Part shown: positions 1 through 64,000 of the stretch, one piece after another | Position numbering within the stretch: position 1 is the stretch's first letter | How the letters are laid out: each line of letters begins with the position of its first letter | Assembly (NCBI GenBank): GCA_000621425.1 | Contig: KK211275.1 | Coordinates: 536,523-600,522 of the forward strand | Direction: 5' to 3' | Source of the DNA: Lachnospiraceae bacterium AB2028 | GTDB lineage: Bacteria; Bacillota; Clostridia; Lachnospirales; Lachnospiraceae | Length of the DNA: 64,000 bases | Translations under genes and position numbers: made by a program | Notes under the pieces: generated by a model | Databases searched by the model: none | Told to the model about the DNA's origin: nothing | Seen by the model: only the letters and a program-made list of their open reading frames with translations

Positions 1-1
1 C

Positions 2-544
2 TACAACAAGGATGTTGAAAAGGCAAAGGAGCTGCTGAAAGAAGCAGGCTATGAGAACAGCCTTGAGTTTTCCATAACAGTTCCTTCCAACTATCAGCCC
101 CATGTTGCAACTGCTGAGGTTTTAGTAGAGCAGCTTAAGGCCGCAGGCATAAATGCTTCCATAGAGCTTGTTGACTGGGATACATGGCTTTCAGGAACAT
201 ATTCCGAGAGGAACTATCAGGCAACGGTTATCGGTGTGGATGCTAACCCTCTTACTGCAAGGGCTCTGCTTGAGAGATACAGGAGCGATGCCGGCAACAA
301 CTTCATGAATTACAATAATCCTGATTTTGATGCAAAGCTGGATGCTGCTTTTGCGACATATGATGACGAGGAGCAGACAAAGCTTTTCAAGGAATGTCTC
401 TCAATCCTTTCAGAGACAGCAGCAAGCGCATACATCCAGGATCTGCCTTGCTTTGTAGCAGTCAGAAAGAATGTAGCCGGATATAAGTTCTATCCGCTGT
501 ACGCACAGGATTTTGCAAGCCTGTATTTCACTGATGCACAGTAA
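2..544 (+). CDS. Peptide-type ABC transporter substrate-binding protein (3' part)
   Basis: Open reading frame running in from the left edge with no start in the window; the stop is TAA at 542-544. The visible 180 residues read like the C-terminal lobe of a family 5 extracellular solute-binding protein (peptide/nickel type): an AKELLKEAGY helix, then ATAEVLVEQLKAAGI and a VDWDTWLSG segment, which are characteristic of this family. It would capture peptides or another ligand outside the cell and hand it to the permeases encoded next. A stem-loop and 58 bases separate it from the first permease gene. The signal peptide and N-terminal lobe lie outside the window, so the ligand cannot be predicted. 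The family call is firm; the substrate is unknown. Confidence 0.88.
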   Translation, partial: YNKDVEKAKELLKEAGYENSLEFSITVPSNYQPHVATAEVLVEQLKAAGINASIELVDWDTWLSGTYSERNYQATVIGVDANPLTARALLERYRSDAGNNFMNYNNPDFDAKLDAAFATYDDEEQTKLFKECLSILSETAASAYIQDLPCFVAVRKNVAGYKFYPLYAQDFASLYFTDAQ

Positions 545-553
545 ATAAAAATT

Positions 554-582
554 TTCCCTGTGGCATATACTGTCACAGGGAA
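554..582 (+). terminator. Stem-loop between binding-protein and permease genes
   Basis: TTCCCTGTG (554-562) and CACAGGGAA (574-582) form a perfect 9-bp stem with an 11-base loop, followed by an A/T-rich but not T-only tract. Because the downstream genes belong to the same transporter, this is more likely a partial terminator or an mRNA-stabilising hairpin that leaves the binding protein expressed above the permeases than a full stop. The structure is seen; its role is inferred. Confidence 0.55.
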
Positions 583-602
583 TTATTATAAAAAATATCG
601 AA

Positions 603-1556
603 TTGAACAATTATTATTTCAAAAAAATCCTATCACTTTTAGCCACCCTGCTTGTAATTTCGTTTCTTGTTTTTTCGGCTTTTGAGATCATTCCCGGAGA
701 CCCGGCGCTTTCCAGGCTGGGAACAAATGCTACGCCTGAAAGGATAGCTGCTCTTCGTGCGGAAATGGGGCTCGATAAGCCTTTTCTTTTCAGATATTTT
801 CTTTGGGTGGTAGAGTGCGTAAAAGGAAATTTCGGAACATCATACAGCTATAATGTTCCCGTGATGAGCATGATAGGTGAAAAACTTCCTATTACCATTA
901 CTCTTACGCTTTTATCCATGAGCATGACAATGATCATATCGGTACCCTTAGGTATTGCACTTGCAAAGTACGCTCACCGCACCTTTGACAAGGTCGGTTT
1001 TATTGCCAACCAGACCATAATGTCTGTTCCGGCATTTTTCCTGGGGATACTTTTCACATATATCTTCGGCCTGGTGCTGCACTGGTTTAAACCCGGAGGC
1101 TACATATCATATAAACAGAGTATACCGGGATTTATAGGATTTCTTATAGTGCCGGCCATAGCAATAGCAATTCCCAAGTGTGCAATGTCCATAAAGCTTT
1201 TAAGGGCTGCAGTGCTACAGGAAGCGGATAAAGATTATGTCCGTACCGCATACAGCCGCGGCAATTCCACCATGCAGGTCATGTACCGGCATGTCCTTAA
1301 AAATGCGCTTATTCCCTTAGTTACTTTTTGGGGAATGGCTGTTGCCGATGTAATTGCAGGGTCTATTGTTATAGAACAGGTCTTCAACATACCGGGACTG
1401 GGAAGGGTATTGCTGACTTCTATATCCAACAGGGATTATCCGGTGGTGGAGGCTGTCATATTGTTGATAGCAGTGGTGGTGGTTTTGATGGATCTGGTGA
1501 CGGACATCCTGTACAGACGAATAGACCCGAGAGTAAGAAGAAACGAAAAGGGCTGA
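603..1556 (+). CDS. ABC transporter permease, DppB/OppB type
   Basis: 317-residue inner-membrane permease. An N-terminal hydrophobic segment is followed by the periplasmic IPGDPA motif (about residues 29-34) typical of DppB/OppB proteins, then several membrane spans and the EAA-like cytoplasmic loop (RTAYSRGNSTMQVMYRHVLKN). The final part VFNIPGLGRVL is also family-typical. It pairs with the next gene to form the translocation channel for peptides. The best start is TTG at 603: no in-frame ATG or GTG lies upstream after the hairpin, and no clear Shine-Dalgarno sequence precedes it, so start efficiency may be low or the true start may be a rarer codon. Confidence 0.9.
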   Translation: MNNYYFKKILSLLATLLVISFLVFSAFEIIPGDPALSRLGTNATPERIAALRAEMGLDKPFLFRYFLWVVECVKGNFGTSYSYNVPVMSMIGEKLPITITLTLLSMSMTMIISVPLGIALAKYAHRTFDKVGFIANQTIMSVPAFFLGILFTYIFGLVLHWFKPGGYISYKQSIPGFIGFLIVPAIAIAIPKCAMSIKLLRAAVLQEADKDYVRTAYSRGNSTMQVMYRHVLKNALIPLVTFWGMAVADVIAGSIVIEQVFNIPGLGRVLLTSISNRDYPVVEAVILLIAVVVVLMDLVTDILYRRIDPRVRRNEKG

Positions 1557-1558
1557 AA

Positions 1559-2386
1559 ATGCTCCAGTCAATAAGGAAAACCTTAAAAAAATATAATAAT
1601 TTTTTCTTTAATGTGGGCATGATCATAACCCTTGTGTTTTTCGTGCTGGCTGTTGTCGGTTGTTTTTATACGCCGTATAACACTACAGAGATGAATGTTG
1701 CACTGAAGAATTCGTCGCCCGCTTTGGCGCATATATTCGGCTGTGACAATTACGGCCGGGATATCTTCAGCCGCGTAATGGAAGGCATAAGGAATACTTT
1801 CTTTATTTCGTTTTTCACTGTAATGATCGGAAGCCTGGCAGGAATCGTTATAGGCGCCATATCGGGTTATTACGGCGGAAAGCTTGATGAGATACTTATG
1901 CGTATTAACGATGTGATGTTTGCCTTTCCCAGCGTGCTGTTGGCATTGGTAATAATTTCTCTTTTCGGCAGCGGAACCATGGTAGTTACGCTGGCACTTG
2001 GTATTGCTTTTATACCGAGTTTTGCAAGGATAGTAAGGTCTGAATACAAAAAGCAGGCCGCACTTGATTATGTCCAGAGCGCTAAGCTTATGGGGGCAAA
2101 GGATATAAGGGTGATCTTCGTGCATATTCTGCCTAATATACTGCCTGTGCTTGTAAGCTCGGTGATGATAGGCTTCAACAACGCAGTTCTTGCAGAGGCA
2201 GGCTTAAGCTATCTTGGAATAGGTGTTCAGCCCCCTGAAGCTTCCCTGGGACGCATGCTTTCGGAAGCGCAGTCATATCTTTTTTCGGCACCCTGGTATG
2301 CACTGTTCCCGGGACTTGCCATTGTATTTATGGTGCTTGGTTTTTCAATGCTGGCAGAAGGAATATCGGCGGCAAAGAGCCGATGA
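1559..2386 (+). CDS. ABC transporter permease, DppC/OppC type
   Basis: 275-residue second permease subunit. The ATG at 1559 lies 2 bases after the stop of the previous permease and has AAAGGG upstream; longer readings of this frame overlap the upstream gene and are not credible. The protein shows an N-terminal membrane anchor, the HIFGCDNYGRDIFSRV motif (about residues 59-74) diagnostic of DppC-type permeases, five or so further membrane spans, and the cytoplasmic coupling loop around YVQSAKLMGAKDIRVIFVHI. It ends with the conserved EAGLSYLGIGVQPPEASLG region. It forms the channel with the upstream permease and is translated in tight coupling with it. Confidence 0.92.
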   Translation: MLQSIRKTLKKYNNFFFNVGMIITLVFFVLAVVGCFYTPYNTTEMNVALKNSSPALAHIFGCDNYGRDIFSRVMEGIRNTFFISFFTVMIGSLAGIVIGAISGYYGGKLDEILMRINDVMFAFPSVLLALVIISLFGSGTMVVTLALGIAFIPSFARIVRSEYKKQAALDYVQSAKLMGAKDIRVIFVHILPNILPVLVSSVMIGFNNAVLAEAGLSYLGIGVQPPEASLGRMLSEAQSYLFSAPWYALFPGLAIVFMVLGFSMLAEGISAAKSR

Positions 2387-2401
2387 TAGAATGGAAATAG
2401 T

Positions 2402-3190
2402 ATGCTTTTAGAAGTAAAAGATCTTACAATTGAATTTCATGACCATGACCGTCCTGAGACTGTTGTTGAGAATGTCAGTTTTTCGCTGGATAAAGGCGAG
2501 ATATTGGGGCTGGTGGGTGAATCAGGCTCAGGAAAGTCCATGACAGCCATGGCTATTGCCGGCCTTCTTCCCAGAAAGAAAATGAAAAAGTCCGGTGAGA
2601 TAATATTTGAAGAAAAGAACCTTCTCACACTTCCGCGAAACGATCTGAGAGGCCTGCAGGGCGATGAGATAGCTGTAATCTTTCAGGAGCCTATGACGGC
2701 GCTTAATCCTACCATGCGCATAGGCAGACAGGTGGAAGAGGCGCTGCTTCTGCACCGTAATATGACCGCACAGGACCGTAAGAACAGAGCTATAAAATAC
2801 CTTAAGGCAGTAGAGCTTGATGATGCGGAAAGAATATACGAGTCATATCCCCATGAGCTTTCCGGTGGACAGAGACAGAGGGTGATGATAGCTGCCGCCA
2901 TGATAAACAGGCCGAAGATACTTATTGCAGATGAACCTACCACAGCTCTTGATGTGACTGTACAGGCACAGATAATAGACCTTCTGCAACGTACAAACAA
3001 AAAGCTGGGAGTCGCAATTCTTTTCATATCCCATGACTTGAGCCTTATAAGCAGGATAACCCATAATGTGATAGTCATGCAGAACGGCCATATCGTGGAG
3101 CAGGGGAATACGGATGAAATTTTTGCCAATCCCCAGAATGATTATACAAAGAAACTGATAGCCGCCATACCGAAGGTGGAACTTAACTGA
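2402..3190 (+). CDS. Peptide ABC transporter ATP-binding protein, DppD type
   Basis: 262-residue nucleotide-binding subunit. Walker A GESGSGKS is at residues 39-46, the Q-loop near FQEPMTALNP, the ABC signature LSGGQ at 153-157, Walker B ILIADEP from 173 with ALD D-loop, and the switch histidine in FISHDLS. Length and FQEPMTALNPTMRIG are typical of the DppD/OppD branch, although it is shorter at the C-terminus than proteins with a full oligopeptide C-terminal domain. It supplies ATP hydrolysis to the permease pair, probably as a heterodimer with the next gene product. The start follows the upstream stop by about 15 bases and the ribosome-binding site is weak. Confidence 0.92.
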   Translation: MLLEVKDLTIEFHDHDRPETVVENVSFSLDKGEILGLVGESGSGKSMTAMAIAGLLPRKKMKKSGEIIFEEKNLLTLPRNDLRGLQGDEIAVIFQEPMTALNPTMRIGRQVEEALLLHRNMTAQDRKNRAIKYLKAVELDDAERIYESYPHELSGGQRQRVMIAAAMINRPKILIADEPTTALDVTVQAQIIDLLQRTNKKLGVAILFISHDLSLISRITHNVIVMQNGHIVEQGNTDEIFANPQNDYTKKLIAAIPKVELN

Positions 3191-3191
3191 T

Positions 3192-3968
3192 ATGAGTTTA
3201 GGAAGTGTTAAAGCCTCATATATTCCTGATTCTCCGGATATCCTTGTATCCGGCAGGGAGATCACTGTCTCATTTTCTGATAGAAATGAAAAGAGGACTA
3301 CAGTGCTTGACGGCCTTGATTTTGATATATACAGGGGCGAGATCCTGGGACTTGCGGGCGAGAGCGGCAGCGGAAAATCCACACTGGCTAAGACCATACT
3401 CGGAATGGTAAAATATGACTCCGGCAGGCTGTATGTCGGTGCCGATAAGCCGCAGATGATATTCCAGGATCCCTACAGTTCACTGAACCCGGCGAAAAAG
3501 ATTTCCTGGATCATGCAGGAACCCCTAAGGCTTGGAACGAATCTGGATAAAAATACAAGAAAGCAGAAAGTATCCGAAATGCTTTCATCCGTAGGCTTAA
3601 GTGATGAGATAGGTGACCATAAGCCCAATGAACTTTCCGGTGGACAGAGACAGAGGGTATGCATTGGAACTGCTCTTATGCGAAATCCTGAGCTTTTGAT
3701 TGCTGACGAACCGGTTTCTGCGCTGGATGTGACCGTACAGGCTCAAGTGCTGGAACTTATGAAGAGCCTGCATAAAAAACACGGTTTTACAATGCTTTTC
3801 ATTTCACACGACCTGCGGACTATGTATAATTTCTGTGACAGGATCATGATATTGCAGAAGGGGAAGATCGTGGAAAGCGGCAAGCCTGACGAGATGTACC
3901 GGAATCCTAAAGCAGAATATACAAAGCTGTTGTTAGAGAGTGCAGGAATATCTTCCGGTGCAGTATAA
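3192..3968 (+). CDS. Peptide ABC transporter ATP-binding protein, DppF type
   Basis: 258-residue second ATPase of the transporter. Walker A GESGSGKS spans residues 56-63, Q-loop FQDPYSSLNP, signature LSGGQ at 148-152, Walker B LLIADEPVSALDV and the H-loop FISHDLRT. FQDPYSSLNPAKKI is characteristic of the DppF/OppF branch. The ATG at 3192 is one base after the stop of the previous ATPase, indicating translational coupling. This is the last gene of the operon; the next gene is unrelated and 70 bases away, with no convincing terminator between. Confidence 0.92.
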   Translation: MSLGSVKASYIPDSPDILVSGREITVSFSDRNEKRTTVLDGLDFDIYRGEILGLAGESGSGKSTLAKTILGMVKYDSGRLYVGADKPQMIFQDPYSSLNPAKKISWIMQEPLRLGTNLDKNTRKQKVSEMLSSVGLSDEIGDHKPNELSGGQRQRVCIGTALMRNPELLIADEPVSALDVTVQAQVLELMKSLHKKHGFTMLFISHDLRTMYNFCDRIMILQKGKIVESGKPDEMYRNPKAEYTKLLLESAGISSGAV

Positions 3969-4038
3969 TTTTCAGATGGCGGTGTGATTTTTAATCTTAC
4001 AGCGTGACAGTTTTTAAAACAGGAGTTGGTCAATAGGT

Positions 4039-4560
4039 ATGAGAATTATTTCATCAGAATTATTTCCGACATATTACGCAAAAAATGTATACCACATGAA
4101 TTTTAAAAAAGTCTGGAATGCAGGCTACAGGGGCATTATCTTCGATATAGACAATACCCTGGTTGGCCATGACGCACCTGCGGATGACCGGGCTAAACGG
4201 TTAATTGATAAACTGCATAGAATGGGCTTTGAGACAGTGATAGTTTCCAATAACGATGAACCAAGGGTTAAAAGCTTTTCTGATGCAATTGGTTGCAAAT
4301 ATGTATATAAAGCACTGAAACCCAGGGCATATGGATATAACAAAGCGCTTGAGGTATTGCAAATGCCGAAGAAACAGGTGCTCTGCATAGGCGATCAGAT
4401 TTATACTGACATATGGGGCGCCAACCGTGCCGGTTTGGACAGCATACTGGTAAGAAAACTGCATGAATATGAACCGCCCCATATACATGTGAAACGGGTG
4501 ATGGAAATGCCTGTATTAGCCTTATACGTATGGACGAAGAGGCGAAAAAGCAATTATTGA
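4039..4560 (+). CDS. yqeG: YqeG family HAD IIIA-type phosphatase
   Basis: 173-residue small HAD-superfamily protein. Motif I is IIFDIDNTLV with the nucleophile and acid/base aspartates at D36 and D38; motif II is the serine in VIVSNND; motif III/IV is the lysine of KALKPRAYGY and IGDQIYTDIWGANR. It lacks a large cap domain, as expected of the IIIA/YqeG group. In Bacilli yqeG heads the yqeH-aroE-yhbY-nadD-yqeK-rsfS cluster; here it stays close to aroE, while the rest of that cluster lies 10 kb downstream. The substrate of the family is not firmly established. AGGAG at 4021-4025 is rather far (13 bases) from the ATG, but no better start is visible. Confidence 0.88.
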   Translation: MRIISSELFPTYYAKNVYHMNFKKVWNAGYRGIIFDIDNTLVGHDAPADDRAKRLIDKLHRMGFETVIVSNNDEPRVKSFSDAIGCKYVYKALKPRAYGYNKALEVLQMPKKQVLCIGDQIYTDIWGANRAGLDSILVRKLHEYEPPHIHVKRVMEMPVLALYVWTKRRKSNY

Positions 4561-4596
4561 TCTTTCGTAATCAGAGTGGCTGTTTTCTAAAAAAAA

Positions 4597-4605
4597 TGAT
4601 ATACT
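4597..4605 (+). promoter_or_regulatory. Extended -10 promoter for the L,D-transpeptidase gene
   Basis: TGATATACT (TG-N-TATACT) at 4597-4605 matches an extended -10 element; the -35 region 17 bases upstream (TGGCTG) is poor, which extended -10 promoters tolerate. It lies between yqeG and the transpeptidase gene, about 47 bases before the start codon. Confidence 0.5.
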
Positions 4606-4651
4606 ATAGGTTGTTTTTTAAACAATCAGTTTTATTAAGGGGAGCATAATA

Positions 4652-5482
4652 ATGAAAAAGTTTGTAGAAAGAATCTTGTCTGCGCTGCTGGTGGCGGCAG
4701 TTGTCGTTTCAGGCAACTTCGGCGGCGTGGCTACAGTAAATGCAGAAGGGGAAACTTCAGCGAATGAAGCAGAAGCTGTGGTTACACCGAATCAGGTTTA
4801 TGAATATGACTGTGGCGGCGGGACAGCCTGTGTAGGCGTAGTTTTAGCAGATCCTACAGGCGTCACGGATGTTACCTTCTTCGTCTGGAGCGTTGAAGGG
4901 GACCAGGATGACATTATAAGCGTTGCCGGCAAGATGGTTGCCGAAAACCAGTATCAGGCTAATGTGGATGCAACTGCCCATATGACAGGCGGCATGCTGG
5001 TGCATGCATATGCAACGAGGAACGGAGTATCGGAGTTCCTTGGCCTTACATATGCAACTATGGAAAATGCCAATATGACACTTATCGCACAGACTCTTGC
5101 ATCACCTACAGGAACCATTGTCTTAGTGGACAAGTCACAGAATATCTTCGGAATATACACTTATGACGGTGAAAAGTATGTTTATGTCAGAGGTAATTAC
5201 TGCACCACAGGTGCCGGCGGATGCACTCCTACCGGAACATATTCAATAGGCAGGAAGGGGTATTCCTTTGGTACGGCTGATTATACATGCTATTACTATA
5301 GCGGATTTATAGGCGGCACATACCTGTTCCATTCAGTGCTTTATTATCCGGGAACATTCAAGGTAAAAAGCCCCAAGCTTGGAAAATACCTGTCACACGG
5401 CTGCATTAGACTGGATATTAATGATGCTAAGTTCCTGCAGGATTATGTTCTGTCAGGATCTACGGTATATATTTACAAATAA
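4652..5482 (+). CDS. Exported L,D-transpeptidase (YkuD) with GBS Bsp-like repeat domain
   Basis: 276-residue secreted protein. Residues 1-31 form a signal peptide (KK start, hydrophobic core, cleavage near VNA-E). Residues about 50-130 resemble the GBS Bsp-like repeat (VWSVEGDQDDI, then MTGGMLVHAYATRNG), a surface module seen in Gram-positive wall hydrolases. Residues about 150-276 are a YkuD catalytic domain that ends with SHGCIRL; H249 and C251 are the catalytic pair and R253 is conserved. It should form or exchange 3-3 cross-links or attach wall proteins in peptidoglycan. A strong ribosome-binding site AAGGGGAG lies 6 bases before the ATG. aroE starts 2 bases after its stop, so the two are probably co-transcribed. 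Confidence 0.92.
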   Translation: MKKFVERILSALLVAAVVVSGNFGGVATVNAEGETSANEAEAVVTPNQVYEYDCGGGTACVGVVLADPTGVTDVTFFVWSVEGDQDDIISVAGKMVAENQYQANVDATAHMTGGMLVHAYATRNGVSEFLGLTYATMENANMTLIAQTLASPTGTIVLVDKSQNIFGIYTYDGEKYVYVRGNYCTTGAGGCTPTGTYSIGRKGYSFGTADYTCYYYSGFIGGTYLFHSVLYYPGTFKVKSPKLGKYLSHGCIRLDINDAKFLQDYVLSGSTVYIYK

Positions 5483-5484
5483 AG

Positions 5485-6504
5485 ATGCAGAATACGGACA
5501 GCAAAAAAGATTCTTCAGGAATCAATACTGCCACAAGGCTTGCCGGACTTTTAGGTCATCCGGTAGGGCATTCCGTGTCGCCGTACCTGCAGAATTTCCT
5601 TGCGGAAAAATACGGAATCAACATGGTCTACCTTGGCTTTGATATAGAAGAAGGCAAGCTTGAAGATGCCGTGAAAGGCGGGCTTGCCATGAATGCCATA
5701 GGCTTTAATGTGACCGTTCCATATAAAAAGGACGTAATGGAGTATCTTGCAGGCGTTGATGCTATTGCTGAAAAAATCGGTGCCGTCAATACCTTAAAGC
5801 TTGAGCCGGACGGCTACCACGGGTACAACACTGACATGCCGGGATTCGGAAGGGCGCTGGACTATGCGGGCATTGATGTGAAGGACAGATGCGTAGTCAT
5901 GATAGGTGCCGGCGGTGCGGCAAATGCAGTCCTATGCTCTCTGCTGGAAAAGGGAGCAAAAAACGTCCTATTGCTTAACCGTACCGTTGAAAAGGCCGAA
6001 GCCCTTGCTGAGAGGTTTAGGAGCGATTATCCGGACAGCCGTATATATACCGGTTCACTGGACGGGACAGAAAAGTCTTATCCCGGGGCTATGGATGACA
6101 TCAGCAAGGATAAATGGATAGCTATCCAGTGCACAAGCGTTGGAATGTCCCCAAAAACTGATGAGACACCTATAAATGATGACAGTTTTTACGATAGGCT
6201 GGATGCTGCATTCGATATAATCTTCAATCCCGAAGAGACGATGTTTTTAAAAAAAGCCCGTGAGCATGGCGCAAAGGTATCCAATGGTTTAGGAATGCTT
6301 ATGTTTCAGGGAATCAGGTCTTTTGAGATATGGAACAGCCTGGATGTCAGCGATGATATCGCAGATGAGCTGCTGTCAGGCATGAGGGAAGAGGTAAAAA
6401 AGAATACAGTAAAAAAAGGCGGTAAGCCGAAGCGAAAGTTTAGTTTTATAGTTAATGATCCAAAGAAGAAACATTCAGGAAAAAATACTCAAAAATATAC
6501 TTAA
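5485..6504 (+). CDS. aroE: Shikimate dehydrogenase (AroE) with basic C-terminal tail
   Basis: 339-residue NADP-dependent reductase that converts 3-dehydroshikimate to shikimate in aromatic amino acid synthesis. Shikimate-binding GHSVSP (residues 29-33), catalytic K81 in NVTVPYKK and D117 in YNTDMPGFG are present, followed by the Rossmann motif GAGGAANAV from 141. Family members are usually 270-290 residues; here about 12 extra residues precede the core and about 40 lysine-rich residues (from roughly 300 on) follow it. The basic tail has no counterpart in standard AroE and is of unknown use. The gene begins 2 bases after the transpeptidase stop without an evident Shine-Dalgarno sequence, so translation may depend on coupling. 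Confidence 0.93.
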   Translation: MQNTDSKKDSSGINTATRLAGLLGHPVGHSVSPYLQNFLAEKYGINMVYLGFDIEEGKLEDAVKGGLAMNAIGFNVTVPYKKDVMEYLAGVDAIAEKIGAVNTLKLEPDGYHGYNTDMPGFGRALDYAGIDVKDRCVVMIGAGGAANAVLCSLLEKGAKNVLLLNRTVEKAEALAERFRSDYPDSRIYTGSLDGTEKSYPGAMDDISKDKWIAIQCTSVGMSPKTDETPINDDSFYDRLDAAFDIIFNPEETMFLKKAREHGAKVSNGLGMLMFQGIRSFEIWNSLDVSDDIADELLSGMREEVKKNTVKKGGKPKRKFSFIVNDPKKKHSGKNTQKYT

Positions 6505-6524
6505 ACAGAAAGAAGGACAATAAA

Positions 6525-8927
6525 ATGAAGTACGATTTCAAGGAAGTTGAAGCAAAATGGCAGAAGAAATGGGATGAGGCAGGAGCTTTTAAGGCTGTTG
6601 ATTTTTCTGACAAGCCTAAGTTCTATGGCCTGGTTGAATTCCCTTATCCTTCAGGTGCAGGCATGCACGTAGGACATATCAAGGCTTATTCAGGTCTCGA
6701 GATCATTTCCAGAAAGAGACGCATGCAGGGATATAACGTGCTTTTCCCCATCGGTTTTGATGCTTTCGGCCTTCCTGCGGAAAACTATGCAATAAAGACC
6801 GGCGTACATCCTCGTAAGGTTACGGACGACAATATCGCTAAATTCAGCAACCAGCTTAAGAGCGTCGGTTTTTCCTTTGACTGGGACCGCGTGATCGACA
6901 CTACAGAAGAGGATTACTACAAGTGGACACAGTGGATATTCCTTAAGCTCAATGAAAAAGGACTGGTATTCAGGGATGTTACCAATGTAAACTACTGTCC
7001 TTCTTGTAAGGTGGTTCTTTCCAACGAGGATTCCCAGGGCGGTAAGTGCTATGTCTGCGGTTCTGATGTAGTTCAGAAAACTAAGCCCGTATGGTACCTG
7101 CGCATCACAGAATACGCTGAGAAACTGCTGCAGGGGCTTGATGAGGTTGATTATCTTCCTAACATCCGCCAGCAGCAGGTGAACTGGATAGGCAAGTCCA
7201 AGGGTGCATTCGTTAATTTCTCAATTGCAGATAAGGATGATTTCATCAGGGTATATACCACAAGACCTGATACGCTTTTCGGTGCGAGCTTTATGGTTAT
7301 TGCACCTGAGCATCCTATCATTGATAAATACGAAGCTCAGATCACCAATATGGATGCCGTAAAGGCTTACAGGACAGAATGTGCAAAGAAGACAGAGTTC
7401 GAGCGTACACAGCTTGTAAAGGATAAGACAGGCGTATGCATAGAAGGCCTGCGTGCCATCAATCCTGTTACAAAGAAAGAAATCCCTGTTTACATTTCAG
7501 ACTATGTAATGATGGGTTACGGTACCGGTGCCATAATGGCGGTTCCTGCCCATGACCAGAGAGACTGGGATTTTGCTCATAAGTTCGGTATCGATATAAC
7601 CCCTGTAATCGAGGGCGGCGATATTGAAAAGGAAGCATATACCGGCGACGGCAAGATGATCAATTCAGACTTCTTAAACGGTATTACCACCAAGGCTGAA
7701 GCAATCGACAGGATGCTTGAGGAACTGGCAAAGATGGGTTGCGGTGAAGCAGGAATACAGTACAAGATGAAGGACTGGGCTTTCAACAGACAGCGTTACT
7801 GGGGCGAGCCTATTCCCCTGATCCACTGTCCTAAGTGTGGCATTGTGCAGGTTCCTTATGAGGAGCTGCCTTTACGGCTGCCCAAGGTAGAGAAATACGA
7901 GCCCGGTACAGATGGTGAGTCGCCTCTTGCAAAGATCGATTCCTTCGTTAACTGCAAGTGCCCTAAGTGCGGCGGCGACGCAAAGAGAGAGACAGATACA
8001 ATGCCGCAGTGGGCAGGATCATCATGGTATTTCTTAAGATATATCGATCCTAAGAATGACAAGGCATTTGCAGATCCTGAGAAGTTAAAGTACTGGATGC
8101 CTGTTGACTGGTATAACGGCGGTATGGAGCATGTTACCAGACATATGATCTACTCAAGATTCTGGCACAGATTCCTTTATGACTGTGGATGCGTGCCTGT
8201 GGATGAGCCTTATGCAAAGCGTACAGCCCAGGGTATGATCCTTGGTGCGGACGGCGAGAAGATGAGTAAATCAAGGGGTAATGTTGTGGATCCTCTGGAT
8301 GTTGTAGAGCAGTACGGCGCAGACGTGCTGAGGACATACATTCTCTTCATGGGTAACTATGGCGACGCAGCACCCTGGAATGATTCATCAGTTCGTGGAT
8401 GTAAGCGTTTTATAGACAGAATCGCAACCCTTACAGATATGGTAAGTGGCGAAGGAATGAGCAGCGACCTTGAGTCTTCATTCCACAAGACAATAAAGAA
8501 GGTATCGAACGACATTGAAGAGATGAAGTTCAATACCGCGATAGCAGCACTTATGGAGCTTGTAAATGAGATCTATACAAAGGGCAGCATTACAAAGGAT
8601 GAGTTGGTGATCCTTATAAAGCTTATGTGCCCTGTAGCACCACATATCTGCGAGGAAATCTGGGAGAGCTTAGGGGGCGAGGGCCTGCTTTCACTTTCAG
8701 CATGGCCTGAGTATGACGAGAGCAAGTGCGTTGATGCAGAAATCGAGATCGCAGTTCAGATCTGCGGCAAGCTCAAAGGCACAATCACAATACCCATAGA
8801 TTCCGACAAGGATGTGGCTATTGCCAAGGCTAAGGAGCTTTCAAATGTGGCTGCAGCCATCGAGGGCAAGACCATTGTGAAGGAAATCTATGTACCTAAT
8901 AAGATAGTTAATATCGTTGCGAAATAA
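6525..8927 (+). CDS. leuS: Leucyl-tRNA synthetase
   Basis: 800-residue class I aminoacyl-tRNA synthetase charging tRNA-Leu. The HIGH-type motif reads HVGH at 48-51, the KMSKS motif is at 579-583, zinc-binding cysteine pairs occur (CPSC...CYVC near 160-185 and CPKC pairs near 440-490), and the CP1 editing domain with the threonine-rich region TTRPDTLFGA and GTGAIMAVPAHDQRD is complete. Length matches the usual 800-810 of Gram-positive LeuRS. GAAGGA precedes the ATG. No T-box leader is visible in the 20-base gap after aroE, so leucine-responsive tRNA control is not evident here. Confidence 0.97.
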   Translation: MKYDFKEVEAKWQKKWDEAGAFKAVDFSDKPKFYGLVEFPYPSGAGMHVGHIKAYSGLEIISRKRRMQGYNVLFPIGFDAFGLPAENYAIKTGVHPRKVTDDNIAKFSNQLKSVGFSFDWDRVIDTTEEDYYKWTQWIFLKLNEKGLVFRDVTNVNYCPSCKVVLSNEDSQGGKCYVCGSDVVQKTKPVWYLRITEYAEKLLQGLDEVDYLPNIRQQQVNWIGKSKGAFVNFSIADKDDFIRVYTTRPDTLFGASFMVIAPEHPIIDKYEAQITNMDAVKAYRTECAKKTEFERTQLVKDKTGVCIEGLRAINPVTKKEIPVYISDYVMMGYGTGAIMAVPAHDQRDWDFAHKFGIDITPVIEGGDIEKEAYTGDGKMINSDFLNGITTKAEAIDRMLEELAKMGCGEAGIQYKMKDWAFNRQRYWGEPIPLIHCPKCGIVQVPYEELPLRLPKVEKYEPGTDGESPLAKIDSFVNCKCPKCGGDAKRETDTMPQWAGSSWYFLRYIDPKNDKAFADPEKLKYWMPVDWYNGGMEHVTRHMIYSRFWHRFLYDCGCVPVDEPYAKRTAQGMILGADGEKMSKSRGNVVDPLDVVEQYGADVLRTYILFMGNYGDAAPWNDSSVRGCKRFIDRIATLTDMVSGEGMSSDLESSFHKTIKKVSNDIEEMKFNTAIAALMELVNEIYTKGSITKDELVILIKLMCPVAPHICEEIWESLGGEGLLSLSAWPEYDESKCVDAEIEIAVQICGKLKGTITIPIDSDKDVAIAKAKELSNVAAAIEGKTIVKEIYVPNKIVNIVAK

Positions 8928-8948
8928 GAATAATACAGAGGAAAAACT

Positions 8949-10478
8949 ATGAAAAACATTTTATACCACAGTACCAGGGATAACGAAAAGATGCTTACCG
9001 CATCCCAGGCAGTTTTAAAGGGGCTTGCGGATGATGGCGGACTTTTTGTGCCGGAAGAACTTCCGAAGCTGGATATAAGTTTTGACGAGCTTAAGAAGAT
9101 GGATTATAGGCAGACTGCCTATGAGGTAATGAAGCTTTTCCTTACTGACTACACAGAGGAAGAACTCAAGTACTGCATAGAGCATGCCTATGATTCCAAA
9201 TTCGACACAGAGGAGATCGCACCCCTTGTATCTGCAGGCGGGGCATATTACCTTGAGCTTTTCCATGGTGCAACCATTGCGTTCAAGGATATGGCTCTTT
9301 CCATACTGCCTTACCTTATGACTACTGCGGCAAAGAAGAATGACCTTAAGGAAGAGATAGTCATCCTGACTGCTACAAGCGGTGATACAGGAAAGGCTGC
9401 CCTTGCAGGCTTTGCTGATGTGCCCGGTACCCGTATCGTTGTTTTTTACCCCAAGAACGGCGTTTCACCGGTACAGGAAAAGCAGATGGTAACACAGAAG
9501 GGGCAGAATGTAAGGGTTATCGGAATAACCGGAAATTTTGATGATGCTCAGACCGGCGTAAAGAGGATGTTCGGTGACGAGAAACTTGCTGAAGAGCTTA
9601 AAGCTAAAGGCTTTGTATTCTCATCAGCAAATTCCATCAACATCGGACGCCTGGTTCCGCAGGTAGTTTATTATGTATATGCATATGTTCAGCTCTTAAA
9701 GAACGGCAAGCTTTCTGAAGGCGACAAGATCAATTTCACGGTTCCTACAGGAAACTTCGGTAATATCCTGGCTGCATATTATGCAAAGAATTTGGGAGTG
9801 CCTGTAAACAAGCTTATCTGCGCTTCAAATACCAACCGTGTGCTTTATGATTTCTTCAGCACCGGAACATATGATAAGAACCACGAGATGGACGAGACTA
9901 GCAAAGCTTTCACAAACGAAAGAAAGTTCATGCTCACCGGCTCACCTTCCATGGATATTCTTATATCAAGCAACCTTGAGAGACTTATTTATTTCATCGC
10001 AGGCGCAGATACAAAGAAGAATGCAGCACTTATGGCTGACCTTTCATCAAAAGGAGCATATACCATTGATGACAGCATGAAATCAGCTCTTGCAGGATTC
10101 GAAAGCGGTTATGCGGATGAAAAGAAGACGGCAGATAAGATAAAGTCGCTGTATGACGAGACAGGCTATGTGATTGATACACATACAGCTGTTGCAGGCG
10201 CAGTATATGATGAATACAAGGCGGCAAGCGGTGATGATACCGTAACCGTTATCGCATCCACAGCAAGCCCATATAAGTTTGCAAAGACTGTAATGACAGC
10301 CATAGATTCCGCAAATGCTAGTGTGGATGATTTCAAGCTTATTGACAAGCTCTGCGAGATTTCCAACACAGATATCCCTCAGGCTATCGAGGATATCCGT
10401 TCCGCTGCAGTCCTTCACGACATCGTTTGCGACAAGGAAGACATGCCGGCACAGGTGAAATCTTTCCTGGGTGTGTAA
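8949..10478 (+). CDS. thrC: Threonine synthase
   Basis: 509-residue PLP enzyme that converts O-phosphohomoserine to threonine. The N-terminal YHSTR...GLADDGGLFVPE segment is typical of the longer, class II type (about 500 residues) threonine synthases; PLP lysine is K113 in GATIAFKDMALS; the phosphate-binding region is TATSGDTGKAALAGFAD. It follows leuS by 21 bases with AGAGGAAAA upstream and is probably in the same transcript. The rest of the threonine pathway is not in the window. Confidence 0.95.
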   Translation: MKNILYHSTRDNEKMLTASQAVLKGLADDGGLFVPEELPKLDISFDELKKMDYRQTAYEVMKLFLTDYTEEELKYCIEHAYDSKFDTEEIAPLVSAGGAYYLELFHGATIAFKDMALSILPYLMTTAAKKNDLKEEIVILTATSGDTGKAALAGFADVPGTRIVVFYPKNGVSPVQEKQMVTQKGQNVRVIGITGNFDDAQTGVKRMFGDEKLAEELKAKGFVFSSANSINIGRLVPQVVYYVYAYVQLLKNGKLSEGDKINFTVPTGNFGNILAAYYAKNLGVPVNKLICASNTNRVLYDFFSTGTYDKNHEMDETSKAFTNERKFMLTGSPSMDILISSNLERLIYFIAGADTKKNAALMADLSSKGAYTIDDSMKSALAGFESGYADEKKTADKIKSLYDETGYVIDTHTAVAGAVYDEYKAASGDDTVTVIASTASPYKFAKTVMTAIDSANASVDDFKLIDKLCEISNTDIPQAIEDIRSAAVLHDIVCDKEDMPAQVKSFLGV

Positions 10479-10600
10479 ATCAGTCCAGGGTAATGCAAAT
10501 TGTTCCGGCGCGAATGCCAACTTGCGTTTGCTTCCGAACATAAGCCCATAAAATAAATGGTTACAGAATAGCTTATATCTATTTCATAGGGGAGTTACGG

Positions 10601-11485
10601 ATGAAACATATCTTAATGGTCGATGATGTGACCACAAATCTGAAAAGCGCTGCAGAGGTTCTGCAGCCTTTTTATCATCTTTCCATGGCAAAGTCCGGCA
10701 AGCAGGCCTTGAATTTCCTAAAAAAGAACCGTCCGGACCTTATCCTTCTTGATATCATGATGCCGGATATGGACGGCTATGAAACCATGGAGCAGATCAA
10801 ACTGAATCCTAAGGCAGCAAATATCCCTATAATTTTTTTGACCGCTGATGCTGAGCGGGAGAGTGAAATCCGCGGCATGAAGATGGGGGCCGTGGACTAT
10901 ATCACCAAGCCCTTTGAAGCAGAAGCTATGCTGGGACGTATCGAAAAAGTTCTTCAGATGGAGGATATGCGCAAGAATATCTTAAGCTCTGCCCAGAAAG
11001 ATCTTTTAACAGATCTCTGGAAGCCTGAGTATCTGGAAAATGAGATCAATTCCCAACTTAAACATATTGCAGATAACGGCGCTACTTTTATGCAGGTGGA
11101 TTTTGATGATTTCAGATTAGCTATGGCTACAGGTCATAGCAGCAATGCAGACGGCGTCATCATCAGATTCTGTGACAGCTTAAAAAAAATTGTCCCCAAC
11201 GGCTCAATACTCGGCCGCCTTGGAAAGGATCGCTTTCTGATTTTTATTCCCTATAATCTGAACGAAATTGAGATGATGGGACTTTGCACCGACATAAGAG
11301 AAGTGTCCATGCAGGAAGCGAACATCGCGTCATCATCAGATACCAGGCTTACTGCATCCATTGCCATAGCCTTGGCACCGCAGCACGGAACGGACTATGA
11401 TACCTTAAGCCGTAAGCTTGATATGGCAATGTATTACATCAAACAGACAGGCAAGAATCAGACTCATATATACAGAGGAAATTAG
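10601..11485 (+). CDS. Response regulator with degenerate GGDEF domain
   Basis: 294-residue cytoplasmic signalling protein. Residues 1-120 are a receiver domain with acidic pocket D8-D9, phospho-acceptor D51 in LLDIMMPDMDG, a T/S at FLTAD and K-P in YITKPF. Residues about 130-290 have the fold signature of a GGDEF domain (DLLTDLWKPEYLENEI, then the late SIAIALAPQHGTDYDTLSRKLDMAMYYIKQTGKN), but the catalytic loop reads GKDRF instead of GGDEF and the IND-GH substrate region is replaced by AMATGHSSNAD. It is therefore unlikely to make c-di-GMP and may bind a ligand or partner. AGGGGAG lies 6 bases before the ATG. No kinase gene is adjacent. Confidence 0.85.
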   Translation: MKHILMVDDVTTNLKSAAEVLQPFYHLSMAKSGKQALNFLKKNRPDLILLDIMMPDMDGYETMEQIKLNPKAANIPIIFLTADAERESEIRGMKMGAVDYITKPFEAEAMLGRIEKVLQMEDMRKNILSSAQKDLLTDLWKPEYLENEINSQLKHIADNGATFMQVDFDDFRLAMATGHSSNADGVIIRFCDSLKKIVPNGSILGRLGKDRFLIFIPYNLNEIEMMGLCTDIREVSMQEANIASSSDTRLTASIAIALAPQHGTDYDTLSRKLDMAMYYIKQTGKNQTHIYRGN

Positions 11486-11544
11486 TGCTATAAAGCGTTT
11501 AAATTAAGTTTTTTATAAACCGACATATAATACGGAGGGTTAAA

Positions 11545-13386
11545 ATGATCGGTATCGATAACAAACAGAATTCCGACGGAAAAGAAAAGGCGGCCGAGAA
11601 TACAGCTATTCTGGAAAGACTTGCTGCATTGCGGAAAGTAATGGAAGAAAAGCAGGTTAATTGGTGCCTTTTTGTGACTTCCGATCCGCATGGTTCTGAG
11701 TATATTAATGACTGTTATGAAAGCAGACGCTTTTTTTCGGGTTTTACAGGCTCTAACGGTGATCTGCTGGTAGGCCTGTCAGACGCTTTGCTCTGGACTG
11801 ACGGCAGGTATTTTGTCCAGGCCGAGAAAGAACTTGCAGGAACCGGCATCAAAATGATGAAGATTGGTGATGACGATACGCCTAAGCTTACCGAATACAT
11901 AAAAAACAGAGTATGTGCCGGTGAGCGACTTGTAACTGATGGCAGGATGCTAAACGCTGCAACCGGAATTAAGATTGCAGAAATTTTAAAGAAAAAACGC
12001 GCCATATTCCTGACAGACGAAGATCCTGCAGCATGGATCTGGACAGACAGGCCGGCTGACAGCACAGGGGAGATCACTATACTTCCGGATAAATTAACAG
12101 GCAAGAATGCGGCATTTAAGCTTAGCGCGCTTTCATCAAAAATACGGGAAACCGGCGCAAGCTCACATGTTATAACATCGCTGGATGACCAGATGTGGCT
12201 ATTTAACATAAGGGGCTGTGACATTGAATGCAATCCGGTTGCATATGCGTACACGGTGATAAACGGCCGGAATGTGAGCGTATACCTTAAGGAACCTGTT
12301 TCTCCAACGGTAAAGGATTATTTCGGCAGTTTAAATGTAAATGTCAGGAATTATGATAACTTTTATGCCGACCTGGAAAAAGGCAATTTAACAACGCCTG
12401 TTACAGTTGATCCGGCAAAGATCAATTACCGTGCATACCAGCTGATCAGAAAGAAGGGAAAGATCGTAGAGTGCAGCAATCCCACGGGTCTTATGAAAGC
12501 CATAAAGAACGAGCGTGAGATTGCAAATATGAAGGATATATATGTCCTTGACAGTGCCGTCTTAGCTATCTTCCTGCATTATATAAAGAAAAATGCAAAA
12601 TCAGGGGACTTGAACGAGTATGATGCAGCCATGATGCTTGATAATATGCGTTCACAGATAGATGGTTTTAACGACCTTTCTTTCCCGACCATCAGCGCTT
12701 TCGGTTCCAATGCAGCTATGATGCATTATGAAGCAACAGAGACTGACCATGCCAAAATAGAAGCAAACGGCCTGTATCTTGTTGACTCAGGCGGACAGTA
12801 TGACGGCGGCACTACGGATGTGACCAGGACGCTGGTGCTTGGCAAAGTTTCCGATGAGATAAAGAGACAGTTTACCAGGGTGGTCGTAGGTATGCTTAGA
12901 CTACAGAATACGGTATTTCTTGAGGGCTGTGCCGGCAGGAACCTGGATATTATGGCAAGAGAACCTGTCTGGGAACTTTGCATGGATTACAAGTGCGGCA
13001 CCGGTCATGGCGTAGGCTATATGCTGAATGTCCACGAGGGGCCCCATTCCATACGTTGGCGTCCTGGCGAAGGCAAGGAAGAACCAATAAAGCCTGGAAT
13101 GATTGTTTCTGATGAGCCCGGAGTATATGTTGCCGGCAGCCATGGAATAAGGATAGAGAATATTCTTCTCTGCAAGGAAGTGGCAGAGAATGGAGAAGGC
13201 AGATTCCTTACTTTTGAACCGCTTACATATGTACCCATAGACTTAGATGGCATACTTCCGGACGAGATGGAACCCAGGGACAGGGCTTTGCTCAATGCAT
13301 ACCATAAGGCTGTCAGAAAGAAGCTGATGCCCTTTATGGAAGGTGACGATATCTCCTGGCTAAAGGAAGCGACGAGGGCTATTTAG
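11545..13386 (+). CDS. Aminopeptidase P family Xaa-Pro peptidase (M24B)
   Basis: 613-residue cytosolic metallopeptidase that removes an N-terminal residue preceding proline. Two creatinase-like N-terminal domains (about 20-320) precede the pita-bread catalytic domain. The five metal ligands are visible: D414 and D425 in VDSGGQYDGGTTDVTRT, H488 in GTGHGVGY, E524 in DEPGVY and E538 in RIENIL. The C-terminal extension fits the three-domain form of about 600 residues. CGGAGGG precedes the ATG. It sits between a signalling gene and the rplU operon and looks monocistronic. Confidence 0.93.
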   Translation: MIGIDNKQNSDGKEKAAENTAILERLAALRKVMEEKQVNWCLFVTSDPHGSEYINDCYESRRFFSGFTGSNGDLLVGLSDALLWTDGRYFVQAEKELAGTGIKMMKIGDDDTPKLTEYIKNRVCAGERLVTDGRMLNAATGIKIAEILKKKRAIFLTDEDPAAWIWTDRPADSTGEITILPDKLTGKNAAFKLSALSSKIRETGASSHVITSLDDQMWLFNIRGCDIECNPVAYAYTVINGRNVSVYLKEPVSPTVKDYFGSLNVNVRNYDNFYADLEKGNLTTPVTVDPAKINYRAYQLIRKKGKIVECSNPTGLMKAIKNEREIANMKDIYVLDSAVLAIFLHYIKKNAKSGDLNEYDAAMMLDNMRSQIDGFNDLSFPTISAFGSNAAMMHYEATETDHAKIEANGLYLVDSGGQYDGGTTDVTRTLVLGKVSDEIKRQFTRVVVGMLRLQNTVFLEGCAGRNLDIMAREPVWELCMDYKCGTGHGVGYMLNVHEGPHSIRWRPGEGKEEPIKPGMIVSDEPGVYVAGSHGIRIENILLCKEVAENGEGRFLTFEPLTYVPIDLDGILPDEMEPRDRALLNAYHKAVRKKLMPFMEGDDISWLKEATRAI

Positions 13387-13397
13387 ATATTTTTTGC

Positions 13398-13426
13398 TTG
13401 ACATAATAACACTCTAATGATAATAT
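13398..13426 (+). promoter_or_regulatory. Sigma-A promoter for rplU-prp-rpmA
   Basis: TTGACA at 13398-13403 and TAATAT at 13421-13426 with a 17-base spacer. It is near-consensus and placed about 90 bases before rplU, leaving room for the structured leader. Confidence 0.88.
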
Positions 13427-13432
13427 TTTACG

Positions 13433-13510
13433 GTATGCCGCATGGCGAGGTAGAAGATTTTGCCTTTTACAGGCAGGACACCATAGTCAGCGAGACTGGA
13501 AGAAGGAGGT
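13433..13510 (+). ncRNA. Probable ribosomal protein L21 leader
   Basis: The transcribed leader between the promoter and rplU holds a TGCCT/AGGCA hairpin (13461-13475, loop TTTAC) and an AGTC/GACT hairpin (13485-13497) just before the strong Shine-Dalgarno sequence AGAAGGAGG at 13501-13509. Firmicutes L21 operons are known to carry a conserved leader in this place (L21 leader family) thought to bind the ribosomal protein. The match to that family is by position and hairpins only; a covariance model search was not possible. Confidence 0.55.
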
Positions 13511-13516
13511 AGTCCT

Positions 13517-13822
13517 ATGTACGCAATTATTGCAACAGGCGGAAAGCAGTACAAAGTTTCCGAAGGTGATGTAATAAAGGTTGAAAAGCTTGCTGCTGAG
13601 GCAGGTGAGACAGTTACTTTCGATAATGTACTTGCAGTATCCGATGGCACTTTAAAGGTTGGCAGTGATGTGTCTGGTGCTAAGGTAAGCGCTACAGTTG
13701 TTTCTCAGGGCAGAGACAAGAAGGTAGTTGTTTACAAGTATAAGCCCAAGACAGGTTATCACAAGAAGAACGGTCACAGACAGGCATTTACGCAGGTTAA
13801 GATCGATTCTATTAAAGCCTGA
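13517..13822 (+). CDS. rplU: 50S ribosomal protein L21
   Basis: 101-residue large-subunit protein that binds 23S rRNA. The beginning [14 protein letters not shown] and the end [14 protein letters not shown] are diagnostic. It is the first gene of the rplU-prp-rpmA unit, behind a strong promoter and leader RNA, and has an excellent AGAAGGAGG ribosome-binding site. Confidence 0.98.
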
Positions 13823-13837
13823 ATCTGAGGTCGCACT

Positions 13838-14170
13838 ATGATCGATGTATGTGTTACAAGCTGCGGTGAGCATTCTTACAGAAGGATAGACTGTAGCGGA
13901 CATGCAGGATTTGCTGAAGGCGGAAAAGACATAGTTTGTGCATCGGTTTCCATACTGGTGATCAACACTGTTAATTCCATAGAAACCTTCACAAAATGCA
14001 AGGTCATAGAGGCAGAGGAAGATTCGGTGAACGGCCGTGCATCCGTGATTTTTCCGGATGGAACGGAAGAAGATGCCACATTGCTTATAGATTCTATGCT
14101 TTTGGGTATCAAATCTATAGAAAAGCAATACGGCAGCAAATTTGTGAAGTTGACAGAAGTGAAAGAATAA
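13838..14170 (+). CDS. prp: Ribosomal-processing cysteine protease Prp
   Basis: 110-residue YsxB/Prp family protease. The catalytic dyad is H22 in [10 protein letters not shown] and C34 in DIVCASVS. In Firmicutes this enzyme removes the N-terminal extension of ribosomal protein L27 before ribosome assembly. The gene sits between rplU and rpmA, and the L27 encoded next carries exactly the expected extension, so the pair is coherent. It starts 15 bases after rplU. Confidence 0.95.
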
Positions 14171-14183
14171 GGAGGCGAAAGCC

Positions 14184-14474
14184 ATGATGAAATTAGACCT
14201 TCAGTTCTTTGCTCATAAGAAGGGTGTGGGATCCACCAAGAACGGCAGAGATTCCGAATCCAAGAGACTTGGAGCAAAGAGAGCGGACGGACAGTTCGTA
14301 AAAGCCGGCAATATCATCTACAGACAGCGCGGCACTAAGATCCACCCCGGACTTAATGTCGGACGCGGCGGCGATGATACATTATTTGCTACAGCTGACG
14401 GAATTCTTCGTTTTGAGCGTTTAGGCCGCGATAAGAAGCAGGCAAGCGTTTATCCCCAGGCTGAGGAGAAATAA
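14184..14474 (+). CDS. rpmA: 50S ribosomal protein L27 with cleavable N-terminal extension
   Basis: 96-residue protein at the peptidyl transferase centre. The N-terminus MMKLDLQFF precedes [19 protein letters not shown] is the Prp recognition motif and cleavage is expected between F9 and A10. The motifs [13 protein letters not shown] and [15 protein letters not shown] are diagnostic. Two adjacent ATG codons (14184 and 14187) are both compatible with the AAGGAGG at 14170-14176. Confidence 0.97.
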
Positions 14475-14514
14475 GTCTGATAAGGAAGACGAAGCGTCAC
14501 AACGGTTAATATAA

Positions 14515-15921
<1,407 letters not shown>

Positions 15922-15933
15922 CCGGAGGGAATT

Positions 15934-16278
15934 ATGGCAATAACACTTACAAGTAAACAGCGGGCATATCTAAGAGGCCTCGCATCTACCGAGAAACCTT
16001 TATTTTCCATAGGTAAGAGCAATCTGACACCGGAGATAACCAATGCAGTTGCAGAGGCTTTTGCAAACAGAGAAATAATTAAAGTAAATATCCTAAAAAG
16101 CACTGCTGATGAACAGGATGAAGAGGGGCTTAGGAATATCGGCGAGATTCTTGCGGAACGCACAGGTGCAGTACTGGTGTGCAATATAGGCAGAAAGCTG
16201 GTTTTATACAAGCCTTTTAAGGAAAGTAGTGATAAGAAGGATAAAAAGTACGCCAACCGGATAAAACTGCCAAAATAA
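15934..16278 (+). CDS. yhbY: YhbY family RNA-binding protein (CRM domain)
   Basis: 114-residue protein with the CRM fold: LTSKQRAYLRGLA at the start, FSIGKSNLTPEI, then the GxxG-type loop and TGAVLVCNIGRKLVLYKP. The family binds pre-50S rRNA and acts in ribosome assembly. It is in the conserved obgE-yhbY-nadD-yqeK-rsfS order, with GGAGG upstream and 12 bases from obgE. Confidence 0.93.
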   Translation: MAITLTSKQRAYLRGLASTEKPLFSIGKSNLTPEITNAVAEAFANREIIKVNILKSTADEQDEEGLRNIGEILAERTGAVLVCNIGRKLVLYKPFKESSDKKDKKYANRIKLPK

Positions 16279-16302
16279 TGCAGTAGTTATACCAAACGAA
16301 GT

Positions 16303-17091
16303 ATGGGATTTAATTTCTTTAAAAAGAAAAAAGATAGCAAAAACGCATATACCATCCTGCAAAATTCAGGCAACAGTATCACGTATTCTGCTGCCCAAAA
16401 GAAAAGGATGTGTGTATTCGGCGGCACATTTGATCCCATGCACAGGGCACATTTAGGCATGGCCTTTAAAGCCTGCCGCACTTTTTCCATAGACAAGATG
16501 CTTTTTATGCCAAGCGGAGAGTCCTATTTTAAAACCGGGGTAAGCAGTACCTCAGACAGATTAGAAATCTGTCAGTTGTCTGTACAGGAATATTCACAGC
16601 TGCCGGATATAAAAGAGCATCTTTCAGCCTGTGAATGGACAGTATCCGACCTGGAAATAAAAAGAGAAGGCAAAACATACACTTATGAGACCATAGAGTC
16701 CTTAAGGACTCAGTTTCCTGACTATGACATATATTTTCTTGTTGGAGAGGATACTTTAAGAAGTATGGAGACATGGCGTGAGCCACAGATAGTTTTTGCC
16801 GGCTGCATTGTTATAGCTGCTGCCAGGCCGTCAAGACAGGGGCAGTATTTCGATGAGAGCGGACATGAGATTCATACTGATGCTCAAAGATTTGATCCGT
16901 CGTGCGAACGCATTGAAGACCTTCAGGCAAGGCTAATGAAACAATATCCTGCAGAAATCCATATAATGCGCTTTGACGAAGATATGTCATCATCTTCTAT
17001 TAAGGAAGATATAAGATCCGGCAATGATGTTTCCGACAAACTCATGCCGACAGCATATAAATATATTTCAAGCAAAGGACTGTATAAATAG
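16303..17091 (+). CDS. nadD: Nicotinate-nucleotide adenylyltransferase with N-terminal extension
   Basis: 262-residue enzyme converting nicotinate mononucleotide to deamido-NAD. The nucleotidyltransferase motif GGTFDPMHRAH and the late motif MSSSSIKEDIRSG are present. NadD proteins usually begin about two residues before GGTFDP; here about 35 lysine-rich residues (MGFNFFKKKK onward) come first. The ATG at 16303 lacks a clear ribosome-binding site, and an alternative ATG at 16408 preceded by AAAAGG would give the standard length, so the start is uncertain. yqeK follows after 4 bases. Confidence 0.9.
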   Translation: MGFNFFKKKKDSKNAYTILQNSGNSITYSAAQKKRMCVFGGTFDPMHRAHLGMAFKACRTFSIDKMLFMPSGESYFKTGVSSTSDRLEICQLSVQEYSQLPDIKEHLSACEWTVSDLEIKREGKTYTYETIESLRTQFPDYDIYFLVGEDTLRSMETWREPQIVFAGCIVIAAARPSRQGQYFDESGHEIHTDAQRFDPSCERIEDLQARLMKQYPAEIHIMRFDEDMSSSSIKEDIRSGNDVSDKLMPTAYKYISSKGLYK

Positions 17092-17095
17092 CTAT

Positions 17096-17794
17096 ATGGC
17101 AGACACGAAAAAGAAAACAGGCGATATTCCTTTTCCTACCATTGAAAGTTACGGCAAGGATCCTGCTGCCATTCCGGGTACGGATATATTAAAGGATGCC
17201 GCTTCCTTAACTGACGCTTACGATTTTGTCAAAATAAAAAAGCGACTTGCAAAAAAGCTGGATCCTAAACGCTATGAGCATTCTATGGGAGTAGCCTATA
17301 CCGCAGCCGCCTTAGCAATGGCATATGGTGAAGACATGATCAAGGCTTATACCGCAGGCGTCCTTCACGACTGCGCAAAGTGTCTTGATGACGAAGAAAG
17401 AGATGAATGCTGCAAAAAATATAATGTTGAACTCACGCAGATTGAAAAGGACCATCCTTTCCTGATCCACGCAAAATTAGGCGCAGTATTGGCTAAGGAA
17501 AAATATGGGGTAGATGATCCTGAAATACTTTCAGCCATCAGATGGCATACAACCGGAAGACCGGATATGACTATGCTGGAAGCCATAATTTTTTCAGCAG
17601 ATTTTATTGAACCAAACAGAAAACCACTTATCTGTCTCCCTAAAATTAGGAGTATAATATTTAGTGACATGGACATGGCTTTATGCCTTATTTTAGAGCA
17701 GACGTTAGTACATTTAGAGCACAAAGGCCAAGCCATAGATGAGTATTCGATGCAGGCGGCAGAGTATTACAGAAAGAAGATAAACGAAAGATAA
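17096..17794 (+). CDS. yqeK: YqeK family HD-domain Ap4A hydrolase-like protein
   Basis: 232 residues from the ATG at 17096, 4 bases after nadD; a longer reading would overlap nadD. HD-domain metal and catalytic residues are visible: H62 in YEHSMGV, H91-D92 in LHDCAK, H120, H125 in FLIHAKLGA, H151 in RWHTTGR and D169 in FSADFIEP. YqeK proteins hydrolyse diadenosine tetraphosphate symmetrically and are encoded next to nadD and rsfS in most Firmicutes, as here. About 45 residues before the HD core are poorly conserved and proline/lysine rich. Confidence 0.9.
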   Translation: MADTKKKTGDIPFPTIESYGKDPAAIPGTDILKDAASLTDAYDFVKIKKRLAKKLDPKRYEHSMGVAYTAAALAMAYGEDMIKAYTAGVLHDCAKCLDDEERDECCKKYNVELTQIEKDHPFLIHAKLGAVLAKEKYGVDDPEILSAIRWHTTGRPDMTMLEAIIFSADFIEPNRKPLICLPKIRSIIFSDMDMALCLILEQTLVHLEHKGQAIDEYSMQAAEYYRKKINER

Positions 17795-17865
17795 AACACT
17801 ATAAGCATCCGACAAAAAAGCGTCATTAACAGATACAACATTCAGATATATGAAAGGAATTAATT

Positions 17866-18213
17866 ATGGATTCAAGAGAAAAAGCAAGAATAGCAGTCAG
17901 CGCAATGGAAGACAAAAAGGCTGAAGATATAAGGGTTATCGAAATATCCGAGGTATCTTCCATCGGTGATTATTTCATAATCTGCAACGGTTCAAACATA
18001 AGCCAGGTACAGGCTATTACAGACGAAATAGATGAAAGGCTCGGCCGTCAGGGCATAACTGCTGCCCATGTGGAAGGCTACCGAAATGCCGGATGGATCC
18101 TTATGGACTACAGTGATGTGATAATCCACGTTTTCGATAAGGATAACAGGCTCTTTTATAATTTAGAACGTATCTGGAAGGACGGAAAAGAAATAGGGGC
18201 AGAAAGCCTGTAA
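17866..18213 (+). CDS. rsfS: Ribosomal silencing factor RsfS
   Basis: 115-residue Iojap/RsfS family protein that binds L14 and prevents subunit joining under nutrient stress. Diagnostic stretches are IGDYFIICNGSNISQVQAI, GYRNAGWILMDYSDVIIHVF and YNLERIW. It closes the ribosome-assembly/NAD cluster with AAAGGA upstream of the ATG. Confidence 0.95.
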   Translation: MDSREKARIAVSAMEDKKAEDIRVIEISEVSSIGDYFIICNGSNISQVQAITDEIDERLGRQGITAAHVEGYRNAGWILMDYSDVIIHVFDKDNRLFYNLERIWKDGKEIGAESL

Positions 18214-18254
18214 GTACAATTAGCGATTGAAATAAGGGGGATGGGGCTAAGAGA

Positions 18255-21200
18255 ATGGATATAAATCTGTATAATTCTTTGCTTATAATACAGTATGTCT
18301 GTATCTTTGGTCTTTTCATTGAGAGCTGGGTAATTATCCGCAAATGGAAAAATTCAGTTCATACCTTTCTGCTTTTAAGCTGCCTTGCTGCCTTAGTTAA
18401 TAATTTAGGTTATCTGCTGGAACTCAGATCAATATCTTTAGACGCGTATATTTCTTCGCTGAAATTTTCTTACTTAGGCAGGATCTGGTATGCTTTTTTC
18501 ATGTTTCTTTTTCTTGCTGAATTACTCAGGATTAAAATTCCAAGCCTGATACTGCGGTTACTGATAGTGCTGCATGCGGCAATATTCATGGTAGTCATGA
18601 CCGTACAGTATCATGGCCTTTATTATTCATCTATATTTTATGAATCTGATGGTCCTGTTCCAAAGATTGTTCACAGTAACGGACCGGTCCACCATATTTT
18701 CATGATAATACAGGTTTGCTATATCACAATCGGCCTGGGTATGCTTTTACATGCAAGGCATAAGGAAAAGAATAAATTCACAAGAAAACGCTATTTTATT
18801 ATTATGCTTGCAATAATCGTGGAGAGCCTTTTCTTCATCATACAGGTCTTTAACTTATTGCCCTTAACAAATGTTTTTGATGTCACGCTTTTAGGCTATT
18901 TCTTCGGAACAATAATAATGCTTATTGCTATTTTCTCCTATGACCTGCTGGGAACAAAGGAAATTGCAAAAGACTTCATTGTTGACAGGATATCGGAAGG
19001 AATTATTGCCGTTGATAATGACGGAATAATCAGATATTATAATGAGCCTGCATTAGAGCTTTTCCCTGAGCTTGCCCAAAACACCACTACAATTCCTGCA
19101 GAAATAAAAAATGCGATTGCAGAAAACAGAAATATACAGCGTAACGACAGAATATACAGTCCGGAAGACAACGACTTAATACACGACGGAAAAGTATTTG
19201 GGACAATATATGCCCTTGTGGATGAAACAGAGCATATAAAATACATGGCAGAACTCCAGGCCCAGAGGGATATTGCAGATAATGCAAACGCGGCCAAGAG
19301 CAGATTCCTTGCAAATATGTCTCATGAGATAAGAACACCCATAAATGCCGTATTAGGCATGGACGAAATGATACTTCGCGAAAGCAGGGAAGATACAATA
19401 CGTTCATATGCATCCGACATAATGTCTGCCGGTAAAACATTGCTTTCACTTATAAATGATATTCTTGACTTTTCAAAAGTTGAAGAAGGCAAGATGGAAA
19501 TAGTTCCCGTGCAGTACGAACTGGCAACGCTTATCAATGACTTAGTCAACATGATAAGCGACAGAGCTGTCAAAAAGAGCCTTAAATTCAACGTTGAGGT
19601 CAATGAAAACATACCGCATTTGCTGTTCGGAGATGAAATGCGCATCAGGCAGTGCGTCCTTAACCTTCTTACCAACGCTGTTAAATACACTGAGAAAGGC
19701 ACCGTTACACTGAAGGTTGATTATAAGGAAAAAGATTGGGAGAATATCTACCTTCAGTTTACTGTTTCAGATACCGGAATCGGTATGAAGGATGAGGATA
19801 TTGAAAAACTTTTCCAGCCTTATCAGCGCATTGAAGAAGAAAGAAACAGGGCCATAGAGGGAACCGGCCTTGGGATGAGCATTACCCGCCAGCTGCTTGA
19901 CCTTATGGGAACAGAATTGGATGTACACAGCGAATATGGGAAAGGATCTGAATTTGCATTTGCTGTCGAGCAGAAAATAATCGATCCTGATAAGATCGGA
20001 GATTATGCGCACCGTTTCTCCGAAAGAAGGGAAATGGACCATATTTACAGAGAGTTATTCCATGCGCCTGACGCAAGGATACTTGTGGTAGATGATACGG
20101 AAATGAACCTGACGGTTATGCAAAGCCTTCTTAAGCAGACACAGATTCATATCGATACAGCATCAACCGGAAAAGATGCCATAACACTTGCTACAGTCAA
20201 TAAATATGATGTCCTTTTCATAGACCACATGATGCCTGATATGGATGGTATCGAGACGCTTAAGCATATTCGTGAGACCAAAAAGAATCAGGGAACGGCT
20301 GCAGTCGCACTTACCGCAAATGCTGTATCCGGAGCAAGGGATAATTATATCAATTCAGGCTTTTCGGACTATCTGTCAAAACCGGTTGACAGCTCACTGC
20401 TCGAAAACATGCTTTATACATATATCCCCAAGGATAAGATTAAAAAGGTAACTGATGAAAGCCGGAAGAATAAAGGCGGTAAATCACTTGAACGGTCAAA
20501 AATATTTGTTATTGATGATGACGAAACAGTATGTTCAGCTTTACAAAGCATCCTGTCACCGCTCTATGACATAGAGATAAGCCTGACCGGAACGGATGCC
20601 ATTAAGAAGATTGTCAAATATGAACCTGATCTTGTAATCTTAGATATCCATCTTTCGGACGGAAACGGATTCGAAATTATGGACAGCCTAAAAAAAGAGG
20701 ATCAGACGGTTTCTATTCCTATACTGCTGCTCACCGGCGATAACGATACACAGACCGAGGAAAATGCTTTCAGGCGCGGAGCTTCTGAATTTATTAGGAA
20801 ACCCTTTGCTCCTGATATACTGAAACAGCGAACTAAAAGGATCATCGAACTGTACCATTACCAGCGGTCTATTGAAGATGAAGTCAGGAAACAGACCGGA
20901 CGAAGCAAACGATTGTCTCGTGAGATGATGCTTGCCTTGTCCAAGACGGTCGACACTAAGGATCACTATACAGATGGTCATTCAAGGCGTGTAGCCGCAA
21001 TGGCAGCCGAAATAGCCAGAAGACTTGGAAAGCCCGCAGATGAACAAGTGGAAATCTTCGAAATTGGTCTTCTTCATGACATCGGCAAGATAGGTGTCCA
21101 CGAGGATATTATTCACAAAGATACAAGACTAACGGATGATGAGTTTTCAGAAATCAAAGCCCATACCCTTAAAGGCGATGAAATACTTAAAGAAATCACG

Positions 21201-21971
21201 GATATGCCGCGACTAAGGGAAGGCGCCAGATGGCATCATGAGCATTATGACGGCAAAGGCTATCCCGATGGACTTGCCGGAAACGGAATCCCGGAAGCAG
21301 CACGAATCGTTTGTGTAGCCGACTGTTATGACGCCATGACGAGTACCAGGACTTATTCTGTACCCAAAAAGCAATCCGAAGTCAGAGCAGAGATAGAAAG
21401 ATGTAAAAATACCTGGTTCGATCCTGTGATAGCAGATGTAATGCTTACGATGATCGATGAAGATAAAGAATATCAGATGAATGAAACAGCTGATATTGCC
21501 TGGATCTGGAAAGAATATGACAGGCTTTGGATCAATCCTGCCGAAGAAAGTATTTCAATATCTGTTTCTTCTTCATCAACGGTTGATCCCAATGCTACCG
21601 AAGCACACGATAGCCTTCCTGAATGGTTGGTTTCACAGGATATAATCGATACCAAAATCGGGCTTAAGAACTGTGGGTCAGCAGACGGTTACATAGCAGT
21701 CCTGGATACATTCTACAAAACCGTAGAAACAAAAGAAAAAGAAATCAAAACATATTATGAAGATTCAGACTGGGACAATTTTACAACTAAAGTCCATGCC
21801 CTAAAAAGTTCTGCAAGAATAATAGGCGCAAGAGAGCTGTCTGTATTAGCTGAAAAGCTTGAAACAGCAGGAAAAGAAAAAGATATTGCACTAATAAATA
21901 ACAATGTCACAGAATTACTTAAATTATATAACGAAGCCGCTAAAGCACTGTCTGAGCTTGACAATAAGTGA
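18255..21971 (+). CDS. Hybrid histidine kinase with two receivers, HD-GYP and Hpt domains
   Basis: 1238-residue membrane signalling protein. Residues about 1-235 form a seven-span N-terminal membrane region of the histidine-kinase N7TM kind; 240-340 resemble a PAS domain; a HisKA domain has phospho-acceptor H357 in MSHEIRTPIN; a HATPase domain follows with N box LLTNAVKY, DTGIGM and GTGLGM; receiver 1 (about 605-725) has D657 in FIDHMMPDMDG; receiver 2 (about 748-865) has D797 in ILDIHLSDGNG; an HD-GYP domain (about 885-1075) has H941-D942 in LLHDIGKIG and HHEHYDGKGYPDGL; and a C-terminal Hpt domain has H1181 in VHALKSSARIIGA. It probably joins a phosphorelay to c-di-GMP hydrolysis in one chain. 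A G-rich ribosome-binding site precedes the ATG. A double-receiver gene follows. Confidence 0.93.
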   Translation: MDINLYNSLLIIQYVCIFGLFIESWVIIRKWKNSVHTFLLLSCLAALVNNLGYLLELRSISLDAYISSLKFSYLGRIWYAFFMFLFLAELLRIKIPSLILRLLIVLHAAIFMVVMTVQYHGLYYSSIFYESDGPVPKIVHSNGPVHHIFMIIQVCYITIGLGMLLHARHKEKNKFTRKRYFIIMLAIIVESLFFIIQVFNLLPLTNVFDVTLLGYFFGTIIMLIAIFSYDLLGTKEIAKDFIVDRISEGIIAVDNDGIIRYYNEPALELFPELAQNTTTIPAEIKNAIAENRNIQRNDRIYSPEDNDLIHDGKVFGTIYALVDETEHIKYMAELQAQRDIADNANAAKSRFLANMSHEIRTPINAVLGMDEMILRESREDTIRSYASDIMSAGKTLLSLINDILDFSKVEEGKMEIVPVQYELATLINDLVNMISDRAVKKSLKFNVEVNENIPHLLFGDEMRIRQCVLNLLTNAVKYTEKGTVTLKVDYKEKDWENIYLQFTVSDTGIGMKDEDIEKLFQPYQRIEEERNRAIEGTGLGMSITRQLLDLMGTELDVHSEYGKGSEFAFAVEQKIIDPDKIGDYAHRFSERREMDHIYRELFHAPDARILVVDDTEMNLTVMQSLLKQTQIHIDTASTGKDAITLATVNKYDVLFIDHMMPDMDGIETLKHIRETKKNQGTAAVALTANAVSGARDNYINSGFSDYLSKPVDSSLLENMLYTYIPKDKIKKVTDESRKNKGGKSLERSKIFVIDDDETVCSALQSILSPLYDIEISLTGTDAIKKIVKYEPDLVILDIHLSDGNGFEIMDSLKKEDQTVSIPILLLTGDNDTQTEENAFRRGASEFIRKPFAPDILKQRTKRIIELYHYQRSIEDEVRKQTGRSKRLSREMMLALSKTVDTKDHYTDGHSRRVAAMAAEIARRLGKPADEQVEIFEIGLLHDIGKIGVHEDIIHKDTRLTDDEFSEIKAHTLKGDEILKEITDMPRLREGARWHHEHYDGKGYPDGLAGNGIPEAARIVCVADCYDAMTSTRTYSVPKKQSEVRAEIERCKNTWFDPVIADVMLTMIDEDKEYQMNETADIAWIWKEYDRLWINPAEESISISVSSSSTVDPNATEAHDSLPEWLVSQDIIDTKIGLKNCGSADGYIAVLDTFYKTVETKEKEIKTYYEDSDWDNFTTKVHALKSSARIIGARELSVLAEKLETAGKEKDIALINNNVTELLKLYNEAAKALSELDNK

Positions 21972-22039
21972 TATGTTATGCACGATGCAAAATCAGATGA
22001 TACAATATAAATGTGTAACTTCTTTTCGCGGAGGTAAAA

Positions 22040-22801
22040 ATGAATAATTTCGGAATAGAAAAAGTAGTACTAATAAGCGCAAACGAAAGTTTTTTGGCCA
22101 AAAGTCTCATTACCAAATTAGAATCAGCAGGTGTTATCCCCATTTTTTCCCATGCTAATATAAAAGAGATCGAGAAATACGCCGCTGAAATGGAACTTGT
22201 AATTCTTTTTATGAGCGAAGAACTCGAAAACGCCCCTGAAGTGCTTGTCTATCTCAAGGACAGGTCTCAGGATAAGGAGTTGGGATTTATGCTTATAGGC
22301 GAGGAATCCGAGTACGAAACACTAATAAAGACATTTCCGGAGCAGAATATTACGGAATGGTTTAAGAGACCTTTAGACATAGATGATCTTGTAAAAAAAG
22401 TCTGCTTATATTTAGAAGAAAACACCGGAGAAAAGCGCAAAAAAAACATCCTGATAGTGGATGATGACATTACATATATGCGAACAGTATATGAATGGCT
22501 GAAAGACAGCTACCATGTAGGAATGGCCGCAAACGGCGTACAGGCCATAAGCTATCTTACAAAGAACAGTGCTGATCTTGTGCTGTTAGATTATGAAATG
22601 CCAGGTGCAAACGGCCCCCAGGTACTCTCAATGTTAAAGACTGATTCTGAGACAGGCCATATCCCTGTCATGTTCCTTACCGGAAAGGGTGACAGGGAAA
22701 GTGTACTGTCCGTAGTGGGGCTTCATCCGGAAGATTACCTGCTTAAGACTATCGATAAAGCCACCTTACTCAATAAACTTGATACTTTTTTCAACCGCTG
22801 A
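22040..22801 (+). CDS. Response regulator with pseudo-receiver and receiver domains
   Basis: 253-residue cytoplasmic protein of two receiver-like halves and no output domain. The N-terminal half (8-128) has the alternating hydrophobic strand pattern of a receiver, ending with EWFKRPLDIDDL, but the acidic pocket is missing and M58 stands at the expected phospho-aspartate. The C-terminal half (136-250) has D141-D143, phospho-acceptor D184 in LLDYEMPG, FLTGKG, and K in YLLKTID (the usual K-P proline is T). It lies 68 bases after the hybrid kinase and is the obvious candidate partner, acting as a phosphate sink or adaptor. CGGAGGT precedes the ATG. Confidence 0.85.
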   Translation: MNNFGIEKVVLISANESFLAKSLITKLESAGVIPIFSHANIKEIEKYAAEMELVILFMSEELENAPEVLVYLKDRSQDKELGFMLIGEESEYETLIKTFPEQNITEWFKRPLDIDDLVKKVCLYLEENTGEKRKKNILIVDDDITYMRTVYEWLKDSYHVGMAANGVQAISYLTKNSADLVLLDYEMPGANGPQVLSMLKTDSETGHIPVMFLTGKGDRESVLSVVGLHPEDYLLKTIDKATLLNKLDTFFNR

Positions 22802-22832
22802 GAATTGCTTATAACTGCTGATTATTGCTATC

Positions 22833-23450
22833 TCAAATAGTTCTGAATATTGCAAATACTTTACCCAGAATAACACATTCATCGACAATAATTGGCTCCA
22901 TGGTGTCATTTTCAGGTTGAAGCCTAATGTGGCCATTTTCCTTATAAAAAGTCTTTACCGTAGCAGAATCATCGATCAGGGCAACCACTATATCTCCGTT
23001 CCTGGCGGTATTGCACTGTTCTACAAATACCATGTCACCGTCAAATATACCGGCATTGATCATACTTTCTCCCTTTACATTAAGGATAAAGCATTCCGCA
23101 TTAGGTGTGATCGCCATCGGAAGCGGGAAATAGCTTTCAACGTTTTCTGTAGCAAGAATAGGCTGGCCCGCAGCGACCCTGCCGACTACCGGAATAGAAG
23201 TAAGCTCTTCCTGGCGCATTACCTGATATGATTCATCTATTATCTCAATAGCCCTGGTTTTTGAAGGGTCCCTGTGAATATATCCTTTTCTTTCAAGAGT
23301 AGCAAGATGTGCGTGTACAGATGAAGTTGATTTAAGATCCACACCTGCGCAGATATCACGTACAGTCGGCGGATAAGATTTCTTTTTGGACCAGTCCTTT
23401 ATAAAATCGTATATCAGCTGCTGTTTCTCTGTGAGTTTTTCTAATGCCAT
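22833..23450 (-). CDS. lexA: LexA repressor
   Basis: 205-residue SOS repressor. Residues 1-65 form the winged helix DNA-binding domain (YPPTVRDICAGVDLKSTSSVHAHL recognition region); 85-205 form the S24 autoprotease domain with cleavage site A94-G95 in VAAGQP, nucleophile S129 in KGESM and K166 in SATVKTF. It is divergent from a LysM gene of yneA type, and the intergenic region carries LexA boxes including one inside its own promoter, so autoregulation is expected. GGAGG lies 8 bases upstream of the ATG on the minus strand. Confidence 0.97.
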   Translation of the reverse strand: MALEKLTEKQQLIYDFIKDWSKKKSYPPTVRDICAGVDLKSTSSVHAHLATLERKGYIHRDPSKTRAIEIIDESYQVMRQEELTSIPVVGRVAAGQPILATENVESYFPLPMAITPNAECFILNVKGESMINAGIFDGDMVFVEQCNTARNGDIVVALIDDSATVKTFYKENGHIRLQPENDTMEPIIVDECVILGKVFAIFRTI

Positions 23451-23514
23451 TTTGATTCCTCCTGTTTATATAATGTAATTCCCATGATCAGAATATAACT
23501 AATCTTTCAAGAAA

Positions 23515-23543
23515 ATCATAACATATGTTCGCCAAAAAAGCAA
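23515..23543 (-). promoter_or_regulatory. lexA promoter with LexA box in the spacer
   Basis: On the minus strand TTGCTT (23543-23538) and TATGAT (23520-23515) are 17 bases apart. The spacer contains CGAACATATGTT (23531-23520), 12 of 14 matches to the Gram-positive LexA box CGAACRNRYGTTYC. Repressor binding here would block RNA polymerase, giving autoregulation. Confidence 0.75.
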
Positions 23544-23554
23544 ACAAATTTTCA

Positions 23555-23580
23555 GAACAAATTTTCCGAACAAAATTTCG
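23555..23580. promoter_or_regulatory. Two adjacent degenerate LexA boxes
   Basis: GAACAAATTTTC (23555-23566) and CGAACAAAATTTCG (23567-23580) each differ by a single base from GAACNNNNGTTC. They abut each other midway between the lexA and yneA-like promoters and may give cooperative repression. Seen by pattern only. Confidence 0.45.
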
Positions 23581-23589
23581 AATTTTCTC

Positions 23590-23642
23590 TTGACACAAAA
23601 ACAGTTGTTCGATATACTGCAAGCATAGCGAACGGCCGTTCT
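23590..23642 (+). promoter_or_regulatory. SOS promoter and LexA operator of the yneA-like gene
   Basis: TTGACA (23590-23595) and TATACT (23613-23618) are separated by 17 bases. CGAACGGCCGTTCTC (23629-23643) starts 10 bases after the -10 element and is a perfect GAAC-N4-GTTC LexA box over the expected transcription start. Confidence 0.88.
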
Positions 23643-23707
23643 CGTGAAAGAATGTTCGAGAATAGTAAATATACGGTAAAGCAACAGAACCGGGGAGGAA
23701 GATGAAA

Positions 23708-24136
23708 ATGAGAAGAAAGGGTTATTCAAGCAGAAGAAACTACATAAACAAGTGCAGACGGGCTGATAGGAAGTCCAGCATAAAGAGTCAGCGTTCAAGA
23801 GCTGCATCCCGGACAGCCGGCGAGAGCAGAAATGTTTCTTTATTATTACTGACAGCTGCTACAATGCTGCTTAGCCTTCTTATAATATTTGGAAATAAGG
23901 CAAAAGCAGAATCTGATGATGCTTTTACATATAATGGATATTATAAATATTTTACCAGCATTACAGTTCAGTCCGGCGACACATTAAGCTCATATGCGGA
24001 TCTTTATAATATAGCAGGGATAAAATCAGATGAAGAGTACATATCCGAAGTTTGCACAATCAACAATATAGACAAGGATCACATTGTCTCCGGACAGAAA
24101 ATCATCGTACCTTATTATGACAAGGAATTCAAATAA
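23708..24136 (+). CDS. YneA-like LysM protein, probable SOS cell-division inhibitor
   Basis: 142 residues from ATG 23708, chosen because GGGGAGG (23692-23698) is 9 bases away; the ATG at 23702 is only 3 bases from it. An arginine/lysine-rich cytoplasmic head (about 1-42) is followed by one membrane span (about 43-63) and an extracellular LysM module (about 85-137: ITVQSGDTLSSYADLY...SGQKIIVP). YneA proteins of Firmicutes have this short anchor-plus-LysM form, are divergent from lexA and delay division during DNA damage. The perfect LexA box at the promoter supports that role. The long basic head is larger than in Bacillus YneA. Confidence 0.85.
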   Translation: MRRKGYSSRRNYINKCRRADRKSSIKSQRSRAASRTAGESRNVSLLLLTAATMLLSLLIIFGNKAKAESDDAFTYNGYYKYFTSITVQSGDTLSSYADLYNIAGIKSDEEYISEVCTINNIDKDHIVSGQKIIVPYYDKEFK

Positions 24137-24147
24137 AGATATATTTT

Positions 24148-25212
24148 TTAGTCTTTGCGGAGTTTGACCATATCGGCAGCCTTGCGTTTCTGCTCTTCAT
24201 TCATTGATGCGTAATGTTTCCGCGTGGTATTAACATCTTTGTGTCCCAAAACACTTGCCACTAAGTAAATATCACCACTTTCCTTATAGAGCTCGGTACC
24301 ATATGTGGAACGCAGTTTATGTGGCGTAATTTTTTTCAAAGTGGTAACCTGGGATGCATACTTTTTTACAAGGTTCTCAACAGCACGAACAGTGATGCGT
24401 TTGTTCTGTATAGAAAGAAATAACGCATTCTCATGCCCGGGCAAGGCAATGATACCCATGCGTTCATCAAGGTAGTTCGTTAATGCCTCTTCAACTTCTT
24501 CACCAAAATATACTTTGGCCTCGTTTCCGCCTTTTCTTACAATCCTAATGGCCCCGTTGTCAAAATCAATATCCTTAATGTCCAGACCTACACATTCAGA
24601 AACTCGGATACCGGTCCCCAGAAGAAGGGTAATAAGCGCCAGATCCCTCTGCATAGTGCGTGCATGGAATTTCTTCTGGTGTCCGCTTTCGCTTTCAGAA
24701 CCGTTTTCAATGATATCTAAAAGCTTGGCAACCTCATCAGGTTCTAAGCGTATTATATTCTTTTCGTGAAGCTTTGGCATATGAACAATAGAAGCCGGGT
24801 TAGATTTTAATAATTCCGACTCGTAAAGATACGCATAAAAACTTCTGAGAGCAGAAAGTTTCCTGCTTTTACCACGCTCATCATTTGTATGCGTGGTTCC
24901 GTCTGGCCCCTCATACCACGAAAGATATTCCATATATGACTCGATATCAAATTTTCCAATATTTTCTATAACCGAAAGCGGGATATCCTTGATAGAAGGA
25001 TAGGGGGTATCGACAATATGATCATTTACAAATTTGAAGAATATTTGCAGATCATAGGCATAAGCCACCTTTGTCCGGTTGCCCGTATTGTCAGATATTC
25101 CACGAAAAAAAACATGGCAATACGAAGGCAGCTCAGATTCAAGTTTCCTTAGTTTTTCTATGTTTTTTATTTTAATTTGTTCATGGTAGCTTTTACTGGA
25201 ATAATTTGCCAT
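24148..25212 (-). CDS. Tyrosine recombinase, XerC/XerD-like
   Basis: 354-residue site-specific recombinase. An N-terminal SAM-like core-binding domain (about 45-145) precedes the catalytic domain with R203 in GTGIRVSEC, a beta-hairpin lysine near RKGGNEAK (K227 or K233), H298 and R301 in PHKLRSTYG, H324 in LGHKDVNTT and nucleophile Y334 in RKHYASM. It converges with the yneA-like gene, with 11 bases between stops. No direct repeats, excisionase, or cargo genes flank it, so it looks like a resident chromosomal recombinase rather than an integrase of an element. Its target is unknown; chromosome dimer resolution is possible. The extra 40 residues before the core-binding domain are unusual for Xer. 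Confidence 0.88.
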   Translation of the reverse strand: MANYSSKSYHEQIKIKNIEKLRKLESELPSYCHVFFRGISDNTGNRTKVAYAYDLQIFFKFVNDHIVDTPYPSIKDIPLSVIENIGKFDIESYMEYLSWYEGPDGTTHTNDERGKSRKLSALRSFYAYLYESELLKSNPASIVHMPKLHEKNIIRLEPDEVAKLLDIIENGSESESGHQKKFHARTMQRDLALITLLLGTGIRVSECVGLDIKDIDFDNGAIRIVRKGGNEAKVYFGEEVEEALTNYLDERMGIIALPGHENALFLSIQNKRITVRAVENLVKKYASQVTTLKKITPHKLRSTYGTELYKESGDIYLVASVLGHKDVNTTRKHYASMNEEQKRKAADMVKLRKD

Positions 25213-25245
25213 TTTTTAGCTTTCCTGAAAAAACATATTATTTTG

Positions 25246-25275
25246 ATTATAGTTTATTGTATCATATTATGTTAA
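25246..25275 (-). promoter_or_regulatory. Promoter of the tyrosine recombinase gene
   Basis: Minus strand TTAACA (25275-25270) and TATAAT (25251-25246), 18-base spacer. The -10 is consensus and the -35 differs at one base. It is about 35 bases upstream of the start codon. Confidence 0.7.
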
Positions 25276-25279
25276 TTAG

Positions 25280-25288
25280 TGTTATACT
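25280..25288 (+). promoter_or_regulatory. Extended -10 promoter of the AI-2E transporter gene
   Basis: TG-T-TATACT at 25280-25288, divergent from the recombinase promoter. A start site near 25295 would place the GTG at 25279 outside the transcript, supporting the TTG start at 25333. Confidence 0.5.
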
Positions 25289-25332
25289 TTAATGTGGTGA
25301 TTTTCAAACTGTCATACATGGAGGACGGGATT

Positions 25333-26823
25333 TTGAAATTTGATGAAGAGAAAAAAAAATATCTTTACTGGGGACTTACCATAGTATCTTCTGTTACTAT
25401 AATTATTTTGATCGGTTATGTTATTTTTAATCTTCCGATAGTAATTGGTGCTATCGGGAAATTCTTTAGGATAATAATGCCGGTAGTTAACGGTTTTGTT
25501 ATAGCATATCTTTTAAGTCCGCTTATAGATTTTATAGAACGTATCATTCTCAATGAAAAGACAAAGAAATGGATATATAAGGATAGAAAAAACGGCGGCG
25601 AAATTAGCCAGGCTAAAAAAGCCAGGGTACACAAAAGACTCCGTGTATATTCCATAATAATTGTTTATGCCTTTGTTATTTGGCTTATTTATCTGTTTTT
25701 CTCATTTGTAATACCTGAAGTCGTAAAAAGTATAGAAACCATTGTCAACCAATTTCCGGAGTACAGTGAGAATTTTATCAATTGGATAAATACGCTGCTG
25801 ATGAAATATCCCCAGCTTGAGGAGAAATTCCAGGAGCTGCTGACGGAACATCAGGATGACATCAACAGCTGGGTTGCTACAAATATTATCGGACGTGGCA
25901 AAGATGTGGCCCTTGGGCTTTCTAACGGAGTTTTCAGCCTTGTAAAATGGATCATGAACCTGGTTCTTGGCATACTGATATCTATTTATGTCATCAACAG
26001 CAAGGAACTTTTCATCGGCCAGGGCAAGAAAATAATATATGCATTAATGAGACGTGAAACCGCTAATGCATTTATCCACAATGTTCGTTTTACGAATAAG
26101 ACATTTTTAGGTTTCTTTTCCGGAAAGTTGATAGATTCCTTTATCATAGGCATTCTTTGCTACATTATCATGAGCATTATGAAGATGCCGTTTGCACCGC
26201 TGATTGCAATGATCATAGGTGTAACAAATATTATTCCGTATTTTGGACCTTTTATTGGTGCTATTCCCAGTGCCATCCTTATCCTTATGGTTGATCCAAA
26301 GCAAGGGCTTTATTTCATAATAATGATACTGTTGCTGCAGCAGTTTGACGGAAATATACTGGGGCCCATGATATTCAGCCAGTCAACCGGTCTTTCTGCA
26401 TTCTGGGTAATATTTGCCATAACATTCTTCGGTGGTCTCTGGGGTGTCGTAGGCATGCTGGTGGGTGTTCCGCTGTTTGCTGTCCTTTATACAGCTTTCA
26501 GCGCATGGATAGCTTCCGCAATCAAGCAAAGAAAACTTCCTGATAGCACAAAAGAATATGTTCATGTGGACTATATAGATGAACACGGCAAATTTGTAAA
26601 GCTTCCGAATAACGAAGTCCAAAATATCGTGTCGAAAAGGACATTTAAAGAAATACTTGCAAGAAGGAAAAATCACGATGAAGACGATGTGGCAGATGAT
26701 AATACTTCAGTCTTAGAAGAAAACGCCTTTACAAAGGACGAAATTGACAAAAAGTTAAATAGCGACAACAATAACAAAGATACTGATGCGGCCGTTGCTG
26801 AAGAAAAGAAAAACACCCCCTAA
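25333..26823 (+). CDS. AI-2E family transporter (PerM/UPF0118)
   Basis: 496 residues from TTG 25333, which has GGAGG 8 bases upstream (25320-25324); ATG 25318 overlaps that site and GTG 25279 precedes the promoter. The protein has about seven to eight membrane spans: two or three at the N-terminus, a long soluble stretch with amphipathic helices (about 120-200), then the conserved IGVTNIIPYFGPFIGAIPS and LGPMIFSQSTGLSAFWVIFAI regions that define the family. The C-terminal 100 residues are cytoplasmic, acidic and asparagine-rich. Members export small molecules or act in Na+/H+ exchange; the substrate here is not known. Confidence 0.9.
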   Translation: MKFDEEKKKYLYWGLTIVSSVTIIILIGYVIFNLPIVIGAIGKFFRIIMPVVNGFVIAYLLSPLIDFIERIILNEKTKKWIYKDRKNGGEISQAKKARVHKRLRVYSIIIVYAFVIWLIYLFFSFVIPEVVKSIETIVNQFPEYSENFINWINTLLMKYPQLEEKFQELLTEHQDDINSWVATNIIGRGKDVALGLSNGVFSLVKWIMNLVLGILISIYVINSKELFIGQGKKIIYALMRRETANAFIHNVRFTNKTFLGFFSGKLIDSFIIGILCYIIMSIMKMPFAPLIAMIIGVTNIIPYFGPFIGAIPSAILILMVDPKQGLYFIIMILLLQQFDGNILGPMIFSQSTGLSAFWVIFAITFFGGLWGVVGMLVGVPLFAVLYTAFSAWIASAIKQRKLPDSTKEYVHVDYIDEHGKFVKLPNNEVQNIVSKRTFKEILARRKNHDEDDVADDNTSVLEENAFTKDEIDKKLNSDNNNKDTDAAVAEEKKNTP

Positions 26824-26851
26824 GCCTAAATAATTATAATAAGGGACTCAT

Positions 26852-27772
26852 ATGCCACAATATAAATTTATCACAGAAGACGAATCTGACGGTGAAAGGC
26901 TCGATAAACTCTTGAGCGAGCTTATGCCTGACTGCTCCAGAACATTTATCCAGAAACTCATAAAGGATGGTGCCGTAACAAAAAACGGCACCGTTGTCAC
27001 CAAGTCATCGCAAAAAGCAGAATCCGGTGACGAGTTAATTTTTAATCTTCCGGAACCGGTTGTCCCTGAAATAATTCCTGAAGATATCCCTATAGACATT
27101 GTATATGAAGATAGTGATTTGCTCATAATCAACAAACAGAAAGGGGTAGTGGTTCATCCTGCGCCAGGGCATCTGTCGGGAACTCTTGTAAACGCTATTC
27201 TTTATCATTGTAAAGATCTGTCCGGGATAAACGGCATCCTGCGTCCTGGTATCGTCCACAGGATTGATAAGGATACATCAGGACTCCTTATAATTTGCAA
27301 AAATGATAATTCTCACAGAAAAATCGCAGCTCAGCTAAAGGATCATTCAATAGAACGTACTTATCATGCCATAGTTCACGGAAGATTTAACGAAGAGTTT
27401 GGAACTGTGGATGCCAATATTGGCAGATCGGCATCAGACCGAAAAAAAATGGCTGTTGTTGATCATCTTTCCGGAAAATCTGCAGTAACCCATTATACGG
27501 TTCTTAAGGAATTCAACGGATATTCATATATAAAATGTAATTTGGAGACCGGACGCACACATCAGATCCGTGTACATATGGCACACATTGGTCATCCGCT
27601 AATTGGCGACGAACTGTATGGAATCCACGAAAATAAGTACAAAAAAACCGGCGGACAGGTATTACACGCAAAATCCATAGGATTTAAGCACCCCGGAAAC
27701 GATGAGTGGATACAGTTTGACTCAGAACTGCCTGAATATTTCGCGAAAATATTAAAGGATCTGGAGGGCTGA
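26852..27772 (+). CDS. RluA/RluD family 23S rRNA pseudouridine synthase
   Basis: 306-residue RNA modification enzyme. An N-terminal S4 domain (about 15-62, GERLDKLLSELMPDCSRTFIQKLIKDGAV) is followed by the catalytic domain with RIDKDTSGLLI (137-147, catalytic D139) and the late LETGRTHQIRVHM motif. It most resembles RluD, which modifies helix 69 of 23S rRNA, but the subgroup cannot be assigned with certainty. AAGGGA precedes the ATG. In many Firmicutes this gene follows lspA; here lspA is adjacent but convergent. Confidence 0.93.
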   Translation: MPQYKFITEDESDGERLDKLLSELMPDCSRTFIQKLIKDGAVTKNGTVVTKSSQKAESGDELIFNLPEPVVPEIIPEDIPIDIVYEDSDLLIINKQKGVVVHPAPGHLSGTLVNAILYHCKDLSGINGILRPGIVHRIDKDTSGLLIICKNDNSHRKIAAQLKDHSIERTYHAIVHGRFNEEFGTVDANIGRSASDRKKMAVVDHLSGKSAVTHYTVLKEFNGYSYIKCNLETGRTHQIRVHMAHIGHPLIGDELYGIHENKYKKTGGQVLHAKSIGFKHPGNDEWIQFDSELPEYFAKILKDLEG

Positions 27773-28051
27773 GATTTAGGCGGAAAATCTTGCGAAAAAA
27801 CCATGAATTTACGATCAAAATCTCATTATAAAATTCTATGAAAATCTATCAAATAATTTTTATGGATTTACTGTGGTAAAATTAAAAAAATAATCAACGA
27901 ATAATTTTTTTTAAATATCAATAGGGTAACATTCTAAAAAATCTTAATTACTTTCTTGATCAAAACAGCCAAAACAATCAAGTGAGATAAACTTCTGAAA
28001 ATGGTCCCAAAGTAACCGAACCAGATAAAAGTACATATTTATGGGCTTTTT
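27773..28051. other. A/T-rich intergenic region without a recognisable gene
   Basis: The stretch between rluD and the inverted repeat is strongly A/T-rich and contains no open frame with a ribosome-binding site, no promoter pair and no tRNA-like structure that could be supported by reading. Confidence 0.7.
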
Positions 28052-28101
28052 CCATATATAACTATTCGTTAAAGTCTCATTTTGCGAATAGTTATATATG
28101 G
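28052..28101. repeat. Perfect 17-bp inverted repeat between convergent genes
   Basis: CCATATATAACTATTCG (28052-28068) is the exact reverse complement of 28085-28101, with a 16-base loop. It lies 10 bases beyond the lspA stop and 280 bases beyond rluD. Neither side has a T-tract: the plus side runs GGGCCTTTATA and the minus side GGAAAAAGCCC. It may serve as a bidirectional terminator without U-tract, a transcript end stabiliser, or a short palindromic repeat element. Confidence 0.8.
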
Positions 28102-28110
28102 GCCTTTATA

Positions 28111-28767
28111 TCACTTTCCAGCTGTTTTTTCGTCGGATTTTAAAGATTTTATGAACTTTGGTTTCAGAAAATCTAAGTCTGAATCTTTGTAAATGAACAA
28201 GAATAAAATCATTAAAAGAAATACACCGATAACAACACAGATATCTGCAACATTAAAAATCGGAAAATCAATTAAAGATACATATATGAAATCCGTTACG
28301 GACTGCTTAATGCATCGGTCGATCATATTACCGACAGCGCCTATAAGGACAAGTGTCAGCGCAACATGAAATGCCGCGTATTTCCGATCTGCCGGAACCT
28401 TAATGAATACATATATGCATATTGCCATTATTATAGCTGTGGTTATTAGCAGAAAAACGCTTTTACCCTTAAGAATCCCCCATACTGCTCCTGTGTTCTC
28501 GAAATAACAGATCTGCAGTACTCTGGGAATCAGGTCTATTGATTCTCCCAGTTCCATATTTTCACGGACTCTTACTTTGCTGAAATAATCCACATACAGA
28601 AGAGATAAAAACGTAACGATATCACATACAAATAAAGAACTCCTGTATTTCGATATCTTTTTATCAGCTATGGAAGACCTTGAAAAAAAAGCAAAAACTA
28701 TGCTGGAAACAGCCAAAAAAAGCATAAATCCAATAACTATCAACGAATCAGCAGTCAGGGATATCAT
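28111..28767 (-). CDS. lspA: Lipoprotein signal peptidase (signal peptidase II)
   Basis: 218-residue membrane aspartyl peptidase that cleaves prolipoprotein signal peptides. The catalytic aspartates are D150 in GAVGNMIDR and D175 in FNVADICVV; FENTGAVWGIL is the conserved substrate-side motif. Usual LspA proteins have 150-170 residues and four spans; this one has about 45 more at the N-terminus, including an extra membrane segment (about 8-29) and a charged loop. The start overlaps the aroB stop by 4 bases (ATGA), showing coupling. One of its likely substrates, the lipoprotein carboxypeptidase, is also in the window. Confidence 0.92.
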   Translation of the reverse strand: MISLTADSLIVIGFMLFLAVSSIVFAFFSRSSIADKKISKYRSSLFVCDIVTFLSLLYVDYFSKVRVRENMELGESIDLIPRVLQICYFENTGAVWGILKGKSVFLLITTAIIMAICIYVFIKVPADRKYAAFHVALTLVLIGAVGNMIDRCIKQSVTDFIYVSLIDFPIFNVADICVVIGVFLLMILFLFIYKDSDLDFLKPKFIKSLKSDEKTAGK

Positions 28768-29873
28768 TCTTTTTCATCCTCCTCGGAAAAATAGATTTCT
28801 CTGATCCCCCCGATCACATCTTCATCAGTAACATTCTGGTCAATATATGCCTTACCGACTCTCTTTAACAATACAAACTTTATGCCTTTATCGATGGCTT
28901 TTTTATCAGATTTAGTAAGCTCCAGCACTTTATCCGGATCGATATCATCAATGGATATGGGAAGGTTAAAAGGAACAAACATATCCCTTATTTCATAATA
29001 TTCATCCTTGGAAAGCTTACCCTTCTGCCAGGAAATATATGCTGCTGCAACGCATCCAAGTGCTACGCACTCGCCATGAAGCAGCTCGAAATTCTTATAT
29101 TTCTCTATGGCATGCCCTATTGTGTGGCCAAAATTTAACAATGCACGGTCACCGTTTTCAAGCGGATCACGCTCTACTATCTTCTGCTTGCAAATACAGC
29201 TGGTCTTAACCATATCAGCAAGAACTTCCGGCTTTTTATCATGGATTTCATACATATTCGACAGTATCCACTCATAGAAAGACGCATCCATGATAAGCCC
29301 GTACTTCATTACCTCTGCCATTCCGGAATAATACTGCCTGCTGTCCAGTGAATTAAGCGTAGAGGTGTTTATATAGACCAGTGAAGGCATTTTAAATGCC
29401 CCAACCATATTTTTGTAACCGTCAAAATCAACGCCGGTTTTTCCGCCTACAGAAGAGTCTACCTGGGACAATAATGTGGTCGGAACCTGTACAACGGCAA
29501 TTCCTCGCTGATAAATTGCCGCACAGAAACCTGCCGTATCGCCTACTACACCGCCGCCAAGCGCAATCACAAGGTCATGACGGTTGATCTTATTTGCAAC
29601 CATTTCGCTTAAGATCTTAGTGACAGTATCAAGATTTTTGCTGGCTTCACCTGCCGGAAATGAGTATAAAAAGAAAGCTGAACATACATCTTTCAGCTCT
29701 TCCTTTATTGTTTCTGCATATAAAGGTTCAACATTGCTGTCAGTGATGACCATGAATTTCTTGCCTTCGAATCCAAGGTCTTTAATCTTTGCTGCGAGTC
29801 CTGAAAAGTCCGATTCAATACAGATATCGTATATCGGTTTTTTGTTCATGTTGACTGTTATCAGGTCGGACAT
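28764..29873 (-). CDS. aroB: 3-Dehydroquinate synthase
   Basis: 369-residue enzyme of the shikimate pathway, forming 3-dehydroquinate from DAHP with NAD and a divalent metal. The conserved GGGVVGDTAGFCAAIYQRGI, VPTTLLSQVDSSVGGKTGVD, MAEVMKYGLI and NFGHTIGHAIE motifs are present; they supply NAD, substrate and zinc ligands. It starts 13 bases after the diguanylate cyclase gene and overlaps lspA, so these three form a minus-strand operon. aroE is 23 kb away in this window. Confidence 0.96.
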   Translation of the reverse strand: MSDLITVNMNKKPIYDICIESDFSGLAAKIKDLGFEGKKFMVITDSNVEPLYAETIKEELKDVCSAFFLYSFPAGEASKNLDTVTKILSEMVANKINRHDLVIALGGGVVGDTAGFCAAIYQRGIAVVQVPTTLLSQVDSSVGGKTGVDFDGYKNMVGAFKMPSLVYINTSTLNSLDSRQYYSGMAEVMKYGLIMDASFYEWILSNMYEIHDKKPEVLADMVKTSCICKQKIVERDPLENGDRALLNFGHTIGHAIEKYKNFELLHGECVALGCVAAAYISWQKGKLSKDEYYEIRDMFVPFNLPISIDDIDPDKVLELTKSDKKAIDKGIKFVLLKRVGKAYIDQNVTDEDVIGGIREIYFSEEDEKE

Positions 29874-29886
29874 TTATAAAACTCCT

Positions 29887-32004
29887 TTATTTCTTTTTAT
29901 TTTTACCCGATTCACTTTTTTTGGTTTCTTCCAAGGTTTTTCGGGTTCTGTCAGGCTCACCTACAGGCTTAAAACTGCCCATGGTGACCTTAAATTCATC
30001 CTTGTCTTTTTCTTTCTTCGATACAGGCCGTTTATTGTTGTACTTATAAGGATCGTTTGGCATAGTGCGCGGCGCTTCGCCATAAAGCCCTGCATATGAC
30101 ATCTGTTCATATTTTTTGTCAGCTACGTCCGAGCTGCTCTGCGGCATATCGCCTTCAAATCTGCTATTGAAGACAGGATCAAAGCCGGTATCCCTATCCG
30201 GCTCATCATCGTCATATGAACCCAGGAAACTCTTAGCTGCCTTTACCGCAGAATCTTCTTTTACTTTTTGTACCTTGTTTTCAACAGGAATCTCCGATGT
30301 TTTCCCTGTCGTATCTGCGTTTCCGGTAGGAACAGTTTCCTTTTTCGACGAAACATCAGCTACCCCCGGAACAGAAATATCAACTGATGCATACGATGTT
30401 TCAGCTTTATCTGAAGCTGTACTTAAATTCTCTTTCGGCACTTCGGGCGCAATATCAACATTCTCACTCACAGTAACACTGCCGGCAGACGATGCCCCAT
30501 TAATCGTATAATTTGACGATATGTACGACGTAGAATAATCCTTTTCTGTGTTATTCTCTGCGGCAACGTAAGTTTCATTGCTCTTCGCTGTACCAGTACT
30601 ACCAGCCCGCTGTGTTTCCGATGAATGTTCATCGGTGATATGCAGAAAGTCATAAGCGATAGTATATTTTCCACCCGAATAAAAGCTGAAGAAATTTGAA
30701 TTAATCCGTTCAACTACCGTCAGAACATTATCATCATTGGTATTGAGCAATACAAGGAAAATCTGCCTTGTAGAATACCTGGACGAAACATCGGATTTTC
30801 TCAAAGAGACCGATATAGCCTGCTCAAGTTTTTCTATAGCAATATCATTATCCGCCTCTGTGGGAGAAGTCCCCTCCACCGGCATAAGAGTGAGCAGTAT
30901 CCCCTCTGCATTATTGCCATAACGGCTAAAATACCTTGCAATAAATTTAAATACATGCGGAAAAGCATCAAAATCCATCATATAAGCGCCGCTGTCACTG
31001 TCAGAACGCTTAATCGTCTCGCTGATATAGTTAATATCTGCAAGATTTTCCGATCTCTTTCTGTCAGACTTAGCTGAATCAGAGAAAAAATGGAAGGAAT
31101 TCTTGCCATTCTGCTTTACATGGTAAAGCGCCTTATCTGCAGAATTATACAGCTTACTAAAATCTGCACCGTCATCCGGAGCCTGTGCAATACCTACAGA
31201 TATGGATGAATTAGTGTCATATTTATTTTCGTCAAGTTTATGGCAAATATCAGCAATGATCGCAGATGCTTTTCTGCTGAGAATATTCTTGTCAGTTTCT
31301 CCTTCAAAAAACATGATGAACTCATCACCACCTATACGGCAAACGATATCGCATTCATCAGATTCCCGCTGCAAAGTTTCTGCCAGCATCTTGAGCACAG
31401 CATCTCCAGCCATATGTCCGTAAGTGTCATTTATGGCCTTGAAATTATCCATATCTATCATAAACAGGGATCCCCTGCCTGTATGCGCTAACTTTTCATT
31501 TGCCAGCTTTTCGGTATATTCCCTGTTATATAGCCCTGTAAGAACATCTTTCTGAGATTTATCCTTGATGTCAGCCATTTCCCGTATACGCTCGTTAAGC
31601 TCGTCTGTAAGGACTTTTTGCTTGATTTCGTTTTCAAGTACTTTATTTATACGGTTTGAAAGGACGCTGGGAACAAAAGGCTTTGCGATAAAATCCACTG
31701 CCCCCATATTGAGACATTCGCTTTCCGTAACAGCATTTGCATTTGCCGAAAGAAATATCACAGGAATATCCTTAAGCTCTTTTTTCTTCTGGATGCTTTT
31801 CATAACTTCAATACCACTCATTATTGGCATATCTATATCCAAAAGAATAAGGTCAGGGACATTAGAATCAAGATAACGCAGCGCTTGTGAACCTGAAATT
31901 GCAGTTGCAACTTCGCACTGATCTTTGAGTGCAGAACGGGCACAGGACAAGTTAATGCTTTCGTCATCAACTATCAAAATTTTCTTCAATGTGTTTTCAG
32001 CCAT
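29887..32004 (-). CDS. Response regulator diguanylate cyclase with second degenerate GGDEF and disordered tail
   Basis: 705 residues from the ATG at 32004, which has GAGGGGG upstream; a longer in-frame start at 32046 lies close to the promoter start site. Residues 1-125 are a receiver with D13-D14, D56 in LLDIDMP and KP at 108-109. Residues about 150-310 are an intact GGDEF domain with GGDEF at 225-229 and INDTYGH, so c-di-GMP synthesis is expected; the inhibitory RxxD site is absent (DECD at 216-219). Residues about 335-455 look like a second GGDEF fold whose signature is replaced by STRQI at 411-415. The last 240 residues are Ser/Thr/Glu/Lys-rich and likely disordered. It heads the aroB-lspA operon. 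Confidence 0.9.
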   Translation of the reverse strand: MAENTLKKILIVDDESINLSCARSALKDQCEVATAISGSQALRYLDSNVPDLILLDIDMPIMSGIEVMKSIQKKKELKDIPVIFLSANANAVTESECLNMGAVDFIAKPFVPSVLSNRINKVLENEIKQKVLTDELNERIREMADIKDKSQKDVLTGLYNREYTEKLANEKLAHTGRGSLFMIDMDNFKAINDTYGHMAGDAVLKMLAETLQRESDECDIVCRIGGDEFIMFFEGETDKNILSRKASAIIADICHKLDENKYDTNSSISVGIAQAPDDGADFSKLYNSADKALYHVKQNGKNSFHFFSDSAKSDRKRSENLADINYISETIKRSDSDSGAYMMDFDAFPHVFKFIARYFSRYGNNAEGILLTLMPVEGTSPTEADNDIAIEKLEQAISVSLRKSDVSSRYSTRQIFLVLLNTNDDNVLTVVERINSNFFSFYSGGKYTIAYDFLHITDEHSSETQRAGSTGTAKSNETYVAAENNTEKDYSTSYISSNYTINGASSAGSVTVSENVDIAPEVPKENLSTASDKAETSYASVDISVPGVADVSSKKETVPTGNADTTGKTSEIPVENKVQKVKEDSAVKAAKSFLGSYDDDEPDRDTGFDPVFNSRFEGDMPQSSSDVADKKYEQMSYAGLYGEAPRTMPNDPYKYNNKRPVSKKEKDKDEFKVTMGSFKPVGEPDRTRKTLEETKKSESGKNKKK

Positions 32005-32058
32005 GATATTAAAAGCCCCCTCAAAAAGACAATTAACCCAAGACAATACTTTGAATTA

Positions 32059-32087
32059 ATTATAATACATCATCCCCTTTAAAGCAA
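32059..32087 (-). promoter_or_regulatory. Promoter of the diguanylate cyclase-aroB-lspA operon
   Basis: Minus strand TTGCTT (32087-32082) and TATAAT (32064-32059), 17-base spacer. It lies just past the sepF terminator, which separates the two transcripts. Confidence 0.65.
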
Positions 32088-32089
32088 CG

Positions 32090-32120
32090 AAAAAAGGCAC
32101 CTGATTAGGTGCCTTTTTTT
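32090..32120. terminator. Bidirectional intrinsic terminator after sepF
   Basis: GGCACCT (32096-32102) and AGGTGCC (32107-32113) form a 7-bp GC-rich stem with loop GATT, flanked by A6 on one side and T7 on the other, so it has a T-tract in both directions. On the minus strand it ends the sepF transcript. Confidence 0.9.
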
Positions 32121-32179
32121 ATTAATCTTTTTATCAAAATATCTTTCAGAAAAGGAAAAACACTTCAAATATCCTGTGA

Positions 32180-32680
32180 TTAGCGGCGTGATTTTTTCTT
32201 AGGAGCCTCTTCCTCTATATCGTTTTCATAATCAGCTTCTGAATATACAGGTACCTCTTCCGGTGTGCAAGTGAACAGACCGCAAGGTGATCCGTCAACT
32301 GCAGATCCTGAAATAGGCTCAAAATGAGCATCTAATGCATATACTGAACCACAGCAGAAATCAATGATTCTCTGAGCGAGCTCTTCGTCGCATGACTCTG
32401 TATTCAGAATAACAGTATAGCCCTCACGGAGCATATCTGTAACCTTCTGAACATCATTAAACTTCTCCGGCTTAACCTTAACAACTACGCTACCCGCCTG
32501 GTATTCAGACTCAATAGGTTTTCTGCTTATAAAAGAAGAAATCTTTGCAGGTGCCTTTGCCTTTTTTGCAGGTCTCACATCCTCGTAATCATCTTCGTAA
32601 TCGTCCTCGTAGTCATCCTCGTAATCCTGACCGTTGATGTTAAGCTTTTCAGCCAGCTGTGAAAAAATAGGAATTGCCAT
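32180..32680 (-). CDS. sepF: Cell division protein SepF with acidic repeat
   Basis: 166 residues from ATG 32680, which has GAGGAGG 10 bases upstream; the longer reading to 32746 overlaps the promoter -10 and is rejected. MAIPIFSQLAEKL is the amphipathic membrane-binding helix of SepF; residues 19-34 are four DYED repeats; about 65-150 form the SepF globular domain (SVVVKVKPEKFNDVQKV, ILNTESCDEELAQRIIDFCCGSVYALDA). SepF links FtsZ to the membrane at the septum. The C-terminus ends KKKSRR. It follows yggS as in many Gram-positives but has its own promoter and terminator. The acidic repeat is encoded by near-identical 12-bp DNA units. Confidence 0.92.
   Translation of the reverse strand: MAIPIFSQLAEKLNINGQDYEDDYEDDYEDDYEDVRPAKKAKAPAKISSFISRKPIESEYQAGSVVVKVKPEKFNDVQKVTDMLREGYTVILNTESCDEELAQRIIDFCCGSVYALDAHFEPISGSAVDGSPCGLFTCTPEEVPVYSEADYENDIEEEAPKKKSRR
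32581..32628 (-). repeat. 12-bp coding minisatellite in sepF
   Basis: Four tandem 12-base units (for example CCTCGTAATCAT) encode DYED repeated four times in the SepF linker. Units differ at one to three positions. Copy number can change without frameshift. Confidence 0.9.
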
Positions 32681-32737
32681 TGTTTTTGTTCCTCCTCTAC
32701 CTTGAAAAGATTTTTGTGTAAAAAAACAACTATCCAC

Positions 32738-32766
32738 ATTATGCAATATTTCGCACTTTATGTCAA
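32738..32766 (-). promoter_or_regulatory. sepF promoter
   Basis: Minus strand TTGACA (32766-32761) and CATAAT (32743-32738) with a 17-base spacer; start site near 32731, giving a leader of about 50 bases. It fixes the SepF start at 32680. Confidence 0.85.
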
Positions 32767-32863
32767 CACAATTTTAAAGAAAAATTTTTTAACCTTATAA
32801 AAAAGTGTTGATATACCGTGCTCTTTTTGTATATCGGCTAATAAACGGTTAAAGTTAATAGTT

Positions 32864-32953
32864 TTATGTAAAGATTTTATGTAAATAATTTATGTAAACC
32901 TTCACCAATGTTATGTAACCTGAATTATGTAAACTGGTGCAAATGTTATGTTA
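32864..32953. repeat. Array of TTATGTAA motifs upstream of sepF
   Basis: Exact TTATGTAA starts at 32864, 32877, 32890, 32911 and 32925, with a variant TTATGTTA at 32946. The first three have a 13-base period, later steps are 21, 14 and 21. The copy at 32925 reads TTATGTAAACT, identical to the XerD arm of Bacillus-type dif sites as I recall it. CACCA (32903-32907) and TGGTG (32935-32939) form an outer inverted pair. A related GTTACGTTAAC lies at 32967. It fills the otherwise gene-free interval between the yggS terminator and the sepF promoter. Confidence 0.85.
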
Positions 32954-33026
32954 CCCCCCCTGCCCCGTTACGTTAACTAATCATCTTTTTTTACTAAAAA
33001 AATTTTTCATGACGTGTTCCAGAAAA

Positions 33027-33048
33027 AACGACAGCAAGCGCTGTCGTT
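33027..33048 (-). terminator. Intrinsic terminator after yggS
   Basis: AACGACAGC (33027-33035) and GCTGTCGTT (33040-33048) form a 9-bp stem with a 4-base loop. On the minus strand the stem is followed by T6, ending the long mreB-yggS transcript 25 bases after the yggS stop. Confidence 0.92.
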
Positions 33049-33074
33049 CTCAATAAATATGATATTCAAATAAA

Positions 33075-33770
33075 CTATCTGACGGAATAATCCCTCTCTC
33101 CGAATATTCCTGTACCTACCCTTACATGAGTAGCCCCCTCTTCAACAGCAATCTCATAATCGCCACTCATTCCCATAGAAAGAACCGGTTTTTCCGGAAA
33201 AAAAACTCTCATATCATCACTATAAAGCAATTCCCGTAACGCTTTAAAATATGGTCTGTTAGTCTCAGGATCATCTGTATATGGTGCAATTGTCATCAAT
33301 CCACAAAGACGAAGATGCAAAAGAGCAGAAACGTTTCGAATAAGATTTTTGTTTGTTTCAATGTCTGATGTCCCAAACTTGCTGTCCTCTCCTGCAACAT
33401 TCACTTCCACCAAAACATCAACAACAAGTCCCCTTTTTGCTGCTTCTTTCTCTATTGCTTCAGCCAGATGTAAAGTATCTACACTGTGTATCAGAGCTGT
33501 CCTTCCGATAATATACTTAATCTTGTTTGTTTGTAGATGCCCTATCATATGCCATCTTACATCTTCAGGCATTTCCGGAATCTTATCGCACAATTCCTGC
33601 ACTTTGTTCTCACCAAAATCCCTGCTACCGGCAGCATAGGCCTCCTTAAGCATCTCTAAAGGCTTAGTCTTGCTAACGCTTATAAGAGTAACATCTTCCG
33701 GATTCCTGCCACTCCTCTTGCACGCCGCATTAATACGTTCTTTAACAGATTTTATATTTTCTGAAATCAT
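33075..33770 (-). CDS. yggS: YggS family PLP homeostasis protein
   Basis: 231-residue fold-type III PLP-binding protein without known catalytic activity, involved in vitamin B6 and amino acid balance. PLP lysine lies in LISVSKTKP, with DFGENKVQEL, WHMIGHLQTNK, GLMTIAPYTDDPE and SMGMSGDYEIAVEEGATHVRVGTGIFG motifs. In Gram-positives it neighbours sepF. It is the last gene of the minus-strand operon and is closed by an intrinsic terminator. Confidence 0.95.
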   Translation of the reverse strand: MISENIKSVKERINAACKRSGRNPEDVTLISVSKTKPLEMLKEAYAAGSRDFGENKVQELCDKIPEMPEDVRWHMIGHLQTNKIKYIIGRTALIHSVDTLHLAEAIEKEAAKRGLVVDVLVEVNVAGEDSKFGTSDIETNKNLIRNVSALLHLRLCGLMTIAPYTDDPETNRPYFKALRELLYSDDMRVFFPEKPVLSMGMSGDYEIAVEEGATHVRVGTGIFGERDYSVR

Positions 33771-33790
33771 ATTTCCCCCTTCAGCGTTTG

Positions 33791-35263
33791 CTACTCATAT
33801 ATAAACTCATCATCCACTACTGATTCCGCATCCAATATGATATAGTCATATTCCCTAAGTCCATACACGGTATCAGGAGCAATAATGGTATATTCGTCAT
33901 TATGGTCAAGAATATGTATCTGACAGAATTGAGCATATCCCTTGTTGATATTATATACACCTAAAAGAGAATCTGTCTCCTGCACAACAAACTTCTGTTG
34001 GGTATCCTCGCGAATAAGAACATCCCCATACTTAAGCTGCGTATTGTCTACATAGTACAAATCATTCTTTTCCGAATAAACATTTATTTCTAACGGCATG
34101 ACGGTAGCTTCACCGCTTTCTAAGTATACCTGTTTCATAAAAGTTCTTGTATCAGAACTGCCGTTTTCCTCATCTTCAGCAGCACCTACAGCAAATTCTA
34201 CCGGGACAGTAAAGAATCTCTTTGTAGCAACAGAAGATACCGGGACCTTCAGACCAGTTATGCCATCAGTGACTATCTCTATATCCGTAAACCTTTCCGA
34301 GCAGAAATTCAATACAGAATTGTTGAACCCCAGTGTCACAATGTCCTTGTCACCTTCTACTTCTATGACGGTGACTTTTCCATTTAGCACCTCATTGTTA
34401 CGCCTAAACCTGACCGGCACATAACCGTGTCCTAACAACATAGCTGCATATTCATCGTCGGCCGAAAAAGCCACAGTCCAATTTTCCGAATTTATAAGCT
34501 TATATACAAATTCCCCCTGGTCCACCAGGTCACCGGTCATCAACTGTTTTTTTTGATATCCAGCCCCTTCCAGCAAGGAAAGCGTCAAGTCATTTACCGA
34601 AACACTATCATAATCATCTGTATAAAATGCCACGTAACCGTTATGATCCGAGTGCATTATAGCCGCCGTACCGGATGTACCCGATTCTATCTGAGCCCTG
34701 AGTCCTGCTGCGGAAATTGATAATATACTGGAGCTGATATCATGAAGGAAATCATAATTTGTACGAAAATCTTCAGGCTTGAACTGTCCGGCAAAGTCAC
34801 CAATTTCCATTTTCAGCCGGCTTTGATCTTCTTTTGTCAATTCAGTACTAAGCTCACCTGTTGCCCCTATAAGCGTCCCGCGCTCATCAACCGCATATAC
34901 CGGTGAGCCTATGCCTACATGTTCACCTTCGCCGGAAAAGCAGATAAGTGTCCCGGAAACAGGTGCCGTGTAATTTTTTTCACTTCTAAGAATAAGACCT
35001 CTATAGGTATTGTTGATGGCCAACGAGCCATTACGAACCATATATGAAGTTATATTTTTTTTGTCAACAATCTGAGTGAAAAGTACAATCAAATAAAAGA
35101 GGAAGATTGCAATGATAATAACAAGAAATCCTCCTCCATAAACTCTTATACTCTTTTTTAAAGCTGCTTTTTCGGAAATTTTCTTTTGTAAGGCTTTATT
35201 ATTTTCCTGCCTATCCGTTTTTTTCGCAGCTCTGACTTTTTTTGACCTCTGGCCGCGTCTCAT
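33791..35263 (-). CDS. HlyD-like single-span membrane protein
   Basis: 490 residues. A basic cytoplasmic head (1-38) with RSKKVRAAKK precedes one membrane span (about 41-66) and a large extracellular part. After the span, ILRSEKNYTAPVSGTLICFSGEGEHVGIGSPVYAVD resembles the lipoyl-like half of HlyD/adaptor proteins, and the middle part has the beta-rich pattern of such proteins. No export ATPase or outer membrane partner is adjacent and the host is Gram-positive, so drug or toxin export is not implied. The gene is between a small P-loop protein and yggS, next to division and wall genes, suggesting an envelope role. It overlaps neither neighbour; 3 bases separate it from the upstream gene. Confidence 0.7.
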   Translation of the reverse strand: MRRGQRSKKVRAAKKTDRQENNKALQKKISEKAALKKSIRVYGGGFLVIIIAIFLFYLIVLFTQIVDKKNITSYMVRNGSLAINNTYRGLILRSEKNYTAPVSGTLICFSGEGEHVGIGSPVYAVDERGTLIGATGELSTELTKEDQSRLKMEIGDFAGQFKPEDFRTNYDFLHDISSSILSISAAGLRAQIESGTSGTAAIMHSDHNGYVAFYTDDYDSVSVNDLTLSLLEGAGYQKKQLMTGDLVDQGEFVYKLINSENWTVAFSADDEYAAMLLGHGYVPVRFRRNNEVLNGKVTVIEVEGDKDIVTLGFNNSVLNFCSERFTDIEIVTDGITGLKVPVSSVATKRFFTVPVEFAVGAAEDEENGSSDTRTFMKQVYLESGEATVMPLEINVYSEKNDLYYVDNTQLKYGDVLIREDTQQKFVVQETDSLLGVYNINKGYAQFCQIHILDHNDEYTIIAPDTVYGLREYDYIILDAESVVDDEFIYE

Positions 35264-35266
35264 TTT

Positions 35267-35680
35267 TTACTTAAGAATACTGTCCTTATAGCTGTCAGGA
35301 ATGTCAGCCTCATCTACAGACATTGCCATATTAAAAGTGATACCGCATTTCTCGCTAAGTTTATCAAACTTATCCAGAACTGCACCCACCTCGGATACAT
35401 CGAACTTACCCAGTTTCTTGAAACTGTCAAAGTATAACTGTTCTATATCGCGATCCTGGGAGATTATCCCACAGACAAAACCATAAAATTCATCTATCGA
35501 AGAAAAATTGAATTCAGAAACATCAATAAGCCTTACTTTGTTGTTGATCTCGTACATATGTCTTGTACTCTTGTCGAGATATACGAGATGTCCGTTTGCG
35601 TCCTTAATTGCATTATTGGCAAGATCAAGTAATCTAAGCGTCTTGCCTGTCCCCTCATTTCCGATTATAAGCTTAACCAT
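35267..35680 (-). CDS. Small P-loop protein of unknown function
   Basis: 137 residues. It begins MVKLIIGNEGTGKTLRLLD, a Walker A motif GNEGTGKT at residues 7-14 in a short N-terminal strand-loop-helix; VYLDKSTRHMYEI follows. A clear Walker B acid is not obvious; RLIDVSEFNFSS contains the only candidate strand. The C-terminal half is charged and helical. Similar short proteins are sometimes labelled PilT-like only because of the P-loop, and no pilus genes are present. It is 3 bases upstream of the HlyD-like gene and very likely translated with it. I do not recognise a specific function. Confidence 0.75.
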   Translation of the reverse strand: MVKLIIGNEGTGKTLRLLDLANNAIKDANGHLVYLDKSTRHMYEINNKVRLIDVSEFNFSSIDEFYGFVCGIISQDRDIEQLYFDSFKKLGKFDVSEVGAVLDKFDKLSEKCGITFNMAMSVDEADIPDSYKDSILK

Positions 35681-35737
35681 ATCAAAATACCTCCGAAAGT
35701 GAATTTTTTAGTAAAAATTTACTGTTCTAATTATACC

Positions 35738-36769
35738 TTAAGAGTCCGCTATTTTCAATAGCTCTGATAGTGTATTATAAAGAGTTCCTTCATCTTTTGC
35801 GCCCATAACAACAGCGATATATGACTTTCCGGAAGGGTCGTTTGCCAAAAGAATCAGACACTTTCCTGCCGAAGCCGTACTCCCTGTTTTTCCACCGATT
35901 ACTGTAACGCCTTCCGGTGCATCCTTTCCACCGTTAACAAACAGGTCGGTATTCATTATTGTTTTCGTTTTAACAGTTCCGTCGGCTGTACTATAACTTA
36001 TCTGCACAGTTGGCGTGTTTATCATTTCCAAAAACTCAGGATATGTGAGAAGTTGTCTAAATATCAGATATTGGTCATAGGCAGTTGAATAATGTTCAGC
36101 AGCGTCAAGTCCGTGCGGGTTAGCAAAATGAGTGCCTGTGCACCCTATGCTCATTGCCTTTTCATTCATCATCTGTACAAAACGTTCTTCGCCGGTAATC
36201 TCCCCATCTTCCTCAAGCCTGCTACCGGCAGTACTGTCCCCTGCATACTGTGCAAGAGCAAGTGCTGCATCATTTCCGGACTGTATCAGAGTTATCTCCA
36301 AAAGCTGCCTTATAGTCAGCTTATCTCCTGCCTTTAGCCCGAATCGCTGTACTCCTTCTTCCTTTATGGACACCTCACCTACAGTTACGGAATCATCCAA
36401 ACGGTCTCCGAATTTTTCGAAGATGATCAGGGATGTCATAAGCTTTGTCAGGGATGCAGGTGATGTTCTTTCGGTGGCATTCAGGGAATAAAGCACCTCG
36501 GCATCATCCTCATTGTAAATTGCCGCAGAAAAGACCTCATCTTCTTCTGAAAGTGATGTAGATATCAGATTATCCGAAACAGCTGCTATGTCTTCCGCAA
36601 AAAGCGCCAAAGTATCATACTCATCCACCGGATTCAATGTAAAACTCTGGTCATTTTCCATACTGCCATAGGGCAGCTCTATATCAGAAGTTGCACAGGA
36701 TGTCAGGATGAATAATGCAGACAAAACCGAAATAACAGTATAAAGTTTTTTATTCTTTATACATTTCAC
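35738..36769 (-). CDS. Lipoprotein D-alanyl-D-alanine carboxypeptidase (S11)
   Basis: 343-residue low-molecular-weight penicillin-binding protein trimming terminal D-Ala from peptidoglycan stem peptides. A lipoprotein signal ends with LTSC (C25). The active-site motifs are SLTK at 106-109, SGN in IQSGNDAALA and KTG in IGGKTGSTASAG. It starts with GTG at 36769, inside the end of mgsA (20-base overlap), so translation is coupled. It has no C-terminal amphipathic anchor of DacA type; the lipid anchor replaces it. Context with RodA and PBP2 indicates wall maturation during elongation. Confidence 0.93.
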   Translation of the reverse strand: MKCIKNKKLYTVISVLSALFILTSCATSDIELPYGSMENDQSFTLNPVDEYDTLALFAEDIAAVSDNLISTSLSEEDEVFSAAIYNEDDAEVLYSLNATERTSPASLTKLMTSLIIFEKFGDRLDDSVTVGEVSIKEEGVQRFGLKAGDKLTIRQLLEITLIQSGNDAALALAQYAGDSTAGSRLEEDGEITGEERFVQMMNEKAMSIGCTGTHFANPHGLDAAEHYSTAYDQYLIFRQLLTYPEFLEMINTPTVQISYSTADGTVKTKTIMNTDLFVNGGKDAPEGVTVIGGKTGSTASAGKCLILLANDPSGKSYIAVVMGAKDEGTLYNTLSELLKIADS

Positions 36770-37148
36770 GGAAATCCATATCTCCTCTGTCCAGTGATTT
36801 TATTAGAAGTTCTGCTGTAGCAAGATTGGTTGCCAACGGAATATTATGCATATCGCAAAGCTGCAGAAGATTATTTGCATTTACTTCATGGGACATAGGA
36901 TTCAAAGGATCCCGCAAAAAGATAACAAGGTCAATCTGATTGTGCTCTATCTGCATGGCAATCTGCTGACCTCCGCCAAGATGTCCGGCGAGGAACTTAT
37001 GTATCTGAAGATTTGTAACATCCTCTATCTGTCTGCCGGTGGTACCGGTAGCATATATCTCATGTTTTCCTAGTATTCCCCTGTATGCGATACAGAAATT
37101 CTGCATAAGTTTTTTCTTTGCGTCATGTGCAATTAATGCAATCTTCAT
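36750..37148 (-). CDS. mgsA: Methylglyoxal synthase
   Basis: 132-residue enzyme converting dihydroxyacetone phosphate to methylglyoxal and phosphate, a bypass that relieves sugar-phosphate overload. MKIALIAHDAKK, ATGTTGRQI, GHLGGGQQI and VIFLRDPLNPMSHE (with the catalytic aspartate and the phosphate-binding residues) are diagnostic. It lies between rodA and the carboxypeptidase gene in the wall operon and overlaps the latter by 20 bases. GAAAGGA precedes the ATG. Confidence 0.96.
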   Translation of the reverse strand: MKIALIAHDAKKKLMQNFCIAYRGILGKHEIYATGTTGRQIEDVTNLQIHKFLAGHLGGGQQIAMQIEHNQIDLVIFLRDPLNPMSHEVNANNLLQLCDMHNIPLATNLATAELLIKSLDRGDMDFREMYKE

Positions 37149-37182
37149 TTTTATCCTTTCTGCCGTAAAAAATAACGGCCAT

Positions 37183-38337
37183 TTATATCTCTGAACTTAT
37201 CTGTCCTAATTCTGTCGTTTTTCTGGGCGGGTCTTTTCGGTGTAATCCTACACTTAAGACAAAGCCCATTCCTATGTAAAGACTCACTAATGAAGTAAGG
37301 CCATAGCTTACAAACGGAAGAGGAACACCTGTATTAGGAGTCAAACCTGTTGTAACGGATATATTAAGGAAACTCTGCACCCCGACTATAGTCCCCACTC
37401 CAAAGCATATCAATTCCCCGGCTGTATCCCCGGCTTTCATCCCCATATAGAAACAGACGCCGGATATCACCATGAGAAGTATTATAACGGATGAACACCC
37501 TATAAAGCCCATTTCTTCGCCTATTACCGCAAAGATAAAATCAGTCTGTGCTTCGGATATATAATTTCCGTTTATAACGGATGAAACCTCATTATTATCA
37601 AGTCCCTTACCTGTAAGCTTCCCTGAGCCTATGGCTGTAATTGAATTCTCCGTCTGCCACGCATCAGTAAGGGCATATTCCTCGGGATCAAGCCATGCCA
37701 GAATCCTTCGCTGCTGATAATCCTTTATCAGATGCTGATCCGGCTGAAGTACAAGGAACAGAAAAACGGCAGCTGCCGGGATTGTCACCGCAAGCACACC
37801 CATTATTATTTTTCTGCTAAGTCCCCCAACATATATCAGCATGCAGAACACCACTCCCAAAAGTATAGTGGTAGAAAGATCAGGCTGCTTTATGACCAGA
37901 ATAAGCACCGGTGCCAGGAGAGCCAGCATTATAAGTATATTCTTTAAAGTGTTCAGGTTCTCTTTATTGTCCATTATAAACTTGGCATAAAAAAGTATCA
38001 ATAAAATCTTGGCCAGCTCCGACGGCTGAAATTTTATATCAATAAAAGGAATCATCAGCCATCGCTGGGCATTATTCGCAGAATCGCCGAAAATCTCTAC
38101 CAATAAAAGCAATGCGATATTCAGACCATATATCAGCCAGTGGAATTTCAGGATGAGATTGTAGTTAAAAAATGATATAAAAAACATCAGAAATACGCCC
38201 AGTATCATTCCTGCAACCTGCCTGGACTGGACGGATTCCTTTGCGCTTCCTATGGCCATTATTCCGATTATGTTTATAGTAATAATCAGCAGCACAAGAA
38301 AGACATTATAATTCTTTAACTGTATTTTCTGGTTCAT
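37183..38337 (-). CDS. rodA: RodA, SEDS peptidoglycan glycosyltransferase
   Basis: 384-residue polytopic membrane protein of the FtsW/RodA/SpoVE family, polymerising lipid II together with PBP2 during elongation. About ten membrane spans are evident. FQPSELAKILLILFYAKFI is the family signature; TGLTPNTGVPLPFVSYGLTSLVSLYIGMG is the conserved late motif. RodA rather than FtsW is chosen from the mreBCD-PBP2 context. It starts 32 bases after the PBP2 stop. Confidence 0.93.
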   Translation of the reverse strand: MNQKIQLKNYNVFLVLLIITINIIGIMAIGSAKESVQSRQVAGMILGVFLMFFISFFNYNLILKFHWLIYGLNIALLLLVEIFGDSANNAQRWLMIPFIDIKFQPSELAKILLILFYAKFIMDNKENLNTLKNILIMLALLAPVLILVIKQPDLSTTILLGVVFCMLIYVGGLSRKIIMGVLAVTIPAAAVFLFLVLQPDQHLIKDYQQRRILAWLDPEEYALTDAWQTENSITAIGSGKLTGKGLDNNEVSSVINGNYISEAQTDFIFAVIGEEMGFIGCSSVIILLMVISGVCFYMGMKAGDTAGELICFGVGTIVGVQSFLNISVTTGLTPNTGVPLPFVSYGLTSLVSLYIGMGFVLSVGLHRKDPPRKTTELGQISSEI

Positions 38338-38369
38338 TCTCTTCTGTCTATCAATTTAAGCATCAATCT

Positions 38370-41231
38370 TTAGTCACCGGCGGATGTTGCTGTAGCATCT
38401 GATGCATTACCTGTAATAAGGTCGCTATGTTCTTCCAGATCAAAGTAATATTTTATCACATCACACCCCATCTGGGCCGCAAAATCGGATGAATAACCGT
38501 TTGCAATACGCACTGCAAGTGCAATCTGCGGTGCGTTTGCCGGAGCAAATCCTACAAAAAGCGCGTGGTTAGGTTTATTAGCGGACTCCTGGGCGGTTCC
38601 GGTCTTACCTGCACATATCATGTCAATATTATTGAAATAAACCTTATCGGCAACCACACCTTTCATTCCTGTATGAATGGTATTCCAGAGTTCAGGTGAA
38701 AGTATTACCTGGTTCCTGATCTTTGGCTTGGCCGTGTATGTAGTCACACCTGATGAATTCCTTATCTCGTGGATAAGCGTCAAATCATAAACTGTCCCCC
38801 TGTTTGCCACAGCGCTGACATATCTTGCAAGTCCCACAGTAGTATAGTTGTGGGTACCCTGTCCAATGGCTGATGCAACCGGGTACTGATCAGATATCTC
38901 AGGTGTTGATTCGGCAATCTCTACTCCGGATGGATCTCCTAAGCCAAACTCAGCCGCATATTTCGATATACGTTCCATACCATATGTATCATTATATCCG
39001 GTGCCGTCATCAGCAAGCCTATAACCAACTTCATAAAAATAGCAGTTACAGGAATTCTGTATAGCACCTGAAAGAGACAGCTCTCCATGTTTTCCCGGGA
39101 ATATCCAGCAATTATGCTTTATGCCCGTGAGTTTTGTGAAACTGCCTTCACACTCTATTATGGAATTGGTGTCAATGACGCCTTCCTCCACTCCTGCCAC
39201 AGATGTGACCATCTTGAAAGTGGAACCCGGAGCAGTCTTCTGCTGTGTAGCATAGTTCCAAAGAGGCTTTGAACGGTCAAATGTCAGTTTTGCAAGGTAT
39301 GCGGAATCGGCAGTGTTTGCCAGCTTGTTATTGTCATATCCGGGATATGAAACCAGTGCCAGCACTTCACCGCTGTTAGGATCTGTAATTACGCAGGACC
39401 CAGAACATGGTTCTAACCCCAGCTGTGCAGGAGTAATTCGGAGTTTTGAAACCAATCCCACCATGAATGCATATGCAGTAATGTCACCGTTTTTCAGTGC
39501 GATGAGTTTCTCATCCTCAATCTGTATAACATCCTGTTCCCAAAGTATCATTTCCAGCTCACGGCCTGTCACCACATCATCCCGGATGAGATACTTGTAT
39601 ATTCTTACGGAAAAATCGCTGTTGGTCATCAGTTTTTCCATTATATACTCAACCAGCGCATTATAGACTTCACTTGAATCCGAATACCTGTCTTCAAGAG
39701 TAAGCTTTGTCAGGTCAACCCACTGCTTGGATATGCAATAGCTTAAATATTCATGGAGACTAATGTCCTCATTAGTATGCCATCTGATGTACATTTCATC
39801 AGTCTGATCCACCCTATCAGATAAAATAACACCGTAATTATCCGATGAAAGCATTGATACAATAAAGCTCTCATACTCCTGGTATTCCGGCGGCAGTTCG
39901 CTGTATACCGTATTTCCTGTGGTCAGTTCCTTGCGAAGTTCATCTATGACCACATCCCGCTGTGCGTCAAATTTTGAATAGACAGCCTTCTCATTTTCTG
40001 CAGCATAAGGCTTATCCATATGGTTTAGGTCAATGACATGGTTTGATATCAGCGCATAATAAATATCGTAAATGGATATCATCTTATTTCGTCCCGTTGT
40101 ACTGATATCCTTATCTTCAACAATACGGCTTACAAGGATTCCGGCAATCTTCTGCTCAAGCAGATGATAAACTGCCATCTGAAGTTCTGAATCTATTGTC
40201 AGATAAACATCATTGCCGGCAACAGGATTCACCACGTTCTCGGTTTCCAAAATCTTTCCCAGGTTGTCAACAAAAAGGGTCTCGCTGCCTTTCTGGCCCT
40301 GAAGTTCCGATTCCATGGAATACTCGATTCCTGTTTTTCCTACATAATCGTTTGTGGAATAATTCGGGTCAGTTGCAGAGTATTCCTCATACTCCTCCTC
40401 TGAGATCCTGCCTGTATAACCGATTATCTGAGAAAAATAAACACTGTGGTTGTACCTTCTGATGGTATCCTCGGCTATTGTCACACCCTGCAGAAGATTT
40501 TCATTTTCCATTATCTCGGCAACCGTTTCCTCGCTTACGTCCGTAGCAATGGTTGTAGCTATGTATTTTTGGAAAGCATTGAGTCCCATCTTGTATCTGA
40601 CAATGACAATGTCCAGCATCTCCTTTTTCGAATAGCCCATCATGGCCATGAAACCTGAAGTGGAACCGTTCTTTTCAGAATATGTACCCACGCCGTATTT
40701 TGACTTCGAGCAAAGATAACTCATAACCTCGTCAGGGTTTGCTGTACGCTGCTCATAGCTTAAATCAGATATCATGGACTTGCCGTATATGTCTGCCAGA
40801 AAACGCTGGTGTTTCGTACCGGTATATGAAAAACAATAATTATCGTTTTCGTCGATATAGATGCCGAAATCATTGATTATGGAGTCATTGTTTTTTTCGA
40901 TTATCCTGACTGCCTTGATTATGATGTCATTTAACTGCCTGTTCTTGGATGAACCTGATTCTATGGTGTCAGTTATGGTCACGGAATATGCCAGCTCATT
41001 GTAAGCAAGCAATACGCCGTTACGGTCATAGATATTGCCTCTGGTACTGGGAAGGCTTACCTGCTTTTCAATGCTTAAGGTGAAATTTGAACGGTAATAA
41101 TCACCATTAACAATCTGAAGCGAAAAAATCTTGGATATAAGGACAGCCATAAATACTCCAAGCATTATAAAAGGCAACAGGAACCTGGATGTGAGAAATG
41201 ATATTATCCGTGCTTTGATATCTTCAAACAT
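38370..41231 (-). CDS. mrdA: Penicillin-binding protein 2 with large insertion in the transpeptidase domain
   Basis: 953-residue class B transpeptidase for elongation. One N-terminal span (about 17-38), a pedestal domain with STRGNIYDRNGVLLAYN (about 62-78) and VGKTGIEYSMESELQG, then the catalytic domain with S670 in PGSTFK, SCN in QNSCNCYFYEVG and KTG in CAGKTGTAQ. Ordinary PBP2 has 600-720 residues. Here GNDVYLTIDSELQ (about 340) is separated from SGSCVITDPNSGEVLALVSYPGYD (about 610) by about 240 additional, mostly helical and acidic residues, where normal proteins have some 30. The overlap TGATG couples it to mreD. The insertion may hold a lineage-specific interaction domain. Confidence 0.93.
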   Translation of the reverse strand: MFEDIKARIISFLTSRFLLPFIMLGVFMAVLISKIFSLQIVNGDYYRSNFTLSIEKQVSLPSTRGNIYDRNGVLLAYNELAYSVTITDTIESGSSKNRQLNDIIIKAVRIIEKNNDSIINDFGIYIDENDNYCFSYTGTKHQRFLADIYGKSMISDLSYEQRTANPDEVMSYLCSKSKYGVGTYSEKNGSTSGFMAMMGYSKKEMLDIVIVRYKMGLNAFQKYIATTIATDVSEETVAEIMENENLLQGVTIAEDTIRRYNHSVYFSQIIGYTGRISEEEYEEYSATDPNYSTNDYVGKTGIEYSMESELQGQKGSETLFVDNLGKILETENVVNPVAGNDVYLTIDSELQMAVYHLLEQKIAGILVSRIVEDKDISTTGRNKMISIYDIYYALISNHVIDLNHMDKPYAAENEKAVYSKFDAQRDVVIDELRKELTTGNTVYSELPPEYQEYESFIVSMLSSDNYGVILSDRVDQTDEMYIRWHTNEDISLHEYLSYCISKQWVDLTKLTLEDRYSDSSEVYNALVEYIMEKLMTNSDFSVRIYKYLIRDDVVTGRELEMILWEQDVIQIEDEKLIALKNGDITAYAFMVGLVSKLRITPAQLGLEPCSGSCVITDPNSGEVLALVSYPGYDNNKLANTADSAYLAKLTFDRSKPLWNYATQQKTAPGSTFKMVTSVAGVEEGVIDTNSIIECEGSFTKLTGIKHNCWIFPGKHGELSLSGAIQNSCNCYFYEVGYRLADDGTGYNDTYGMERISKYAAEFGLGDPSGVEIAESTPEISDQYPVASAIGQGTHNYTTVGLARYVSAVANRGTVYDLTLIHEIRNSSGVTTYTAKPKIRNQVILSPELWNTIHTGMKGVVADKVYFNNIDMICAGKTGTAQESANKPNHALFVGFAPANAPQIALAVRIANGYSSDFAAQMGCDVIKYYFDLEEHSDLITGNASDATATSAGD

Positions 41232-41773
41232 CAGATTATCTCCTCACTTTCTTTTGTCTTTTTCTCCGGAACATAGTTTATGAACTTTTCCTCAAGCAAT
41301 AAAAGCAGAGGATAAATTACTACGCCGCACACAAGCGTAAATACCAGTTCCGGCAGAAATATGCCTTTCAGGTAAAAAGCGAAGTTGAAGTCGCCCTGTA
41401 GCGCATATGCAAAGAAATACTTTAAGAGCAGGAACATTATGTCCGATACGATGAGCGCTAAAAGCGGGATCTTGTAGTCGTCCTTATTGTAAAGCTTATG
41501 CGCAAGCCCGTTGAAAAAGCCTATATAAGCATAGAGCATTGCATAGAATCCCAATATGTCCAAAAAGAATATATCAAGCAGTAATCCGCAGAAAAATCCG
41601 GTTATTATGCCGTCCTGTTCTCCCCGCATAAGTCCATAAACACATGTCAGTATGAGTAAAAGATTAGGCAGTGAGCGCCCAAAAGGAACATACCTGAAGA
41701 CCACCGTCTGCAGTGAAAAGAAAAACAGTAATAAAAAGAAACCAGTCAACCACTTCTTGATATTCATAGGCAT
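41231..41773 (-). CDS. mreD: Rod shape-determining protein MreD
   Basis: 180-residue membrane protein with five to six spans and conserved LPNLLLILTCVYGLMRGEQDGIITGFFCGLLLDI, typical of MreD. It bridges MreC and the PBP2-RodA synthase. Its start overlaps the mreC stop by one base (TAATG). Confidence 0.92.
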   Translation of the reverse strand: MPMNIKKWLTGFFLLLFFFSLQTVVFRYVPFGRSLPNLLLILTCVYGLMRGEQDGIITGFFCGLLLDIFFLDILGFYAMLYAYIGFFNGLAHKLYNKDDYKIPLLALIVSDIMFLLLKYFFAYALQGDFNFAFYLKGIFLPELVFTLVCGVVIYPLLLLLEEKFINYVPEKKTKESEEII

Positions 41774-42636
41774 TAATCCGGTGTCTGTTTCAGTTCGGTG
41801 ATGACAAGGACTTCGGATAAGTGCTGGAAATCCACAACCGGCGTGATATAGCCGGACTTTGTCATATTGTTTGCGTCATATTCCACGGTATCGATATAGC
41901 CTATCATTATGCCCGGAAGATACTTGGAGCTGATATTGGAAGTAACCACCTTATCACCGTTGTTTACATCGTTGTCGTCATCAAGGAGCCCCGAATAAGA
42001 TATTACACCGTTTTCAATGAGCTCCATGTTTCCGGAAACCATCATATTGTCCTGGGAATGAAGAACCTTTGCGCTAACATTGGCATCATTATTTATTATG
42101 GTATTTACCCTTGCCCAGTTTGTGCCTACTTCCGTCACTATGCCCACAAGCCCTGAACCGGCTATGACATTCATATCTACCGCTATTCCGTCTGCACTGC
42201 CCTTATCGATTATAAATGAGTCAAACCAGTTGCCGCTGCCGGCAGCTATGATCTTTGCTCCCACCTTGTCATATTCGGAATATGTGTCATTGAGTTCAAA
42301 AAGCTCCCTTAAGGAAGTGAGCTCATAATAGTCCTGCATAAGAAGAGTATTCTCGCTGTTCAACGTGTTTATCTCTTCCTTGAGCGCGGCGTTTTCAGCC
42401 CGCAGCTCTTCTATTGTTTTTTTCTGTTCCAGGGAATCCACTATCATTGAACTCAGGTTTGACATGCCCTTCTGAAAAGGGACTATGACAAAACCAGCAA
42501 CGCTATTTAAAGTGTTGCCTTGTATATCCATAGAAAAAGTCATGATCATAAGCCCAAGGCAAATAATCGTAACTATGAGCAGAAGATATTTTCCGGGAAT
42601 CTTTTTGCGTTCCGGTTTCTTTTTTATTATGGGCAT
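41773..42636 (-). CDS. mreC: Rod shape-determining protein MreC
   Basis: 287-residue bitopic protein. One N-terminal span (about 17-35) precedes a coiled coil (about 60-110, EELRAENAALKEEINTLNSEN) and the double beta-barrel domain with VIAGSGLVGIVTEVGTNWARV and DKVVTSNISSKYLPGIMIG. It scaffolds and activates PBP2. One-base overlap with mreB (TAATG). Confidence 0.95.
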   Translation of the reverse strand: MPIIKKKPERKKIPGKYLLLIVTIICLGLMIMTFSMDIQGNTLNSVAGFVIVPFQKGMSNLSSMIVDSLEQKKTIEELRAENAALKEEINTLNSENTLLMQDYYELTSLRELFELNDTYSEYDKVGAKIIAAGSGNWFDSFIIDKGSADGIAVDMNVIAGSGLVGIVTEVGTNWARVNTIINNDANVSAKVLHSQDNMMVSGNMELIENGVISYSGLLDDDNDVNNGDKVVTSNISSKYLPGIMIGYIDTVEYDANNMTKSGYITPVVDFQHLSEVLVITELKQTPD

Positions 42637-43643
42637 TACTTATTTTCCTCAACGGAAACAGCTAACGATGCATATCTCTTCTCATGCATGATCTTCTTGA
42701 GCCCGCTTACCACTGTAGCCACAGGCTCGTCAGATACATTCACAATAAGTCCCGTTGCATCTGCTATCATGTCCGGAAGATGAGCTAACTGGGAACCGCC
42801 GCCGGTAAGATATATTCCGTTATGGTAAATATCTGCGCCAAGCTCAGGCGGGGTACGCTCAAGAATCTGTTTGATATTATCGATTATCTGATCGATATTC
42901 TCCTTCATGCTTTCGAATATAAGCTCCGTATCAATCTGTTTTTCCACAGGAAGTCCCATGACTATGTCACGGCCATAGACAATAGCATTCTGGCCTGTAG
43001 CCTGTACATCCCTCATTGCAATCTTAAGCTTTTCTGCTGTCTTATTGCCTATCATCAGGCTGTATTCTTTCCTTACTGCAGCCTTTATTGACTCATCAAA
43101 TTTCTGTCCGCCTACCTTTATCAGTCTTGAAGCTACGATGCCACCAAGAGATAAAAGTGAGATTTCTGTAGTATGATATCCAATATCAACCATGAACACA
43201 CCCTGGCTGGTTTTTACATCTATATCCATACCGATACCGTCTGCAACAGCTTTTTCAACGATATAAACCTTCTTGGCACGCACATTACTGTCCAGTACCA
43301 GGTCATAGAAAGCCCTTCTTTCCACTTCCGTGATATTGTTTGGAACGGTAATGTAATAATCTGCAGGCTTTATGGAGCCCTTGCACAGGTCATTTATGAA
43401 AAAGTGAACCAGGGTATTCATATTCCTGATATCCGCAATTACACCGTCCACTACAGGGAAAGAAACCGTGATATTATCCGGTGCTTTTTCATACATATCA
43501 AATGCTGAATCACCATAAGCCAAAAGGGTATCTCGCCCTTCAATGGCGATCATGTTCTTTTCCATCATGAACTTGTCATCATTTCCATTATATATTCTTA
43601 TATTGCTGGATCCCAGATCGATCCCGTATGCACTGATTCCCAT
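42636..43643 (-). CDS. mreB: Rod shape-determining protein MreB
   Basis: 335-residue bacterial actin. Phosphate 1 loop GIDLGSSNIRIY, PVVDGVIAD, the ATPase core VFMVDIGYHTTEISLLSLGGIV and the adenosine motif GIYLTGGGSQL are visible. It organises lateral wall synthesis. As first gene of the mre operon it precedes mreC, mreD, PBP2, rodA and mgsA with tiny gaps or overlaps. Sequence is somewhat divergent from classical MreB (for example, GNDDKFMMEKNMIAIEG), so Mbl/MreBH-type assignment cannot be excluded. AAGAGG lies before the ATG. Confidence 0.93.
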   Translation of the reverse strand: MGISAYGIDLGSSNIRIYNGNDDKFMMEKNMIAIEGRDTLLAYGDSAFDMYEKAPDNITVSFPVVDGVIADIRNMNTLVHFFINDLCKGSIKPADYYITVPNNITEVERRAFYDLVLDSNVRAKKVYIVEKAVADGIGMDIDVKTSQGVFMVDIGYHTTEISLLSLGGIVASRLIKVGGQKFDESIKAAVRKEYSLMIGNKTAEKLKIAMRDVQATGQNAIVYGRDIVMGLPVEKQIDTELIFESMKENIDQIIDNIKQILERTPPELGADIYHNGIYLTGGGSQLAHLPDMIADATGLIVNVSDEPVATVVSGLKKIMHEKRYASLAVSVEENK

Positions 43644-43749
43644 TTATATTTACCTCTTAAAATTTATTTAAAATATGATCGATTATCGTATATTTTTTGC
43701 AACAAAAATAAAAAAGCGAAAAACAAAAAACGCTCTTGAATAACACATT

Positions 43750-44685
43750 TTAACATAAATTGAGATTTTTGTATATGAAATCCGGTATTTCTTCCGAAGG
43801 ATGATCAAAATCAGAGCGGTTCACCTTAATGAACTCATCCTTATTGCGAAACCAGGTCATCTGACGCTTGGCAAAATGTCTGCTGTTTAACTTGATATTA
43901 TATACCGCTTCATCAAGAGTACAATTACCGTCAAGGTAATCAAGAATCTCTCGGTAGCCAATTCCCTGCATGGATGTGGCATTTGAGGGAATATTCCGGT
44001 CTTTCAGTCCCTTTACCTCGTCTAAAAGCCCCTTTTCCATCATGATATCCACTCTTTTGTCTATCCGCTCATAAAGCAAAGCCCTGTCATCTGTCAGAAA
44101 AAAGCAGTCTGCATCGTATACTGCCTCTTTTTCCTTCATTTTTGCATTATGCTCCGAGATAGGATATCCGTTAAGTTTATTGAATTCCAGCGCTCTTATG
44201 ACACGCTTGACATTATTCTCATGGATTATGGCAGCAGATGCAGGATCCACCGATCTAAGTTCTTCATAAAGCTCACGCTTACCTTCAGCCGTCTTAGCTT
44301 TTTCTTCAAGCTCTCCGCGAAGTTCCGAAGGCTCTTCTTCTTCAAATTCAGTCCCATGCAATACAGCCTGTATATAAAAACCTGTTCCCCCGGTCATTAT
44401 TGGTATGGCGCCCCTGGATGTAATATCTCTTATAGCCGCGTCAGCCAGCTTTTTAAAGAGAAGAACATTGAAATCCTGTTCAGGCTCAAGAATATCTATA
44501 AGATGATGGGGAACCCCATCCATCTCTTCTGTAGTAACCTTTGCGGTACCAATATCCATGCCCCTGTATACCTGCATTGAATCTGCAGATATCACTTCAC
44601 CTTTTATCATTTTTGCCAGCTTAACGGCACAATCAGATTTACCTACAGCCGTCGGCCCGCTGATTATGACTATTTTTTCTTTCAT
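43750..44685 (-). CDS. miaA: tRNA dimethylallyltransferase
   Basis: 311 residues from ATG 44685 (MKEKIVIISGPTAVGKS), the standard MiaA beginning. It transfers a dimethylallyl group to A37 of tRNAs reading UNN codons. P-loop GPTAVGKS, SADSMQVYRGMDIGTAK, PHHLIDILEP, TGGTGFYIQAVLHG and the late SRHFAKRQMTWFR are conserved. A longer in-frame start at 44748 would add 21 residues without family match. MiaB, which methylthiolates the same base, is encoded 7 kb upstream in the same direction. Confidence 0.95.
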   Translation of the reverse strand: MKEKIVIISGPTAVGKSDCAVKLAKMIKGEVISADSMQVYRGMDIGTAKVTTEEMDGVPHHLIDILEPEQDFNVLLFKKLADAAIRDITSRGAIPIMTGGTGFYIQAVLHGTEFEEEEPSELRGELEEKAKTAEGKRELYEELRSVDPASAAIIHENNVKRVIRALEFNKLNGYPISEHNAKMKEKEAVYDADCFFLTDDRALLYERIDKRVDIMMEKGLLDEVKGLKDRNIPSNATSMQGIGYREILDYLDGNCTLDEAVYNIKLNSRHFAKRQMTWFRNKDEFIKVNRSDFDHPSEEIPDFIYKNLNLC

Positions 44686-44754
44686 GCCAAAATCACCATA
44701 TCTCCTGCACCGACAATTCCCCTGATGACGTGGGAAAAATCTGCCCATTAATTA

Positions 44755-46806
44755 TCAACTTACTATACGCTTAAATTTCTTCTCAAGTTCCGTCCTGCTT
44801 ATTGAAAATACAGTAGGCCTTCCATGGGGACAGTGATAAGGATTTTCAAGGGTAAGCAGCTCATCCAGTATCTTGTCCATCTCCTCTCGGCTTATCACAT
44901 CGCCACCCTTTACAGCTGACTTGCAGGCAACGGATGCCATTATTTTATTAATTATATCAGGAGTCTCACGGACGCCGCGAAGGCAAAGGTCATTCAGTAT
45001 GTCCATAAAGAAAGTCTTTGCATCTTTTCTGTATAACTCCAACGGCACAGTATTTAGTGAGTAATCCATGCCGCCGAAATTGTTCACTTCAAAGCCCAGC
45101 TCATCAAAGTATCCCTTAAACTTTTCCAGTACTTCCTTTTCTTCTCCTGAAAGATTTACAATGATAGGTGGATTCAGTTGCTGTTTGTAGATCTCACGCT
45201 CTTTGTATTTCTTTATGAGCCGTTCATAATTTACTTTTTCATGCGCCGCATGCTGGTCGGCAAAGTAAAGCTTGCCATCATAAGTAAACATCCAGTAGGT
45301 ATTGAATGCAGGTCCTATAAGTTCATAACGCTTTCTTGCATTAGCGGATATTACGCGGTCCTTAGGAAGTATCTCCAGCTGGACTGCATTACGGTAGACA
45401 GGATTTCTGTCCTCTTTATTTTCATTTCCGGTAACCTCCGCGGAAGTATCATCAGCTTTTTCATCATGTTCCGTCGCATTCCTTTCTTTGCTGAAATCCT
45501 TCAACACCACATCTTCATCATCAGAAAAGTCTACGGTAAAAATATCTCGGTTGGCTTTTGTTAGCTCAGGTGATAATTCCTTATCATCTTCTTCCTGTTG
45601 CTCAGATAAATCAGCTGTATTGGTCTGTTCAGTCTTTTGTCGCTGATCATCAGCTGTCGTATTGTCGTAAATAGCATCTGTATTGTTTTCAGTATCTGCA
45701 ACAGTATCATTTTCTTTAAACGCGTTTCTTCTGCCTGTCTCATAAGGTTCAGGTGCTTCTACTACTTCAGGTCTGTAAAGCTTTCTTTCACAATCCAGGT
45801 CAGTTTCCGGGATCATCTCATGGGAATGCAATGCAGCAGCCACAGCCCTGGCGATATGCTCGTACATACCTTCCCTGTCTTTGAACCGTACATCCATCTT
45901 TCCGGGATGCACATTTACATCCACATCCCCTGCGGGCATATCTATATGCAAGACGCAGAACGGAAACTTGTGCTGCATGGTATAGCCCTTGTAACCGTCT
46001 TCAAGTCCTCTGGCTACAATGTCATTTTTTATATATCTTTTATTCAGGAAATAGTTCTCAAAATTTCTGTTAGGTCTGTTGACTGCAGGAGTCCCCAGGT
46101 AGCCATCAATAACGATGCCGTCGCACTCATAATCTATGGCAATGGTCTCCTTAGCCATATCCCTACCGTATATTCGATATATAACATTCTGAAGGTCGCC
46201 GGATCCTGAAGTATAAAATACATTCCTTCCGTTTGACACCAGCTTAAATGAAATGTCCGGCCTGGAAAGCGCCAGATGCTCCATAAGCTCTGTTATAACA
46301 TTTCCTTCAGTTGTGGCTGACTTTAAGAATTTCCTTCTTACGGGAATATTGTAGAAAAGATGCGCTGCGATTATCGTAGTTCCGCCCGGAGCACCGACTT
46401 CAGTAACTTGACCTGCAACTCCGCCATCAACTTCCAACCTGTATCCCATGAGGGAATCCTTCGGCTTGGTTATCATAGTTACCTTGCTGACTGATGCAAT
46501 ACTGGCAAGAGCCTCGCCTCTGAATCCCATGGATGATACATTTTTCAGATCCTCAATGTTTCTTATCTTGCTTGTGGCATGCCTGAGAAACGCAATCTCC
46601 ATATCTTCTTTTGCAATTCCGCAGCCATTATCCGTGACCCTGATAAACTCTATACCGCCGTTTTTTATTTCCACGGTAACGGCATCAGCCCCTGCGTCTA
46701 TTGCATTCTCTGTAAGCTCCTTTACAACGCTTGCAGGACGTTCAACCACTTCGCCGGCAGCAATCTGGTCTATGGTATTGTTATCAAGTACCTGTATCTT
46801 TCCCAT
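44755..46806 (-). CDS. mutL: DNA mismatch repair protein MutL with endonuclease motif
   Basis: 683 residues. The GHKL ATPase domain has ELTENAIDAGAD, VTDNGCGI and SSMGFRGEALASI. After an acidic linker (about 340-480) comes the C-terminal domain with DQHAAHEKVNYE (D517-E528), an exact fit to the DQHAx2Ex4E metal-dependent nicking motif, plus ACKSAVK and CPHGRP motifs that complete the site. Such MutL proteins nick DNA themselves, consistent with no MutH. It lies between an FMN-barrel gene and miaA, downstream of mutS on the same strand. Confidence 0.96.
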   Translation of the reverse strand: MGKIQVLDNNTIDQIAAGEVVERPASVVKELTENAIDAGADAVTVEIKNGGIEFIRVTDNGCGIAKEDMEIAFLRHATSKIRNIEDLKNVSSMGFRGEALASIASVSKVTMITKPKDSLMGYRLEVDGGVAGQVTEVGAPGGTTIIAAHLFYNIPVRRKFLKSATTEGNVITELMEHLALSRPDISFKLVSNGRNVFYTSGSGDLQNVIYRIYGRDMAKETIAIDYECDGIVIDGYLGTPAVNRPNRNFENYFLNKRYIKNDIVARGLEDGYKGYTMQHKFPFCVLHIDMPAGDVDVNVHPGKMDVRFKDREGMYEHIARAVAAALHSHEMIPETDLDCERKLYRPEVVEAPEPYETGRRNAFKENDTVADTENNTDAIYDNTTADDQRQKTEQTNTADLSEQQEEDDKELSPELTKANRDIFTVDFSDDEDVVLKDFSKERNATEHDEKADDTSAEVTGNENKEDRNPVYRNAVQLEILPKDRVISANARKRYELIGPAFNTYWMFTYDGKLYFADQHAAHEKVNYERLIKKYKEREIYKQQLNPPIIVNLSGEEKEVLEKFKGYFDELGFEVNNFGGMDYSLNTVPLELYRKDAKTFFMDILNDLCLRGVRETPDIINKIMASVACKSAVKGGDVISREEMDKILDELLTLENPYHCPHGRPTVFSISRTELEKKFKRIVS

Positions 46807-46815
46807 TGTGTTTAT

Positions 46816-47271
46816 TCAGATTCCTTTATATTCTCTAAAACAGTATTCTCTCTTCAAAAAATCAAAAGTCTCAATAAAGGGCTTGCCGTCCGCATAAACC
46901 CATCTTTCGATAAATACCGGATCTACAGAAAACAGCCTTTCATTTTCCAGGGATGTATATGCATCATATGATCCTTTAAAGCAATCCATGAATGCATTGC
47001 GGAATTCTGCATTATTCTTTGGATGTCCCAGTTCTTCACAGACACCTTCTATCTGTATATTGTCTATGCACAATGCAACATTCCTGTTATTTTTTAACTG
47101 GCTGTATTTTCTTAATTCCCTGTCTGTCTGGAAAAAGAACTTACCGTCAATCTGTACAACACTCATCATCCTTGATGATACAACACCGTCCGCAGATGTT
47201 GACAGGACCATGGTTTTTCCTTTTCCAAAATCTGAAAAGAATGACTGGAGTTTTTCCTGGAAATCGTTCAT
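46816..47271 (-). CDS. Pyridoxamine 5'-phosphate oxidase family FMN-barrel protein
   Basis: 151 residues with the split-barrel flavin-binding pattern: TMVLSTSADGVVSSRMMSVVQIDGKFFFQTDRELRKYSQLKNNRNVALCI is spread over the first 70 residues (strand-turn-strand, then KYxQLxxNxxVA, typical of the PNPOx-like superfamily). The C-terminal half (YDAYTSLENERLFSVDPVFIERWVYADGKPF) is also family-like. It probably binds FMN or F420-like cofactor; the substrate is not predictable. It lies between a PLP lyase-like gene and mutL. Confidence 0.8.
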   Translation of the reverse strand: MNDFQEKLQSFFSDFGKGKTMVLSTSADGVVSSRMMSVVQIDGKFFFQTDRELRKYSQLKNNRNVALCIDNIQIEGVCEELGHPKNNAEFRNAFMDCFKGSYDAYTSLENERLFSVDPVFIERWVYADGKPFIETFDFLKREYCFREYKGI

Positions 47272-47343
47272 TTAATATTATCCCTCCGCTTTAAGCTTTG
47301 AAAGACAGCCAAAGAACAGCATAATGCTTTGCAGCATAAATCT

Positions 47344-48675
47344 TCAGCTCAAAGAAACAAGGCCGCGTTCCCTAAGGTACTGCACTGTCTTTAACATTCC
47401 GAATGCTCCATGGGGAAAAGTAAGCCCCCCCTGAAAATATACGGTATAGGGCTCACGAAGCGGGCCGTCAGCCGAGAGTTCTATGCTTGATCCTGATACA
47501 AAAGCACCGGCCGCCATAATGACAGGCTCCTTGTATCCCGGCATATCCCAGGGTTCAGGCTTAACAAAGGAATCAACCGGTGATGCAGCCTGCACGCCTT
47601 CGCAGAAAGCACAGAGTTTTTCCGGTGACTTAAGTTCAATAGCCTGTATTATGTCGAAACGGTCTTCTTTACTGTCAGGCCTTACCACAAAGCTTTCTTC
47701 TTTTCCGTCAGTTCCGGTGAATTTAAGCTTTTCATACATAGCCGCTGCAAAAACTGATGTCTTAAGGGCTGAAGCCGTAACCGTCGGTGCAAGGAAAAGT
47801 CCCTGATAAAATGACGGAAGTGTTGTAAGAGAAGCTCCAACTTCTTTTCCAAGTCCGGGTGAAGTCAGCCTGTATGCAGCATTTTCAATATATTCTTTTT
47901 TTCCTACAAGATATCCGCCGCAGGGACATAAACCGCCGCCCGGATTCTTTATAAGGGAACCGACACACAGATCAGCGCCGTAATCAGTAGGCTCATCCTC
48001 GCATACGAATTCACCGTAGCAGTTATCCACCATTATGACCAGGTCATTTTTTACTTCACGCAGAAATACTATGAGTTCCCCGATCTTTTTAGGAGATAAT
48101 GTAGGCCTGGAAGAATATCCCCTGGACCTCTGTATGGTCACCATATGTGTCTTTTCATTTACGGCATTTTTTATTCCGTCAAAATCAAAGGAACCGTCTT
48201 CAAGAAGATCAACCTGACGGTATGAAACGCCATACTCACGCAAAGAACCGCTGCGGTGTGCCCCGTCTCCCTCTTCATCGATTCCGATAACTGATGTCAG
48301 TGTATCATACGGCCGTCCTACAGGGCTTAAAAGCTCATCCCCGGGTCTTAAGTTGCTCATTAAGGCAAGAGCCAGGGCATGGGTTCCACAGGTTATCTGA
48401 GGGCGTACCAGTGCATCCTCCGTATGGAATATGTCTGCATACACTTTTTCCAGGGTCTCGCGGCCGATGTCATTGTAGCCGTAGCCGGTTGTTCCCAACA
48501 GGCAGGCTTCGCTTACATTGTTCTTCTGAAGAGCATTCAAAACCTTCAGCTGATTCAGTTCAGCCATATCATCGATTTCCTTGAATCTTTCCTTAAGGCT
48601 TTCCCTTATTTTCTCGCCAAAGCTGAAAGTCTCTTCGTCTATGCCTAACTCTTTATGTATTTCACTGTAGTTCAT
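47344..48675 (-). CDS. Methionine gamma-lyase family protein (aluminium resistance-like PLP enzyme)
   Basis: 443-residue fold-type I PLP protein of the group annotated as methionine gamma-lyase family or aluminium resistance protein. Conserved are TTGYGYNDIGRETLE, RPQITCGTHALALAL, VTIQRSRGYSSRPTLS, VMVDNCYGEFVCEDEPTDYGADL and the PLP-lysine region GSLIKNPGGGLCPCGGYLVG. The reaction in vivo is not established for this family. It commonly neighbours miaA/mutL genes in Clostridia. Length is complete. Confidence 0.88.
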   Translation of the reverse strand: MNYSEIHKELGIDEETFSFGEKIRESLKERFKEIDDMAELNQLKVLNALQKNNVSEACLLGTTGYGYNDIGRETLEKVYADIFHTEDALVRPQITCGTHALALALMSNLRPGDELLSPVGRPYDTLTSVIGIDEEGDGAHRSGSLREYGVSYRQVDLLEDGSFDFDGIKNAVNEKTHMVTIQRSRGYSSRPTLSPKKIGELIVFLREVKNDLVIMVDNCYGEFVCEDEPTDYGADLCVGSLIKNPGGGLCPCGGYLVGKKEYIENAAYRLTSPGLGKEVGASLTTLPSFYQGLFLAPTVTASALKTSVFAAAMYEKLKFTGTDGKEESFVVRPDSKEDRFDIIQAIELKSPEKLCAFCEGVQAASPVDSFVKPEPWDMPGYKEPVIMAAGAFVSGSSIELSADGPLREPYTVYFQGGLTFPHGAFGMLKTVQYLRERGLVSLS

Positions 48676-48702
48676 ACTTTTTTCCTTTTCAGACTATAAT
48701 TT

Positions 48703-49194
48703 CTAAAAAATTTCATCTTTCCGGCACTGGTTTGCTGACAAAAGATTCAGTACCGCAAAGAATCCGGTAAACAGATATGTTCCGACAAGCACAAGAAACC
48801 ATATTGTAATTCTCTGGTTATCAACCTCATACGGCGGACAATTTACTATCAGCGGAAATCCCAGAGCAGCTATAACAATTGCGTTGATTATGCTTTCCGC
48901 TATGGATACCCCTGAAAATATCATATAAAAAACATATGAAACCTTTTTTACCGACTTTATATACAGAATGAGCTTGACTGCAATTTCAACAATAAGCAGC
49001 AATACAAGTATCGCGAATGAAACTATAATGATGAGGCTGCCGATCGATGATAGAATATACAGTTCTCCTGCCGATGTATTCATATCTGTGATCAGATTGA
49101 AGATACATATACAAAACTCTGCGATCCAGCCGATATCAACAAGCGTCAATACCGCCAAAAGTATTATGGACATAAATTTAACAAAGTATTTCAT
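48703..49194 (-). CDS. Hypothetical four-span membrane protein
   Basis: 163 residues with four predicted membrane segments (about 7-32, 47-72, 82-110 and 133-156) and short charged loops. No motif is recognised. It starts 6 bases after the mutS stop, so it is translated from the mutS transcript, but nothing links it to repair. The ending NQCRKDEIF is charged. Confidence 0.7.
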   Translation of the reverse strand: MKYFVKFMSIILLAVLTLVDIGWIAEFCICIFNLITDMNTSAGELYILSSIGSLIIIVSFAILVLLLIVEIAVKLILYIKSVKKVSYVFYMIFSGVSIAESIINAIVIAALGFPLIVNCPPYEVDNQRITIWFLVLVGTYLFTGFFAVLNLLSANQCRKDEIF

Positions 49195-49200
49195 AATTTA

Positions 49201-51870
49201 TCAGTATCTGTTTTTAAGTTTTCCCTGCAGCCTGTATAAAGTATTCAGCGCATCAAGAGGCGTAAGTTCCGAAATGTTAAGCCCTTTTATCTCTTCCAGC
49301 ACATCCTCGTCTGATACAGTATCCATAAAGCTCAGCTGTCCCTTGTCAACATCATCCAGCGCCTTCATGGTATTCTTTTTTGAAAGGTCAGCCGGCGCGA
49401 TTGCGGACAGGCTTTCCGTAATGTCATTATTCAGAAGCTGGGCCACAATATCCGTTGCCCGGTTTATCACAGATTCAGGCAGGCCCGCAAGCTTAGCTAC
49501 CTGTATGCCGTAACTCTTGTCTGCTCCGCCTTTTATTATCTTTCTTAAAAATACAATATCATCTCCCTGTTCCCTGACTGCTATGCAGTAATTGCTTACA
49601 TTATCCATCTTTCCTTCAAGCTCTGTAAGCTCGTGGTAATGGGTTGCAAACAGGGTCTTTGCGCCAATCAGTTTTTTGGAACTAATGAATTCTATTACTG
49701 CCCAGGCAATTGCCAGTCCGTCAAAGGTTGAGGTTCCCCTTCCGATCTCGTCCAATATCAGCAGTGAATCTGAAGTTGCATTCTTAAGAATATTGGCAAC
49801 CTCATTCATCTCTATCATGAAGGTGGACTGCCCGCTGGAAAGGTCGTCTGAAGCGCCTACTCTCGTAAATATCCTGTCTACTATGCAAAGATTAGCACTT
49901 GATGCCGGTACAAACGATCCTATCTGGAACATCAGCTCAATAAGTGCCACCTGTCTCATGTAGGTGGATTTACCTGCCATATTGGGACCGGTTATTATCT
50001 GTATGCACTGTTTCTTCTTGTCGAGATAGGTGTCATTTTCTATGAACTGCTCATTCTTTATCATGTTCTCAACAACAGGATGACGGCCGCCTTTTATGTC
50101 TATGATGCCCTTATGGTTTATTGCGGGCCGGACATAATGGTTAAGCTCTGCCACTAATGCCAATGAGCAGAAAACATCAAGCCTTGCAATAGCTTTGGCA
50201 GTCTTCTGTATGCGCTCGGTATTCTGTTCTATACGGTCACGCAGTGCACAGAAAATATCATATTCTAATACCTGGAGTTTTTCCTCCGCATTCAGTATGC
50301 TGTCCTCAAGTTCCTTTAATTTCGGTGTAACAAACCTCTCGGCATTAGCTAAAGTCTGTTTGCGGGTATAGTCTTCCGGGACAAGGTCCTTATAGGAATT
50401 AGTCACTTCAAGATAGTAACCGAACACCTTGTTATATTTGATTCGCAAGTTCTTTATTCCTGTACGTTCTTTTTCCTCTGCCTCCAGCCCTGCTAACAAC
50501 TGTTTCGCATTTGAAGATATATAGCGCAGTTTATCGATGTCTTCATTAAAGCCGTCTTTTATTATCCCACCTTCACGTATGGTTATAGGCGGTTCTTCTA
50601 TTATGCAGCTCTCTATTGCTGCCGTAATATCATCCAGCGCATCAAGTCCTTCATTCAGCTCTTTTAAGGCATCCGATGATGACGCAGATAAAAGTTTCTT
50701 GATAGCAGGCAGGACAGATAATGACCCCTTCAATGCAAGCATATCCCTTGGATTTGCCGAATGGTAGCAGACTCTTGCCATTAGACGCTCTAAGTCATAA
50801 ACCGCATTAAGGTATTCCCTGAGTTCATCCCTGTCCATGCTGTTATTTAAAAGTTCTTCACAGCCGTCCTGACGCTTTATAATCTCTTCCTCATCCGTAA
50901 GGGGCTGCTCTATATCACACCTGAGCATTCTTGCTCCCATGGCAGTCCTGGTCTTATCCAGTACCCAGAAAAGAGTTCCTCTTTTCTGCTTTTCACGCAT
51001 GGTCTCGCACAGCTCCAGATTCCTGCGGCTTGCAGAATCCAGAAGCATATACTTTCCGCCGGAATAAGGCTCAATATGGGAAATATTTGATAATTCAGTC
51101 TTCTGCGTCTCATACAGGTACTGCAAAAGAGCGCCGGCAGCAACGATTCCTACAGGGAAATCGGTTATTCCAAGGGCTACAAGTGATGTAACGCCGAAAT
51201 GCTTTTTTAAGATCTTTTCACAGTCCGTTATATCAAAATACCAAGTGCCTATGGCCGAAACTGCTGTCTTTGATGTCTCTCTTAAGCTCTCAAGCCAGGG
51301 ATTTGATATAAGTGCTGCTTCATTGCATATGATTTCACTGGGGGTATGCCCTGCGATGTCATCCTTTAACTTAACTGAAGTATCCAGTTCCGTAAGGAAG
51401 AAATCACCGGTGGAAACATCCGCATACGCGATACCGATCTTATTCTGCATATCAACTATGCACATCAGATAATTATTACGGGATTCTTCAAGGTTTCTTT
51501 CGCTTATGTTAGTACCGGGGGTAACTACCCTGATAACCTCACGCTTTACCAGACCTTTGGCAAGCTTAGGATCCTCCACCTGTTCGCCAATGGCTACTTT
51601 ATATCCGTTTTCAATAAGCTTATCCAGATAAATGTCTACTGCGTGAAAAGGCACGCCGCACATAGGCGCGCGTTCATCAAGACCGCAGTTTTTCCCGGTA
51701 AGTGTCAGGTCAAGCACGCTTGATGCCGTGACAGCATCATCAAAGAACATCTCGTAGAAATCGCCAAGCCTGTAAAAAAGGATACAGTCCATGTACCCTT
51801 TCTTTGTATCAAGATACTGCTGCATCATAGGCGTAACGCTGTTATAGTCTACATCATTATATGTCAGCAT
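49201..51870 (-). CDS. mutS: DNA mismatch repair protein MutS
   Basis: 889-residue mismatch sensor. The N-terminal mismatch-binding motif FYRLGDFYEMF (F-x-E) is near residue 32; the ATPase has Walker A GPNMAGKSTYMRQ, Walker B LLILDEIGRGTST, and ATHYHELTELE. It ends with the short helix-turn-helix dimerisation region. It is followed by a membrane gene, a PLP enzyme and an FMN protein before mutL, so mutS and mutL are in the same run but not adjacent. Confidence 0.97.
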   Translation of the reverse strand: MLTYNDVDYNSVTPMMQQYLDTKKGYMDCILFYRLGDFYEMFFDDAVTASSVLDLTLTGKNCGLDERAPMCGVPFHAVDIYLDKLIENGYKVAIGEQVEDPKLAKGLVKREVIRVVTPGTNISERNLEESRNNYLMCIVDMQNKIGIAYADVSTGDFFLTELDTSVKLKDDIAGHTPSEIICNEAALISNPWLESLRETSKTAVSAIGTWYFDITDCEKILKKHFGVTSLVALGITDFPVGIVAAGALLQYLYETQKTELSNISHIEPYSGGKYMLLDSASRRNLELCETMREKQKRGTLFWVLDKTRTAMGARMLRCDIEQPLTDEEEIIKRQDGCEELLNNSMDRDELREYLNAVYDLERLMARVCYHSANPRDMLALKGSLSVLPAIKKLLSASSSDALKELNEGLDALDDITAAIESCIIEEPPITIREGGIIKDGFNEDIDKLRYISSNAKQLLAGLEAEEKERTGIKNLRIKYNKVFGYYLEVTNSYKDLVPEDYTRKQTLANAERFVTPKLKELEDSILNAEEKLQVLEYDIFCALRDRIEQNTERIQKTAKAIARLDVFCSLALVAELNHYVRPAINHKGIIDIKGGRHPVVENMIKNEQFIENDTYLDKKKQCIQIITGPNMAGKSTYMRQVALIELMFQIGSFVPASSANLCIVDRIFTRVGASDDLSSGQSTFMIEMNEVANILKNATSDSLLILDEIGRGTSTFDGLAIAWAVIEFISSKKLIGAKTLFATHYHELTELEGKMDNVSNYCIAVREQGDDIVFLRKIIKGGADKSYGIQVAKLAGLPESVINRATDIVAQLLNNDITESLSAIAPADLSKKNTMKALDDVDKGQLSFMDTVSDEDVLEEIKGLNISELTPLDALNTLYRLQGKLKNRY

Positions 51871-51927
51871 TTTTCCTCTTTCTTCCTCGTTTATTAGAAT
51901 CCGTAAAGAATTTCCTACGCAAATCTT

Positions 51928-53439
51928 CTAAACGGGTTCTCCGTAAAAATAAAATCCTTTATTTTCTGTAAGTTTTACTTTTTTGTAAGTTCCGATCATT
52001 GAACTCTCACCCGGAAAATGCACCAGGTAATTATTTGAAAGCCTTCCCGTTACAAGTTTTGAATCGTGGTCGTTTACTTCTTCAACTAAAGCAATTCCCT
52101 CGGTGCCGGTAAGCTTTTTCGTTGCATTCCTTGCACACTCCTGCACATTCTTAAGCACTTCGTTGAAACACTCGGTGATCTCTTCCGGTTTCATTACCAT
52201 TTCCATTTTGGCAGCAGGAGTTCCTGTCCTCGGTGAATATATGAAAGTAAAAGCATTGTCGTAGCCCACCTCCTGTACAAGCTTTACAGTCAGCCTGGCA
52301 TCTTCCCTTGTCTCGGTTGGGAATCCGACTATCAGGTCCGTAGTAATGGCAAGGTCCGGCATTGCGCCGCGAAGCTTTTCTATCAACACCATATAATCGG
52401 CAACTGTATATTTTCTGTTCATTGCCTTTAATACGGTGTCGGAACCGGACTGTATGGGAAGATGCAGGTGGCGGGCTATCTTATCTGATGCCGCCATTAC
52501 ATCGATCAGTTCGTCGGAAAGATCCTTGGGGTGTGAAGTCATGAACCTGACTCTTTCTATGCCGTCGATCTTTTCCGCTTCGTGCAAAAGCTTAGGGAAA
52601 CTGATTTCTCCATCTATTCCGTTGCCGTAAGAATTAACATTCTGTCCCAGAAGCATTATCTCGGATACACCGTCAGCTGCAAGCCTTCTGATCTCATCTA
52701 AGATCTCATTGCTGCGCCTGCTTCTTTCGCGCCCTCTTACATAAGGAACTATACAGTATGTGCAGTAATTATCACAGCCAAACATTATATTTACGCCGGA
52801 CTTAAAAGGATATTTCCTTACGACAGGAAGTTCCTCTACTATCTCATCGCTTTTTGCCCATACATCCACAACCATTTTATCCGATTCGAACATCCGGCAT
52901 AAAAGTTCCGGAAATTTATAAAGGTTATGGGTTCCAAAAATAAGATCCACGAAGGAATAGCTGCTTCGAATCTTGTCGATTACTTCAGGCTCCTGCATCA
53001 TGCAGCCGCATAATGCGATCTTTTTCATGGGAAATGCCTTCTTCATGGCATTCAGATGGCCCAGCCTGCCAAAAACACGCTGGTTTGCATTATCCCTGAC
53101 AGTACAGGTATTGTAGACAACCAGGTCAGCAGACTCATCATCCGTAATCTCAAAACCGGCAGCAGCCAGCACTCCAATCATTTTCTCGGAATCCCTGGCA
53201 TTCATCTGGCAGCCGAAAGTCACAACACAGGCAGTTGCGGGATGTCCTGTTTTTTTGCTGTAATCAAGTGCAAGCTCACGCAGCCTGTCTGTCTCCTGTT
53301 TCTGTAAAAGAATCTCAGCCTCCACGGCAAGTTCTTCCGTACAGGTATACTTTGAGTAATCCACCTCCCTGAAACTAAAAGGATGTGCGGCATTATCTTT
53401 ATTTGTGCTGTTATTGCTTTTTCCCAAATTATTCTCCAA
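51928..53439 (-). CDS. miaB: tRNA-2-methylthio-N6-dimethylallyladenosine synthase
   Basis: 503-residue radical SAM methylthiotransferase acting on i6A37 of tRNA. The N-terminal UPF0004 domain has cysteines in FGCQMNARDSEK, NTCTVRDNA and GCMMQ for the auxiliary cluster; the radical SAM cluster cysteines are in GCDNYCTYCIVPYVRGRE; a TRAM domain ends the protein. The only plausible start is TTG at 53439 without a clear ribosome-binding site, 27 bases after the proA stop. About 60 poorly conserved residues precede the first domain. Confidence 0.95.
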   Translation of the reverse strand: MENNLGKSNNSTNKDNAAHPFSFREVDYSKYTCTEELAVEAEILLQKQETDRLRELALDYSKKTGHPATACVVTFGCQMNARDSEKMIGVLAAAGFEITDDESADLVVYNTCTVRDNANQRVFGRLGHLNAMKKAFPMKKIALCGCMMQEPEVIDKIRSSYSFVDLIFGTHNLYKFPELLCRMFESDKMVVDVWAKSDEIVEELPVVRKYPFKSGVNIMFGCDNYCTYCIVPYVRGRERSRRSNEILDEIRRLAADGVSEIMLLGQNVNSYGNGIDGEISFPKLLHEAEKIDGIERVRFMTSHPKDLSDELIDVMAASDKIARHLHLPIQSGSDTVLKAMNRKYTVADYMVLIEKLRGAMPDLAITTDLIVGFPTETREDARLTVKLVQEVGYDNAFTFIYSPRTGTPAAKMEMVMKPEEITECFNEVLKNVQECARNATKKLTGTEGIALVEEVNDHDSKLVTGRLSNNYLVHFPGESSMIGTYKKVKLTENKGFYFYGEPV

Positions 53440-53466
53440 TTAAAAACAAATTCAACTTCAGACGTC

Positions 53467-54741
53467 TCAACCCCTGGTCTGTCCGTTACCGGTTATCTTG
53501 TACTTATAGGATGTCAGCTCCTTAAGGCCCATAGGTCCTCTTGCGTGAAGCTTCTGTGTGCTTATTCCTATTTCCGCACCGAAACCGAACTCAAAACCAT
53601 CGGTAAACCTTGTAGAAGCATTCCAGTATACACAGGCAGAATCAATCTCATTTAAGAACTTTTCAGCAGCCTCCGTATCTGAAGTAACTATTGCATCAGA
53701 ATGATGTGTGGAATGCTTATTTATGTGTGCGATAGCTTCGTCAATATCATCAACTGTCTTTACGGACATTTTCAGATCAAGATATTCTGTATAAAAATCT
53801 TCATCCGAAGCAGCTTCTGCATCTGTGAAAGCTTTATTCGCCCTCTCATCTCCGTAAAGTACTACCTTCTTTTCGCGAAGTGCCTTTGCAGCCTCCACAT
53901 ATACGCTGTCAAGTACATCCTTATGTACCACCAGTGACTCTGCGGTATTGCAGGTGCCAAGACGCTGTGTTTTTGCATTTACGATAAGCTTTACTGCCAT
54001 ATCGGTATCAGCAGCCTTATCAATATAAACGTGACAGTTTCCTGCACCGGTTTCTATTACAGGTATCAGGCTGTTATCAACCACGCTCTTTATCAGCCCT
54101 TTAGATCCTCTGGGGATCAGAACATCAATATAGTCCTTCATCTGCATGAATCTTGTGGTCACAGCCCTGTCAGTCTGTCTGATAAGCTCAATGGCAGATT
54201 CGTTGATGCCGCACTCCTTAAGGCCTTCCTTTATGATGTCGCAGATTGCGGAATTGGAATTGATCGCATCAGAACCGCCTTTCAAAACAACTGCATTACC
54301 GGTCTTAAATGTAAGCGCAAATGCATCAGCCGTTACGTTCGGCCTGGACTCATAAATTATACCGATAACACCCATAGGAACCCTGACTTTGGTAAGCTTC
54401 AGACCATTGGGGCGTTCAATTTCTTCAAGTACTTCGCCTATGGGATCATCAAGGGCGGCTACCTGCCTTAAACCTTCAGCGATATCCTCTATACGCTTTT
54501 CATTAAGCGTGAGACGATCCATAAGCGCAGCGCTTATGCCCTTTTTCTCGCCGTATTCCAGGTCAATGGCATTTTTTTCTATAAGAAGCTTTGAATTGGC
54601 CACCAGCTTATCTGCGATAAGGTTTAATGCCTTGTTCTTTTCTTCAGTGCTAAGCAGCTGAATTTCATATTTTGCCGCACATGCCCTTGAACAAAGTGCG
54701 ATAAGTTCTTCTTCCTGTTCCTTTGTGATATTCTCTGCCAT
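53467..54741 (-). CDS. proA: Gamma-glutamyl phosphate reductase
   Basis: 424 residues from ATG 54741, with AGGAGG 7 bases upstream; an ATG 18 bases further upstream overlaps that site. It reduces gamma-glutamyl phosphate to glutamate semialdehyde in proline synthesis. VRVPMGVIGIIYESRPNVTADAFAL, LIPRGSKGLIKSVV, the catalytic cysteine in RLGTCNTAESLVVH and the late DGFEFGFGAEIGISTQKLHARGPMGL motif are conserved. proB is 1 kb upstream in the same run. Confidence 0.96.
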   Translation of the reverse strand: MAENITKEQEEELIALCSRACAAKYEIQLLSTEEKNKALNLIADKLVANSKLLIEKNAIDLEYGEKKGISAALMDRLTLNEKRIEDIAEGLRQVAALDDPIGEVLEEIERPNGLKLTKVRVPMGVIGIIYESRPNVTADAFALTFKTGNAVVLKGGSDAINSNSAICDIIKEGLKECGINESAIELIRQTDRAVTTRFMQMKDYIDVLIPRGSKGLIKSVVDNSLIPVIETGAGNCHVYIDKAADTDMAVKLIVNAKTQRLGTCNTAESLVVHKDVLDSVYVEAAKALREKKVVLYGDERANKAFTDAEAASDEDFYTEYLDLKMSVKTVDDIDEAIAHINKHSTHHSDAIVTSDTEAAEKFLNEIDSACVYWNASTRFTDGFEFGFGAEIGISTQKLHARGPMGLKELTSYKYKITGNGQTRG

Positions 54742-54860
54742 AGTCCTGCCTCCTGTCATGATGTAAAATCTTTGTTGCTGCTCTAAATTATCCCTGATTA
54801 ATGTGCTGCGATATCATTTTAATATCCGTAAGAATCACCTACGTTTTTTGACTTAACAAG

Positions 54861-55415
54861 TTAATATACGTTTGCTTCAGTTACCACCGTATTCATCCTG
54901 AAATCATTTTCCACTGTAGGAATATGATCACATATCTGTGCCTCAAAACATAGACCTATACGGTACAGTCCGGGATTCTTTGATATAAATCTGTCATAAA
55001 ACCCACCGCCATATCCGATACGTTCACCGCTTTTTGTAAAGCCCAACCCCGGGCAGATAATGACTGCATCAGACAATATGTCCAACTCGGTCAATACAGC
55101 GATCGGTTCCCTTATCCCCCGGTATGCCGGAACAAGTTCATCCAGATCAGATAATTTAACAAATACCATATCCTCTCCGACCACTTTCGGATAATAAACT
55201 GACTTTCCATTTTGAATACAGCTTAGGAAAATGTTATCCGTATATACTTCTGAACCGGCATTGGCAAAAAGCAATACGTATTCAGCCGCCTTATATTCAT
55301 CAATCTTATCAAGGTTCAAAAGGATCTTCGCAGAATAGTCCTTACGTAATTCTTCCGGTATGGAATTCCGTATCTCCTTTAGTTTTCTGCGTAAAATCTT
55401 CTTTTCTTCTATCAT
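54861..55415 (-). CDS. 5-Formyltetrahydrofolate cyclo-ligase
   Basis: 184-residue enzyme converting 5-formyl-THF to 5,10-methenyl-THF with ATP. K/RRKLKEIRNSIP at the N-terminus binds phosphate, and ICPGLGFTKSGERIGYGGGFYDRF is the family signature. Its start overlaps the DUF896 stop by 4 bases (ATGA). It sits inside the proB-proA cluster. Confidence 0.93.
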   Translation of the reverse strand: MIEEKKILRRKLKEIRNSIPEELRKDYSAKILLNLDKIDEYKAAEYVLLFANAGSEVYTDNIFLSCIQNGKSVYYPKVVGEDMVFVKLSDLDELVPAYRGIREPIAVLTELDILSDAVIICPGLGFTKSGERIGYGGGFYDRFISKNPGLYRIGLCFEAQICDHIPTVENDFRMNTVVTEANVY

Positions 55416-55627
55416 TTCTTAGAATGTTTCTCTCCAAGATTTGTTATGCTGCCGTCATTTTCAAGAATATCTATATTATCCAGCTGAGCTTTCATATTTC
55501 TTTTTATACTGTCCACATATTCCCGCCTGAGCTTCTGCTGTTCTTCCTTCTCCTCAGGAGTAAGCCCCACATCCTGGGATTTATGATAAAGCTCATTAAT
55601 ACGTGCTATACGTTCATCCATTGTCAT
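55412..55627 (-). CDS. DUF896 family small protein (YnzC-like)
   Basis: 71-residue helical protein: MDERIARINELYHKSQDVGLTPEEKEEQQKLRREYVDSIK forms the two-helix DUF896 pattern. In Bacillus ynzC-type genes accompany lexA/SOS genes, but here it is in a proline cluster. Function unknown. AGGTG lies 7 bases from ATG 55627; a second ATG two codons later is possible. Confidence 0.9.
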   Translation of the reverse strand: MTMDERIARINELYHKSQDVGLTPEEKEEQQKLRREYVDSIKRNMKAQLDNIDILENDGSITNLGEKHSKK

Positions 55628-55644
55628 ATCAGTTCACCTGCCTG

Positions 55645-56490
55645 TCAGTCATCTGTCAGATAATCGCCTATAAAGAAATTCTCGTCCTTGTCAGCAAGAA
55701 ACAGTGTTCCTGCATCCCGGCCTTCCATTATGCGGTGGATGATATGTACATCCTTGGCGTTGGCAATTATCATATCAGCTCCGGATCTGGTTGCGATCTT
55801 TGCTGCTGAAAGCTTTGTTTCCATACCGCCGGTTCCCACATCAGAGCCTGTGGAAGCTTTTCCCATAGCCATAATCTCATCCGTAAGTTCTGGAATTATG
55901 GGAAGGAACTTTGCTTCTGAATTTGAACGGGGATTGTCAGTATAAAGTCCGTCAATATCCGACAGAAGTATCAAAAGGTCTGCCCCCACAAGCGCCGCAA
56001 CAATGGCGCTAAGGGTATCATTATCACCGAACTTGATCTCATATGTCGAGATCGTATCATTTTCATTAACAACAGGGATAACACCCATCTTTAAAAGCTC
56101 CATAAAGGTATTATGGGCATTAAAGCGGTTAAGGTCGTTTACTATGGTATTTTTTGTCATAAGTACCTGAGCTGATAACTGGCCGTACTCAGAAAAGAGT
56201 TTTTCATATACCATCATAAGCCTTGCCTGGCCTACAGCCGCGCAGGCCTGTTTAAAAGCCATCTCATTTTCATCAGTCTCCATACGGATGACCTTCTTGC
56301 CGGCAGCTATGGCACCGGAACTGACTAAGATCACATCCTTTCCCATATTCCTGAGATTGCAGAGCTCCCTTACCAGAGCCTCCATCTTGATATAATCAAA
56401 ATCACCGGTTTCTTTATGACGCAGTGAAGACGAACCGATCTTAACGACTATACGCTTTTTCCCTTGTATATGTTCCCTGTATTTATTCAT
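55645..56490 (-). CDS. proB: Glutamate 5-kinase, PUA-less
   Basis: 281-residue amino acid kinase for the first step of proline synthesis. VVKIGSSSLRHK, LVSSGAIAAGK, VVNENDTISTYEIKFGDNDTLSA, LLSDIDGLYTDNPR and GTGGMETKLSAAKIA are conserved. It lacks the C-terminal PUA domain of the 367-residue enterobacterial enzyme, a form that is common in Firmicutes. First gene of the proB-DUF896-cyclo-ligase-proA run. Confidence 0.95.
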   Translation of the reverse strand: MNKYREHIQGKKRIVVKIGSSSLRHKETGDFDYIKMEALVRELCNLRNMGKDVILVSSGAIAAGKKVIRMETDENEMAFKQACAAVGQARLMMVYEKLFSEYGQLSAQVLMTKNTIVNDLNRFNAHNTFMELLKMGVIPVVNENDTISTYEIKFGDNDTLSAIVAALVGADLLILLSDIDGLYTDNPRSNSEAKFLPIIPELTDEIMAMGKASTGSDVGTGGMETKLSAAKIATRSGADMIIANAKDVHIIHRIMEGRDAGTLFLADKDENFFIGDYLTDD

Positions 56491-56557
56491 AAAATCATAA
56501 AACCTCGGTTTCTATTATGTCTAACCTTTTAAAATAAGCCATTCACATGGAAAGATT

Positions 56558-56566
56558 ATTATAGCA
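56558..56566 (-). promoter_or_regulatory. Extended -10 promoter for proB
   Basis: Minus strand TG-C-TATAAT at 56566-56558, with no good -35. It lies between the flavoprotein stop at 56587 and proB, with a leader of about 60 bases. Confidence 0.5.
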
Positions 56567-56586
56567 TAATATGGTGTCATCCGCTA

Positions 56587-58278
56587 TTAATCTATTAACT
56601 TCTGAACAATCATCTCCGCCACCTTCAATCCGTCTGCTGCAGCGGATGTTATGCCTCCAGCGTAGCCGGCGCCTTCACCGCAGGGATAAAAACCTTTAAG
56701 ATTGCTCTGCAGGTCTTCGCCGCGGATAATGCGTATGGGTGATGATGTCCTGGTTTCCACACCGGCAAGCAAAGCTTCAGGATCATCAAAGCCCTGTATC
56801 TTCCTGCCAAAATATGCCATAGCCTCGATTATGTCGTTATTTAAAGTCTCCGGCAGAATGGAATGCAGGTCAGAATATTCAAACAGCCCTTTTATTGGCA
56901 TATCACATCTGGCGGTAAGTGATGAAGAAACAAAATCTGCCGTCTTCTTTTCACAATAATCCCCATAGCACTCTACCGGTATCTTACCGTCTGCGAGCTC
57001 ATAAGCCTTCCTTTCGAGCATCTGCTGAAAATACATACCGTCAAAAAGTCCGTCACCAAAATCCTCGCTGCTTACGCCTGCCACTATGGCTGAATTAGCA
57101 AAAGCAGACGCCCTGTCCCTGTTGCTCATGCCGTTAACGGCCAGATGTCCCTTTTCACTTGATGCATTGACCACATATCCTCCGGGGCACATGCAGAAAG
57201 AATAAACAGCCCTTCCGGAAGCAGTATGTCCTGTAAGTTTGTAGTCTGCCGGCGGAAGATTAAGGAAGTTTCTTTCCTGACCGTACTGCGACATATCGAT
57301 CAAACTTTGTGAATGCATAATGCGAAAACCCGCCGCAAAAGGTTTGCTTGCCATATCAAGCCCTGCGTCATGAATCTTCAAAAAAGTATCCCTTGCACTA
57401 TGCCCCGGTGCAAAAACAAGAATGCTGCATTCCTGTTCAGTCACTTTGCCGTTCCTGTCAATAAATCTTGCACCGGTAAGTGTATCGCCTTTTTTTAATG
57501 GTTCGATAAACGTGGTTTTAAACCGGAATTCAGCCCCCATTTCCTCCATGGCATGACGCATATTTACGATAACTTTTCTGAGGACGTCAGTACCGATATG
57601 CGGCTTATTATCATAAAGAATATCCGGATCTGCACCATACTCAACGAAAGTTTTCAGAATAAACTCTGTTCGTCCAGACTTGTCATGAAGATGGGAGAAA
57701 AGCTTTCCGTCTGAAAACGTCCCGGCTCCGCCTTCACCGAACTGTATGTTTGAGTTCATGTCAAGTTCGCCACCAGCAAAAAAAGAATCCACCTTACGTA
57801 TGCGTTCCTCCATACTGTCACCGCGCTCGACAATTATCGGACAATATCCCACAAGACTTAAACTATAAGCACAGAAAAGCCCTGCCGGTCCACTTCCTAC
57901 TACCACAGGTCTTTCAGATTCGCTATGCGAAGCAGTAGTCCTGAGACTCTTTCTATCCACAAAAGGACCTGACTCTGTGAGATTTACAGACACTAACTTA
58001 TATTTAACCGGCGAATAAACAGAAATCTCCTTATTCCGCCGCATTACCTTTTCAATTTCAGATTTGTTGCCCTTAAATTCAAATGCCGTGGAATAGATCC
58101 AGACAATATCATTTTTCTTCCTGGCATCAAGGGACCGCCTGACAATAAAAAAATCACCGAGCTGTTCAATACTTACTTTAAGTTTCTTAGCAACAGCTGC
58201 AGCAACAATTTCCTTTTCTTTATTCCTGTCTACAGGCGGTTTGATCTTTATATTGTCTATCTTGTATATTTCATTCAT
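56587..58278 (-). CDS. FAD-dependent dehydrogenase of COG2509 type
   Basis: 563 residues from ATG 58278 (a GTG at 58293 is also possible). An N-terminal basic domain (about 1-110, LDARKKNDIVWIYSTAFEF) precedes the FAD Rossmann motif VVVGSGPAGLFCAYSLSLVG with a glutamate at the strand end (VERGDSMEERIRKV). NIQFGEGGAGTFSDGKLFSHLHD and the late PCGEGAGYAGGITSAAADGLKVAE motif are typical of this uncharacterised group. The reaction is unknown; a role in reducing unsaturated compounds or tRNA has no support here. Confidence 0.88.
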   Translation of the reverse strand: MNEIYKIDNIKIKPPVDRNKEKEIVAAAVAKKLKVSIEQLGDFFIVRRSLDARKKNDIVWIYSTAFEFKGNKSEIEKVMRRNKEISVYSPVKYKLVSVNLTESGPFVDRKSLRTTASHSESERPVVVGSGPAGLFCAYSLSLVGYCPIIVERGDSMEERIRKVDSFFAGGELDMNSNIQFGEGGAGTFSDGKLFSHLHDKSGRTEFILKTFVEYGADPDILYDNKPHIGTDVLRKVIVNMRHAMEEMGAEFRFKTTFIEPLKKGDTLTGARFIDRNGKVTEQECSILVFAPGHSARDTFLKIHDAGLDMASKPFAAGFRIMHSQSLIDMSQYGQERNFLNLPPADYKLTGHTASGRAVYSFCMCPGGYVVNASSEKGHLAVNGMSNRDRASAFANSAIVAGVSSEDFGDGLFDGMYFQQMLERKAYELADGKIPVECYGDYCEKKTADFVSSSLTARCDMPIKGLFEYSDLHSILPETLNNDIIEAMAYFGRKIQGFDDPEALLAGVETRTSSPIRIIRGEDLQSNLKGFYPCGEGAGYAGGITSAAADGLKVAEMIVQKLID

Positions 58279-58313
58279 TTTTCTGTTTTCCACATGTTTA
58301 TTAAACTATAGGA

Positions 58314-59642
58314 TCATTCCTCGTGTTCACGAAGATTATAATCCTTATCTTCATCGATCATATCCAGCATGTATTTTGCAATATCCGGATCAAAGTGAGT
58401 CCCCATGCAAGCAACAATCTCTGCACGAACTTCCTCCTGAGCTTTGGGGAATGAATATGATCTCTTTGAAGTCATTGCATCATAACAATCCGCAAGACAG
58501 ATGATCCTGGCTTCTTCCGGGATATCCTTTCCCGATAAACCATCAGGATAACCGCTTCCGTCATATTTCTCATGATGCCATCTGGCACCGGTTGAAAGCC
58601 AGGGCAGTTCATTTATGGTTTTAAGAATTTCCCATCCGATAATGGTATGGCCTTTTATCTCGTTAAACTCAGCCGCTGTGAGTTTCCCTTTTTTATTTAT
58701 GATTTCTTCAGAGATACCTATTTTGCCTATATCATGCAGAAGGCCCAGCTCATATATTTCTTCCTGTTCACGTTCAGTTTTTCCCATACGTCTGGATATT
58801 TCTTTTGCATATTCAGCCACTCTTTCCGAATGGCCGTTGGTGTAATGATCCTTTGCATCCACAGCCTTTGAAAGTGCCATCATCACTTCTTTGGAAAGCT
58901 GTTCCTTAGCCAGTGCAGCCGCCTCCCTTTCCCTTGATTCATTCAGTTCAGCCTTAGTCTTAAGCAAGTTCACGTAGTCAGGTGTTTCAAGAGACAGGAA
59001 GATTATCAGCACACCGATAGATGCGATGAACAGCGTGATAAGGACATTATCAAAATAAAGCATCTGTATCAGGAACAGAACCGATGCCGCCACAATGCCT
59101 ATAAGCATTGAAACCACCTGGGTGGTCTTATATTTCGAACGATGAATAAGCATATGTATGCTGCCGATAGCAAAGAACAGTATAGGAAAGCCATATGCTA
59201 CGGGAACAAAAAGAAACTGATGAATATAATTTCCATCGGCATCATAAGTGAATATCCATCCGGTCACCGGATTGGTAAAGAGCAGCAGCATGTTTATTAC
59301 TAACAGAATATGGTTGATGATGCTGCGGATTGAAAAAGCCCTATGGTCCATGCCTGAATAAGCATAGATATAATAGATAAAGGCAAATGCCGCAAACGAA
59401 GTAAAAAGCGAATCCATAATATTCAGCACATAATGTGCCGGATTCGGCATCAAACCGTGGGTGCTGGTTCCAATAGCCGTAATGACGTCTATAATATCGG
59501 CTATCATCACAAGAAAGGCAAACCTGCGGAAAGCATCATTCACCTTCGTCATATTCTTATAACGGAAGACCAAGTAACAGTATAGAGTTATATCCAGAGG
59601 TATGACCGCTACCTCAAGGAAGATATTATAATCCAGAGTCAT
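58314..59642 (-). CDS. Membrane HD-GYP domain protein
   Basis: 442 residues. Seven membrane segments (about 8-230) carry a sensing region like the 7TM input domains of Lachnospiraceae signalling proteins; a short coiled coil (TKAELNESREREAAALAKEQ) leads to an HD-GYP domain with HSERVAEYA, LLHDIGKIG, GHTIIGWEIL, and HHEKYDGSGYPDGL. It probably hydrolyses c-di-GMP. Its HD-GYP domain is much like that of the 1238-residue kinase (both have LSK(A/T)VD(A/T)KDHYT(N/D)GHS). It overlaps the upstream flavoprotein gene by 17 bases. Confidence 0.9.
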   Translation of the reverse strand: MTLDYNIFLEVAVIPLDITLYCYLVFRYKNMTKVNDAFRRFAFLVMIADIIDVITAIGTSTHGLMPNPAHYVLNIMDSLFTSFAAFAFIYYIYAYSGMDHRAFSIRSIINHILLVINMLLLFTNPVTGWIFTYDADGNYIHQFLFVPVAYGFPILFFAIGSIHMLIHRSKYKTTQVVSMLIGIVAASVLFLIQMLYFDNVLITLFIASIGVLIIFLSLETPDYVNLLKTKAELNESREREAAALAKEQLSKEVMMALSKAVDAKDHYTNGHSERVAEYAKEISRRMGKTEREQEEIYELGLLHDIGKIGISEEIINKKGKLTAAEFNEIKGHTIIGWEILKTINELPWLSTGARWHHEKYDGSGYPDGLSGKDIPEEARIICLADCYDAMTSKRSYSFPKAQEEVRAEIVACMGTHFDPDIAKYMLDMIDEDKDYNLREHEE

Positions 59643-60858
59643 TTGATTCCCCTAAATCATTAACAGTGCTGCTTGCACAGTATGCGCTGGCAGCGGCAAA
59701 ATGGAGATTATATCCACCGCACCTGCCTGAGACATTTAGCACTTCCCCCACTATATACAAACCTTCACAGTATACCGACTGCATATTTTCATCAATCTCT
59801 GAAAGCGGTACTCCTCCGGTACTTATCTGAGCTTTATTATAGCCATTAAGCTGCACCGGATGAAAATCAAAAGCAGTTAGCGCCTGATACAGTTTCTTTA
59901 TATCATCTTCGGAAAGCTGTGAAATCCTTGCATGATAATTTATCCCACATCTGCCAGATATCATTTCTGCTATAGGCGCAAGTACCATGCCTTCTAAAAA
60001 TGTTTCTATGGACCGATCACCAAAACATCCTATTCTCTTTTTGAAATCATCATAAGTTAATTCCGGCAAATAATTGATCCGTATCAAACTATCATTTATA
60101 TTTTCTAAAAACCTGCTGAGGCCAAATACAGGAATTCCAGACAGACCTTCAGCCGTATGCTGTATCTCGCCTTCTTCAAAAGCAATCTCATCACTTATTT
60201 TTATGACTGACGCCCTGGCACGAACCCTTATGCCGTCAAGTTTTTTAAGTTTCTTTTTATCATCGGAGCATATAACTGCTGTAAGCCCCGGATGACCTTC
60301 CTTCAGGACATGTCCGCATGATAACGCCAGTTTGTTGCCGTTTTTATTAGCCTCGTCATAAATGCCGGCCATCCCACCGCTTGCAAGAATCACTTTCGTA
60401 AAACCGCCATAAACATCCGAACCGACACCGATTTCAAATAAGCCGTCAGAATTTTTAGCAAGAGAAGATACATAACAGCCGGTCCTTATGTTCACCCCCA
60501 GCTCATTTAAAACATACAACAGACAATTCCCTGCAGTCTTGGCCTTGCCGGTCAGCGGATACAGACATCCTCTATCGTTGCGGGTAAGCAACCCTATTGA
60601 AGAAAAAAATTCATCTTCCTTTCTTCTATCAAAACGTCCCAGTATCCCTTGCAGCTTTTCAGCATCATCCGTAACATAATCCGATACATCAATGCTTTCG
60701 TTCGAAATATTACATCTGCCGTTACCTGTAAGGAGGAGCTTTTTCCCCAGGCTATCCTGCCTTTCGAAAATAGTCACATCATTACCGTTTCTCTTTTCAA
60801 ATATGGCAGCAGCCATTCCGCCATAACCGCCGCCTATAACAGCGGTCCTATTCATCAT
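59626..60858 (-). CDS. HI0933 family NAD(P)/FAD-dependent flavoprotein
   Basis: 410-residue flavoprotein. GGGYGGMAAAI binds FAD, GKKLLLTGNGRCNISN is the HI0933 family hallmark, and VGEVLNVSGRCGGYNLHFAAASAY the C-terminal FAD motif. Members include bile-acid or rRNA-related reductases, but most are uncharacterised. Both ends overlap its neighbours (11 bases with the flippase-like gene, 17 with the HD-GYP gene), so the three are translated from one transcript. Confidence 0.9.
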   Translation of the reverse strand: MMNRTAVIGGGYGGMAAAIFEKRNGNDVTIFERQDSLGKKLLLTGNGRCNISNESIDVSDYVTDDAEKLQGILGRFDRRKEDEFFSSIGLLTRNDRGCLYPLTGKAKTAGNCLLYVLNELGVNIRTGCYVSSLAKNSDGLFEIGVGSDVYGGFTKVILASGGMAGIYDEANKNGNKLALSCGHVLKEGHPGLTAVICSDDKKKLKKLDGIRVRARASVIKISDEIAFEEGEIQHTAEGLSGIPVFGLSRFLENINDSLIRINYLPELTYDDFKKRIGCFGDRSIETFLEGMVLAPIAEMISGRCGINYHARISQLSEDDIKKLYQALTAFDFHPVQLNGYNKAQISTGGVPLSEIDENMQSVYCEGLYIVGEVLNVSGRCGGYNLHFAAASAYCASSTVNDLGESNDSGL

Positions 60859-62473
60859 TTTTTAGTATCCTCATTCTTTTAGACAAATTTAACATAATCT
60901 CTGAAAGAGGCATTTCTCTTATATTCTGCCTATTCAGTACCGCCATACTACATGACATATAGAAAAACACAAATCCGCCTATGACCAGGGCCGCAACAAG
61001 AATTATATACGGTGACACCGGCGTAAAAATGAAAATCAGATCCAACCCCACAAAAATAAGCAGCGGAATCAGAACGCATGCCAAAGTCTTTAACACAATA
61101 ATCGAAGGAATCCTTGCAGAAAGGTAATTATTCAGAAAAATCAGCAAAACAACCGACGATATGATAAAAAACAAAACAACTGACGTAACAGGCATGTATG
61201 CTTTCACTCCAACGCCGTCCCTGCAGGCAAACGAAACACAAAGTGAAATGAAAAATGCAATAACACCGGAAATCAATACATAATTGCTTTTCCTTATGTA
61301 CAGGAAAATGCAGGTCGTTCCTCCTAAAAGCGCGGCAAAAGGCAGTCCAAGTGCACCTATCCTTATGACCATAGGCAAAAATAATCCTGATGCACCGTAC
61401 ATGGCTGATGCTATGGTTTCAGCACACCCTAACATGAAAGCTGAAACCAAAACTGCCGGAATCAGAATAACACGCAGAGTATCACATACTCTTGTACGGA
61501 GTTCAGGTATTTCATGATGGAGATGTGCCAGATAAAATTGCCTTGAATCCTTATTGGCAAGCAGTAATGCAAAAATAACAGGATAACTGTAAAAAGGGAC
61601 ATTTATCCCTATCGCTGATCCTAAACGATATAAACCAAGCTGATTTCCAAGTACATCATCCAGGCCACAGGAAAAAATAAAATATACAGCAGGAATAATC
61701 AAACCTATGGGTAAAAGCGCGAGCATATTAGAAAATGATGCTTTTGAAAGAAGTATCATCCCCGCCTCATTAATCTTTGTCTTGTCTGCTGCGATACGCC
61801 TTGCAGATTTTTTTCTTACACCCGAATGAAGAAACATCATATATATCCACAGAACTAAAGCAAAAATGCACATGCTTAAAGCACATGCAAACGCAATATG
61901 AGCATCACCGGCAGCAGAATTGTCCAACAGATTAGCAGTAACGGTTGCATGCCTGTGGAATACGCTTACCATTATTATTATCACCGGCAATGCAATCATC
62001 AATAATATGCCCAAATGGTAGTAAAACCTGTTTTTTTTCAGGTACGCTGCATCAGCTGATGAAAGTATATGCGAAAATGAAAAAAGAATAAACACGGGGG
62101 GAAAGAAAAAATACAGCAGTTCATGGCCCGTTCCCGGAAGAAAAGTATCAGGTAGACATAAAATAATTATGTAAACCAGCGCAGAAACTACCGTTTCCCA
62201 GGTCAAACATAAGCCCCAAGAATAACGATAAATGTACTCTGCCTTATTAAAGTTTTTTAATGAAACCCTATCCTTCATCATACGCCTGCATTCAACAGAA
62301 ACACAGAACGGAAACAGAAAGATCAATAATAGGTTCAGAAAAAAAGCAACATAAAAAAACGCTGCCCCTAAGCTGTTAAGCGCAAAACTTGCCATAAACA
62401 GAAAGAGACAGGCTCCAAGTGCTGCCGGATAGCTGGCCGTATTCTTTTTTTTAGATTTAGAATTTCCCGCCAT
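60848..62473 (-). CDS. Polytopic MOP-superfamily membrane protein (SpoVB/MATE-like)
   Basis: 541 residues with about 14 membrane segments spread over the whole length. The pattern of paired spans with a central polar loop (SAIGINVPFYSYPVIFALLLANKDSRQFYLAHLHHEIPELRTRV) and MYGASGLFLPMVIRIGALGLPFAALLGGTT resembles lipid/polysaccharide flippases of the SpoVB-MurJ-Wzx type. No biosynthetic genes are adjacent. The substrate is unknown; the basic head KSKKKNT is cytoplasmic. It begins at the last base of the ybeY stop. Confidence 0.7.
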   Translation of the reverse strand: MAGNSKSKKKNTASYPAALGACLFLFMASFALNSLGAAFFYVAFFLNLLLIFLFPFCVSVECRRMMKDRVSLKNFNKAEYIYRYSWGLCLTWETVVSALVYIIILCLPDTFLPGTGHELLYFFFPPVFILFSFSHILSSADAAYLKKNRFYYHLGILLMIALPVIIIMVSVFHRHATVTANLLDNSAAGDAHIAFACALSMCIFALVLWIYMMFLHSGVRKKSARRIAADKTKINEAGMILLSKASFSNMLALLPIGLIIPAVYFIFSCGLDDVLGNQLGLYRLGSAIGINVPFYSYPVIFALLLANKDSRQFYLAHLHHEIPELRTRVCDTLRVILIPAVLVSAFMLGCAETIASAMYGASGLFLPMVIRIGALGLPFAALLGGTTCIFLYIRKSNYVLISGVIAFFISLCVSFACRDGVGVKAYMPVTSVVLFFIISSVVLLIFLNNYLSARIPSIIVLKTLACVLIPLLIFVGLDLIFIFTPVSPYIILVAALVIGGFVFFYMSCSMAVLNRQNIREMPLSEIMLNLSKRMRILKNDE

Positions 62474-63063
62474 TATCTCTTAAATCCTAAAGGCTCTAAA
62501 ATTTCTCGTTGTCTATCTTCCATCTCGATCCTGTCACTGTCCTCAATATGGTCATACCCCAGGAGATGCAGTATGCTGTGTGCTGTAAGAAAAGCAAATT
62601 CCCGCTCATAGCTGTGTCCATATTCTCTCGCCTGGCTTATTACCCTTTCATAGCAAATCACAATCTCTCCGAGAATGATTCTGCCATCCTCAGGATCTAT
62701 ATAGTCAACGCTGTTAAGCTCATCAAATATGCCGACATCCCCTTTATTACCTGTAGTAAAAGGGATATTGGGAAATGAAAGCACATCTGTAACAGAATCT
62801 ATCCCTCTCTGGGAATTATTATATTCCCTGATGGTATCGCCATCCACAACAAAAAGTGAAACCTTGCAGGAACTATTTATAAAATGCAAATCCAGTGCCC
62901 TTTTGCAAACTGCTGAAGCTATCTCGATCAGCCTTTCGTCAGGAATATATCCTGCTTCTGAATCTGCCGGAATTTCGATTTCATTTTCAAAATCAATTAT
63001 TATGTTTTCTTCTATTCTGTCTGGCATTATTTTCTTTTTTGTTCCGCTTTTCATAGTTTTCAT
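62473..63063 (-). CDS. ybeY: Endoribonuclease YbeY
   Basis: 196-residue metal-dependent RNase for 16S rRNA maturation and ribosome quality control. HSILHLLGYDH is the H-x3-H-x5-H zinc motif; SVTDVLSFP and LGEIVICYERV are conserved. The N-terminus is uncertain: ATG codons at 63063, 63054 and 63027 are in frame, and all overlap the end of phoH. Position after phoH is the classic arrangement. Confidence 0.95.
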   Translation of the reverse strand: MKTMKSGTKKKIMPDRIEENIIIDFENEIEIPADSEAGYIPDERLIEIASAVCKRALDLHFINSSCKVSLFVVDGDTIREYNNSQRGIDSVTDVLSFPNIPFTTGNKGDVGIFDELNSVDYIDPEDGRIILGEIVICYERVISQAREYGHSYEREFAFLTAHSILHLLGYDHIEDSDRIEMEDRQREILEPLGFKR

Positions 63064-64000
63064 ATGCCTGAACGATCTTCATAACTAAGGGATGGCGCAC
63101 CACATCCCTGCTATCCAGTGCCGCAAAGCCTATGCCTTCCACATTTTTCAGGACTTTCAAAGCTTCTTCAAGTCCCGAAACTGTATTTCCCCCCAGGTCC
63201 TTCTGTGTAAGGTCGCCTGTGATTACCGCTTTGGAGCAAAAACCTATACGGGTCAAAAACATCTTCATCTGCCCCGGAGTGGTATTCTGGGCCTCATCAA
63301 GAATAATATAGGAGTTATCAAGGGTTCTTCCTCTCATATAAGCAAGCGGAGCAACTTCTATAAGACCTTTCTCCATATTCTTCTGGAAACTGTCGGCCCC
63401 CATTATCTGATAAAGCGCATCATATAAAGGTCGAAGATAAGGATCCACCTTACTCTGGAGATCTCCGGGAAGAAAACCTAATTTTTCTCCGGCCTCTATG
63501 GCAGGCCTTGTAAGGATAATCCTTCCTACTTCCTCCGCCTTAAACGCTGTAACAGCCATCGCTATGGCGAGATATGTCTTTCCGGTACCCGCAGGGCCAT
63601 AGCCGAAAGTTATCATATTGTCCCGGATTGAATCTGTGTAATTCTTCTGTCCGGCAGTCTTAGGCTTTATGGGCTTGCCCTGTATGGTACGGCAGATTAC
63701 GTCCTTGTCCAGTTCCACCAGCATGTCCTGATTGTCTTCCCTTGCAAGACTTATGCCGTATTCAAGTTTTTGCCTGTCAATCTTTTTTTCAACCTTCGAT
63801 GACTCTATCAGGTCTATAATAAGCCGGGTCGCCCTTTTAACATCCTTTTCCGCACCGTATATATTCAGCCTGCCGTCACGGTCCGTGATATCAACAGACA
63901 GTTCTGTTTCAATCTTAGTGATAGAACTGTCATACATACCGAAAAGCAGCTTAAGGCTCTCCGCATCAATATCCAGGCTGTATTTGCTTTCTGCATTCTC
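62993..64000 (-). CDS. phoH: PhoH-like ATPase (5' end outside window)
   Basis: 336 residues are visible and the frame stays open to the right edge; LKLLFGMYDSSITKIETEL shows the usual family beginning is upstream of the edge, so the internal ATG at 63937 is not the start. The P-loop is GPAGTGKTYLAIA, Walker B YIILDEAQN, and GDLTQKDL the sensor. PhoH proteins are RNA-linked ATPases, typically with ybeY next to them as here. A lysine/arginine-rich tail overlaps ybeY. Confidence 0.94.
   Translation of the reverse strand, partial: ENAESKYSLDIDAESLKLLFGMYDSSITKIETELSVDITDRDGRLNIYGAEKDVKRATRLIIDLIESSKVEKKIDRQKLEYGISLAREDNQDMLVELDKDVICRTIQGKPIKPKTAGQKNYTDSIRDNMITFGYGPAGTGKTYLAIAMAVTAFKAEEVGRIILTRPAIEAGEKLGFLPGDLQSKVDPYLRPLYDALYQIMGADSFQKNMEKGLIEVAPLAYMRGRTLDNSYIILDEAQNTTPGQMKMFLTRIGFCSKAVITGDLTQKDLGGNTVSGLEEALKVLKNVEGIGFAALDSRDVVRHPLVMKIVQAYENYEKRNKKENNARQNRRKHNN

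Follow-up and report, generated by a model that had tools for sequence, protein, structure and literature searches.

The presence of seven half-sites of the form TTAYGTWA in the gap between yggS and sepF, two minus-strand genes of which the first ends at 33075 and the second starts at 32680, raises the question as to what these sites do and which protein reads them. In an earlier note on this DNA, made from its letters, five exact copies and one variant had been seen in a gap before a division gene, the first three copies at a 13-base period, and were taken for a recombinase-binding array or an unrelated operator cluster. The copies, the variant and the period agree with the positions found here in the window, by which we mean the whole 64,000-nucleotide stretch of DNA that was analysed (Table 1); the division gene is sepF by its Pfam domain, the NCBIfam profiles giving it no match, and a seventh site had been missed. 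All seven lie on the plus strand between 32864 and 32978, and share the half-site TTATGTNAAC, which is GTTNACATAA when read toward sepF. Sites 1 to 5 contain exactly TTATGTAA, site 6 contains TTATGTTA and site 7, the one missed, TTACGTTA. An inverted repeat with a T run at 33027-33048, where the terminator scan lists no entry, is read as the likely terminator of yggS and would part the array from that gene. A search of the array region for an RNA element in Rfam gave no match up to E = 1.

Table 1 Features of the sepF gap and of the terminus region, in coordinates of the window
Feature	Position	Strand	Remarks
XerS-like single tyrosine recombinase	24148..25212	-	Best score XerS NF003462, 205 bits, below the 267 cut-off
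dif-like palindrome TATTCGTTAAAGTCTCATTTTGCGAATA	28063-28090 (feature 28057..28096)	.	At the GC-skew switch; kept in three close relatives
sepF, downstream of array	32180..32680	-	PF04472 SepF, 70.8 bits vs cut-off 27
Predicted sepF promoter TTGACA-17-CATAAT	32738..32766	-	11/12 consensus matches; about 2 such sites per region expected by chance
Promoter site TTATGTCAAC	32758..32767	+	Complement GTTGACATAA includes the predicted sepF -35 hexamer
Site 1 TTATGTAAAGA	32864..32874	+	Same site in G020, G031, G005
Site 2 TTATGTAAATA	32877..32887	+	13 bases from site 1; same site in G020, G031, G005
Site 3 TTATGTAAACC	32890..32900	+	13 bases from site 2; same site in G020, G031, G005
Site 4 TTATGTAACCT	32911..32921	+	Spacing 21; G020, G031, G005 read TTATGTTAAC
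Site 5 TTATGTAAACT	32925..32935	+	Spacing 14; same site in G020, G031, G005
Site 6 TTATGTTACCC	32946..32956	+	Spacing 21; G020, G031, G005 read TTATGTAAAC
Site 7 TTACGTTAACT	32968..32978	+	Spacing 22; same site in G020, G031, G005
Inverted repeat with T run, likely yggS terminator	33027..33048	-	Inverted-repeat scan
yggS, upstream neighbour	33075..33770	-	TIGR00044

Such a cluster is far beyond what base composition yields, as in 20,000 simulations of the 391-base gap under a first-order Markov model one strand held at most 2 occurrences of TTATGTAA and at most 4 of TTAYGTWA, compared with the 5 and 7 observed. Across the window TTATGTAA shows a mild excess (7 occurrences vs 3.7 expected, a count reached in 7 of 100 shuffles), and it is the clustering, not the window-wide count, that is the striking property of the array. 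When the whole 3.48-Mb genome (G000) was scanned for pairs of TTATGTAA 2-30 bases apart, the sepF gap with its four overlapping pairs and one other place (C6:94476) were found and the reversed-pattern control gave none, so that clusters of this kind, for which a genome scan had earlier been suggested, are rare. Two familiar kinds of bacterial site were considered and rejected. DnaA boxes are 9-mers of the TTATCCACA type while the array sites are TTATGTNAAC, and exact TTATCCACA was seen by eye between the sites in G013, G015 and G019 only. Repeats of the WalR/PhoP type are hexamers at an 11-base period, and across the sepF arrays forward spacings of 13 (30 times), 21 (14) and 14 (8) were found instead, with 11 never seen.

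Conservation was assessed in 35 genomes of the genus, 31 of which have a sepF match; loci were obtained from 30 (the match in G003 gave none) and enough upstream DNA from 29, with locus L023, whose upstream region is cut off, left out of the sepF counts. The array has not been lost in three close relatives, a loss that the earlier note had named as one that would refute its reading: G020, G031 and G005, in which sepF is 98%, 92% and 87% identical to the gene in the window, have all seven sites at unchanged spacings, while the intervening bases drift. In the alignment of these four species 51 of 56 columns are invariant within sites, as compared with 26 of 56 in the spacers and 80 of 125 in the flank toward the promoter. 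More widely, pairs 13-14 bases apart occur in 23 of the 35 genus genomes (control matches in 4), and a search for pairs at the level of the family matched in 13 of 150 genomes, the reversed control matching in 8.

The array keeps its place with respect to the predicted sepF promoter, which comes from a scan of the window. The decamer TTATGTCAAC, lying over the predicted -35 hexamer, is present in all 29 sepF upstream regions examined, and 21 of these have the array about 77, 88 or 107 bases away from it; the other eight (G002, G004, G006, G007, G008, G025, G029 and G033) have two to four sites that are arranged differently. Twelve genomes have their nearest forward array site 87-89 bases from the decamer, G011 has it at 77 and another 8 have it at 106-110, with an additional weak site at 89 in G027, which belongs to these 8. 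An inverted site stands between TTATGTCAAC and the array in 13 genomes, namely the 12 at 87-89 and G011. From one class to the next the distance changes by 11 or by about 19-22 bases, roughly one and two helical turns. A site on the predicted -35 in the window, together with a near-fixed distance and helical phase in the 21 array-bearing genomes, is the geometry that an operator acting on this promoter would need. Base preferences within the site cannot be proved from the sepF-array comparison, since its search pattern allowed no G at position 7 and left little of the core free to vary; when searched for with no such restriction, 2 of the 47 G000 sites and 9 of the 62 in G023 have G there.

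The sequence of the half-site resembles that bound by XerD. In dif, a 28-bp site made up of XerC arm, 6 bases and XerD arm, the XerD arms set out in Table 1 of PMC2731167 (a source of which part was available) have a common TTATGTNAAC core, a well-conserved A at arm position 8 and a variable position 7, and the array half-site shares both of these positions. Among the arms printed there TTATGTAAAC matches those of Syntrophus (...TTATGTAAACC) and Myxococcus (...TTATGTAAACT); the printed arms include TTATGTTAAAT, TTATGTCAAAT, TTATGTAAACC, TTATGTAACGG and TTATGTAAAGT and also arms like TTATGGAACTT, which the array does not use. The likeness to the XerD arm of dif recorded in the earlier note is therefore sound. 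The layout is different, as dif has two inverted 11-bp arms around a core of 6-8 bp whereas the array consists of seven direct repeats at a promoter and has neither XerC arm nor core. G000 encodes one XerD over the equivalog cut-off (353 bits, C1:110761-111621, L127), 458 kb from the array on the same contig, and of the other tyrosine recombinases scored none reaches the XerC cut-off, in a search that used the XerD model only and in which one match (L134) was left unscored and another (L135) overlaps a scored one (L132). A Firmicutes dif pattern had 3 three-mismatch matches in G000 and 3 in the control, in agreement with the earlier failure to see a full dif with an XerC arm. With no XerC over the cut-off and no canonical dif above the control, XerD appears to be an orphan.

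In 30 of the 35 genus genomes one or more XerD proteins score above the equivalog cut-off (32 genomes have a match at 1e-60), and 22 of the 23 good genomes have XerD. Eight genomes have XerD and no comparable array, which speaks against XerD as the binder, and in G023, which is 99% complete, carries the array and shows the strongest enrichment of the motif, no XerD orthologue was found. On this ground XerD was at first excluded outright, a position later softened because an assembly gap could account for a single absence among the 23 good genomes. We take the lysine of GKGNK in E. coli XerD to be the catalytic K172, and M[ST]RQxFW to be the motif by which XerD recognises DNA. In all 31 genus orthologues that were aligned (L127, L137-L165 and L186) the position of that lysine, placed via 1a0p, is occupied by Asp, with GKGNK aligning to [RK]D-x-x-K and the residue before the Asp being Arg in 28 and Lys in 3. 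All 31 retain R148 and the RQ of M[ST]RQxFW, and all 30 that have that part of the protein retain H244, R247, H270 and Y279, a retention due partly to selection, as the frame of each XerD was chosen by matches to its own catalytic motifs with the lysine position not used. An XerD with Asp at the lysine position and its recognition motif retained is consistent with a protein preserved for its ability to bind DNA; the basic residue that precedes the Asp, Arg or Lys, might stand in for the catalytic lysine, and Asp might also occur at this position in active clostridial XerD. Sites upstream of xerD number 0 to 2 per genome and follow no consistent pattern, and so give no sign of autoregulation, which we discarded. 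The response regulator P0001, whose gene is preceded by a site in G000, was rejected as another candidate, as it had no 1e-20 match in seven array-bearing genomes (G001, G010, G017, G018, G023, G024 and G027, of which G017 is 72% complete).

The window also includes the replication terminus. GC skew is weakly positive up to about 28 kb and clearly negative beyond, most genes change strand there, with lexA and a recombinase gene to the left of the switch on the minus strand, and of thirteen 20-kb samples taken along the contig the first nine have positive skew and the last four negative skew. At the switch lies a palindrome, AACTATTCGTTAAA-N6-TTTTGCGAATAGTT, between two convergent genes that we take to be rluD-like and lspA-like. 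When up to 3 mismatches are allowed, a pattern derived from it matches 20 of the 35 genomes, at least four of these matches being weak and the reversed control matching in 5. The recombinase, which is XerS-like, is encoded 3 kb from the palindrome, and the pair looks like a single-recombinase module that likely resolves chromosome dimers. Such a module resembles XerS/difSL and XerH/difH, in which one recombinase lies near an inverted-arm terminus site (PMC5357621, as far as its text was available), and differs from these in the sequence of its site and in a recombinase that scores below the XerS cut-off; the likeness belongs to this module and not to the array. It had been suggested that the tyrosine recombinase 8 kb from the array binds it, which we reject, as the likely target of this enzyme is the palindrome, whose sequence is unrelated to the array half-site. 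Our literature search did not find XerS, dif and Lachnospiraceae combined in one paper.

Half-sites also occur elsewhere in these genomes. Counts of TTATGTNAAC exceed those of the reversed control in G000 (47 vs 31), G005 (50 vs 25) and most clearly G023 (62 vs 6), and as they stand at 35 vs 24 in G024 and 33 vs 37 in G027 the enrichment is not uniform. Most sites lie outside genes, with 10 of 43 in G000 and 16 of 53 in G023 falling inside ORFs, a count that covers sites in fetched loci and leaves out those with G at position 7 and two G000 sites outside the loci used. In a 324-kb sample 15 of 24 occurrences of TTATGTHAA are intergenic, five of them at sepF, while 60 letter-shuffled motifs gave 159 of 709 and none more than 9. 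The genes near sites include nrdD (G000, G023 and G024), nrdR and flagellin (G023), zapA and fliD (G000), a flagellar rod gene (G009 and G022) and several surface, sugar-transferase and c-di-GMP (GGDEF/EAL) genes, as well as unrelated ones such as GAPDH and carbamoyl-phosphate synthase. Helicase genes that we name dinG-like on the strength of their Pfam domains have 4 to 8 half-sites over several hundred bases nearby (G023, G032 and G014; L168, L178 and L179), and at zapA in G000 a site was seen by eye just downstream of a promoter-like TTGATT-17-TATAAT. Of the 50 sites in G005, 20 were examined and 16 could be aligned to G000 (4 could not); the decamer is identical in 13 of the 16, matches at 9/10 in two and at 8/10 in one, a conservation that is overstated because the G000 loci were fetched around G000 sites and the flanks are often conserved too. 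A regulon of division, dNTP, motility and cell-surface genes is plausible on these grounds.

Four other accounts of the array were weighed. In B. subtilis XerD reportedly unloads SMC independently of recombination, and so also acts at sites outside its recombination role. That it does so at the chromosome terminus was reported by Karaboja et al. 2021, as cited in the parts available of PMC12322038, PMC8242196, PMC8357415 and PMC13342612. An array of XerD half-sites lying 4.8 kb from the dif-like site and skew switch, in G000 and three close relatives, could be such an unloading site, as G000 retains XerD with no match to XerC or canonical dif, and the skew flip near 28 kb at first led us to favour a terminus function. 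In G000 the array is close to the terminus because sepF is. Elsewhere the distance runs from 1.6 kb in G030 through about 18, 20 and 27 kb in G023, G028 and G018 (by coarse skew) to at least 100 kb in G001, where no skew flip occurs in the 100 kb downstream of sepF and the array is kept. Since the distance to the -35 site is maintained and that to the terminus varies, the array belongs to the sepF promoter, and many sites elsewhere in the genome, outside genes, likewise sit badly with unloading at the terminus; we dropped this account and regard it as improbable. A recombination site, be it dif or the attachment site of a mobile element, would explain the match to the XerD arm and the recombinase gene 8 kb off, and is largely refuted by geometry, the seven sites being direct repeats that lack both an XerC arm and the 6-base core. 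Canonical dif matches in the genome do not exceed the control and the local recombinase has its own palindrome nearby; we think this account very unlikely. The dif or recombination array put forward in the earlier note thus falls, as does its local recombinase, while its XerD-arm likeness holds, the array is conserved, clusters of this kind are rare in the genome and the window has the terminus in it. Least credible of all is a neutral minisatellite in an AT-rich gap, for although the all-genome pattern searches do pick up plain tandem repeats, such as the arrays of exact 21-base period in Hassallia, here the sites are conserved and the spacers vary, the spacings are mixed (13, 21, 14, 21, 22) and related layouts recur in 21 species, so that this account is largely refuted by conservation.

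A conventional transcription factor with a 10-base asymmetric site, bound to the same putative operator, is a serious contender, which we hold to be somewhat short of probable. The factor might head a regulon of division, dNTP, motility and cell-surface genes, the likeness to the XerD arm then being coincidence. All of the sepF promoter evidence fits it, as do the sites near zapA, nrdD, nrdR, dinG-like, flagellin, fliD, sugar-transferase and GGDEF/EAL genes, the 13 of 16 aligned G005 sites with a decamer identical in G000 (in a biased choice of loci) and the sites retained in G023 with no XerD match. Against it stand the failure of its candidate P0001 in the seven genomes above, and the close XerD-arm match and the retained, altered orphan XerD, which it leaves unexplained. 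Operators of known division regulators offer a partial parallel: the targets of MtrA in mycobacteria and WhiA in Streptomyces, in the portions of that literature available, include division genes, as here. CtrA too is a division regulator with multi-site operators that may be likened to the array. The motifs and spacings of all three differ from those of the array, whose host belongs to the Lachnospiraceae.

Conserved and promoter-phased upstream of sepF, the array most likely serves as an operator, made up of half-sites of the XerD type. It follows sepF, the sites lie mostly outside genes, and they are more conserved than their spacers. That this putative multi-site operator is read by the orphan XerD we consider close to an even chance and slightly under it, and a little ahead of another regulator, because the evidence from an orphan XerD is offset by G023, by the lack of a site of its own and by the possibility that active clostridial XerD has the same Asp. 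Of the alternatives in the earlier note, an operator cluster therefore stands by its promoter-locked geometry, and the word unrelated may fail if XerD is the regulator. A protein that sits on both the -35 site and the upstream cluster would set sepF transcription, more likely as a repressor than as an activator, given that one site covers the -35 box and that the zapA site is just downstream of a promoter-like sequence. The least certain step is the binder itself, which may be the orphan XerD with its DNA-reading motif and with the catalytic lysine motif lost. Resolution of chromosome dimers would fall to the separate XerS-like enzyme with a dif-like site of its own, and XerD, a former recombinase, may now be a regulator tying division and dNTP genes to the state of the chromosome. 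That the XerS-like module freed XerD, which then lost its lysine motif and became a regulator at sepF and at division, dNTP and motility promoters, is offered tentatively, as possible and yet rather on the improbable side. A recombinase is unusual as a promoter regulator.

To our knowledge little has been established on how cell division is timed to replication in Clostridia. No regulator of sepF in Clostridia was among the literature matches listed, as far as these could be seen; searches for the literal decamers returned work on dif and on B. subtilis expression promoters and, among the matches listed, no title on such an array. The array offers a handle on sepF control, as its DNA can serve as bait and the orphan XerD is a named candidate. 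Were XerD the binder, a site-specific recombinase would have become a regulator of genes once its former task had passed to another enzyme, and this would explain why the genome keeps XerD with no match to XerC or canonical dif.

Some further loci were observed along the way. Inverted half-sites occur as GTTTACATAA-N7-TTATGTAAAC in G000 (C6:43275-43301, L101:9276-9302) and as GTTAACATAA-N5-TTATGTAAAC in G023 (C73:165910-165934, L172), and in both the geometry is dif-like while the two arms are both of the XerD type. A scan of all genome contigs for arrays returned 80 loci among at least 118 stretches, many from Lachnospiraceae or Oscillospiraceae, and as these are mixed with plain minisatellites no conclusion was drawn from them. 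In both families some half-site arrays lie by a gene that we take to be RadA-like, the 12 flanking proteins forming one cluster, of which three were run against Pfam. One set (L267, L268, L282, L291-L293 and L318) has the order amidase gene, array, radA and in the other (L270, L278, L316 and L326) the array is between convergent genes. Finally, L129 (G000, C9) encodes a tyrosine recombinase of family NF040815 (246 bits vs cut-off 220) between two PF01420 genes, and this company of type I restriction specificity genes suggests a DNA-shuffling restriction locus.
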